Assembly: GCA_003223395.1 (NCBI GenBank)
Contig: QHUZ01000090.1
Span: 1-37,550 of the forward strand
Length of the DNA: 37,550 bases
Direction of reading: 5' to 3'
From: Gemmatimonadota bacterium
GTDB taxonomy: Bacteria; Gemmatimonadota; Gemmatimonadetes; Gemmatimonadales; GWC2-71-9
Below are positions 1 through 37,550 of the stretch, piece after piece (position 1 is the first letter of the stretch; every line of letters starts with the position of its first letter). The notes below the pieces were generated by a model, which was given only the letters and a program-made list of their open reading frames with translations, was not told the DNA's origin and made no database searches. Both the position numbers and the translations under genes were made by a program.

Positions 1-224
1 CGCTCGGCCGCAAGGGTGTAGAGCGGCGTCCGCCGCCGCTCCGACAGCCGGCCGAGACCCCTGAGCACCTCGTGGAGCGCTTTGCTCCCGCGCGGACCGC
101 CGAGGTAGGTGGACGTGCGCCAGTCGAGATCGGGTGTGCGAGATTGCTGATTCGCGGCCCAGATGCCGATCGCGATGGCGACGGCGAGCAGGAGCGCCGT
201 GCCAATTTCAAGCCGGTACGACAT
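1..224 (-). CDS. DUF4350-type membrane protein, N-terminal fragment
   Basis: The reading frame starts with ATG at 224 and runs off the left edge, so only about 74 residues are present. The N-terminus is MSYRLEIGTALLLAVAIAIG, one hydrophobic membrane segment, followed by a region with RTSTYLGGPRGSKALHEVL. This Y-x-x-GPxGSKAL pattern fits the start of the extracytoplasmic part of DUF4350 proteins, where a short helix is followed by a GPGGxKAL motif. The start overlaps the end of the DUF4129 gene by 17 bases, as expected for the DUF4129-DUF4350-MoxR-DUF58 clusters found in many bacteria. The function of the family is not established. The family call is inferred from motif and neighbourhood. Confidence 0.7.
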   Translation of the reverse strand, partial: MSYRLEIGTALLLAVAIAIGIWAANQQSRTPDLDWRTSTYLGGPRGSKALHEVLRGLGRLSERRRTPLYTLAAE

Positions 225-843
225 ACGGCCCCCGCGCCAGCTCCTGCGCCACTACGCCGAACGTCGCGTATTCCCCGGCGTCGCAGGGCACCGCCCCGAA
301 CAGGTGGCGATACAACTGCGCGACGAGACCGGCGAGCGACGCGCGCCCGCGCTCGGTCAGCCGCGCTTCCCCCACGTACTCAGCGGGCGTCTTCGATGCG
401 TGGAAGCGCAGCGCTTTCCGCTTGTCGAGCTCGAGCACGAGCGCGAGGAACCGATGCCCGAGTGCTTCCGCGTAGCGGCCGGCGCGGGCCAGCTCGTCGG
501 CATAGGCGAGATGCGCGGCGGCATCCGCGACCAGGCGCGCCCCGACGGCCGGTTTGGCCTCGCCGGTCCGGGCGGTCGGCCGCACGATCCGCCACATGAC
601 GTACCCGATGTGCACCAGCAGCGCGACGAGCGCGACGACGACCAGCGCCAGACCGATGTCGAAGGTGACCGGATGCTGCGCCGAGAGGCGATTGAGCCAC
701 TCGGTGAGGTTATGCCACTGCCGCGCCAGCCAGGACAGCAGACGCCGCCGCTCGACCCATTGATACTCGGGCCGCGCGAACACCTGACCGATCACGCGCC
801 GCAGCGAGTCGGAGGGGACCTGCAGCTGGGGGTTTACCAACAA
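208..843 (-). CDS. DUF4129 domain membrane protein
   Basis: A protein of about 211 residues with an N-terminal extracytoplasmic stretch, one membrane helix near residues 62-88 (IGLALVVVALVALLVHIGYV) and a C-terminal cytoplasmic helical domain. The segment LARAGRYAEALGHRFLALVLELDKR followed by TPAEYV is typical of DUF4129, a domain found next to MoxR ATPases and DUF58 proteins. The start at 843 is a TTG; the same frame continues upstream as LNAAWLLLV, so a hydrophobic leader with another non-ATG start is possible. It lies 14 bases after the preceding membrane gene and overlaps DUF4350 by 17 bases, which suggests one transcript. The biochemical role is unknown. Some DUF4129 proteins are fused to transglutaminase domains, but none is seen here. 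Confidence 0.8.
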   Translation of the reverse strand: MLVNPQLQVPSDSLRRVIGQVFARPEYQWVERRRLLSWLARQWHNLTEWLNRLSAQHPVTFDIGLALVVVALVALLVHIGYVMWRIVRPTARTGEAKPAVGARLVADAAAHLAYADELARAGRYAEALGHRFLALVLELDKRKALRFHASKTPAEYVGEARLTERGRASLAGLVAQLYRHLFGAVPCDAGEYATFGVVAQELARGPYVVPA

Positions 844-857
844 CAGCCAGGCTGCGT

Positions 858-1727
858 TCAGTTTATCCCTGCCCCCAGTTGCTCGCTCAGCACCTGAATG
901 TCGAACGCCTCACGCCGCACGCGCAGATCGTAGTACAGCAGGGTGAGCGCGCAGGGCAGGATCGGGGCCAGCACGATTCCCAGCAGCGACGAGAACACGA
1001 CGAAGACGGGCTGCAGGGATTCGTTGCTCGCGACGCCGATTACGGCGCTGATGCCACCGATCACCAGCCCCGGCAGGAACTGTGAGATCAGCCATGTGAC
1101 GACGATCGTCCCGGCGACCTTCCCCCGCGCGCCGCGCGTCAGCTCCCACGAGCGCCCGAAGGCATCGAACGAGCTGGATAGATCTTCCAGCACGACGATG
1201 GGAGTGGTCATCGCGTACCCACACAAGACCCAGGTCACGAACCACACCCCGCCCACGCAGCCTGCCAAGATCATGAGTCCGCCAATTCCGGCGCTGATCA
1301 TGCGGCCCATGAAAAACATCACGCCAACCACGACCGCGGCCGCCACATACAGAATGAAGAGCAGCAGCCCTTTGCTGATCGTCACGAGCAACAGCGGGAT
1401 GATCCGCGCCGTGCCGAAGCGCAGCGACGCACCAAGCTCCGGCTCGTGGCCGAGATACGAGTCCGAGATCACGCGAATCGTGCCGGCCTTGAGGAGCAGA
1501 CTGCACGCGCTCCAGACGACGATGAAGAGAACGAAGATTCCGATACTCATCCCTATGTTCTGCTCGAACATGCTGAGGAGCTCGAACGGACTGCCGCTGA
1601 ACCGCAGATTGAGGTAAATCCCGGCTGCGGTGGGGAGCCATACCAGGATCAGACTCAGCCGCATGAACAGGCCGAAGTGACGCCGGTAGATGTTGAAGCT
1701 GCCGTCGAGAATCTCGCCCAGCCGCAT
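858..1727 (-). CDS. Multi-pass membrane protein, GPDPase_memb/YciC-like
   Basis: A 289-residue integral membrane protein with about six hydrophobic segments. The opening RPMRLGEILDGSFNIYRRHF is a recognisable start of proteins usually annotated as glycerophosphoryl diester phosphodiesterase membrane domain or DUF975-like; no phosphodiesterase catalytic domain is present. Interior features include VVLEDLSSSFDAFGRSWELTRG, also typical of the family (an amphipathic stretch with paired charges between helices). ATG 1727 is the only standard start in this frame near the conserved motif, although RP precedes it in frame, so the true start may be a few codons upstream with a non-ATG codon. It is the first gene of the minus-strand set leading into DUF4129 and is divergent from the RDD-SpoIIM gene. 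Its role is unknown. Confidence 0.7.
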   Translation of the reverse strand: MRLGEILDGSFNIYRRHFGLFMRLSLILVWLPTAAGIYLNLRFSGSPFELLSMFEQNIGMSIGIFVLFIVVWSACSLLLKAGTIRVISDSYLGHEPELGASLRFGTARIIPLLLVTISKGLLLFILYVAAAVVVGVMFFMGRMISAGIGGLMILAGCVGGVWFVTWVLCGYAMTTPIVVLEDLSSSFDAFGRSWELTRGARGKVAGTIVVTWLISQFLPGLVIGGISAVIGVASNESLQPVFVVFSSLLGIVLAPILPCALTLLYYDLRVRREAFDIQVLSEQLGAGIN

Positions 1728-1786
1728 GGGCCTGAGGTTCGTATTAATGGGTCGCTCCGCGAGGGGACACGCGGTAAGATGAGGAC

Positions 1787-3619
1787 ATGACAGCTTCCGC
1801 GCGAGACCTGGATCTCCGGCAACACCACAGCATCGAGACGCCGGAGCATGTAGACGTCCAGTTCGAGCTGGCCGGGGTCGGATCGCGCCTTGCGGCGGGG
1901 CTGCTCGACCTGGTCCTGCTCATCCTGGGACTCCTGGCGCTCTGGATCGGCGGCGGGGCGGTCCTTGGCAGTCTGTTCACTGCTCCCGGGATGGCGCGCA
2001 GCTGGCTCAGCGCCGCGATGATCATCCTCACGTTCTGCTTCACATGGGGATACTTCACCCTGTTCGAGGCTTTGAACGGCGGCCGGACGCCCGGCAAACA
2101 GGCGCTGGGCATCCGCGTGGTCATGGATACGGGCCGGTCGATCACGCCAGCGGCCGCGCTGGTGCGGAATCTCGTCCGCTTCGTCGACTGTTACTTCCCG
2201 ATTCCGTTCGCCCCCGCCCTGCTCTCGATGTTCCTCCACCCGAGCAACAAGCGCCCAGGAGATATGGCGGCCGGCACGATCGTGGTGCGCGATCACCCCA
2301 CGGACTGGAGTCTCGGCGCGCCGGTACTGGCCGTGACCGACGCCGAGCCGATCGAGACCGGCCCGCCGGAGCTGTCGGAGGAAGAGTTCCGCCTGCTCGA
2401 TCGGTTCCTGAGTCGAATCAACGACCTGACGCCCGAGGTGCAGATCCGCATCACGACCGACCTCGTGCGCCGGTTCGAGCCGCGCATCCCGCGCCGCAAC
2501 GCGGACCTGCAGGGCTATCTCGTGACCGTCTTCGCCGAGGAGCAGCGCAGGCGCCGCAGCCGGTTTGCCCCGCGCGCCAAAGCGGGCGCGGCCGGCCGCA
2601 TCACGGTTCCGGCAGAGCGCTTCGTCCAGAAAAAACGCGAGGGCTGGGAGACGTTCCGCGCAACCGCGCTCCGGATGGAGCGCGCCGGCATCGGGGCGTT
2701 GGCGCCGGGCGAGATCCCGGCGTTTGCGGCCCAGTACCGCGAAGTGGCCGCGGATCTCGCGCGTGCCCGCACGTACCAGGTCGATCCGCGCGTGATTGCC
2801 TACCTGGAGCGAGTGGTAACCGCCGGGCACAACGCGCTGTATCGTGCCCGCGGCAAGGAGCGCACGCCGCTCCCGCACTACATCCTGCGGGACTTTCCCG
2901 CCGCGGTCGTCCAGTCGTGGCGGTACGTGCTCCTCGCCTTCCTGCTGTTCGCGATTCCCGCGGCAGTCGGGTACGTGATGATTCGCGAGCAGCCCGCCCT
3001 TGCGGAAGATCTGTTGTCGCCCGGCATGGTGGCGCGCGCCGAGGCGGCGGCCGAGAACCAGGTGGAAGGTCGCGGCTACGCCGAGACGGGCAAGGAAGAT
3101 CGGCCTCAGACGGCGGCGTGGATCATCACGAACAACATCACCGTCTCATTCGGCACGTTCGTGGGCGGTGTGACGGGCGGCCTGTTGACGGCGTGGCTCC
3201 TGTTCACCAATGGCATGATGCTGGGATTCGTCCTCGGGCTGTTTCAGAACTATCACGCGATGAACTATCTGCTGACCTTCGTGCTCGGCCACGGCGTCCT
3301 CGAGCTGACCGCAATCTTCATCTCGGCGGGGGCTGGGTTTCGACTGGCCAAGGCGATCATCGCGCCGGGTGACCGCACGCGCCGCGATGCGCTCGTCGTC
3401 GAATCACGGATCGCGGCGCGGATGATCGGCGCGGTCGTGACGCTGCTGGCGATTGCGGGAACGATCGAAGGGCTGTTGTCGACATCAGCCGCCCCGGCAA
3501 TCTGGAAGTACGGTGTGAGCGCCGCGACGGCCGTCCTGCTCGTCCTGTACTTCGCGAACGGCTCCGCCTACCTCAATTCTGCAACGCGCCCTGCAGGATC
3601 CAGTTTCGGATCAGGTTGA
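1787..3619 (+). CDS. RDD domain - SpoIIM (stage II sporulation M-like) fusion protein
   Basis: A 610-residue membrane protein. Residues about 20-170 form an RDD domain (AGVGSRLAAGLLDLVLLILG, then GGRTPGKQALGIRVV and RNLVRFVD), a small membrane module of unknown transport role. Residues about 190-600 form a SpoIIM/DUF95-like domain: a soluble helical part (FRLLDRFLSRINDL onward), then several helices with NNITVSFGTFVGGVTGG and FVLGHGVLELTAIFISAGAG, the conserved core. In sporulating Firmicutes SpoIIM acts in septal peptidoglycan degradation with SpoIID and SpoIIP; in non-sporulators the homologues sit in MoxR/DUF58 clusters with unknown role. Usually RDD and SpoIIM are separate adjacent genes, so a single chain is notable. 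GAGG lies just before the ATG. The 3' end overlaps the convergent lipoprotein gene by 47 bases. Confidence 0.85.
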   Translation: MTASARDLDLRQHHSIETPEHVDVQFELAGVGSRLAAGLLDLVLLILGLLALWIGGGAVLGSLFTAPGMARSWLSAAMIILTFCFTWGYFTLFEALNGGRTPGKQALGIRVVMDTGRSITPAAALVRNLVRFVDCYFPIPFAPALLSMFLHPSNKRPGDMAAGTIVVRDHPTDWSLGAPVLAVTDAEPIETGPPELSEEEFRLLDRFLSRINDLTPEVQIRITTDLVRRFEPRIPRRNADLQGYLVTVFAEEQRRRRSRFAPRAKAGAAGRITVPAERFVQKKREGWETFRATALRMERAGIGALAPGEIPAFAAQYREVAADLARARTYQVDPRVIAYLERVVTAGHNALYRARGKERTPLPHYILRDFPAAVVQSWRYVLLAFLLFAIPAAVGYVMIREQPALAEDLLSPGMVARAEAAAENQVEGRGYAETGKEDRPQTAAWIITNNITVSFGTFVGGVTGGLLTAWLLFTNGMMLGFVLGLFQNYHAMNYLLTFVLGHGVLELTAIFISAGAGFRLAKAIIAPGDRTRRDALVVESRIAARMIGAVVTLLAIAGTIEGLLSTSAAPAIWKYGVSAATAVLLVLYFANGSAYLNSATRPAGSSFGSG

Positions 3620-5075
3620 TCGACGCGTTGGGCAGGCAGCCGCTGCCGCTGCACCCGAGCGGCATGCGCGCGCCGGTGCCCCCCACCGTCGTTTGCGTCC
3701 CCTGAATCGTGTGCACGAGATAGGATGAATCCGGCATGAACGGGCGCACCCGTTTCATCGCCGGCACCTCCGACGCATTCTGATTCACGATGCTCGCGTA
3801 CGACGATCCGGTCGTGAGGTTCATGCCCGCGGCGGACGGGTGGCAATTGGTGCATGGCGGCGTGCTGGTGTTGAAGATGCTCTGCACGTCGGTGGCGAAG
3901 CTGATGGGCGTCGCGCTCACGTTCACCACCCGTGTCGCCGACGCCGGCCCCGCTGTCGCCGTGATCGTCGCGGCTCCCGCCACGGCGAAGGTCGTGATCA
4001 CCGTCGAATCGAGGGTTGCCGTCGCCGCCGGGCTCGCGCGCGTGGAATCACTCGACGTCCAGACGACGCTGTCCTCGAGTGCCGGGTGGTCGAGTGAATC
4101 CAAGACCGCGGCGAAGAACGGCGCCGACTGGTTGGTGGTCATCGTCACGTCAGGGGTGCCGAAGTTCGCCGGCGAGATCACGACCGTCTTCGGAACCTGA
4201 TTCACCGTGACCGGCTTCGAGGTGACCACGCCCGCCGCTGCCTGCGCCTGGATCGACGCGGTGCCATTGCCCACGGCCGTCACGGTCGTCGTATGGGCCG
4301 TCGCCGGATTCACCGCGACGACGCCCGCCGACAGCACGCTCCAGTTGCAGAGGTGGTTCGGGATCGTGTCACCCGACGCAGTGACCGCGATACAGGTCGC
4401 CTGCACGCTGCGGCCAAACGCCGTCAGCGTGCTGAACGAGGACGGCACGGTCGAGACCGTGGCGGGAACCTGCTCCACGGACGCCGTCACGGAATCCGAG
4501 ACCCTGTCCACCGTGGCTACGACCTGCGTCGTCCCGTAGCCCACCGCAGCCACGATCGCCGCATGCGAGCCGCTATCGGCAACAGTCACGATGCCGGGAT
4601 CGCGCGACACCCACGTGAACCCGATCCCGGTCACAGAGGCGCCCTGCGCATCGCGCGCGTCGGCGACGAGGATGACGGTATCGTTGCGTGAAGCCAGGGA
4701 GATATCGAACGGCCGAAAGACGATCCTGGTGATGCGCGTGCGAATGACGTACGGGTCGCTTGTGACCGGCGTGCCCACATCCGGGACTGCGCTGACCGTA
4801 ATGATCACGACCCCCAGCCGCACACCCGTCACAAGGCCCGTTTGCGAGACACGCGCCTTCGTGGTGTCGGAGGACATCCAGACGAATGTCAGACCGGTCG
4901 TGACCGGAGCGCTCCCGGCGAACGCCCTGGCCGTCAGCTGCATCGTGCCGTTGAGCCCAACCGTGGAATCGCCGGCGATCAGGACCGAGGAAAGTGAGGG
5001 AGGACCGGAGTCGCTGCCGCATGCGGCGATCAGCACCGCGCCAAGCAACAGGCCGAAACGCTTCACCGCGCCCAC
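3573..5075 (-). CDS. Ig-like (BIG2) lipoprotein with C-terminal c-type haem motif
   Basis: A 500-residue surface or periplasmic lipoprotein. The signal peptide MGAVKRFGLLLGAVLIAACG ends in a lipobox with Cys19. Residues about 25-390 are a series of roughly 85-100 residue units rich in T, V and S, with phrases such as LVTGVRLGVVIITVSAVPD and VGYGTTQVVATVD, as in bacterial Ig-like group 2 folds. The last 100 residues carry CTNCH, a covalent haem attachment site, and then RMPLG, whose Met could be the distal haem ligand, ending LIRNWILQGA as in planctomycete-type cytochrome c domains. The gene is last in an overlapping operon after a barrel protein and a CsgG/TPR lipoprotein. A role in surface redox chemistry is inference. 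The stop lies inside the 3' end of the convergent RDD-SpoIIM gene. Confidence 0.8.
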   Translation of the reverse strand: MGAVKRFGLLLGAVLIAACGSDSGPPSLSSVLIAGDSTVGLNGTMQLTARAFAGSAPVTTGLTFVWMSSDTTKARVSQTGLVTGVRLGVVIITVSAVPDVGTPVTSDPYVIRTRITRIVFRPFDISLASRNDTVILVADARDAQGASVTGIGFTWVSRDPGIVTVADSGSHAAIVAAVGYGTTQVVATVDRVSDSVTASVEQVPATVSTVPSSFSTLTAFGRSVQATCIAVTASGDTIPNHLCNWSVLSAGVVAVNPATAHTTTVTAVGNGTASIQAQAAAGVVTSKPVTVNQVPKTVVISPANFGTPDVTMTTNQSAPFFAAVLDSLDHPALEDSVVWTSSDSTRASPAATATLDSTVITTFAVAGAATITATAGPASATRVVNVSATPISFATDVQSIFNTSTPPCTNCHPSAAGMNLTTGSSYASIVNQNASEVPAMKRVRPFMPDSSYLVHTIQGTQTTVGGTGARMPLGCSGSGCLPNASINLIRNWILQGALQN

Positions 5076-6169
5076 TCTATTAGAGCACCGAGTCGCGGGC
5101 CGACGATCGCGACGCTCATAGCACCATCATGGAGCGTCCCGAAGGCGAGCTGTGCCTGGATTACGCCGGTCGCGCGATCGCTCAAGCGATAGCGCAGGTC
5201 CGCGCCGGCGCGGAGCAGATACCCCAGCAGCTCCATGCGCTCCGCCGGACCCGTCAGCTCGTGGCGGAACTCGAGTAACGGTGACAAAGTCGCCCTGGGA
5301 CCCATCGGGCGATCGAGCCGTGCGCCCACGGCGAGCACGTTGCCGCGCGGGACCGCGACCGTCGAGGTGTCGACGTTGCGTGCACGCAAGCGCCGCATCT
5401 CCCACCCGTAGAGCGACAAATGGGAACTGCCGGCCGGCATACTGACCGCGGCGTACGCGAGGATGCGGTCGCCGATGCCGCTCTCACGGCCCGTGCCGAG
5501 ATCGTTTCCTCCCGTCGTCGTGTAGACGAGCGCGCCGCGGAAGTACTTGCCGCCGCCGAAGGGACCCTCGATGCCCAGGCGTCCGCGCAATTCCCCGCCC
5601 GGGCTCATCTCGGTGCCGCCCTCGACGGGCACGTAGCTCGCGCCGTAGTGGTAGCTCGCGCCGGTTCCGACGGCCCAGTTCTGACCCATCTTGAACGCCG
5701 ACGCAAATCCTGCCGAAATACCGCCGCCCGACCCGAAGATCGGCGTCGTAAATCCGAGGAGACCAGTGCCGGTGGCGCCGAACAGAGGGATCGTCGCACT
5801 GGAAACCGTCGTGGCGCCGGTCGGGATGGTGCCGACGAGGTTGAAGAGGAGCTTGCCGGGAATCACGCTGACCGTGGCACGCAGATCGGTGTCGATCAGT
5901 CCCGAATGCGTGATCGCACCGCCACTCCCACCGGCTTGGCTGACGGACGCACGTGCGAACGCAGTGCTGACGTCGACGACGAGCCCCCCGCCGAAGCGCT
6001 GCGTGACACCGATGGGAATCGTGAGCTCGCTGATGCGATTGAACGCCAGCCCGGAGCCGAAGCTATATGATTCGAAGATGACGCCCGTCCGCGCGACTGT
6101 GTTCGCCGCTTGGGCCGCGAGGACTCCGGGCATCACCAGCACTCCCAGCAGCACTCGCACGCGGATCAT
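5063..6169 (-). CDS. Outer-membrane beta-barrel protein
   Basis: A 368-residue protein with a cleavable signal peptide (MIRVRVLLGVLVMPGVLAAQA, likely cut after AAQA). The mature part is Gly, Ser and Thr rich and has alternating polar and hydrophobic residues in short strands, such as GGLVVDVSTAFARASV, NWAVGTGASYHYGASY and AGADLRYRLSDRATGVIQAQ. It ends close to an aromatic residue (ALIEWAR), consistent with an outer-membrane barrel. I do not recognise a specific porin family. The start overlaps the CsgG/TPR gene by 4 bases (ATGA) and the stop overlaps the next lipoprotein start by 13 bases, so the three genes are translationally coupled and probably form one envelope assembly. The substrate is unknown. 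Confidence 0.75.
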   Translation of the reverse strand: MIRVRVLLGVLVMPGVLAAQAANTVARTGVIFESYSFGSGLAFNRISELTIPIGVTQRFGGGLVVDVSTAFARASVSQAGGSGGAITHSGLIDTDLRATVSVIPGKLLFNLVGTIPTGATTVSSATIPLFGATGTGLLGFTTPIFGSGGGISAGFASAFKMGQNWAVGTGASYHYGASYVPVEGGTEMSPGGELRGRLGIEGPFGGGKYFRGALVYTTTGGNDLGTGRESGIGDRILAYAAVSMPAGSSHLSLYGWEMRRLRARNVDTSTVAVPRGNVLAVGARLDRPMGPRATLSPLLEFRHELTGPAERMELLGYLLRAGADLRYRLSDRATGVIQAQLAFGTLHDGAMSVAIVGPRLGALIEWAR

Positions 6170-7470
6170 GGCCGGCGGAAGATGATCCGGATGATGCCCG
6201 ACGCCTGGATGACGCTCGAGATGCCCTGGCTCTCCGGCGTGGTATTGGAGACGGTGCTGCTGATACCGCTTTGTGTCGTGAGATCACCGACCGTCGCCGA
6301 CACGTCGACGGTCGCTTGCCTCAGCGCGCCGTCGGCGGCCTGCTCGGCCGGCGGCGGATTCTGCACGACAGTCTCCAGGGCGGTCGTGAGGTCGCCGGGC
6401 GTGGCCTGCAATGCCGGCGCCGCCTCCGCCGCCTGCTGTTGTTCGACGGCGGACTGGAAGGACGGGTCAGCCCGGACCGCTGCGGCAAACGCCGCTGCCG
6501 CGCCGCGATAGTCACCGCGATCCAGCGCTTCGAGGCCTTTGCTGTACGCGAGGAACGCGGCGAGGTTCTTCGGACCCTGGCGCAGAATGCGTTGCCGCTC
6601 CGCTTCGGTCAGCTGAATCCCGAGCTCCGTGGCGAGTCCAAAGACGATCTGCTTTTCGAGATCGAGCAGCTGTTTGAACGTGCCGTTCGCCTCTGCGCCC
6701 GTCCGCACGTCGCCGTCGCCGCGCACCACCGCCGCCGACATGCGCACCGGTCCGTTCTGCGTAATCGTGGCGACGCCTTGCACCATCCGCTCGGCGCGCA
6801 GTAGCCGTCCGACGCGGGCGGCGGTGCTCGCGTCGGCGCGCCCGCTTTGCCCGAGCTTCAGCTCATCGAGCAGCGCGCCGACCTGGATGCGTTCGAGCAG
6901 CCGCAGACTCCGCACCATCGCCAGGTCGGTCAGCATCAGCTCGGCAAGCCCGCGCGACAGCGGCTGCAGGCTCGAGTCTCCGGCGATCGTCACGGGTAGC
7001 ACCGCGACCGTCGCGGGCTCGGGCGCGAGCGTCGTCAGGGTCGATTCCCGCGCCAGGGCCAGCTTCGCCGTCTGGGTGGCCTGGGTGCGGAGCGCAAATT
7101 GCGCCAGCGCCCGGACCGCGGCGACACCTCGCACCTCCGGGTACTTGTTCGCGAAGTCGGTGTAGGTCGCGAACGCCAGGTCGTAGCGGCCGTCTTTCTC
7201 CTGGCAGCCGCCGATCACCATCGGGCCGAGGGCTTCGGCCGGCGCCAGCACCTGTCCGGCGTTTGCCACGACGACCGCGCTGTCACACTGCCCTGCGGCC
7301 ATGAGGGCGGCCGCGAGACGGAAGCGGACCTGCGCGTTTGTGGGTTGCTGTGTGGCCTGGGCTTTGAGGGCGGGGATTTCCGCGGGAGTAACGGGACTAG
7401 GCCGTGGCCCTCCTGCGCAAGCCACGACCAGACCGCTCATGCATAAGAGCAGGGACCTACGACCAGCCAA
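6166..7470 (-). CDS. CsgG-like / TPR lipoprotein
   Basis: A 434-residue lipoprotein. The start is TTG at 7470, supported by GGGAG about nine bases upstream; the ATG ten codons later would leave too short a signal. The leader ends LVVACAG, a lipobox. Residues about 30-140 look like tetratricopeptide helices (LKAQATQQPTNAQVRFRLAA). Residues about 150-290 resemble the CsgG fold: VAVLPVTIAGDSSLQPLSRG, LMLTDLAMVRSLRLLER, GRLLRAERMVQGVAT. A further TPR-like unit follows (LAYSKGLEALDRGDYRGAAA) and then a low-complexity tail. CsgG is the outer-membrane secretion pore for curli; homologues of this kind are often found in secretion or envelope assembly. First gene of the operon with the barrel protein and the Ig/haem lipoprotein. 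Its substrate is not predictable. Confidence 0.75.
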   Translation of the reverse strand: MAGRRSLLLCMSGLVVACAGGPRPSPVTPAEIPALKAQATQQPTNAQVRFRLAAALMAAGQCDSAVVVANAGQVLAPAEALGPMVIGGCQEKDGRYDLAFATYTDFANKYPEVRGVAAVRALAQFALRTQATQTAKLALARESTLTTLAPEPATVAVLPVTIAGDSSLQPLSRGLAELMLTDLAMVRSLRLLERIQVGALLDELKLGQSGRADASTAARVGRLLRAERMVQGVATITQNGPVRMSAAVVRGDGDVRTGAEANGTFKQLLDLEKQIVFGLATELGIQLTEAERQRILRQGPKNLAAFLAYSKGLEALDRGDYRGAAAAFAAAVRADPSFQSAVEQQQAAEAAPALQATPGDLTTALETVVQNPPPAEQAADGALRQATVDVSATVGDLTTQSGISSTVSNTTPESQGISSVIQASGIIRIIFRRP

Positions 7471-7650
7471 CGTCGGGGACTCCCACCGATGAAGGGGGGG
7501 TAAGCTACTGGTGTCCGACCGGAACCGCTATGACGCGGGTCACCGGTAGGCGCATGCGGCGAGAGACCCGTCTAATAAGGAAGGCAATGCGCAACCGGCG
7601 CGGTGGCCACCACGCCGTGGAGGGGCAAAACCGAGGGCGATGCCGCTTGC
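7471..7650. other. Intergenic region with near-perfect palindrome at 7596-7617
   Basis: The 180 bases before the CsgG-like gene hold no convincing ORF and no riboswitch that I recognise. They contain a 22-base inverted repeat, CGGCGCGGTGG facing CCACCACGCCG, with 10 of 11 bases paired and no loop, and a weaker pair of GGGTC/GACCC arms around 7541-7573. The compact palindrome looks more like a dimeric regulator site than a terminator, as no T-run follows on either strand. A polypurine run and GGGAG lie at 7486-7500 next to the gene start. Confidence 0.35.
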
Positions 7651-7839
7651 TCACTCGGGGCTTTGCAGCATCTGACGCATCTTGCGCGCCAGGTCCTCGA
7701 TCTGCTTGAGCCCGGCCAGCGTCTCCTCGTCGTACTTCTCGGGCGCGAGGAGCAGCAGCTGGGTCTCGGCGAGAATCGCCGATAGGGGATTGGAAAGATC
7801 GTGGCGCAGCTTGGCCATCGCCTTCAGATCAGCCATCAC
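7651..7839 (-). CDS. Stand-alone histidine kinase phosphoacceptor (HisKA/DHp) domain protein
   Basis: A 62-residue protein that is nothing but a dimerisation and phosphoacceptor hairpin. LRHDLSNPLSAILAETQLLL is a complete H-box, with His13 as the likely phosphorylation site, followed by the second helix (TLAGLKQIEDLARKMRQML). No ATP-binding HATPase_c domain is present, and no kinase or receiver gene is adjacent. It overlaps the upstream 94-residue gene by 4 bases (ATGA), so the pair is translationally coupled. Possible roles are a phosphotransfer intermediate, a dimerisation decoy for a full kinase, or a degenerate remnant. The intact frame, the intact motif and the coupling argue against a remnant. 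Confidence 0.75.
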   Translation of the reverse strand: MMADLKAMAKLRHDLSNPLSAILAETQLLLLAPEKYDEETLAGLKQIEDLARKMRQMLQSPE

Positions 7840-8120
7840 AACAACGAACGGTACAAGTCCCGCAGGTGGTGATCCCGCAGATCACGCACCGATTGCCACA
7901 GATCCTGCTCCGAGCCGGCGCAGAAGATCTCGGCGCTCGAGCGCTCCATCTCCGTTCCCTCGGCGCCGAACATAATACGGCCACGCCAGATGCCGTCTTC
8001 GGTGCGGCGCAGAGAGAGTCGGATGTCTATGGGTTGTCCGTCAAAGCGAATCGGAGGCAGGTCGTGGACGACCGTATCGGTTGCAGCGGCTGGCGTGTAT
8101 CGGGCTGGTTGGGCGGACAT
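7836..8120 (-). CDS. Small conserved-looking hypothetical protein coupled to HisKA protein
   Basis: A 94-residue soluble protein with no signal peptide or membrane segment. A disordered start (about residues 1-20, Ala, Thr and Pro rich) precedes a compact part with a likely beta sheet (IDIRLSLRRTEDGIWRGRIM) and an amphipathic helix at the C-terminus (DLWQSVRDLRDHHLRDLYRS). I do not recognise the family. The gene ends in a 4-base overlap with the phosphoacceptor protein, and a TACAAT hexamer about 30 bases upstream could be its -10 element. The coupling suggests that the two products work together, perhaps as partner or regulator; this is inference. Confidence 0.65.
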   Translation of the reverse strand: MSAQPARYTPAAATDTVVHDLPPIRFDGQPIDIRLSLRRTEDGIWRGRIMFGAEGTEMERSSAEIFCAGSEQDLWQSVRDLRDHHLRDLYRSLL

Positions 8121-8226
8121 GCCGATCCAGGTCTGGTTTGAAAGAACATTGTAAATGGCAGCGAGTTACGCAATAGTTGCCAGTCGGTTAGCACCCGGAG
8201 GTAGAAGACGCCAAGACGGGGTGCTG

Positions 8227-9318
8227 TTATGGCGACGGAGCGGGCGCGAAGGTGAGCCCAAAGAGCAGCAAGCTCAAGACCAGGACCCAAATCCGTGACT
8301 TGGGGAGGGGACGATAGGCGTCCAGCACGGGGGGATGCCCGAACTGCCCGCGAGACAGTAGCAGGACCACAAACGCCCAGACGAACCAGCTTTTCGACAG
8401 AAACCCGAGCAGGATGACGACCACGAAAAAGAATCGGGCGACCTGTCGTTGGGCACGCGGGAATGCGGCATAGAGGATGTGCCCGCCGTCGAGTTGGGCG
8501 ATGGGCAAAAGGTTGAGCATCGTAACCAGCATCCCCATCCATCCGGCAAACGCCATCGGGCTCAACGTCACTGAGCCAGTCATGTGCGTGATCCGCCGGA
8601 CGAGCAGGGTCACAGCCGAGTCCCCGATCGGCCACATCCCAAATCCGACGAAAACCTGCAGACTCGGCGCCGAGGGATCGGCGGTCACCTGGCTGTGCGC
8701 CATCCCGATCCAGAGGACCGGGAGGGCGACGACGAAGCCGGCGATCGGTCCCGCCGCGCCGATGTCGAGGAGCTGCCGGCGGTCGTTGAGAATCGTGCGA
8801 AGCCGAATGAACGCGCCCAGCGTTCCGACCCCGAAGGGCGGCGTCGGCCCTGGGAGGAAATGGGGCGGTGACACATTCACCTGGTAGTAGCGCGCGGTCA
8901 GGTAGTGACCCATCTCGTGGCAAAACAGAATGGCGAGCAGTGGGATCGAGAACGAAAACCCGGTGGCCCATCTCTGAAAGAACGCGCCGTTCCAGGCAGT
9001 CGGATTGTAGAGCACGCCGAAATCGGGGGGCAGTCCGCCGGTGATCAGGGCACCCGACATCGTCATGAGGAAGAGGGTCACGGCGAACAGCAGTCCGTGC
9101 AGCAGCCACGGCTCGCGGGGCTTGACGGTCGGGCGCGTGAGAACGAGGTGGCGGCCATCCGGCTCGCTGGACCAGTAGTACGTCCCGGGCCATTGGCGGA
9201 GTGCTTCCGCAAGCGCCGCGGAGGGTTCGGCGTGGGCTGGATCTACAAGTGCGTCAACAACTTCGCGGTCGTGGAGGGGGGTGGTCCGCCACGCCAGTAA
9301 GAATGGGCTGAGACTCAC
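8227..9318 (-). CDS. Site-2 protease family (M50) membrane metalloprotease
   Basis: A 363-residue intramembrane zinc protease. The zinc motif HEMGH (HExxH) lies in [20 protein letters not shown], and the third ligand Asp lies in [19 protein letters not shown], the LDGGH motif. Several hydrophobic segments surround both. The first roughly 75 residues are soluble and include a [15 protein letters not shown] region that resembles the N-terminal domain of plant EGY-like and bacterial M50B proteins. No PDZ domain is visible, so it is not an RseP-type protease. It is divergent from rho with 142 bases between the two starts. The substrate is unknown; members cut membrane-bound regulators. Confidence 0.88.
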
Positions 9319-9326
9319 AGCCGGTC

Positions 9327-9355
9327 TTGACTCGTCGACCGCCGCGGCCTACTAT
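9327..9355 (+). promoter_or_regulatory. Sigma-70-type promoter of rho
   Basis: TTGACT at 9327-9332 and TACTAT at 9350-9355 are separated by exactly 17 bases, a close match to the sigma-70 consensus. The predicted start of transcription is near 9362, giving a leader of about 99 bases before the rho GTG. This is the best promoter match in the window. It lies in the gap between the divergent M50 protease and rho genes. Confidence 0.7.
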
Positions 9356-9361
9356 GACTCG

Positions 9362-9460
9362 TTCGCACACCGCCAAAATCCCAAGTTTCCATTTTCAACC
9401 AGGACCAATCCCCCATCCCGGGGTTTCCCCCGCCGCACAAGCAACGGAGTTGAAGCACAC
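9362..9460 (+). promoter_or_regulatory. C-rich, G-poor rho leader, possible rut site
   Basis: In the first 60 bases (9361-9420) I count 25 C and 7 G, in a genome where C and G are otherwise balanced. The segment has CCAAAATCCCAAGTTTCC and then ACCAATCCCCCATCCC and little self-pairing. Rho binds unstructured C-rich, G-poor RNA, and E. coli rho is autoregulated by Rho-dependent attenuation in its own leader. The same control is a reasonable inference here. GGAG at 9446-9449 serves as ribosome binding site. Confidence 0.45.
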
Positions 9461-10720
9461 GTGGACATTGCCGAATTAAAGAGAAAGTCCGTCGCGGAAC
9501 TACACGCGATGGCCGAGAGCCTGAACATCACCAACTACTCTGGGCTCCGCAAGCAGGATCTCATCTTCCGCATCGAGCAGTCCCTCCTCGATTCCGACAC
9601 CGTTCTCCGCGGCGAGGGGGTACTCGAAATCCTGCCGGAAGGCTACGGGTTCCTCCGCAGCGCCGACTGGAACTACCTCTACGGCCCCGACGACATCTAC
9701 GTCTCGCCGAGCCAGATCAAGCGGTTCGATCTGCGCACCGGCGACACGATCACGGGCCAGGTGCGACCGCCGAAAGAAGGCGAGCGCTACCTCGCGCTGC
9801 TGAAAGTCGAGGTCGTCAACGGCGAAGAGCCGGAAAAAGCCAAGCACCGGGTCGCATTCGACAATCTGCGGCCGCGGTACCCGGAGCAGCAGCTCAAGCT
9901 CGAACGGAAAGACGGCGATCTGTCGATGCGCGTGATGGATATTCTGTCACCGATCGGCAAAGGCCAGCGTGGTCTGATCGTCTCGCCGCCCAAGGCCGGT
10001 AAGACGATCCTGATGCAGAAGCTCGCCAACTCCATCATCGAGAATCATCCCGAGGTCTACCTGATCGTGCTGCTCATCGACGAGCGGCCCGAAGAGGTGA
10101 CCGACATGGAGGAGAACGTGAAGGGGCCGAACGTGGAGGTCGTGTCGTCCACGTTCGACGAGCCGGCCGACCGGCACGTCCAGGTCGCCGACATGGTGAT
10201 CGAGAAGGCGAAGCGCCTGGTCGAGCACGGCAAGGACGTCGTGATCCTGCTCGATTCGATCACGCGTCTGGGCCGCGCCCACAACGTCGTGGTGCCCCAT
10301 TCGGGCAAAATCCTGTCGGGCGGTGTCGATGCCAACGCGCTGCAGAAGCCCAAGCGCTTCTTCGGCGCCGCGCGCAATATCGAGGGCGGCGGTTCCCTGA
10401 CGATTCTGGCCACCGCGCTGATCGATACCGGCTCCCGCATGGACGAGGTCATCTTCGAGGAGTTCAAGGGCACCGGTAACTCCGAGGTCATCCTCGACCG
10501 GCGGATCGCCGAGCGGCGGACGTTCCCGTCGATCGACGTGCAGCGCACCAGTACCCGGAAGGAAGAGCTGCTTCTTACCAAGGAAGAGCTCAACAAGGTC
10601 TACCTGCTGCGGAACTTCCTGTCCGACATGCCGCCCGTGGAGGCGATCGAGTTCCTGCTCGAGCGGCTCAAGCGCACAAAAACGAATAACGAATTCTTCC
10701 AGACGATGTCGCAAGGATGA
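9461..10720 (+). CDS. rho: Transcription termination factor Rho
   Basis: A 419-residue hexameric RNA-dependent ATPase that terminates transcription. I place the start at GTG 9461 (reading [20 protein letters not shown]), because this is where the Rho N-terminal helical domain begins and it gives 419 residues, exactly the E. coli length; the frame is open further upstream but that part is leader. Domains in order: Rho_N helices (1-45), the cold-shock RNA-binding domain (about 50-125, with EGYGFLRS and [10 protein letters not shown]), and the RecA-like ATPase with Walker A PPKAGKT and Walker [17 protein letters not shown]. The Q-loop and R-loop region ([20 protein letters not shown]) is intact. 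There is no long N-terminal insertion of the kind seen in actinobacteria. Confidence 0.98.
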
Positions 10721-10722
10721 CG

Positions 10723-10754
10723 GAACGATGGAATGATGGAATGATGGAATGATG
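10723..10754 (+). repeat. 8-base tandem repeat GAATGATG, about four copies
   Basis: Immediately after the rho stop the sequence reads GAACGATG and then three exact copies of GAATGATG (10731, 10739, 10747), followed by GAACG. The array lies between rho and yqgF and provides the ATG codons at the head of the yqgF frame. Copy number may vary between strains, because slippage is easy in such an array. Confidence 0.85.
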
Positions 10755-10788
10755 GAACGGGAGCACATTCCCTCGTTCCATCATTCCA
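10745..10788 (+). repeat. 15-base-pair inverted repeat at the rho/yqgF junction
   Basis: TGGAATGATGGAACG (10745-10759) is perfectly complementary to CGTTCCATCATTCCA (10774-10788), with a 14-base loop. The left arm belongs to the tandem array, so other copies can pair in its place. No T-run follows, so it is not a standard intrinsic terminator. The arm covers the yqgF start codon and could hide it in the rho transcript. Confidence 0.75.
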
Positions 10789-11231
10789 ACATTCCACCCG
10801 CAGGGCGCATCCTCGCCGTAGACTGGGGCCAACGCAGGATTGGTCTCGCGCTTTCGGATGAAACCCAGACGCTTGCCCAACCGCTCAGCACGCTCACCCG
10901 CCGCGCCGGGAAGCGATTCCCCATGGCGCAGCTGCTCGACCAAATCACGCGAAATCAGGTCGTCGGTATTATCGTCGGTCTGCCGTTAGATGAGGCGGGG
11001 GCCGAAGGTGATGCCGCTCACGCCGCTCGGAGCCTCGCCGATGATATCAAGAGGCGCGTGGGAGAGCTGGAGGTGAGCATGTGGGACGAGCGGATGACGA
11101 CGGCGCGGGTCCTGGCAGCGGTGCGTGAGATGGGTGGCTCGACGCGTGGCCGGAAGGAAGACGTCGACGCGATGGCTGCAGCGTTGCTGCTGCAGCACTA
11201 TCTGGACGCACGCAAGGGATCGGCGCTGTGA
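10749..11231 (+). CDS. yqgF: Putative pre-16S rRNA nuclease / Holliday junction resolvase-like YqgF (RuvX)
   Basis: A protein of about 160 residues of the YqgF/RuvX family, an RNase H-fold nuclease needed for 16S rRNA 5' maturation. The core begins GRILAVDWGQRRIGLALSDE (first catalytic Asp), continues VVGIIVGLPLDEAGAEGDAA (GLP motif), then MWDERMTT (second acidic site) and DVDAMAAALLLQHYLD (third). The only standard start codons ahead of this core are two ATGs at 10749 and 10752, both inside the tandem repeat, so the first 17 or so residues (MMEREHIPSFHHSNIPP) are repeat-encoded and unlike the family. An ATT start nearer the core cannot be excluded. The stop overlaps mltG by 3 bases plus one (GTGA). 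Confidence 0.9.
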   Translation: MMEREHIPSFHHSNIPPAGRILAVDWGQRRIGLALSDETQTLAQPLSTLTRRAGKRFPMAQLLDQITRNQVVGIIVGLPLDEAGAEGDAAHAARSLADDIKRRVGELEVSMWDERMTTARVLAAVREMGGSTRGRKEDVDAMAAALLLQHYLDARKGSAL

Positions 11232-12223
11232 AGCCGTGCGCCGTGCGCCGTGCGCTGTGCGCCGGACTGCTGGGCCTCGCGGTCGCCTGCAGTAAACCGG
11301 ATCCCGACAACTACCAGTCGGTCGCCGACCGAATCATGGTGATCATTCCGCGCGGCGCCACCTATTACCAGGCGCTCGATTCCCTCGAGTCGCGCGGCGT
11401 GATCACGAAGCGCGACTGGTTCAGCCTCTACGCGCGGCTGCGCGGCCTGCCGTCCAACTTGAAGAGCGGTGTCTACACCTTCGACAAGGACGAGAGCTGG
11501 AGCAGCGTCGTCAACACACTGAAGACGGGCCGCGGGATGGAAGTCCGGTTTACGATCACCGAAGGGATGATGGGATTCGAGGTCGCCGAGCGGGCGCGGT
11601 CCTGGCTGGGGGTGTCGCGCGACTCTTTCGTCGCCGCCATGCGTGACACGTCGCTGGAACGCGAGCTCGGCATCCGGCCGAGCCCGGCGGGTGTGGATGG
11701 CTACATGTATCCGACGACCTACGTCGTGCCGATGCGCATGCGCGCACGCGAGCTCGTGAAGCTGATGACGCACGAGTTCATCGCGAGCTGGCAGCCGGAG
11801 TGGGATGCGCGGCTCGAACAGCTCCACATGACGCGGCACGAGATCGTGACGCTGGCGTCCATCATCGAGGCCGAAGTGCGGTATCGCCCCGACCGCCCGT
11901 ATGTCTCGGCCGTCTATCACAACCGGCTCAAGCGCGGCATGGCGCTGCAGGCCGACCCCACGATTATCTACGCGCATGGCCGCCGCATGCGGCGGGTGTG
12001 GGAGAAGCAGCTGCAGATTCGCTCGCCCTACAACACCTACCTGAATCCCGGCTTACCGCCGGGCCCGATTACCCAGCCCAGCGATTCGAGCATCATCGCG
12101 GCCCTGTACCCGGCGCCGGTCGGATATCTCTACTTCGTGGCGCAGCCGGACGGGAAGCACATCTTCTCGGCGACGTACAACGATCACTTGGCGGCGATTC
12201 GAAGGGTGAGGCAACGGAGGTAA
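11228..12223 (+). CDS. mltG: Endolytic peptidoglycan transglycosylase MltG (YceG-like)
   Basis: A 331-residue enzyme that cuts nascent glycan strands at the inner membrane. The start is GTG 11228 in a GTGA overlap with yqgF. The leader MKPCAVRRALCAGLLGLAVAC ends in a lipobox-like LAVAC, so it may be a lipoprotein rather than having the usual single membrane anchor. A LysM-like subdomain (IPRGATYYQALDSLESRGVI) is followed by the YceG catalytic domain: GVYTFDKDESWSSVVNTLKTG, GYMYPTTYVVP, then LASIIEAEVR with the catalytic Glu, and LKRGMALQADPTIIYA. The end, PSDSSIIAALYPAPVGYLYFV, is typical. yqgF-mltG linkage is common in bacteria. Confidence 0.93.
   Translation: MKPCAVRRALCAGLLGLAVACSKPDPDNYQSVADRIMVIIPRGATYYQALDSLESRGVITKRDWFSLYARLRGLPSNLKSGVYTFDKDESWSSVVNTLKTGRGMEVRFTITEGMMGFEVAERARSWLGVSRDSFVAAMRDTSLERELGIRPSPAGVDGYMYPTTYVVPMRMRARELVKLMTHEFIASWQPEWDARLEQLHMTRHEIVTLASIIEAEVRYRPDRPYVSAVYHNRLKRGMALQADPTIIYAHGRRMRRVWEKQLQIRSPYNTYLNPGLPPGPITQPSDSSIIAALYPAPVGYLYFVAQPDGKHIFSATYNDHLAAIRRVRQRR
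11233..11260 (+). repeat. 7-base tandem repeat GCCGTGC encoding the MltG signal region
   Basis: GCCGTGC occurs three times without a gap (11233, 11240, 11247) followed by the variant GCTGTGC (11254). Seven is not a multiple of three, so loss or gain of a unit would shift the mltG frame just after its start. It encodes residues 2-11 of the signal sequence. Confidence 0.8.
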
Positions 12224-12306
12224 GGCGGCGGCGAGAGAGGCGGCGGCGAGAAAGACGGCGGCGGTGAAACGGCGGCGATTAGAAGCGGCGGCGAAGGGCG
12301 GCGAAG
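12224..12306. repeat. Purine-rich GGCGGCG repeat tract between mltG and thiE
   Basis: The gap between the convergent mltG and thiE genes is almost wholly built from GGCGGCG units separated by GAGA, GAAAGA, GTGAAA and GATTAGAA spacers, about six units in 80 bases. The plus strand is nearly all purine with C only inside GGCGGCG. There is no terminator hairpin and no ORF. Confidence 0.8.
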
Positions 12307-12927
12307 CTAGCTCATGGCCTGGCGCAGCGCCCGTGCAGCCGCTTCGGCGTTCGGTGCACCAATCACAGCGCCCACGACTGCAACGCCGGTAGCACCTGCT
12401 TCGATGATCGAGCGAGCGTTTGACACCGTGATGCCGCCGATACCAATCACAGGGGTCCCCTCCGGCGCTAACCGCGCGATGGCCGCAAAGCCCTCCGGAC
12501 CGAGCGCCGGACCCGCATCCTGCTTCGTTGGAGTGGCAAAGCAAGGACCGACACTCCAGTAGTCGGCGTTGGCCGGGGCACGCGCCGCCTCGTCCGGCGA
12601 CCCGACGGAGAGGCCGAGCAGAAATCCCGCTGGCAAGTGTGGGCGCAGGGCGTCGAGGGGCGGGTCATCCCAGCCGAGGTGGGCACCGGCGGCGCCGGCG
12701 GCCAGCGCGATATCGACTCGGTCGTTGACGAGCACGGGAACCGGCAGCGCCGCCACAAGCGCCTGGGTTAGCTCCAAGATTTCGGCGGGCGTGCCATCTT
12801 TCCAGCGCACCTGAACCATCGTCGCACCACCGGTTACCGCGGCGCGACACACGGCCACCGGATCCCGCCCCTTGAGCAGAACGGGATCCGTGATCACCAT
12901 CAAGCGCAACTGATCGGCAAGCGCCAT
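12307..12927 (-). CDS. thiE: Thiamine-phosphate synthase ThiE
   Basis: A 206-residue TIM-barrel enzyme joining HMP-pyrophosphate and the thiazole phosphate to give thiamine phosphate. Motifs seen: LRLMVITDPVLLKGRD at the start of the barrel, TMVQVRWKDG (pyrophosphate site; VQLRxK in most members), VLVNDRVDIALAAGAAGAHLG, GPCFATPTKQDAGPALGPEG (phosphate loop) and VIGIGGITVSNA. I start it at ATG 12927 because the frame upstream of this is antisense to aroH; ATG 12900 is a shorter alternative that would still contain MVITD. The start codon overlaps that of divergent aroH by two bases. No other thi gene is nearby. Confidence 0.92.
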   Translation of the reverse strand: MALADQLRLMVITDPVLLKGRDPVAVCRAAVTGGATMVQVRWKDGTPAEILELTQALVAALPVPVLVNDRVDIALAAGAAGAHLGWDDPPLDALRPHLPAGFLLGLSVGSPDEAARAPANADYWSVGPCFATPTKQDAGPALGPEGFAAIARLAPEGTPVIGIGGITVSNARSIIEAGATGVAVVGAVIGAPNAEAAARALRQAMS

Positions 12928-13288
12928 GACCAAGATCCTGCGCGGCCTGCGTGGTGCGACCACGGCGACCGCGAATACAAGTGAAGCGATTCTCGAGGCG
13001 ACCGAAGAGCTGCTGGCCGCGCTTCGCGATGCGAACGGCTTTGACCCGGGCGACGTCGAGAGCGCCATCTTCACGTCGTCGCCCGATCTTACGGCGGAGT
13101 ATCCCGCCCGCGCCGCTCGCCGGCTCGGCTGGACCGACGTGCCGCTGCTCGGGACGGCGGAAGTCGCCGTTCCCACCGGTTTACGGCGCTGCATCAGGGT
13201 GCTGCTGCATTTCTACACAGCCAAGCCTCAGACCTCGCTGAAACATATGTATCTCAGAGACGCTGCGAAGCTCAGGCCCGATCGTTGA
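12926..13288 (+). CDS. aroH: Chorismate mutase, AroH class
   Basis: A 120-residue monofunctional chorismate mutase of the trimeric AroH fold (B. subtilis type), converting chorismate to prephenate for Phe and Tyr synthesis. LRGLRGATT matches the N-terminal Arg-containing active-site strand; FTSSPDLTAEYPARAARRLGW matches the middle; TAEVAVPTGLRRCIRVLLHF carries the catalytic Glu and Arg (Glu78 and Arg90 in B. subtilis numbering, by position); HMYLRDAAKLRPD closes the chain. ATG 12926 is the only start that keeps the conserved first strand, so the head-to-head overlap with thiE is real unless thiE starts later. It ends in a TTGA overlap with the methyltransferase. Confidence 0.93.
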   Translation: MTKILRGLRGATTATANTSEAILEATEELLAALRDANGFDPGDVESAIFTSSPDLTAEYPARAARRLGWTDVPLLGTAEVAVPTGLRRCIRVLLHFYTAKPQTSLKHMYLRDAAKLRPDR

Positions 13289-14442
13289 CGGTCAAAGTCA
13301 CAGCCAGAGGCGCTGAGCGCTGGAAACAGGGCCACCCCTGGATCTATCGTAGCGACGTCGCCGAAGAGCCTGACAAGAAACCCGGCATCGTCCCCGTCAC
13401 GGACCGAAAAGGCAAGTTCCTCGGCCAGGCGCTCTACTCCCCGAGCTCCGAGATCCGGCTCCGTCTCCTCACGCGCGGCAACGAAGCCATCGATGCACAG
13501 TGGTGGACCGCGCGCATCGCGGCAGCCGCGAGTCGCCGCAACGGAATCCAGGCAAGTGCGTGGCGCGTCGTGCACGCCGAAGGCGACGGCCTGCCGTCGC
13601 TCATCATCGACAAGTACGGACCCTGGATCGTCGTCCAGTTGCTCTCGGCGGGGCTCGAGACCGCGCGCGCCGAGGTGCTCGCAGGAATCGGCGCCGCCCT
13701 CGCACCAGAGGGCATCCTGCTCCGCAACGATGCCGCGGTCCGCCGGCATGAGGGGCTGCCTGCGGAGGTTCTGTTGGCCTTCGGCCAAGTTCCCGAAGTT
13801 GTGGAGGTGGTCGAGGACAGTTTGAAGTACCTGGCGGCGCCATGGTCGGGACAGAAAACGGGCGCGTTCCTCGATCAGCGCGAAAACCGGATTCTGGTGG
13901 GACAACACACGCGGCCAGGCGGTCGCGCGCTCGATCTCTTCACCTACCACGGGTCATTCGCCCTGCACCTTGCTCGTAAGGCCAGGGAAGTCGTAGCCGT
14001 TGACCAGAGCATCGAGGCGCTGGCGCGCGGTGCCGAAAACGCCCGGCTCAACGGGATTGGCAACATCAATTGGCGCGAGGGGAACGCATTCGACCTGGTC
14101 CGCGAGCTCGAGCGGCGCCGCGAGCAGTTCGACACGATCGTGGTCGATCCGCCGGCGTTCGCCAAGACGAAGGCCAACCTCGAGCGCGCCGTCGCGGGTT
14201 ACAAGGAGATCAATCTCCGGGCGATGAAGATCCTGGCGCCGGACGGCGTGTTGTTCACGTCGTCATGCTCGTATCACGTGAGCCGAGACGTCTTCAACGC
14301 GATGCTGGTGGATGCCGCGCGCGACTCCGGCCGGCGGATGCAGTTCGTCACGGCCATTGGCGCCGCCGCAGATCATCCCGAATTGCTCAACGTTCCTGAG
14401 ACCGGCTATTTGAAATGCGTGTTGTTGCGCGCGCGGGGATGA
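13285..14442 (+). CDS. Class I SAM-dependent rRNA methyltransferase, RlmI-like
   Basis: A 385-residue protein of the RlmI/COG1092 family, which methylates a cytosine C5 of 23S rRNA in E. coli. An N-terminal PUA domain (about 1-75, VTARGAERWKQGHPWIYRSD) is followed by an EEHEE-like linker domain and a Rossmann methyltransferase: GRALDLFTYHGSFALHLA (SAM motif I), VVAVDQS, FDTIVVDPPAFAKTK (DPPAF motif) and VLFTSSCSYHVS, with a Cys. The start is TTG 13285 in a 4-base overlap with the aroH stop, which implies translational coupling and is the reason I chose it. The target position in this organism is not proven. Confidence 0.88.
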   Translation: MTVKVTARGAERWKQGHPWIYRSDVAEEPDKKPGIVPVTDRKGKFLGQALYSPSSEIRLRLLTRGNEAIDAQWWTARIAAAASRRNGIQASAWRVVHAEGDGLPSLIIDKYGPWIVVQLLSAGLETARAEVLAGIGAALAPEGILLRNDAAVRRHEGLPAEVLLAFGQVPEVVEVVEDSLKYLAAPWSGQKTGAFLDQRENRILVGQHTRPGGRALDLFTYHGSFALHLARKAREVVAVDQSIEALARGAENARLNGIGNINWREGNAFDLVRELERRREQFDTIVVDPPAFAKTKANLERAVAGYKEINLRAMKILAPDGVLFTSSCSYHVSRDVFNAMLVDAARDSGRRMQFVTAIGAAADHPELLNVPETGYLKCVLLRARG

Positions 14443-14477
14443 TTGCGAGGATGTAGGGGTGCGAAATGACGGTGTTG

Positions 14478-14505
14478 GTAGGGGCGCAGCATGCTGCGCC
14501 CCTAC
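14478..14505. repeat. Perfect 28-base palindromic repeat, copy 1
   Basis: A perfect 28-base palindrome with core GGGCGCAGCATGCTGCGCCC and GTAG/CTAC ends, extendable by one G-T and one T-A pair. It sits in the gap between convergent genes, where a hairpin could act as a two-way terminator or mRNA end. A second copy with 24 identical bases is at 16425. Confidence 0.85.
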
Positions 14506-14518
14506 TACCCGTCCCCCG

Positions 14519-15484
14519 TCACGACCCCAATTTCCGAATCCAATCCGCGATTGCGCTCGCCACGTCCGGCATGATGGGCACCGTGGGGTTCTGATAGGTC
14601 GGCATTTGACCTTGCAGCGTGGTGTCCGTCGACTGCTTCAGCACGTGATTCGCCAACGGCACTACCACGAGCTGGGCATCGGGCTTGGCCGCATGAAGCC
14701 GCTCGGCATCGGCGACAGTGACTTGCAGGTCGCGCCCCCCTTGCACGATCAGCACGGGCTGGCGCACCGCCCGGATCGCCGCCGGGGGATCGAACGATGA
14801 GAGCGATTTCATGAAGGACAGGTTGATCGGGACAAAGAGGGGCGCGAGCGGCGGCGGCACGTCCTTCGGCTGGTCGCCCCGCAGATACTGCGCCATGGCA
14901 GTGTCGTAGCGAACTAGTGTCGCGCTGTCGAACTGCCGCCCGAGCTGCTCACGGATGACAACGCCCAACGGGCGGCCCAGGCCGGAAACGCTGATCACGC
15001 CGGCGACAGGTGCTCCCGCCCGCGCCGCGATGAAAGCAAGCGAGGCGCCTTCGCTGTGACCGAGTAGAACGACACGGGAAAACCGCGCGTCGTGCCCCAG
15101 CGATTCCGCCGCCGCACGCGCGTCCGCTGCGAAATCATCCAGCGTCATTTTGGTCAGGTCGAACGTACCCTTCGTTCCCGGCATGGACCGCTTGTCGTAG
15201 CGCAGCGACGCGATGCCGCGCTCGGCGAGGCGCCAGGCGAGCTGCGCGTAGGAATTCGGCCTGATGCCCATCATCGAATTGCCGTTGCGATCCGTCGGAC
15301 CCGAGCCGGCGATGATGACGACGACAGGCACACCCCCAGTCGCGCCGCGCGGCAGCGTAAGCGTCCCGCCCAGCTCGAGCGCGCCGCTGTGGATCGTGTA
15401 GGGCGACTCGACAGCTACGGCCGGTGGTATGGTGTCGGCACGCTGTAGTGTCAGTGCGACCAGGGCGATACAAAAAATGGTCAT
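14519..15484 (-). CDS. Secreted alpha/beta hydrolase
   Basis: A 321-residue alpha/beta hydrolase with a signal peptide (MTIFCIALVALTLQRADT). VVVIIAGSGPTDRNGNSM is the oxyanion-hole region, VVLLGHSEGASLAF contains the nucleophile Ser in GHSEG, VLIVQGGRDLQV holds the acid Asp, and LANHVLK the His. The sequence resembles bacterial serine aminopeptidase-like or acyl-peptide hydrolase-type proteins (Hydrolase_4). The start is ATG 15484, in a 4-base ATGA overlap with the SdpI gene; longer frames upstream are only antisense extension. It is the last gene of an ArsR-SdpI-hydrolase operon. Substrate unknown. Confidence 0.85.
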   Translation of the reverse strand: MTIFCIALVALTLQRADTIPPAVAVESPYTIHSGALELGGTLTLPRGATGGVPVVVIIAGSGPTDRNGNSMMGIRPNSYAQLAWRLAERGIASLRYDKRSMPGTKGTFDLTKMTLDDFAADARAAAESLGHDARFSRVVLLGHSEGASLAFIAARAGAPVAGVISVSGLGRPLGVVIREQLGRQFDSATLVRYDTAMAQYLRGDQPKDVPPPLAPLFVPINLSFMKSLSSFDPPAAIRAVRQPVLIVQGGRDLQVTVADAERLHAAKPDAQLVVVPLANHVLKQSTDTTLQGQMPTYQNPTVPIMPDVASAIADWIRKLGS

Positions 15485-16122
15485 GGTTTCGATTGTTCCC
15501 GTTTCCAGAGGACGTAGGACTGCACGATCGGAATCACCGCCATGATGAGGACCGCCGCGATGAATAGCGGGAGAAACGCGCCGGGCGGGAAAAAGGCACA
15601 CGCGGCGATGACGAATCCCCCGAGCACCATCAGCCATCCGCCCGTGCGATGTGTCTTCCGCCAGACGGTATCACTGGAGAGGGTCCAGGGCGTGCGAATG
15701 CCGACGAAGAAGTTGGGTTCGACGCGCGTGAGGTAGTTGCCGAGGACGATGAAAAGCAGCCCGACACCGATCGGCAGGGTGCGGCCGATTTTCACGGGAT
15801 AGCCGAGGCCGGTCGCAACGATCATCCCATGCCCGATCAAAATGAACAGGATCACGGCATTCGCGATCAGCCAATACGTGCCGATGAACTTGGCGTAGTT
15901 CGCCCGCCGCGGGTCTAGCCTGGGCAGCACGTTGAACAGCCCGGTCATCACGATGATGAGGAGCGGCATGATCGAGACGGCCACGACGCGGCCGGAAAAC
16001 CCGTCGGCCTCCCCGCGCACATTCCAGTGCGTCGCGACGGTCGGTGGCAGCTGCGGGTAGGCCCAGAGGGAGACAGCCACGGCCACCGCCGCAATCACGA
16101 GTCCAAACCAGCGGCTACGCAT
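15481..16122 (-). CDS. SdpI-family membrane protein with DUF1648 domain
   Basis: A 213-residue membrane protein with about six helices. Residues 1-60 carry DUF1648 (YPQLPPTVATHWNVRGEADGF), and the C-terminal half is SdpI-like (VGIRTPWTLSSDTVWRKTH, then GGWLMVLGGFVIAACAFF). In B. subtilis SdpI is the immunity protein against the SdpC toxin and binds the repressor SdpR at the membrane. I start it at ATG 16122, because GGAGG lies eight bases upstream; an earlier TTG adds only five residues. It overlaps the ArsR/SdpR-like gene by 8 bases. No sdpABC-like toxin genes are nearby, so an immunity role is not supported here. Confidence 0.88.
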   Translation of the reverse strand: MRSRWFGLVIAAVAVAVSLWAYPQLPPTVATHWNVRGEADGFSGRVVAVSIMPLLIIVMTGLFNVLPRLDPRRANYAKFIGTYWLIANAVILFILIGHGMIVATGLGYPVKIGRTLPIGVGLLFIVLGNYLTRVEPNFFVGIRTPWTLSSDTVWRKTHRTGGWLMVLGGFVIAACAFFPPGAFLPLFIAAVLIMAVIPIVQSYVLWKREQSKP

Positions 16123-16387
16123 CGTGGTTTCCTCCAAAACGAGTCATGAAATACCGCACCACTTCTTGAAAGACCGTCGTATTCAGCCGGTAGCGGATGA
16201 ACTGCCCCTCGCGCTCGCTGGCGACGAGGTCCGCCGCCTTGAGGACGCCGAGGTGGTGCGACACCGACGCGAACGCGATTGGAAACTGCTCGGCGATCTC
16301 CCCCGCGGTCCGATCCTTCTCGGTCAGCAACTCGAGGATCTTGCGCCGGGTGGGATCGGCCAGGGCTCGGAACAGCGAATCGTCCAT
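16115..16387 (-). CDS. ArsR-family (SdpR-like) transcriptional repressor
   Basis: A 90-residue winged helix-turn-helix protein: MDDSLFRALADPTRRKILEL at the start, recognition helix IAFASVSHHLGVLKAADLV, wing EREGQFIRYRLN. It has none of the Cys pairs of metal-sensing ArsR proteins, which fits the SdpR type that responds through a partner membrane protein. The gene precedes SdpI with an 8-base overlap. A 20-base palindrome over the promoter is a likely autoregulatory operator. The -10 box lies so close to the ATG that the mRNA is probably leaderless, and there is no ribosome binding site. Confidence 0.9.
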   Translation of the reverse strand: MDDSLFRALADPTRRKILELLTEKDRTAGEIAEQFPIAFASVSHHLGVLKAADLVASEREGQFIRYRLNTTVFQEVVRYFMTRFGGNHDA

Positions 16388-16395
16388 GGGCGAGA

Positions 16396-16424
16396 TATTT
16401 ATACAAGTGTCTAAATGTTGTCAA
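16396..16424 (-). promoter_or_regulatory. Promoter of the ArsR-SdpI-hydrolase operon, near-leaderless
   Basis: On the minus strand TTGACA (16419-16424) is followed after 17 bases by TAAATA (16396-16401), or after 15 bases by TATAAA. A start 7-8 bases further on falls at or within a few bases of the ATG at 16387. Confidence 0.65.
16397..16416. promoter_or_regulatory. Probable ArsR/SdpR operator palindrome
   Basis: ATTTAGACACTTGTATAAAT (minus strand) is an inverted repeat with arms ATTTAGACA and TGTATAAAT, one mismatch, and two central bases. It overlaps the -10 box and spacer, as for ArsR-family autorepressors, and its AT-rich ATTTA ends stand out from the GC-rich surroundings. Confidence 0.6.
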
Positions 16425-16448
16425 GTAGGGGCGCAGCATGCTGCGCCC
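16425..16448. repeat. Palindromic repeat, copy 2
   Basis: Identical over 24 bases to the left and central part of the copy at 14478; the right arm is shortened after GCGCCC, leaving a perfect 20-base palindrome (16429-16448). It abuts the -35 box of the ArsR operon, between divergent genes. Confidence 0.85.
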
Positions 16449-16497
16449 GTCCTGACCTGCGTTGACTAAATCGGCCCCCATCACAAGCTTGCACACC

Positions 16498-17376
16498 ATG
16501 TCCGCTGCGGACAAAGCCCTGGATCGGTCCCGCGCCGTGCGCCGCGTACTCGCGGGACTTTTAGTAGCGAACATCGCGGTCCTCGTGGCCAAAGCCGTCA
16601 TCGGCATGCTGTCCGGCTCACTCGCCGTCATCGGCGACGCCGCGCACTCCTCCGTCGATGCCGCCTATAACGTGCTAGGCCTCGTCGTCGTCCGCGTTGC
16701 GGCACGCGAGCCCGACGAAGACCACCCGTACGGCCACGGCAAGTTCGAAACGCTGGGAGCCCTTGGGATCGTGGTCTTCCTGTCGATCACGTGCTTCGAG
16801 CTGGTGCGCAGCGCCATCGGTCATCTGGTGGCGGGCGGCCACGCGATCCGGATCACCGATCTCGGCCTCGCCCTGCTCGGCGCGACGCTGCTGACGAACA
16901 TATTCGTGGCCTGGTACGAGAACGCCCGAGGCCACGAGCTGTCGAGCGAACTGCTCATCGCCGACGCCGCCCATACGCGCACCGATGTCTTCATCACTAT
17001 CGGGGTGCTGATCGGGGTCCTGTTCTCCCGGCGCGGCGCCACGTGGGTTGATCCCGCCATCGCCATCGTGATCGCATTGCTGATCGTGCGAGTGGCCTAC
17101 CAGATTCTCGCGCGCGCGGTGCCGGTCCTCGTGGACGAGCGCGCCATTCCGGCGCCCACGATCCGGCAAACGGCGCAGGCCGTCGAGGGCGTGAAGAGCG
17201 CCTACAGCATCCGCTCCCGCGGCGGCAACGCCGGTGTCCGCTACGCCGAAGTCACAATCGCCGTGGATCCCGCGGCGAACGTCAGTGATGCGCACGCGAT
17301 CGCCGACGCGGTCGAAGAGCGGCTGAAGAAAGACCTGGAGCTCGAAGCCGTGACGGTGCACGTCGAGCCATGCTGA
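16498..17376 (+). CDS. Cation diffusion facilitator (CDF) family efflux transporter
   Basis: A 292-residue inner-membrane metal/proton antiporter with six helices and a C-terminal cytoplasmic domain. The metal site residues are visible in helix 2 (GDAAHSSVDAAYNVLG, His and Asp) and helix 5 (ADAAHTRTDVFITIG, HxxxD); HxxxD in both positions suggests Zn, Cd, Fe or Mn, but does not settle which. HPYGHGKFE is the usual loop after helix 2. The C-terminal domain ends AVTVHVEPC. I start at ATG 16498 (MSAADKALDRSRAVRRV), since an upstream TTG at 16462 adds an atypical 12 residues. The stop overlaps the following gene by 7 bases if that gene starts at 17370. Confidence 0.9.
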   Translation: MSAADKALDRSRAVRRVLAGLLVANIAVLVAKAVIGMLSGSLAVIGDAAHSSVDAAYNVLGLVVVRVAAREPDEDHPYGHGKFETLGALGIVVFLSITCFELVRSAIGHLVAGGHAIRITDLGLALLGATLLTNIFVAWYENARGHELSSELLIADAAHTRTDVFITIGVLIGVLFSRRGATWVDPAIAIVIALLIVRVAYQILARAVPVLVDERAIPAPTIRQTAQAVEGVKSAYSIRSRGGNAGVRYAEVTIAVDPAANVSDAHAIADAVEERLKKDLELEAVTVHVEPC

Positions 17377-18242
17377 GTTCCCTGCCCTTCGAGCGCACCA
17401 GCAGCACAGGGATGGCACCTGTGCGCCGCGTGCCACGGTCACTGAAGCAGGAGTACCAGGAGTTCATTCTCCAGCGCCTGGAGGAGTACAAGAACACGGT
17501 GCCGCGGGCGGAGCTCCTGAAGATCGGCGACGAAGCGGTGCGCGAGCTGCAGGCCGGCGCGCAAGACCAATACCTGCTGACCGAAGTGCTGCTGCTCGAG
17601 CATGTGGACCGCATCATCGCGCGCCGCCTGCGGCTGCCGTCATTTCCGCGCTGGCGCCAGAAGCATCGCACGCTGCGGGAGGCGCAGCGGGCGCCGACGC
17701 ACTGGGGGCTGGACCGCGCGCATCCGATCGTCCCCTGGGCGGCACGGCTCGAGCCGGGTGACGTCGTCGTCGTGCTCGGCGCCGCCGCGTTAGGCGAAGC
17801 GCTATTCCTGGCAGCCCACGACGCCGAAGTGTTTTTGCTGGACCAGGATCTGGGGGCGGTCGAGGCGGCCGAAGGCCGCGCAGTTGCCGAACAGCTTGCG
17901 GGTGCGTTTCAGGCGTTGGTGATCAACTTCGGGAGCTGGTTTCCCGACCTGGCGCCGTCCCTCGTGGCGATCGCGCCGGCGTGTCTCGGTTCATTGCGCG
18001 CGAGACAGCGCACGTCATTGATTGGCGATCTACAAGTGAGGACGCCCTCGGGAGGGGTGCATGTGATTCTCCCGCCCGCCGCCGAGAACCGAGAAGTCAT
18101 TCCGCTCGCTCCCGAGGCGCTCCAGACGCTGTATCAGGGCTGGCAGGTCCAACGCGGGGGGACGCGCCGCTCGAAACGTTCGGGGTTCACCGCGATCAAG
18201 CCACCGCGTCGGCTCGACACGGCGCTGAACGTGTCCGAGTGA
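17370..18242 (+). CDS. Hypothetical protein with degenerate methyltransferase-like Rossmann core
   Basis: A protein of up to 290 residues with no membrane segment. Residues about 25-110 are charged and helical (RSLKQEYQEFILQRLEEYKN, VLLLEHVDRIIARRLRLP). Residues about 120-200 read as a Rossmann unit: RLEPGDVVVVLGAAALGEAL, then VFLLDQDLGAVEAAEGRAV. These are laid out like motif I and the acidic second strand of class I methyltransferases, but the usual GxGxG is GAAALGE, so SAM binding is doubtful. A basic C-terminal tail follows (GGTRRSKRSGFTAIKPPRR). Start 17370 overlaps the CDF stop by 7 bases; ATG 17412 (MAPVRRVPRSLKQEYQ) is equally likely. Function unknown. Confidence 0.7.
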   Translation: MLSSLPFERTSSTGMAPVRRVPRSLKQEYQEFILQRLEEYKNTVPRAELLKIGDEAVRELQAGAQDQYLLTEVLLLEHVDRIIARRLRLPSFPRWRQKHRTLREAQRAPTHWGLDRAHPIVPWAARLEPGDVVVVLGAAALGEALFLAAHDAEVFLLDQDLGAVEAAEGRAVAEQLAGAFQALVINFGSWFPDLAPSLVAIAPACLGSLRARQRTSLIGDLQVRTPSGGVHVILPPAAENREVIPLAPEALQTLYQGWQVQRGGTRRSKRSGFTAIKPPRRLDTALNVSE

Positions 18243-18348
18243 CTCTGCGGGATCAATTAACAACTGTAACCCGTTGGCATGTCTGCACGTAGCACGATGG
18301 CAGCGTGGCAGGATTGTTGCTTGGCTCGCCGGCATGACCAGCCTTCCT

Positions 18349-18501
18349 ATGGTACTCGACGATGAGCCGATGGGCATCATCCTGCGCGCCGGACAACAGA
18401 TTCTGAGACCGGCCAAGATCTGGGCCTACTGCTGGTTCCTCGATGAGGGGGAAGATGGCGATCACACGCATCGCCATTTGCCGGTAGACCCGAAGGTCTG
18501 A
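18349..18501 (+). CDS. Small protein of about 50 residues
   Basis: A short frame reading MVLDDEPMGIILRAGQQILR, then PAKIWAYCWFLDEGEDGDHT and a His-rich end. An in-frame ATG at 18334 would add five residues. It is acidic in the middle, and the block EPMGIILRAG then PAKIWAYCWF looks like a conserved small-protein layout. There is no clear ribosome binding site and the promoter is not evident, so coding is likely but not certain. The gap on its left (18243-18348) shows nothing else. Confidence 0.45.
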   Translation: MVLDDEPMGIILRAGQQILRPAKIWAYCWFLDEGEDGDHTHRHLPVDPKV

Positions 18502-18507
18502 ACCCAG

Positions 18508-18933
18508 CTACAACCGAAAGTTGAACCGGAGCCCCAGGCTCCGATTGTTTTGCACGGCGTGAAGTTCAATCAGCACCATCGCCAGCCAAATCCCCCGCCG
18601 TAGTTCCGGGTCTTTGATCTTCGGTACCAGAAAAGCGTTGGCGAGCAACCCCGTCGCAATCATGAGGTTTGCCCGACCTAGCGAAGGGTGTGTGCCGAGC
18701 AAGGGGTTGGACTCGGGGAGTCCCTGCCTAATGCCATCGACAGTCGTGAGCCAGTCCGCCGCGATGAGAATGGTGGAACTGAAACGCAGCGCGTGATCCT
18801 GCCATTCGAGCGCTGCAAGCTGGGGCTTGCGGAGGTCCTTTACGAGGCGCCCGAGCGGACCCTGATTGTGAGACGGATCGTCGCCGCCTACCAAGGCACT
18901 CGAGACGGCCAGAATGAGCAGCCCACCAGCCAC
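18508..18933 (-). CDS. Small membrane protein of unknown function (DUF5658-like layout)
   Basis: A 141-residue protein starting at GTG 18933, with GGAG eight bases upstream. It has an N-terminal hydrophobic segment (GGLLILAVSSALVGG), then a charged stretch, then two or three helices: STILIAADWLTTVDGIRQGL, LMIATGLLANAFLVPKI and GIWLAMVLIELHAVQNN. The PESNPLLGTHPSLGRAN segment after the first helix (D-x-x-TT...NP-hydrophobic-L) resembles small membrane proteins of the DUF5658 kind, but this is a pattern match only. It is convergent with the small gene on its left and divergent from formate dehydrogenase. Function unknown. Confidence 0.65.
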   Translation of the reverse strand: MAGGLLILAVSSALVGGDDPSHNQGPLGRLVKDLRKPQLAALEWQDHALRFSSTILIAADWLTTVDGIRQGLPESNPLLGTHPSLGRANLMIATGLLANAFLVPKIKDPELRRGIWLAMVLIELHAVQNNRSLGLRFNFRL

Positions 18934-19135
18934 AGAGATGCTCCAAAAGGGGGGGTGTCGTCACTGCAACCACTCCCTCTTGAAGCAAGACTCGCACCCA
19001 CGCTTTACGCTCACTTCGCCGTGCTCGATCAAGAAAACCCCATCACGAGTGATGCTGGTATACAACAGGTTCAGCCCGCGCCGTGCTGGCCGCTCATCCT
19101 TTGCAATAGCCGCGGAGACGGGTACTTATAGAGCT
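18934..19135 (+). promoter_or_regulatory. fdh upstream region with possible leaderless promoter
   Basis: This 202-base gap separates divergent genes. On the plus strand TTGCAA at 19101-19106 and TACTTA at 19123-19128 are 16 bases apart, and a start about seven bases later would fall at the fdh ATG (19136). No ribosome binding site lies within 15 bases of the ATG; the nearest GGAG is too far. The frame is open upstream on the plus strand, but the encoded residues (for example CRHCNHSLLKQD) are not part of known formate dehydrogenases. Confidence 0.3.
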
Positions 19136-22069
19136 ATGGCGAAGCTGTTGATCGACGGCCGCGCCGTCCCCGCAGCGGACGGCCAGACCATCCTCGATGC
19201 GGCGCGAGCCGCAGGCATCGAGATCCCAACGCTCTGCTGGTATCCGACGTTGCCGATCGTCGGCAACTGCCGCATTTGCCTCGTCTCGGCCGAAGGCCAG
19301 CCGAAGCTCATCCCGGCGTGCGCCACCAAAGTTGCGGACGGGATGGTGGTGACCACGCAGTCCCACGCCGCGGTCGAAAACCGCAAGGGGGTGCTGCGCC
19401 TCCTCGCCGAGCGCTACCCTGCCGATCATCTCCGCAACGGCGGTCGGGCTAACCCGCGCAACGAGTTCGAACGGTATCTCGTGCAATACGACGTCGTCCC
19501 GACGCCCCTCGAGGACCGCGATCTGTCGCTGCGCTCGGGGGACGAGCGGCCCGGCGACCCGATGATCCGCCACGACATGTCCACCTGCATCCTCTGCACA
19601 CGCTGCGTGCGCGCCTGCGAGGACATTCAGGTCGTTGGCGTGCTCGATGTCGGCTACCGCGGCGAGCACGCCGAAATCATCGTCGGCGCCGACGGCGACC
19701 CCGACAAGGCCGGGTGCACGTGGTGCGGCGAGTGTGTGCGCGTCTGTCCCACCGGCGCGATCTTCGAGGTGATGCCGCGCCAGCGGTTCGCCCCCGAGCA
19801 GATCCGACACCCGGACAAGGTCGTGCGCTCGGTCTGCCCGTATTGCGGCGTCGGCTGTCAGGTGGACCTGCACGTTGCCGACAACAAGGTCATCCGCGTC
19901 ACGTCCCCCGACATCGAGCTGAACACCCCCAACCAGGGCTCCACCTGCGTGAAGGGCCGCTTCGGCTACGATTTCCCGCAGCACCGCGACCGCCTCACTC
20001 GGCCGCTGATAAGAAGGGGCTGGGAGAAGGGGATTGGGGGCTGGGTGTGGAAAGGAGCCAACGGTCCCGAACGGCGCGCGGGACCTTGGCGGACGATCGA
20101 AGCGGAAGGAAAGCGGCCCAAGCCCGGCACGCCGCCGCGCGCCACCGGCAAGAGCGTGCGCGCGCTGCCGCTGCTCGACCGGCTGGACCTGGACATCCGC
20201 GACCGCGTCGCGACCCCGGAGGACTGGTACACGCCGTTCCGTGAGGCCACCTGGGAGGAAGCGCTCGAGCTGACGTCCCAGGAGCTGCTCCGGATCAAGG
20301 CGGCCCGCGGTCCTGATGCCCTCGCCTGCTTCTCCTCGGCCAAGTGCTCGAACGAAGAGAACTACCTCATGATGCGGCTGTTCCGCGGCGCCCTGGGCAC
20401 GAACAACGTGGACCACTGCACGCGGCTGTGTCATTCGACGTCGGTGGCGGCAATGCAGCGCGCGATCAACACCGCGGCGGCGTCCGGCTCGATGCGCGAA
20501 ATCGAGCAGGCCTGCGACGTCATCTTCATCGCCGGCGCCAACACGACGGAGTCGCACCCGGTCTTCGGCGCGGCGCTGAAGCGCGCGCACGAGAAGCGCG
20601 CCAAACTGATCGTCGCCGACCCTCGCCGCACCGAGCTGGCGGGGCGCGCCGACATTCACCTGCAAATGCAGCCCGGCACCGACGTCGCCCTCTACTCGGC
20701 GATGTTGAATCACGTTTTGGGACAAGGGTTGGAGAATAGGGATTTCATCGCCAAGCGTACGCATGATTTTGAGAAGGTCCGCGCAGCCGTAAAGCCCTAC
20801 ACGCCCGAGAAGGCGGCGAAGATCACCGGCGTCCCTGCCGAGAAGATTCGTCGCGCCGCGGAGACATATGCCCGAGGCCCCAACACCTCGACCCTGTGGG
20901 CGATGGGGCTCACCCAGCACGCCAACGGCACCGACATCGTGACGTCGCTGCTCAATCTGATGTTCGCCTGCGGCATGATCGGGCGCTGGGGCGCAGCGAT
21001 GTTGCCGGTGCGCGGCCAGAACAACGTGCAGGGCGCGTCCGATGTCGGTGCGATTCCATTCGTCTATACCGACTATCAGCCGGTCGGCGATCGCAAAGTG
21101 CGCGAGCGCTTCGCCAAGACCTGGAGCGTGCCCGAAGAATCGCTGTCGCTCAAGAGTGGCCTCATGGTCACCGAGGTGGTGAAACCAGAGAGCGGGGTGC
21201 GCGGGATGTACATCATGGGCGAGAACCCCCTCATCTCCGACCCCGACATCGCGCACGCCGAACACTGGTTCCAGGAGCTCGAGTTCCTGGCGGTGCAGGA
21301 CCTCTTTCTCACCGAGACGGCGCGCTACGCCGACGTCGTACTGCCGGGGGCGAGTTTTGCCGAGAAGACAGGCACGTTCGTCAACACCGAGCGTCGCATT
21401 CAGCTCACGCGCAAGGCCTGTAGTCCACCCGGAGCAGCTCGCGGTGATCTTGAAATTCTGATCGACCTCTCGAACCGTCTGGGACTCACGACGCCGTTCC
21501 GAGAGGCTGAGGAGGTCATGCGCGAGATCGCGCGTGTGACCCCAAGTTGGGCCGGCGTCACGTATCCGCGACTCGAAGGACCCGGCTTGCAGTACCCGGT
21601 CCCGAATCCCGAGCATCCCGGCACATCGTTCCTGTTCGACCACGCGTTCCCCACGGGCGATGGCCGAGCCACCTTCGTGGCCGTCGCGTACACCGATCCC
21701 GTCGAGCTGCCGGACGATGAGTACCCGTTCGTGATGAACACCGGTCGCCAGCTCTACCACTGGCATACCGGCACGATGACGCGGCGCGCCAGCGGCCTCG
21801 ATGCCCGCGAGCCGACGGCGATCGTCGAGATTCACCCCGACGACGCGAAACTGCTTGGCGTCCGGGAAGGCGAGCTCGTGCGGCTGACCTCGCGCCGCAA
21901 CTCGATGGTCAGCGCTGCCCGCATCTCCGAACGCGTAGCCCGCGGGCAGGTGTTCGTGCCGTTCCACTTCCGCGAAGCGGCGGCCAATCTGCTCACGAAC
22001 CCCGTGCTGGACCCCTACGCGAAGATGGCCGAGCTGAAGGTCTGCGCCGTGCGGCTCGAACGCGCGTGA
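19136..22069 (+). CDS. Formate dehydrogenase alpha subunit, NAD-linked type with iron-sulphur N-terminus
   Basis: A 977-residue molybdo/tungsto-bis-PGD enzyme oxidising formate to CO2. Residues 1-80 form a 2Fe-2S domain with Cys34, Cys45, Cys48 and Cys62. Residues about 145-215 are a two-cluster ferredoxin domain (CILCTRCVRAC at 151-161, CTWCGECVRVC). Then comes the Mo-domain 4Fe-4S site (CPYCGVGC). The active-site ligand is Cys432 in RLCHSTSVA, with the conserved His after it, so it is a Cys and not a selenocysteine enzyme. The region where related proteins have the HxxxCxxCxxxxxC cluster reads DHLRNGGRANPRNEFERY, with no cysteine. Residues 292-366 are an insertion before FREATWEEAL. No NuoE/NuoF-like partner is beside it. 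The stop overlaps the SDR start by 4 bases. Confidence 0.9.
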   Translation: MAKLLIDGRAVPAADGQTILDAARAAGIEIPTLCWYPTLPIVGNCRICLVSAEGQPKLIPACATKVADGMVVTTQSHAAVENRKGVLRLLAERYPADHLRNGGRANPRNEFERYLVQYDVVPTPLEDRDLSLRSGDERPGDPMIRHDMSTCILCTRCVRACEDIQVVGVLDVGYRGEHAEIIVGADGDPDKAGCTWCGECVRVCPTGAIFEVMPRQRFAPEQIRHPDKVVRSVCPYCGVGCQVDLHVADNKVIRVTSPDIELNTPNQGSTCVKGRFGYDFPQHRDRLTRPLIRRGWEKGIGGWVWKGANGPERRAGPWRTIEAEGKRPKPGTPPRATGKSVRALPLLDRLDLDIRDRVATPEDWYTPFREATWEEALELTSQELLRIKAARGPDALACFSSAKCSNEENYLMMRLFRGALGTNNVDHCTRLCHSTSVAAMQRAINTAAASGSMREIEQACDVIFIAGANTTESHPVFGAALKRAHEKRAKLIVADPRRTELAGRADIHLQMQPGTDVALYSAMLNHVLGQGLENRDFIAKRTHDFEKVRAAVKPYTPEKAAKITGVPAEKIRRAAETYARGPNTSTLWAMGLTQHANGTDIVTSLLNLMFACGMIGRWGAAMLPVRGQNNVQGASDVGAIPFVYTDYQPVGDRKVRERFAKTWSVPEESLSLKSGLMVTEVVKPESGVRGMYIMGENPLISDPDIAHAEHWFQELEFLAVQDLFLTETARYADVVLPGASFAEKTGTFVNTERRIQLTRKACSPPGAARGDLEILIDLSNRLGLTTPFREAEEVMREIARVTPSWAGVTYPRLEGPGLQYPVPNPEHPGTSFLFDHAFPTGDGRATFVAVAYTDPVELPDDEYPFVMNTGRQLYHWHTGTMTRRASGLDAREPTAIVEIHPDDAKLLGVREGELVRLTSRRNSMVSAARISERVARGQVFVPFHFREAAANLLTNPVLDPYAKMAELKVCAVRLERA
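20016..20045 (+). other. G-quadruplex-capable tract inside fdh
   Basis: Five G-runs (GGGG, GGG, GGGG, GGGGG, GGG) with 2-4 base loops lie on the coding strand, at codons 294-304. They form the beginning of the insertion between the iron-sulphur and molybdenum domains, encoding RGWEKGIGGWVWKG. The sequence resembles intergenic G-rich repeats more than coding DNA of its neighbours. Confidence 0.6.
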
Positions 22070-22779
22070 ACCTCGGGCTGAAAGGCCGCGTCGCGCTGGT
22101 CTGTGGCGGCACCCGCGGCCTCGGCCGCGCCGTCGCGGACATCCTGGAGGAAGAGGGGGCGCAGGTCGCGATCAACGGACGCAAGGATGCGCCGTTCCCC
22201 GCCGATGTGTCGGATCCGGAGCAGGCCACCGCGCTGGTGCACCGCGTCGCGGAGAAATTTGGCCGCCTCGATATCCTGTTCTGCAATGCGGGCGGCCCGC
22301 CCGCCGCACCGTTCAAGGATCAGCCGGTTGACGCCTGGCAGAAGGCGATCGCCCTGAACCTGCTCTCGACGATCCATCTGGCTCGCGCTGCGGTACCGAT
22401 CATGGGCAAAGCGAAATGGGGCCGGATCATCTGCCTCGCGTCCGTCGCTGCGTTGCAGCCGCTGCCCGGTCTCATCCTTTCTTCGACCGCGCGCGCCGGC
22501 GTCCTGGGATTTGCCAAGGCGCTGTCGGACGAGGTCGCGAAAGATGGCATCACGGTGAACAGCATCTGCCCCGGCTTCATCGCGACCGAGCGCATCGCAG
22601 AGCTGTCGAAGGCCCGTCCCGAGATGATCAAGCAGCGCCTGGCCGAAATACCGATGGGGCGAATCGGCACACCGGCGGAGCTCGCCGCGGCCGTCGTGTT
22701 CCTGGCGTCCGAACTGGCCAGCTATATTACCGGCGCCGTGCTGCAGGTAGACGGTGGCTTCACGCGTTCGATCTTCTAA
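22066..22779 (+). CDS. Atypical short-chain dehydrogenase/reductase without YxxxK
   Basis: A 237-residue Rossmann protein of the SDR fold. The cofactor loop is GGTRGLGRA, followed by FCNAGGPP, IALNLLSTI and the end GAVLQVDGGFTR, all normal for FabG-like SDRs. In the active site the Ser is in LASVAALQP, but the YxxxK stretch reads SSTARAGVLGF, so Tyr is Ser and Lys is Arg. This matches the subgroup described as resembling beta-ketoacyl-ACP reductase with an imperfect tetrad. The start GTG 22066 overlaps the fdh stop by 4 bases. It may be an oxidoreductase with different chemistry or a non-catalytic binding protein. Confidence 0.85.
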   Translation: MNLGLKGRVALVCGGTRGLGRAVADILEEEGAQVAINGRKDAPFPADVSDPEQATALVHRVAEKFGRLDILFCNAGGPPAAPFKDQPVDAWQKAIALNLLSTIHLARAAVPIMGKAKWGRIICLASVAALQPLPGLILSSTARAGVLGFAKALSDEVAKDGITVNSICPGFIATERIAELSKARPEMIKQRLAEIPMGRIGTPAELAAAVVFLASELASYITGAVLQVDGGFTRSIF

Positions 22780-22780
22780 C

Positions 22781-22809
22781 GTATCCCGCTTCTCGCATCC
22801 CGCATCCCG
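22781..22809 (+). repeat. CGCATCC direct repeats before tdh
   Basis: The 37-base gap between the SDR gene and tdh consists of GTATCCC and two joined CGCATCC units ending CCGAG. It leaves tdh without a clear ribosome binding site. Low-complexity, of the same kind as the other junction repeats of this window. Confidence 0.55.
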
Positions 22810-22816
22810 AGTGCAC

Positions 22817-23851
22817 ATGCAAGCCATTGTGAAGCCGAGCCGCGCCCCTGGGCTGAAGGTCACGACCGTTCCGAAGCCGTCCCCCGGTCCCGGCGAGGTG
22901 CTGATCGCCGTGCGGCACGCGGGGGTGTGCGGGACTGACCTCCACATCGCCGACTGGAACGCCTGGGCGCAAGGCCGCATCAACCCGCCCATCGTCGTCG
23001 GGCACGAATTCGCGGGAGAGATCGAGTCGGTCGGCGACGGGGTCACCGGGCTCCGCGCGGGCCACCTCGTCACCGCCGAAGGCCACATCGTCTGCGGCCA
23101 CTGTCTCCAATGCCGCACCGGCAACAGTCACATCTGCCAGAACACCCGCATCATCGGCGTCGATCGCGACGGCGCGTTCGCCGAATACATCGTGATGCCG
23201 GCGACCAACGTCCTGACGCTCGACGGGGGGACGATCCCCACCGAGGTCGGCGCAATCATGGACCCGATGGGCAATGCGTTTCACACGGTGCTGACGGCGG
23301 AGATTCCCGGCAGCACTGTTTTGATTGTGGGGTGCGGGCCGATCGGCTGCTTTGCGGTGGGCATTGCCCGCGCGGCGGGCGCCACTAAGGTCATTGCGTC
23401 CGACGTCAACCCGAAGCGGCTCGCGCTCGCCGCCACGATGGGCGCACACGTCACGATCAACCCCAAGAAGGACGACGTCGTGAAGACGGTCCTCGCCGAG
23501 ACCGCCGGGGAGGGAGCGGATGTGGTGTGCGAGATGTCAGGCGTGCCCTCGGCGCTGCACCAGGCGTTCGCGGCCGTGCGGATGGGCGGGCGCGTGCAGC
23601 TGCTCGGAATTCCGGACGGCACGATACCGATGGACTTTGCCAACGAGATCATTTTCAAAGGGATCACGGTGTACGGCGTGATTGGCCGCAAGATGTACCA
23701 GACCTGGCACCAGATGCGTCGCTTCCTCATCAGCGGGCAGTTCGACCCCCGACCCGTCATTACCCACAAGTTCCCGCTTCCCAAGATCGACGACGCACTC
23801 GCCGCCATTCGTTCGGGTGACGCCGGCAAAGTCATTCTGGAGATCGTATGA
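22817..23851 (+). CDS. tdh: L-threonine 3-dehydrogenase
   Basis: A 344-residue zinc-dependent medium-chain dehydrogenase (E. coli Tdh has 341 residues) oxidising L-threonine with NAD+ to 2-amino-3-ketobutyrate. Catalytic zinc ligands are in AGVCGTDLHI (Cys) and VVGHEFAGE (His, Glu); structural zinc cysteines are in CGHCLQCRTGNSHIC. The NAD-binding loop is LIVGCGPIGCFAVGIA. I start at ATG 22817 (MQAIVKPSRAPGLKV), where the family begins; the upstream frame encodes repeat sequence. The 4-base overlap with the CoA ligase gene, the second enzyme of the same pathway, supports the assignment over sorbitol or alcohol dehydrogenase. Confidence 0.93.
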   Translation: MQAIVKPSRAPGLKVTTVPKPSPGPGEVLIAVRHAGVCGTDLHIADWNAWAQGRINPPIVVGHEFAGEIESVGDGVTGLRAGHLVTAEGHIVCGHCLQCRTGNSHICQNTRIIGVDRDGAFAEYIVMPATNVLTLDGGTIPTEVGAIMDPMGNAFHTVLTAEIPGSTVLIVGCGPIGCFAVGIARAAGATKVIASDVNPKRLALAATMGAHVTINPKKDDVVKTVLAETAGEGADVVCEMSGVPSALHQAFAAVRMGGRVQLLGIPDGTIPMDFANEIIFKGITVYGVIGRKMYQTWHQMRRFLISGQFDPRPVITHKFPLPKIDDALAAIRSGDAGKVILEIV

Positions 23852-25044
23852 GCTTCATCGCGCAGTTGCAGGACGAGCTGGCGGAGTTCAAGAAAGAAGG
23901 CGTCTACAAACGGCTCAATTACCTCGATTCACCGCAGGGGCCGCGCGTGCGCATGGAAGGACGCGGCGAAGTCGTCATCCTGTCCTCCAACAACTACCTC
24001 GGCCTGTGCGCCGTCCCCGAGGTCGTCCAGGCCGGCAAGGACGCGCTCGAACGCTGGGGCGCCGGCACCGGATCGGTGCGCTTCATCTGCGGCACGTTCA
24101 CCGTGCATCGCGAGCTCGAGCATGCGCTCGCGCGATTCGTCGGCTGCGAGTCGTCGCTCAGCTACGTCAGCTGCTGGAACGCCAACGAAGGGCTGTGCCC
24201 GACGGTGTTGAGCGAGCCGGACATCGTCATCTCCGACCAGTTGAACCACGCGTCGATCATCGATTCGATTCGCATCGCCAAGACGATCACCAAGTGCCAG
24301 ACCGCGGTCTACAAGCATTCCGACATGGCCGACCTCGAGGAGAAGCTGCGCGCCGCGGGCAAAGTGCGGCGCAAGCTGATCTTCACGGACGGCATCTTCT
24401 CGATGGAGGGCGACATTGCGAAGCTGCCCGAGCTCGCGGAGCTGGCGCGGAAGTACGACGCGGTGCTCGCCGTCGATGACTCGCACGCGACCGGCGTCCT
24501 CGGCAAAGGCGGCCGCGGCACCGCCGAGCATTTCGGCATGCTGGGCCAGATCGACGTGATCACTTCGACGCTCGGTAAAGCGCTGGGCGGCGCGGCTGGC
24601 GGATTCACGGCCGGCCCGCTCGCGCTCACCGACTACCTCACGCAGCGCTCCCGGCCCCAGCTGTTCAGCAATGCGCTTCCACCGACCGTCGCGGCCAGCG
24701 CCCTGGCCGCGGTGCGCCATGTCGAGGCGCACCCCCAGCTCGTCACCCGGCTGCATCAGAACGCCCGCTACTTCCGCGAGCAGCTCCTGTCGCTCGGCTT
24801 CAAGCCGCTCGCGGGCGAGACGCCCATCGTGCCGGTCATCCTGGGCGAGACCGCCAAGGCGATTCACATGAGCGAGCTGCTGCTGGCCGAAGGGGTTTTC
24901 GTGACTGGGTTCGGTTATCCCGTTGTGCCGCAAGGACATGCCCGCGTGCGCTGCCAACTGTCGGCGGCTCACACGCGTGACGATCTCGACTTTGCCCTCA
25001 GGGCTTTCAAGAAGGTTGGCTCCCAACTCGGATTGATCTCATGA
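23848..25044 (+). CDS. kbl: Glycine C-acetyltransferase (2-amino-3-ketobutyrate CoA ligase)
   Basis: A 398-residue PLP enzyme of the alpha-oxoamine synthase family that splits 2-amino-3-ketobutyrate with CoA into glycine and acetyl-CoA. Seen motifs: ILSSNNYLGLCAVPEV, GTGSVRFICGTFTVHRELE, SDQLNHASIIDSIRIAK, VDDSHATGVLGKGGRG and TSTLGKALGGAAGG, where the Lys forms the PLP Schiff base. Length is equal to E. coli Kbl. It overlaps tdh by 4 bases (ATGA) and the next gene by 4 bases (ATGA), so all three are coupled. The position beside tdh distinguishes it from 8-amino-7-oxononanoate synthase, a paralogue. Confidence 0.95.
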   Translation: MSFIAQLQDELAEFKKEGVYKRLNYLDSPQGPRVRMEGRGEVVILSSNNYLGLCAVPEVVQAGKDALERWGAGTGSVRFICGTFTVHRELEHALARFVGCESSLSYVSCWNANEGLCPTVLSEPDIVISDQLNHASIIDSIRIAKTITKCQTAVYKHSDMADLEEKLRAAGKVRRKLIFTDGIFSMEGDIAKLPELAELARKYDAVLAVDDSHATGVLGKGGRGTAEHFGMLGQIDVITSTLGKALGGAAGGFTAGPLALTDYLTQRSRPQLFSNALPPTVAASALAAVRHVEAHPQLVTRLHQNARYFREQLLSLGFKPLAGETPIVPVILGETAKAIHMSELLLAEGVFVTGFGYPVVPQGHARVRCQLSAAHTRDDLDFALRAFKKVGSQLGLIS

Positions 25045-27512
25045 GCGCTCTTATTCTGTTGGCGGCGTTACAGACTGTCGGACCGTCAAGCCGTCCGGCC
25101 GACTTCCTTGGGTTCGAGCCGGGCGCCGACTCCGTACTCGCGGATTGGCGACAGGTCAGCGGCTACATGAACGGGCTCGCGCAGCGCAGCCGCTACGTGC
25201 GTGTGGACACGCTCGGTCGCACGACGGAAGGCCGTCCGTTTCTGCTGCTGACGATCACGTCTCCCGCCAATCAGCAGCGGCTCACCGAGATCAAACAGGC
25301 GCAGGCGCTGCTCGCGGATCCGCGGCGGCTCACCGATACCGCGCTGGCAGACCTTCGCACCAGACAACCCGCCGTCATTCTGATCAGCAACAACATCCAT
25401 TCGACCGAAGTGGCGTCGAGCCAGATGGGCATGACCCTCGCCTACCGGCTCGTCACCGATCCCGAATTGCGCCGCCTGCTCGACTCCGTCGTGGTACTGA
25501 TGATCCCGTCGATGAACCCCGACGGCCTCGATACGGTCGTGAGCTGGTATCGCCGCTACAAGGGGACGCGGTACGAGGGGGGGCCCCTGCCCTGGCTCTA
25601 TCACAAATACATCGGCCACGACAACAATCGCGACTGGTTCATGCTGACGCAGGTCGAGACACGGCTCGTCACACGGATGTTGTACAAGGAATGGTTTCCG
25701 GAGATCGTCTACGACGTGCATCAGATGGGCGCGAACGGCGTGCGCCTCTTCGTGCCTCCCTTCCAGGATCCCGTCAACCCGAACCTCGATCCCGCGATCG
25801 TCGCCGGCATCAATCTCGTCGGCGCGCAGATGGCATCCGCGTTGTATGACGCTGGGCTCACCGGGGTCGCGCATCAGCAGACCTACGATCTCTGGTGGCA
25901 CGGGGGTTTTCGTTCGACCCCCACGCGGCACAACATGATCGGCATTCTCACCGAGGCCGCCAGCACGCGACTCGGGTCGCCGATCACGCTTTCCGGCGAC
26001 TCGGTGCGGCAACCGGTCCGCGGCGTGAACTACCCCGCGCCGTGGCCCGGAGGCACGTGGCACCTGGGCGATATCGTGCGTTACGAGCTCACGACGTCCG
26101 AGGCGTTGGTGCACCTGGCGGCGCGCGACCGCGTCACCGTGATCGACCGCTTTGTCGGGCTGGGACGGCGCGCCGTCGAGGCCGGGTTAGCCGGCCATCC
26201 GTTCGCGTATGTATTGCCTGTCGAGCAGCGAGATCCGGAGAGCTGGACGGCGTTGGCCAATGTGCTCGCGGCCGGCGGCGTCGAAGTATGGCGCGCGGCC
26301 GAACCGTTTTCCGTAGGCGGCCAGACCTACTCCGCCGGCTCACTCGTCGTGCCGATGGGTCAGCCCTATCGCGCACACGCGAAAGACCTGCTCGAGCCGC
26401 AGCACTACACGCCGGTCAACGATCGGCCGCCGTACGACGTCGCCGGGTGGACATTGCCCTTTACGATGGGTGTCCGCGCCGACGTGGTAGACACGCCCTT
26501 TACCGCGAATCTGGTGAAGGTGGACAGCGTGATCCCCGCGCCGGGCCGCATCGAGGGCAGCGGCGACGTCTTTTTCCTGAAGAACCGCACCAATGCCGAG
26601 TCACGGGCCGTGGCCGCGTTGCTCGCCGCCGGTCAGACGGTGACGATCGTGGGCGACAGCCTCATGGCGCGTGGTCCCAGAGCCCGCGCCATTCTCACCG
26701 AACACGCGGCACGGCACGGCTTCAGTGTTACCGCGGCGCGCGCGGCACCCGCGGGTCGTCCGGGCGCGAGTCGCCAGCGTTTACCGCGCATCGCGCTCTA
26801 CCAGCCCTGGACGGGCAACATCGACGAGGGATGGACGCGCTGGTTGTTCGAGCAGTATGGGATCAGCTACACGACAGTTCACGACAACGATCTCAAAAAA
26901 GGGGGACTGCGACAGCGGTTTGATGTGATCGTCCTGCCCGACGCCGATGGCAATGCGATTGTGCGCGGCGTAGACTCGACTCGCATTCCACTACAGTACG
27001 CAGGAGGTATGGGTGAGACCGGTGCCAACGCAGTTTCGGAGTTTGTTCGGGGCGGTGGCACGCTCGTCTGCCTCGACGGTTCAAGTAATTTCGCGATTAC
27101 ACGCCTTAACCTCCCGGTGGTCAACGTTCTAGCCGGGGAGGCATCTGGTCCGCAAGTTTTGCGATTTTACGCCCCAGGCTCTATTTTCGGTACGGTTTTG
27201 GGGGGGGTGGCGGGGGAGGGGCCGAGAAGCCCGGTGACCCTCGGGGTCCCCGAGTCCCTCCAAGTCTATTTCGAGAATAGCGCGGCCTTCACCGTATCGG
27301 CCCCGGCCAGGGCCTTGGCGACGTATCCCGAGCAGCCGCTCCGATCCGGCTACGCCCGGTTCCAGGAGCGGTTGGCAGGGAAAGCGGCGCTGGTGGAGGC
27401 ACCGGTAGGCAGCGGACGGGTGATCCTGTTTGGGTTCCGGCCCCAATTCCGGGGCCAGACGCACGGCACCTTCAAGCTGCTCTTCAACGCGGTCCTATTG
27501 GCGGCTCCCTAA
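25041..27512 (+). CDS. Secreted M14 family zinc carboxypeptidase-like protein
   Basis: An 823-residue protein with a short hydrophobic leader (MSALILLAALQTVG). The catalytic domain covers about residues 25-350: zinc ligands His and Glu in NIHSTEVASS (HxxE), MIPSMNPDGLDTV, then NNRDWFMLTQVETR, third ligand His in VYDVHQMGANG, and the likely catalytic Glu in IGILTEAAS. The C-terminal half (about 450-823) contains a Rossmann or glutaminase-like part (RIALYQPWTGNIDEGWTRWL, FVRGGGTLVCLDGSSNF, GRVILFGFRPQFRGQTHGTF), common in large M14 proteins of this kind. The start is coupled to kbl by ATGA. It would release amino acids outside the cytoplasm. Confidence 0.88.
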   Translation: MSALILLAALQTVGPSSRPADFLGFEPGADSVLADWRQVSGYMNGLAQRSRYVRVDTLGRTTEGRPFLLLTITSPANQQRLTEIKQAQALLADPRRLTDTALADLRTRQPAVILISNNIHSTEVASSQMGMTLAYRLVTDPELRRLLDSVVVLMIPSMNPDGLDTVVSWYRRYKGTRYEGGPLPWLYHKYIGHDNNRDWFMLTQVETRLVTRMLYKEWFPEIVYDVHQMGANGVRLFVPPFQDPVNPNLDPAIVAGINLVGAQMASALYDAGLTGVAHQQTYDLWWHGGFRSTPTRHNMIGILTEAASTRLGSPITLSGDSVRQPVRGVNYPAPWPGGTWHLGDIVRYELTTSEALVHLAARDRVTVIDRFVGLGRRAVEAGLAGHPFAYVLPVEQRDPESWTALANVLAAGGVEVWRAAEPFSVGGQTYSAGSLVVPMGQPYRAHAKDLLEPQHYTPVNDRPPYDVAGWTLPFTMGVRADVVDTPFTANLVKVDSVIPAPGRIEGSGDVFFLKNRTNAESRAVAALLAAGQTVTIVGDSLMARGPRARAILTEHAARHGFSVTAARAAPAGRPGASRQRLPRIALYQPWTGNIDEGWTRWLFEQYGISYTTVHDNDLKKGGLRQRFDVIVLPDADGNAIVRGVDSTRIPLQYAGGMGETGANAVSEFVRGGGTLVCLDGSSNFAITRLNLPVVNVLAGEASGPQVLRFYAPGSIFGTVLGGVAGEGPRSPVTLGVPESLQVYFENSAAFTVSAPARALATYPEQPLRSGYARFQERLAGKAALVEAPVGSGRVILFGFRPQFRGQTHGTFKLLFNAVLLAAP

Positions 27513-27541
27513 CTTGGGCGGGGGTCGTGGGAGGAGTCCCG

Positions 27542-28696
27542 ATGAAGCGGCTGGTTCTCCTGGTGGGATTCGTAACGTTGGTGGCGGGTCCCGCCGCAGC
27601 GCAGCGCTCGCAGAACATCGAGTTCGGCGGCTTCGGTTCGTGGTGGCGGTTTGACCGCTCGTTCCTGATCAAGAACGGGTTCGGCGGCGGCGCGCGCATC
27701 AGTTACAACTGGAGCGACCGCCTCAGCCTCGAAGTCACTGGCGACTACATCGCGACGACAAACCTGGCCGCCACGCAAAACATCACCGTCTCGACGATCA
27801 GCGGCGCTATCGTGTTGAACTTCCCGATGAACGACAAGCTGACGCTGTTCGCGACGGGCGGCTACTCGCACATGGTCTTCGGGAAGGATCCCCCGTACGC
27901 CTTTACCCAGCACCTCGTTAACGGGGGCCTCGGGTTCCGCCAGTTCATTGGCCGGCGCGTCGCGCTCCGCGGTGACGTCCGTGCGCAGTACCGCCCGGAC
28001 AATCCCTTTTACGTGGGGTTGTTTACGGGCGAAGTTCAAGGCTCCCTCGGCGTGTCCTACTTCTTCATTCCGCCGCAGCAGGGCCGCGGTTTCAATACGA
28101 ACTTCCAGTGGTACTGGGGCGCGCAGGGCGGCTTCCTGCTTTCCAAGACGAACACGCAGCCCTACGCCTATGATCCGATTGTCGGCGGCCATTGGCTGAT
28201 CACCGCGCGCCGCACCGCGCTCTACGTGGCGTACGAGCAGGCGTTCTTCCTGGCCGATGCACAGGCCGTCATCTTCGACCCGGCCTCGTCGAACTCCTCG
28301 GTCGGCCCGAGCTTCCGCGACGTCACGTTCAAGGACGTGCGCCGGCTGATGTTCGGCGTGCTCGCCTATCCGGTGCAAAAGATCATCGAGCCGTTCGCCG
28401 GCGGGGGATTTGCCCTGATGCAGGTGCTGAATCCGACGGTCGACTGCTCCAGCTGTACCACGCTCGGTGAAGCGGTCGAAGCGTCAGACCGCGTTCACGA
28501 TCAATCGAGCCGGGCATTCTTCTGGATCATGGGCGGGCTGCAGATCAACTATTCCAGCAAGCTGAACGTGTTCGCCCAGTACTTATTGACGTCCAGCGCC
28601 GCGAACTTCCTGCTCCAGAGCAACACCCACACGCTGCAGGGAGGCATTCGCCTCAGCCTCGGCACCTCCAAGGAAGGGATTACCGAACGGCACTAA
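27542..28696 (+). CDS. Outer-membrane beta-barrel protein
   Basis: A 384-residue protein. The start ATG 27542 has GGAGG just upstream. A signal peptide (MKRLVLLVGFVTLVAGPAAA, cut before QRS) precedes strand-like segments: GGGARISYNWSDRLSLEVTG, LTLFATGGYSHMVFG, RVALRGDVRAQYRP, and at the end HTLQGGIRLSLG. This is the layout of an outer-membrane barrel of the OmpW/opacity type. A CSSCT pair near residue 303 is unusual for a barrel and may form a disulphide. It lies 29 bases after the M14 gene in the same direction and probably ends the operon. The 3' end overlaps the convergent glycosylase gene by 17 bases. Function unknown; peptide uptake is a guess from context. Confidence 0.75.
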   Translation: MKRLVLLVGFVTLVAGPAAAQRSQNIEFGGFGSWWRFDRSFLIKNGFGGGARISYNWSDRLSLEVTGDYIATTNLAATQNITVSTISGAIVLNFPMNDKLTLFATGGYSHMVFGKDPPYAFTQHLVNGGLGFRQFIGRRVALRGDVRAQYRPDNPFYVGLFTGEVQGSLGVSYFFIPPQQGRGFNTNFQWYWGAQGGFLLSKTNTQPYAYDPIVGGHWLITARRTALYVAYEQAFFLADAQAVIFDPASSNSSVGPSFRDVTFKDVRRLMFGVLAYPVQKIIEPFAGGGFALMQVLNPTVDCSSCTTLGEAVEASDRVHDQSSRAFFWIMGGLQINYSSKLNVFAQYLLTSSAANFLLQSNTHTLQGGIRLSLGTSKEGITERH

Positions 28697-29267
28697 CCCA
28701 AGGTGAGCCCTTGAGATAGTACCGCAGCGGCCAGTTGGTCGCCTGCGTAATACCGATACGAGGCCCCGCGACGATATCTCGTTTGCGGGGCCTTGTGCCC
28801 TCCAGGATTCGGAGGACGCCACGCTGCAGCGACACGCCGTTCAAGGCGCCGGTGACACCCAGCGCCTCGCAAAGCCGCGCGGGGCCGGAGCAGAGCGGCT
28901 CTTTGCCGCGCCGCTTGCGCATGGTCGCGAAGCCCGCGAGCGGCTCGAGCGCCCGGATGAGGACCGCAGCCGGAAATTCCTGAGGCTCGGTCACTGCGTT
29001 GAGACACCAATGCATGCCGTAGGTGAAATACACATAGGCCGTTCCCGGCGGCCCGTAGAGCGGTTCGGTGCGGGGAGTACGCCGATGGCCGTAGGCGTGG
29101 CACGCCGGATCGTGCGGGCCGACGTACGCCTCGACCTCCACGATCCGGCCCGCGGTCTGATGGCGCCGGCCACCGACATCACTGACGAGGATGTGGCCCA
29201 ATAGCCCACGCGCGACCGATTCTGTCGGTCGCGCGTAGAACTTCGCCTGCACGGCGCTGCCTTGCAC
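28680..29267 (-). CDS. DNA-3-methyladenine glycosylase (AAG/MPG family)
   Basis: A 195-residue base-excision repair enzyme removing alkylated purines. GRIVEVEAYVGPHDPACHAY contains the catalytic Glu (Glu125 in the human enzyme, by position) and a His; RTEPLYGPPGTAYVYFTYGM and CLNAVTEPQEFPAAVLIRAL complete the active site, with CSGPARLCEALGV later on. The start is GTG 29267, two bases after the stop of the NYN/OST-HTH gene, so the two share a transcript. A second in-frame GTG six codons later is an alternative. Length is normal for bacterial members. Confidence 0.95.
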   Translation of the reverse strand: MQGSAVQAKFYARPTESVARGLLGHILVSDVGGRRHQTAGRIVEVEAYVGPHDPACHAYGHRRTPRTEPLYGPPGTAYVYFTYGMHWCLNAVTEPQEFPAAVLIRALEPLAGFATMRKRRGKEPLCSGPARLCEALGVTGALNGVSLQRGVLRILEGTRPRKRDIVAGPRIGITQATNWPLRYYLKGSPWVSAVR

Positions 29268-29269
29268 CG

Positions 29270-31018
29270 TTAGGCCTTCTCGTTCCCGCCCGTCAGGCCC
29301 CGCTTCACCCTCGACCAGAACGACTCGCCCGGCTCGGCGCCAGGCGCCGCTGGAGGCGGTGGAGGAGCTGGTCGTTCCGCAGGCGCCGGAGGAGGTGCTT
29401 GATCCAACACCGGACGCGCGCTGGGCGTCGACACCTCAGAAGACTCCGATTCAAACCGGCGCGGTCCACGACCCCGCCCGCCGCGTCCACCACGGCGGCC
29501 TCGTCCGCCGCGTTCGCCGCGCTCGGCGCGCTCGCCGTTCTCAGCGCGGGGCCCGCGATCCCTGCCACCTCGACCGCCCCGACCACCGCCACGACCGCCA
29601 CGCTCGCCTCGCTCGCCTCGCTCGCCTCGCTCTTGGCCGGATCCCGACGAGGGGGCCGTTGGGCTCGACTGACCCGCCGGGGGCTTGGGAGGCACCAAAT
29701 CGCCGCGTGGCCGGAAGTTGGGATCGACTTCCACCACGCCAATCTTGGGGATCTCGGGAGCCCCGCCCGCACCGGGCCGGCGGGCGCCACCGCGCGAGCC
29801 GCGGCGGAAGCGCGCGCTGCGCATCGGAATGCCACCCGGTGTCGACGGCGTGCTATAGGGTGGCGGCGGGGCAGACGACGTCGGCATCGGAATGTCGTCT
29901 TCGTCTTCTACATCGGGCATTGGGGCCGACAAGACCGGGCGTGGAGCCTCCTGCTCATCCGTCACCGGCTTTTCGTCGTCCTGATGAGCCGGCTCGTCGT
30001 CCGTACCCATACCGACGGCCTGCTTGATCAACCCGAACGCGCCGCCGAACGAGAACCCGGCCTTCGCGGCCGGCGCTTCCGGCTCGTCGGTCGGGGCCGG
30101 CTCAGTGGGAGCGGTTGGCGATTCTTCACGGTCGCGAGCGCCGCGTCCCCGACCCCGGCCGCCTCGCCCACCCCGGCTGCGGGGTTTCTCGGTGTCTTCG
30201 CTCATCGCGGCGAGTGCCGGCGACGCCGCCGCGCCTGCGACCTGCGGGCCGAGGGCGATTTCGTACTGCCCGTTGTCGAGTCGGGTCAACGTGATGAGTC
30301 CACGTCGGGCGGCTTCGATCACGAACTTGCTGAACCGCGAGAACCCGGCGTCCTTCTCGTCGAAGTTCGGGTCGATCTCCTGCATCACCTGCTTCAGGCG
30401 GTCCGAGCGCATGACGTCGTTGTGCGCCGTCATCTGTTTGACCGCCTCGACGACCAGCTCCCAAGGGTCGCGCTTCACGTATTCGACGTCGCTCGTCTTC
30501 GTGAAGCCCGCCAGCTCGTTGTAGGAGTAGTACTCGTCGCAGTTCTGAATGAGGAGGTCGCTGGACGATTCCCGGATCCCCACGCCGATCACGTACTTGC
30601 CGTACTCCTTGAGCTTCAGCACGAGCGACGAGAAATCCGAATCTCCGGACAAGAGAATGAAGGTTCCGATCTCCGGACGCGTAAAGACCAGCTCCAGCGC
30701 GTCGATCGCGAGGCGGATGTCGGTGGCGTTTTTCTTGTTGGCCCCGTGCGCCGGTGCAAAGATGAGATCGATGGAGGATTCGGAGAGCGGGACGATGTAC
30801 TGCGGGTAGCGGCGCCAGTCCGCGTAGGCGCGCTGTACCGCAACCTTACCCCGGATGATTTCCGACTGGAGCAGGCGTTTCAGCTCGGTTTGGAGGTCCG
30901 AGCGGATCGCCATCGTCACGTTGTCGAAGTCGATCATCAGCGCCGCATTGGGCGCGTGGGCGGGTGGTTCTTTGTGTGCGGGGCGTGGCAAATGGTTGTG
31001 AGCTTGCTGCGGTGTCAT
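29270..31018 (-). CDS. NYN (PIN-like) nuclease domain - OST-HTH/LOTUS protein with RGG-rich tail
   Basis: A 582-residue protein. Residues about 25-165 form a NYN/LabA nuclease-like domain: ALMIDFDNVTMAIRSD with Asp30 and Asp32, NATDIRLAIDALEL with an Asp, and LLSGDSDFSSLV with two more, the usual acidic metal site. Residues about 180-255 form an OST-HTH/LOTUS domain (DPWELVVEAVKQM to LDNGQYEIAL), thought to bind RNA. The remaining 320 residues are disordered: acidic and proline-rich first, then RGG and RGR clusters with ERG repeats, then a short folded end ESFWSRVKRGLTGG. I start at ATG 31018; an upstream start adds an unsupported 11 residues. Likely an RNA-processing or RNA-binding factor. 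The gene is followed by a DNA repair enzyme gene. Confidence 0.88.
   Translation of the reverse strand: MTPQQAHNHLPRPAHKEPPAHAPNAALMIDFDNVTMAIRSDLQTELKRLLQSEIIRGKVAVQRAYADWRRYPQYIVPLSESSIDLIFAPAHGANKKNATDIRLAIDALELVFTRPEIGTFILLSGDSDFSSLVLKLKEYGKYVIGVGIRESSSDLLIQNCDEYYSYNELAGFTKTSDVEYVKRDPWELVVEAVKQMTAHNDVMRSDRLKQVMQEIDPNFDEKDAGFSRFSKFVIEAARRGLITLTRLDNGQYEIALGPQVAGAAASPALAAMSEDTEKPRSRGGRGGRGRGRGARDREESPTAPTEPAPTDEPEAPAAKAGFSFGGAFGLIKQAVGMGTDDEPAHQDDEKPVTDEQEAPRPVLSAPMPDVEDEDDIPMPTSSAPPPPYSTPSTPGGIPMRSARFRRGSRGGARRPGAGGAPEIPKIGVVEVDPNFRPRGDLVPPKPPAGQSSPTAPSSGSGQERGERGERGERGGRGGGRGGRGGRDRGPRAENGERAERGERGGRGRRGGRGGRGRGPRRFESESSEVSTPSARPVLDQAPPPAPAERPAPPPPPAAPGAEPGESFWSRVKRGLTGGNEKA
29601..29632 (-). 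repeat. 9-base tandem repeat encoding ERG units
   Basis: The unit GCTCGCCTC (plus strand) is repeated about 3.5 times and encodes Glu-Arg-Gly triplets in the tail of the NYN protein. Unit length is a multiple of three, so copy number could change without a frameshift. Confidence 0.8.
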
Positions 31019-31320
31019 AACTGACTCTGTTCCTGCCCTGGGGCCGGACAAGCGCGTAGCACGTTCCTCGAAGCGAGGAACTCTACGACGCTGTCTTGCT
31101 GCGTCGGGCTCTTGGTAAAGGCGTATTGCGCCGTAGTTAAGGCTGGCTGGTGCGTGGGGAGGGTCGCCGAATCACCGCGGCGCGCCCGTGCGCGCTACCT
31201 CGACCCAATGCCGAGGACCGCAGGCGCCGCCTGATGGTTTCGACCCCTCTACCGAGGGCACTGCCAGACGAATGAACAGTTCAACTATAAACGATTGGGA
31301 CTGCAGAAGCTAGGGTTTGG
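31019..31320 (-). promoter_or_regulatory. 302-base non-coding leader of the NYN gene with strong hairpin
   Basis: No good ORF is seen on either strand. On the minus strand a TATAGT hexamer near 31284-31289 could be a -10 box, giving a leader of about 260 bases. Near the gene (31055-31087) lies a hairpin with an 8-base-pair perfect stem GTTCCTCG/CGAGGAAC around a 3-base loop, extended by CGTAG/CTACG, and with bulges to 31047-31095. Further up are GGGTCG/CGACCC arms (31158-31208 region) and CCCTC/GAGGG arms (about 31246-31258). No known riboswitch or RNA family is recognised. Confidence 0.45.
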
Positions 31321-31863
31321 CTAAGATCTTGGCTTCTCGTGATCAGTCAAAACAGGTAAGTAAGGCACCCACGGCCCGACATCGGCGCGATACTGCTTCG
31401 CCATTACGCGCGCGACCTGCGCGATGTGCCCTAGATCGTGCACCACCCAGGCCGCGAGGAGCTGCCGCAGGGTCACCGCGCCGAGGCTCGGGTGCTCGCC
31501 GGGCAGGTCGAGCTGCGCGTCGGTGAGGTGCCAGGACTCGAGCACGCGAAGGTTCTCGGCACGGAGTCGCGCGAACTCGTCGAGCAGAGAATCGAGCGTC
31601 CGCGTCACGTTTCGCGCCCGGTGACGGAATCGATCATACGGCTCGAAGCGCCGGTTGGCACCCTGCGCCAGAATGATCCGGGCGCGCGGCATCCAATCGG
31701 TTTCTTCACCGTCGATCAGGTGGCCGATATTGTCGAAGGGACTGAAGGTATCGGGTCCTTCGGTACCGCGGGCCAATTTCGTATCGATGTCCCGAAGTAG
31801 CGCACGAAGGGCGGCGGGCGTACGCTCCAGGACCTCGACGCACAGAGCAAGATTGAATTGCAT
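31321..31863 (-). CDS. DinB family protein
   Basis: A 180-residue four-helix-bundle protein of the DinB/YfiT superfamily. The metal-binding histidines are in FDNIGHLIDGEETDW and in VVHDLGHIAQVARVM (HxxxH spacing), an intact site. Members include thiol transferases and metal-dependent hydrolases; the activity here is not known. The start ATG 31863 overlaps the preceding stop by one base (TGATG), so it is coupled to the duplicated-domain gene. It is the last gene of the minus-strand run. The 302-base gap after it suggests that the run ends here. Confidence 0.85.
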   Translation of the reverse strand: MQFNLALCVEVLERTPAALRALLRDIDTKLARGTEGPDTFSPFDNIGHLIDGEETDWMPRARIILAQGANRRFEPYDRFRHRARNVTRTLDSLLDEFARLRAENLRVLESWHLTDAQLDLPGEHPSLGAVTLRQLLAAWVVHDLGHIAQVARVMAKQYRADVGPWVPYLPVLTDHEKPRS

Positions 31864-32735
31864 CAGTGCGTCTCTGCGCGCAGTTTGATCGCCGCCTCCA
31901 ACTCGCTCTCCAGCACGTTCCTCGTCTTGCACTCGTGGTCCGGCGGATCGTCGGCGGCGAAGCCCTCCACCCAGCGCACCGTGACCATCACCGTGGACGC
32001 CGTGCTGTCCCCACGCACGAACACGTTGTAAGTCGCTCGACGCGCCTCATAGGACATGCCAAGGAATTTGCCGCAGTCAGCCCACCGCCGGGCCTCGCTC
32101 CCAGGCACGTCCCACTGGTCGGTGCCAATGAACCCGCTGGCACGCTCCCACGTGCTGATTGCGATTTGACGGGCTGCGAACAGATCGAGAACGGCGTCCC
32201 ATGCACGACCGACGGAGGCGTTGACCGGTGTCGCGTCACGCGCGACCACGGTCTCTGCACCCAGCTTGATCGCCGCTTCCAACTCTCTTTCCCGCACGTC
32301 CTTCGTTCTGCACTCCACGACCTGGGGATCCTCTGGCACTCCGCCATGCGTCCATCGAACCGTCACGCTGACCGTGGACGTCGCGCTGTCCCCTCGCACG
32401 AGCACCTTGTAAGCCGCTCGATCCGGGAAAACAGGAACAATAGGGAGCGGGATGTCGGTGCTGAACTCGGTCATGCCGCAACGTTTCGCCCACCGAGTTG
32501 CCTGTCGCTCTTCTACGTCCACCGCATCCGTGACGATGAGCCCGCTGGCACGCTCCATGGTACGAATCGGTATCGCTCGAGATGCGAATGCGTCGGCCAC
32601 GGCGTCCCACGTGCGGCTGGCAGAGGCGCTGATCGGCGTCGCCTCACGCGTGACGACTTGCGCGAGCAGGGGATGACTACCGGTAACGACGGAACCGGCA
32701 AGGACAAGCGCCGTGAGTCTCATGGGAGCTTCCAT
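31863..32735 (-). CDS. Secreted protein with tandem-duplicated domain, unknown function
   Basis: A protein of about 290 residues with a signal peptide (MRLTALVLAGSVVTGSHPLL). The mature part is two copies of a unit of about 120 residues. Copy 1 starts ATPISASASRTWDAVADAFA and ends ELEAAIKLGAETV; copy 2 starts ATPVNASVGRAWDAVLDLFA and ends ELEAAIKLRAETH. Shared marks are ERASG(L/F)I, Y(K/N)V(L/F)VRGDS(A/T), V(S/M)VTVRW and (R/K)T(K/R)(D/N)V. I do not recognise the fold; the pattern (a helix, then strands with SGLIVTD and VTVRW) resembles lipocalin or BamC-like secreted modules. The start may be this ATG or the one four codons later. It lies within two bases of the upstream gene. Confidence 0.75.
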   Translation of the reverse strand: MEAPMRLTALVLAGSVVTGSHPLLAQVVTREATPISASASRTWDAVADAFASRAIPIRTMERASGLIVTDAVDVEERQATRWAKRCGMTEFSTDIPLPIVPVFPDRAAYKVLVRGDSATSTVSVTVRWTHGGVPEDPQVVECRTKDVRERELEAAIKLGAETVVARDATPVNASVGRAWDAVLDLFAARQIAISTWERASGFIGTDQWDVPGSEARRWADCGKFLGMSYEARRATYNVFVRGDSTASTVMVTVRWVEGFAADDPPDHECKTRNVLESELEAAIKLRAETH

Positions 32736-32736
32736 A

Positions 32737-33030
32737 TCACAGAGACTCTCCCTCCCAATGGAACCGGTGGATGATGCGGTGGATCACTGGTGCGAAGAGC
32801 AGTCCGGCGACGATGAGAAACACCAAGCCTGAGTAAAGGGCGAAGAGGCCGGCGAATATCTTACCGCCGTTGCTGTGGGGTGCGTCCACGGGACCCATCC
32901 CGCCGAGGAGCATCGCGGTGTTGAGAAAGGCGTCCCTCCAGGGAAGGTGCTCGTAATGCTTGTAGCCTTGCATCCCGCCGAGGAGCGAGACGACGATCAA
33001 TGCCGCGGCGACGGTCAGGTGACCGCCCAT
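32737..33030 (-). CDS. Small two-helix membrane protein with pore-loop-like layout
   Basis: A 97-residue protein with helix 1 (LTVAAALIVVSLLGGMQGY), a middle segment WRDAFLNTAMLLGGMGPVDA, and helix 2 (IFAGLFALYSGLVFLIVAGL). Helix, short amphipathic helix with a Gly-rich turn, and helix is the arrangement of two-TM potassium channels, with TAMLLGGMGP where TATTVGYGD would be. The GYG filter is absent, so ion selectivity cannot be claimed. The frame stays open upstream with many Arg residues (RRTRPISTRRFARR), and no ribosome binding site lies before ATG 33030, so the start may be earlier and non-ATG. Member of the minus-strand operon. Confidence 0.7.
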   Translation of the reverse strand: MGGHLTVAAALIVVSLLGGMQGYKHYEHLPWRDAFLNTAMLLGGMGPVDAPHSNGGKIFAGLFALYSGLVFLIVAGLLFAPVIHRIIHRFHWEGESL

Positions 33031-33088
33031 GCGCCGCGCGAAGCGTCTGGTCGATATCGGCCTGGTGCGGCGACTTTCGTAGTGCAGA

Positions 33089-33223
33089 CTAGCGTCCTGG
33101 CGGTTTGGGAGGGTCGGGATCGCGCGGAATCCGCGCGGGCTCCCACGGTTCCGGCGGACGCGGCTTCGGCGGCTCGGGGAGTTTTACCGGACCTGGTTCT
33201 TTTCTGAGGGGAGGCAGTCCCAT
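33089..33223 (-). CDS. Proline-rich 44-residue protein
   Basis: The frame ATG 33223 to TAG 33089 reads MGLPPLRKEPGPVKLPEPPK and continues with PRPPEPWEP and DPDPPKPPGR. Eighteen of 44 residues are Pro, and charged residues alternate with PxxP-like spacing. AAGGAG lies five bases before the ATG, the strongest ribosome binding site in this operon. It sits 16 bases after the stop of the DUF1801 gene and 58 bases before the two-helix protein gene, in the same direction. There is no signal peptide or membrane segment. Likely a disordered or polyproline-helix peptide binding a partner; function unknown. Confidence 0.65.
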   Translation of the reverse strand: MGLPPLRKEPGPVKLPEPPKPRPPEPWEPARIPRDPDPPKPPGR

Positions 33224-33239
33224 GGTTGCTCCTTGTGAT

Positions 33240-33584
33240 TCAATCCAGTTCGGCAATTCGTGCTCGGACCAGCTTCTTGACGAGCGCCACGGGTATTGGT
33301 TTCGCGAGCGGCAACCGGACTGTCCCCTTCGACATCTCGTATCCCTTCAGGTCACGGGCCAGCTTCCGCCGAATCTCACCCGTCATCGGATACAAGCTGC
33401 AATGGTTGGTGAACGCGGCGTACCAGACGAGTGGCCGGTCGGCCAGCTTGAAAGCGGGGATCCGATAACTGAACGCCTCTTTCGCGCGAGGTGCGACCGA
33501 ACGAATCGCGGCCCGAATCTTCTTGAGGGCTGCGCGTGCCTTGGGAGGCGTCGACGCGAAGTAGGCACGCACCGGCGGGATCAT
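33240..33584 (-). CDS. DUF1801 / YdhG-like protein
   Basis: A 114-residue protein: VRAYFASTPPKARAALKKIR, then PRAKEAFSYRIPAFKLADRP, VWYAAFTNHCSLYPMTG and LAKPIPVALVKKLVRAR. This is the DUF1801 domain (YdhG/Fra family), for which an iron chaperone role is proposed in B. subtilis. I start at ATG 33584 (MIPPVRAYFAST), which overlaps the upstream stop by 4 bases (ATGA); the longer upstream frame is antisense to nothing conserved. Soluble, no signal. Confidence 0.88.
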   Translation of the reverse strand: MIPPVRAYFASTPPKARAALKKIRAAIRSVAPRAKEAFSYRIPAFKLADRPLVWYAAFTNHCSLYPMTGEIRRKLARDLKGYEMSKGTVRLPLAKPIPVALVKKLVRARIAELD

Positions 33585-34057
33585 ACTGCGGGGAATTCTA
33601 CCACCAGAGTCGCACCCACAGGTAGCGCGTGCCACCGCGCCTCGAGCGTACCCCGCAGCGCACGCACCCCGGAGACCTGCGCATCGGTCAGCGGCTCGAA
33701 CGTCTCGCGGTGAACCGGCGGCAAGCTCGCCGACACCATTTCATTGAACTCGGGCGTAGTCATCGGCGCGGGGAGCGCGCGCTCGCGGTCGAAGACGCCA
33801 ACGACATGTTCCGCGAGGATCGCCTGAGGCGGCATGGTCCTACTCGCCCGCGGCTTCGCAAAGTCGTCGATGTCCCACCCCTGCGCGATCAGGCCAAAGA
33901 AGGCTTGATCGAAACCGAGCACGCTTTCGACGGCGCAGTGGGTCAGATCATGCACCGGAAAGAACGGATGCTCCTTGCCCCAGGTGCGGGTGCCATCTGC
34001 CCGCACGCAGGCGAGTGTCGCCGGAGCGTCGCGACCTTTTTTCAGCTGGATGAGCAC
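33581..34057 (-). CDS. Hypothetical soluble protein with HDLTHCAVE motif
   Basis: A 158-residue cytoplasmic protein. HPFFPVHDLTHCAVESVLGF carries an HxxxHxxxE arrangement on one helix, which could hold a metal ion, followed by FFGLIAQGWDIDDFAKPRAS. I do not recognise the family. The N-terminus (MLIQLKKGRDAPATLACVRA) looks like a strand pair with DGTRTW. The stop overlaps the DUF1801 start by 4 bases and the gene starts three bases after the preceding stop. A metal-dependent enzyme similar in concept to DinB is a guess. Confidence 0.65.
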   Translation of the reverse strand: MLIQLKKGRDAPATLACVRADGTRTWGKEHPFFPVHDLTHCAVESVLGFDQAFFGLIAQGWDIDDFAKPRASRTMPPQAILAEHVVGVFDRERALPAPMTTPEFNEMVSASLPPVHRETFEPLTDAQVSGVRALRGTLEARWHALPVGATLVVEFPAV

Positions 34058-34060
34058 GGT

Positions 34061-34816
34061 CTACGGAAGGCTGCGGTTGTAAAACCAGATCGCTTGATCG
34101 AGCTCGCTCTCCGCTTGCGCGGCGCCGTACACCGTCGAATGTCCCGCGCCGTACGACAGAACCAGCAGTCCATACGAAAAGCCGCGGACGACTTTGTTGC
34201 GGCTGGCGGCGTAGAGTACGGCCGCCGCAAACAGCTCGAGCTGCGAGTCCGCCGAGCCAACGGGCAGCTCGGCAACGCCCTGGACGAGCTGATGTGACGA
34301 CACCCGCGGGCGTATGCGCAGGGCGCAGCGATCGTACGAACAATTCGCGCGCGCCGAATCCGTGACACTGCGCGGGAACTCGCGGTTGTACCACCACATC
34401 GCGCGGCGGAGGTGGTCCTCACCGCGAATCGCATTGGCTTGTCCCACCCATCCGACCGCGAACGTCGCAACCGGGAGACCAATTCCGAATCCCGGCTTCC
34501 ACTTGGGGTGGTGGCGACCTCCGTAGTACGACATGGTCGCAAGCATCCCCGCGATTTGCAGCCCGCCGAACACCGTGAACCGCTTGAATCCCGCACGCGA
34601 TGCGCCGTACTCGGAGCGAATTCGATCGGTCGCTGTCTCGAACAGGTCGGTGCCGGGAATGAACGTGCCGCCGCCGACGGATGCCGCCTGGGTCCCCATC
34701 CCCTGCACCACGCCCGTGGCGCCCGGCCCGTGCGCCAGCCAGAGGGCCCGCCGATCGTAGGTCGAGTCGAGCGTTTGGGTGAGCGTCAGGAGCGGGAGAA
34801 AGAGCGTCCCAACCAT
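34061..34816 (-). CDS. Secreted or membrane protein with repeated WYNR motif
   Basis: A 251-residue protein with an N-terminal signal-like segment (MVGTLFLPLLTLTQTLDS) and two or three weak hydrophobic stretches (FTVFGGLQIAGMLATMSYYG, GIGLPVATFAVGWVGQANAI). LRRAMWWYNREFP near residue 150 and LDQAIWFYNRSLP at the end are copies of the same motif, each at the end of a unit of about 100 residues, so an internal duplication is likely. CSYDRC near the middle could be a disulphide. I do not recognise a function. It lies 26 bases after the quinoprotein and three bases before the next gene. Confidence 0.6.
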   Translation of the reverse strand: MVGTLFLPLLTLTQTLDSTYDRRALWLAHGPGATGVVQGMGTQAASVGGGTFIPGTDLFETATDRIRSEYGASRAGFKRFTVFGGLQIAGMLATMSYYGGRHHPKWKPGFGIGLPVATFAVGWVGQANAIRGEDHLRRAMWWYNREFPRSVTDSARANCSYDRCALRIRPRVSSHQLVQGVAELPVGSADSQLELFAAAVLYAASRNKVVRGFSYGLLVLSYGAGHSTVYGAAQAESELDQAIWFYNRSLP

Positions 34817-34842
34817 GGCTCTATTCTACCCACGATTCGCCG

Positions 34843-36918
34843 CTATGGCAGCGCGAAGGCGACGTACGTGTCACTCGACTTCGACCCCAACTTGCCGCCC
34901 CCCGCCGCGACGACCACGAACTGCTTGCCGCGCACCGCAAATGTGCTGGGAGTCGCGTAGCCGGGCGCGGGCAGCAGCGCCTCCCACATCACGCGGCCCG
35001 TGCGCTTGTCGAGCGCGCGGAGCTTCCCGTCCTGGGTCGCCGCAATGAACACGAGACCGCCGCGCGTGACGATCGGCCCGCCGTATTGCTCCGTTCCCGT
35101 GATTGGCATCCCCCGGGCCGTGAGTGCGGCGAACTCCCCGAGCGGAATCCGCCAGCGGTACTCGCCGGTGTTGAGATCGATCGCGCTGAGCGTGCCCCAC
35201 GGTGGCTCGATAGCCGGGAAGCCACTCGAGTCGCGCCAGCGCTCGTAACCCACAAATTCATATGGCGGGGGCGGCGGACCTGCGAACGTTTCTCCTGTCA
35301 CGCAGTGTTTGCCGATTAGATACTCAATCACGGTGCATTTGTCGGTCTCGGACAACTTCGCGAACGAAGGCATGAAGCCTCTGCCATGCTCGAGCAGTTG
35401 CTCCAGCTGCTCGACCGTGAGACGCGAGTTGACACCGATCAACGATGGCGCGCGATCCCGGCCGCGCCGGTCGGCGCCGTGGCAGCTCGCGCATTCTGCC
35501 GTGTAGACCGCGACCCCAGTTCGTGGTTCACGAGCCGGCGAAGACGCGGTCGCCGTTTCCCGCATCGCCGCGACCCACGGGACGTCACTCGCGTTGACGT
35601 AGAGCGTGGCGGTTTCGGGGTCGACCGCGGCCCCGCCCCACTCGCCCCCGCCATCGAAGCCGGGCAACACGACGCTGCCCGCTCGACTCGGCGGGGTGAA
35701 CAGTGAACCGTGACGGAGCAAGCGAAACCGACGTCGCTCCGACGGGGTCACGTCGGCCTCACGGAGCGTTTGCCGTGCGAACGGGACCGGTTTCACCGGG
35801 AAGGGCTGCGTGGGCCACGCCCGCTCGCCCTTGAGGTCCGACGAGGGCACGGCGCGTTCGTCGACCGAGAAGAGCGGTTTCCCGCTCGTGCGATCGAAGA
35901 CGAACACGAACCCGCTCTTCGTGATCTGCGCGACGGCGTCCACGCGTGCGCCGTCGCGTGTCACGGTGACGAGATTCGGCGCCGCCGGCAGGTCGCGATC
36001 CCACAGGTCGTGATGCACGGTCTGGAAATGCCACAGCCGTTTGCCGGTCATGGCGTCGAGTGCGAGCAGCGAGTTCGCGAACAGATTGGCGCCGGCGCGG
36101 TCGCCGCCGTAGAAGTCGGGCGTCGCCGAGCCGGTCGGGATGTACACGATGCCGCGCGCCGTATCGACGGTCATGCCGGCCCACGAGTTGGCGCCGCCGG
36201 CGCTCTCGAATGCCTCGGGCGGCCAGGTGTCGGATCCGAATTCACCCGGCCAGGGAATCGTATGGAAGGTCCAACGGATCTTGCCGGTGCGCGCGTCGTA
36301 CGCGCGGATGTGACCGGGCGCGGAGCCCGCTTCCTCGCCGACCCGCGTGCCCCAGATCAGGATGTCTTTGTACGCCACGCCCGGGGACGTCGAAACGAGA
36401 TACGTCCCCTCGACGTCCCGGCCGAGCCCCTCGCCGAGGTCCACCCAACCCGAATCGCCGAAGCTGCGCACCGGCTCGCCGGTCCGCGCGTCGAGCGCAT
36501 AGAGCCGGCGATCCACGGCGAAAAAGATGCGCCGGTCGTTGCCCCTGGCGTCCGCCCAGTACACGACGCCGCGGTTCACGTGCGGTTGGGTCGGGCGGTT
36601 CGGGAACGCGTCGAATCTCCAGAGCAGCGTGCCCTTGTCGGCGCGGAGCGCAATGACGGCGACTTTGGGAGTCGTCGCGTACAGCACGCCGTCCACGACG
36701 ATCGGTGTCGCCTGAATCTCCCCGTGCCCGTCGAGCGGGAGATCACCGGTGTGATAGACCCACGCGACCTGCAGCTGCGCGATGTTCGTTACGTTGATCT
36801 GATCGAGCGGTGAGTACCGCGCGTTGCCCGGTGCGCCCCCCGTCGTGGTCCAGTCAGCAGCAGGTGTGCTCGTGGCCTTGCAGCCGGCCAGGATCAGAAA
36901 CAGCCCGGCCCAGCGCAC
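34843..36918 (-). CDS. PQQ-dependent dehydrogenase lipoprotein with embedded cytochrome c domain
   Basis: A 691-residue quinoprotein. The start GTG 36918 gives a leader MRWAGLFLILAGCK with a lipobox. The eight-blade propeller is seen from its repeats: ATPIVVDGVLYATTPKVAVI, GHIRAYDARTGKIRWTFHTI, SLLALDAMTGKRLWHFQTVHHDLWDRDL (the W-D substrate/PQQ region) and LSAIDLNTGEYRWRIPLGE near the end. A cytochrome c domain with CASCHG (about residue 477) and GFMPSFAKLSE is inserted between blades rather than at a terminus. It resembles membrane-linked glucose/polyol dehydrogenase-type quinoproteins and would oxidise a sugar or alcohol in the periplasm and pass electrons to its own haem. The substrate is unknown. 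It follows the Gfo/Idh/MocA gene without a gap. Confidence 0.9.
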   Translation of the reverse strand: MRWAGLFLILAGCKATSTPAADWTTTGGAPGNARYSPLDQINVTNIAQLQVAWVYHTGDLPLDGHGEIQATPIVVDGVLYATTPKVAVIALRADKGTLLWRFDAFPNRPTQPHVNRGVVYWADARGNDRRIFFAVDRRLYALDARTGEPVRSFGDSGWVDLGEGLGRDVEGTYLVSTSPGVAYKDILIWGTRVGEEAGSAPGHIRAYDARTGKIRWTFHTIPWPGEFGSDTWPPEAFESAGGANSWAGMTVDTARGIVYIPTGSATPDFYGGDRAGANLFANSLLALDAMTGKRLWHFQTVHHDLWDRDLPAAPNLVTVTRDGARVDAVAQITKSGFVFVFDRTSGKPLFSVDERAVPSSDLKGERAWPTQPFPVKPVPFARQTLREADVTPSERRRFRLLRHGSLFTPPSRAGSVVLPGFDGGGEWGGAAVDPETATLYVNASDVPWVAAMRETATASSPAREPRTGVAVYTAECASCHGADRRGRDRAPSLIGVNSRLTVEQLEQLLEHGRGFMPSFAKLSETDKCTVIEYLIGKHCVTGETFAGPPPPPYEFVGYERWRDSSGFPAIEPPWGTLSAIDLNTGEYRWRIPLGEFAALTARGMPITGTEQYGGPIVTRGGLVFIAATQDGKLRALDKRTGRVMWEALLPAPGYATPSTFAVRGKQFVVVAAGGGKLGSKSSDTYVAFALP

Positions 36919-37550
36919 TCAGCGCGCTTTCCAGAGATCGATGGGCTTCGTCACGCCCGTGGGCCGAAACGGGAGCGCGATCTTGCGGCCTTCCCCCGCC
37001 GACGCGTAGGCGGCGTAGAGGACTTCCTGCACCACTCGTCCCGTCGCGCCATCCGAGATCGGTGTTTCTTTGCCACGTACGCAGCGCGCAAAGTGCCGCA
37101 TCTCCTGCGGGAAGCCGTAATTCCAATGCTCCTCGAACACAGGATACGTCCACCCCTTGGTGCTCGCGGCCTTTTCGACGGCATAGCCGAAGCCCACCTC
37201 GGAGTACGTCGGCAGCGCGTTGCCCATGAGCATGTCGGCGTAAGTCTGGCCCTTGTCGCCGAAGACCTCGATGCTGTCGTCCATCCCGCCGGGGCGATTC
37301 CAGCTGCTTTCGACCATGCCGACCGCGCCATTCGCGAATTCGATGATCGTGATGGCTTCATCCTCGCCCTGAGTGCGATCGCCGTGCACCTGTGTCGCCA
37401 TCTGCGAATACACGCTCTTCACCTTCGGCTTGCCGAGGAACCACCAGCAGAACGCGATGCCGTGACAGCCGAGGTCCATCACCGCACCACCGCCAGACTG
37501 TTCGACGTCCCAGAACCAGGGCGAGTGCGGGCCGGAATGTTTCTCGCCCT
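36919..37550 (-). CDS. Gfo/Idh/MocA family oxidoreductase, C-terminal part
   Basis: The frame enters from the right edge, so about 210 C-terminal residues are seen. HSPWFWDVEQSGGGAVMDLG and CHGIAFCWWFLG are the conserved start of the C-terminal sheet domain (GGG-x-MDLGxH) of NAD(P)-dependent sugar dehydrogenases. The rest reads YSQMATQVHGDRTQGEDEAI, VESSWNRPGGMDDSIEVFGD and ends VTKPIDLWKAR. The Rossmann domain lies outside the window. The stop is directly followed by the GTG of the quinoprotein, with no spacer, so the two redox enzymes are probably cotranscribed and act on related sugars. Confidence 0.9.
   Translation of the reverse strand, partial: GEKHSGPHSPWFWDVEQSGGGAVMDLGCHGIAFCWWFLGKPKVKSVYSQMATQVHGDRTQGEDEAITIIEFANGAVGMVESSWNRPGGMDDSIEVFGDKGQTYADMLMGNALPTYSEVGFGYAVEKAASTKGWTYPVFEEHWNYGFPQEMRHFARCVRGKETPISDGATGRVVQEVLYAAYASAGEGRKIALPFRPTGVTKPIDLWKAR

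Follow-up and report, generated by a model that had tools for sequence, protein, structure and literature searches.

A clade-specific NYN/OST-HTH protein of the class Gemmatimonadetes with an RG-rich tail, a conserved structured leader and a linked 3-methyladenine DNA glycosylase gene

Analysis of the window (the whole stretch of 37,550 nt, to which all coordinates refer), part of an assembly of 3.41 Mb with Gemmatimonadota as its closest kin, led to a 582 aa NYN/OST-HTH protein with an RG-rich tail, encoded on the minus strand at 29,270..31,018 from an ATG that is conserved in relatives and common to the genus. The protein is a clade-specific form of the known LK-nuclease/OST-HTH family, and its gene is preceded by a conserved and structured leader. 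On the minus strand the order is a DinB_2 gene (31,321-31,932), a gap of 302 nt, the NYN/OST-HTH gene and a gene for a 3-methyladenine DNA glycosylase (MPG). Taken as a whole, we would explain the locus as such a family member whose RG-rich tail serves as a scaffold, whose leader is cis-regulatory and whose MPG neighbor is co-transcribed, an explanation that we hold to be evenly poised between right and wrong.

The N-terminal part of the protein harbors the NYN (PIN-like) nuclease domain (residues 25-165, 30,524..30,946, minus strand; PF01936, E-value = 1.3e-25), as expected for the LK-nuclease/OST-HTH family. Residues D30, D32, N33, D100, D106, D126 and D128 are invariant in alignments of 59 and 61 relatives, and the six aspartates are of the kind expected for the conserved acidic active site of the family, which leads us to predict an active endoribonuclease. 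The structure model of this domain is poor (pLDDT mostly <60) and its fold therefore rests on Pfam. The nuclease is followed, again as in the family, by an OST-HTH/LOTUS winged helix at residues about 184-258 (30,245..30,469, minus strand). Its Pfam score is below the gathering cut-off (17.9 vs 23.8 bits), the region is modelled as a winged helix with a pLDDT of about 95, and Foldseek matched the model with solved LOTUS domains such as that of TDRD7 (3rco/2lh9) with a probability of 0.97-0.99, every E-value being >0.001. By analogy with their domain families, the NYN core would act as a metal-dependent endoribonuclease and the LOTUS domain would choose the RNA. Bacterial proteins of this composition have been described as predicted stand-alone RNA-degrading enzymes (Anantharaman and Aravind, 2010, PMC2848206), and the focal protein resembles them. 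It also resembles MARF1/limkain b1, where a NYN endoribonuclease and LOTUS domains are joined in one chain, although here the activity is predicted, the protein is prokaryotic, RRMs are absent and there is one LOTUS domain instead of eight. Human MARF1 needs its acidic cluster for endonuclease activity, and the focal cluster is of the same kind, the likeness being one of clusters and not residue by residue (PMC6294520). Concerning other readings of the locus, no PADLOC model matched, so a role as an anti-phage defence system was rejected, and a plasmid origin was rejected as well since no match was found. Antisense to the NYN gene lies an open frame of 541 codons (29,399-31,024, plus strand), which GC-rich coding most likely produced as a side effect.

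Of 61 close relatives, 57 have the NYN/OST-HTH core, as do 186 of 200 genomes sampled from the phylum, and it was absent from all six sampled genomes outside the class Gemmatimonadetes; it is a core gene of that class. Comparison with the relative L032 showed a 259-residue core that is 100% identical, while fourfold degenerate sites are only 59% identical, and in 61 aligned proteins 116 residues of the window protein, including the NYN aspartates, are at least 98% conserved. NYN/LOTUS proteins, kin of animal germline RNA regulators, are thus testable where they constitute a near-universal and extremely conserved core gene. Most genomes of families f4-f9 of the class gave two matches with the NYN core, which points to the existence of another paralogue beyond the focal order.

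The 302 nt that separate the DinB_2 gene from the start codon of NYN form the conserved leader region (31,019..31,320, minus strand, as are all its elements). Its main long stem occupies 31,142..31,268 (model R1, 41 bp in the model), followed by a small invariant hairpin GGCG-CAATA-CGCC (31,120..31,132), a hairpin CGACGC..GCGTCG (31,086..31,106) and a 19-nt hairpin (31,063..31,081), in which five of eight pairs have changed on both sides. The earlier note, made from the letters of the window, had placed a strong hairpin near the start of the leader; the 302-nt gap and a conserved fold hold true, but the strong 19-nt hairpin stands about 45 nt before the ATG and the largest stem is the one at 31,142-31,268. 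A putative -10 element, TATAGT (31,284..31,289), matches the conserved GTTTATTTTCAA that precedes the acyl-CoA synthetase gene of sister genera, and the position of TATAGT makes a transcript leader of about 258 nt more probable than one of 302; a sigma-70 promoter scan of the region called nothing, TATAGT included.

The fold energy of the leader is only mildly unusual (z = -2.06), and its conservation together with compensatory changes is better evidence for structure. When nine same-genus sequences were compared, identity to the leader of the window was 69-89%, and fourfold degenerate sites show 45-59% identity in seven of eight comparisons (83% for L033, the closest). The same note had proposed leader covariation in relatives as a check, and compensatory changes were indeed seen: the consensus fold contains 71 pairs, and such changes affect 11 of these, compared with 3.8 ± 1.3 in shuffles that leave the kinship of the sequences in place (none of 500 reached 11), and 95% of the cells are paired compared with 37-47% when the partners are slid. 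A covariance model of the main stem found exactly one copy per genome in ten out of ten same-genus genomes, always before the NYN gene, apart from three marginal matches elsewhere; it also matched the stretch before NYN in L043 and L045 (E-value about 1e-8). Other identities of the leader were considered and discarded: a coding uORF, because close relatives differ by indels whose lengths are not divisible by three; a repeated genomic element, with one copy per genome; and a G-quadruplex acting as bait for the LOTUS domain, with a single G4-like match in nine leaders and none in the window.

The origin of the leader can apparently be traced. In many sister and more distant genera, a gene which we take by eye, from its C-terminal and N-terminal sequence, to encode an acyl-CoA synthetase shares a few bases with the start of NYN, so this order is likely ancestral. 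Synthetase sequence with internal gaps is retained in L040, L044 and L046, and the profile of the synthetase promoter and 5′ end matches the stretch ahead of NYN in L043, L045, L048, L052 and L056 (E-values from 8e-10 to 1e-5; best shuffle E-value = 1). The profile of the focal leaders in turn matches L045 (E-value = 1e-11) and L043 (E-value = 4e-8). Compared directly with the 5′ end of the synthetase gene, the focal leaders are weakly similar (best E-value = 0.0015 for L038, the rest not significant), and the proposed origin therefore rests on the intermediates. These data suggest that the leader descends from the promoter and 5′ end of an acyl-CoA synthetase gene, formerly the first of the operon and since deleted, and that the sequence was subsequently retained as a folded RNA. 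If so, the locus would seem to let one follow how a structured RNA leader emerged from what a deleted gene left behind. One could also regard the leader as a mostly decaying relic, kept only through its promoter and ribosome-binding site, given that L040, L044, L046, L043 and L045 display different stages of loss. The leader body, however, is conserved beyond fourfold sites throughout the genus, compensatory changes occur in several helices and the structural model extends to L043 and L045, so that the relic reading is already disfavoured and we consider it very unlikely. Separately, a well conserved promoter-like element (GCAAGTTGTTTATTTTCAAAG) lies upstream of the acyl-CoA synthetase gene in L047, L049, L050, L051, L053 and L041, and is possibly typical of Gemmatimonadota promoters.

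The folded leader before the gene suggests that RNA structure may control the production of the enzyme itself, and in this genus the element would control the expression of the NYN-MPG pair in cis. A conserved, structured 5′ UTR in cis is what characterizes RNase genes autoregulated like rne, and the predicted UTR has this property. Feedback by the NYN protein through its own leader is, in our judgement, a tentative proposal and somewhat doubtful. The leader might instead respond to something else (a ligand, temperature, a small RNA or a ribosomal protein) or do no more than stabilize the messenger, with no self-regulation by the RNase. The structure is conserved only before NYN, yet it shows no tie to the protein itself: relatives devoid of such a leader have an almost unaltered NYN/LOTUS core. 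No Rfam covariance model matched the leader up to an E-value of 1. On the other hand, rne, which also encodes an RNase, is known to be autoregulated through its 5′ UTR (PMC10989929). We place this alternative just short of an even chance.

Regarding the C-terminal part, the claim of a NYN and LOTUS protein with an RG-rich tail was borne out, since the tail of 323 residues contains 24 RG, 10 RGG and 6 ERG, while composition shuffles yield 7.5 RG and 1.3 RGG. A first RG-rich block covers residues 281-294 (30,137..30,178; all tail features are on the minus strand) and the main RG/RGG/ERG block, partly made of 9-bp repeats and with a net charge of about +12, residues 462-521 (29,456..29,635). Closely spaced RGG repeats (tri-RGG) are a criterion for RGG/RG RNA-binding proteins, and the tail contains them in RGGRGGGRGGRGG. 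As in eukaryotic RGG proteins of RNA granules, the RGG clusters lie in a disordered region, but the focal tail has few aromatic residues (9/323). Alignment located the short motifs RFRRGSRGG (29,786..29,812), which is conserved order-wide, and PEIPKIGVVEVDPNFRPR (29,705..29,758), with RFRRGSRGG and PEIPKIGVVEVDPN being the two fixed motifs among the relatives. The C-terminal helix motif GESFWSRVKRGLTGG (29,285..29,329) is present in 19 of 20 complete close relatives, while 15 more distant ones end in another helix, of LFKRMSAAL type, and 27 have neither of the two. The idea that GESFWSRVKRGLTGG is shared with another protein of the genome was rejected, as the pattern occurs once.

A second winged helix is found in the tail of nearly all complete relatives and resembles the first LOTUS domain (profile comparison, probability 93%, E-value = 3e-7); in L046 it is modelled with a pLDDT of about 78-96 and the same order of helices and strands as the first. 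Of its 78 positions, roughly the first 30 are all that is left in the window protein and in seven relatives of the same genus, including the remnant of the first helix (FSFGGAFGLIKQAVG, 30,011..30,055) of a domain that is intact in relatives. L039, which has diverged most among the members of the genus, retains the whole domain, so its shortening most likely took place within this genus. The tails of L100, L101 and L110 also lack a match to this domain, possibly as independent losses. Thus, of the proposal that a disordered tail had been added, the presence of a tail in relatives and its RGG richness here stand, but the tail cannot be seen as a mere disordered addition, given that in most relatives it contains a second folded LOTUS-like domain, lost in the subclade. 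The earlier note had named an unconserved leader and a tail absent from close relatives as grounds for giving up its reading; the leader proved conserved and the tail present.

The count of RG has a median of 23 in the clade with >86% core identity and of 8-9 in relatives below 82%, so RG richness is limited to a clade and is not needed for the ancestral function. Variation in tail length and RG content, along with 9-bp tandem repeats that contribute to the RG block, is what one would expect of a neutral, GC-driven low-complexity extension produced by repeat slippage and devoid of any role in RNA granules. We find this unlikely, however, because a tail of at least 191 aa with conserved motifs is kept in all complete relatives, the RGG count far exceeds that of the composition shuffles, and the block uses mixed Arg and Gly codons. 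We rather favor a tail that, with its fixed motifs and C-terminal helix, would be a multivalent scaffold binding RNA and partners, in the manner of the C-terminal arm of RNase E.

The locus shares with RNase E and its BR-bodies a predicted endoribonuclease, a disordered C-terminal arm with short motifs and a structured 5′ UTR; it differs in its unrelated catalytic domain, in the RG richness of the tail and in that the genome holds a separate RNase E/G. The latter is a short form of 542 aa devoid of the scaffold arm, and its presence rules out, as stated, that the NYN protein stands in for a missing RNase E, while the lack of the arm leaves room for a scaffold role of the NYN protein. The RNase E/G (L112, 1015-2643) has no long C-terminal arm but a disordered insertion that is G/N-rich and R-rich. 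Condensate formation by the RG-tailed protein is conceivable, though we lean against it. To our knowledge, RNA decay has hardly been studied in the phylum Gemmatimonadota. The most far-reaching scenario, in which a structured leader recruited from the promoter and initial codons of a lost metabolic gene is bound or cleaved by the RG-tailed RNase downstream, yielding a self-limiting, granule-forming RNA-decay factor, would have to be given a low probability.

The DNA repair gene that had been noticed two bases downstream is confirmed as MPG/AAG (28,680..29,267, minus strand, 2 nt after the NYN stop; PF02245, E-value = 6.7e-66), and its link with NYN is deeply conserved. MPG was found in 162 of 200 phylum genomes and, among the matches listed, it lies on the same strand directly downstream of NYN in 111 of the 119 genomes with both genes, the NYN-MPG distance equalling the tail length in these 111. 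As for the eight exceptions, several NYN genes are at a contig end and G059 appears to be truly unlinked. Several complete genomes (G037, G054, G155) have NYN without MPG, several genera that retain NYN (e.g., g29) have no MPG, and G127, G136 and G200 have MPG without NYN; the pair is therefore usual but not obligatory. Consequently, the suggested stress-linked unit stands as a tight, conserved linkage and not as an obligatory one. The 2010 description of the family saw no conserved neighborhoods with other RNA-processing systems (PMC2848206), and a class-wide gene pairing is hereby added; in this respect, as well as in its long RG-rich tail with fixed motifs and the loss of the second OST-HTH-like domain, the focal protein departs from the family described there. 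The adjacency across the class could mean that both enzymes belong to one stress or alkylation-repair pathway, for instance with alkylated RNA being degraded while MPG repairs the DNA, but each gene persists without the other in the genomes named above, and the acyl-CoA synthetase gene is equally tightly linked in sister genera with no obvious common pathway, which makes a shared pathway improbable in our opinion. Judging from gene order, co-transcription of MPG with NYN would couple their dosage more than prove a common pathway.

The window also encodes a secreted-type protein with a Lipoprotein_18 (NlpB/DapX) match (31,863-32,735, minus strand), which appears to consist of a single unit duplicated in tandem (ATPISASASRTWDAV... 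/ ATPVNASVGRAWDAV...).
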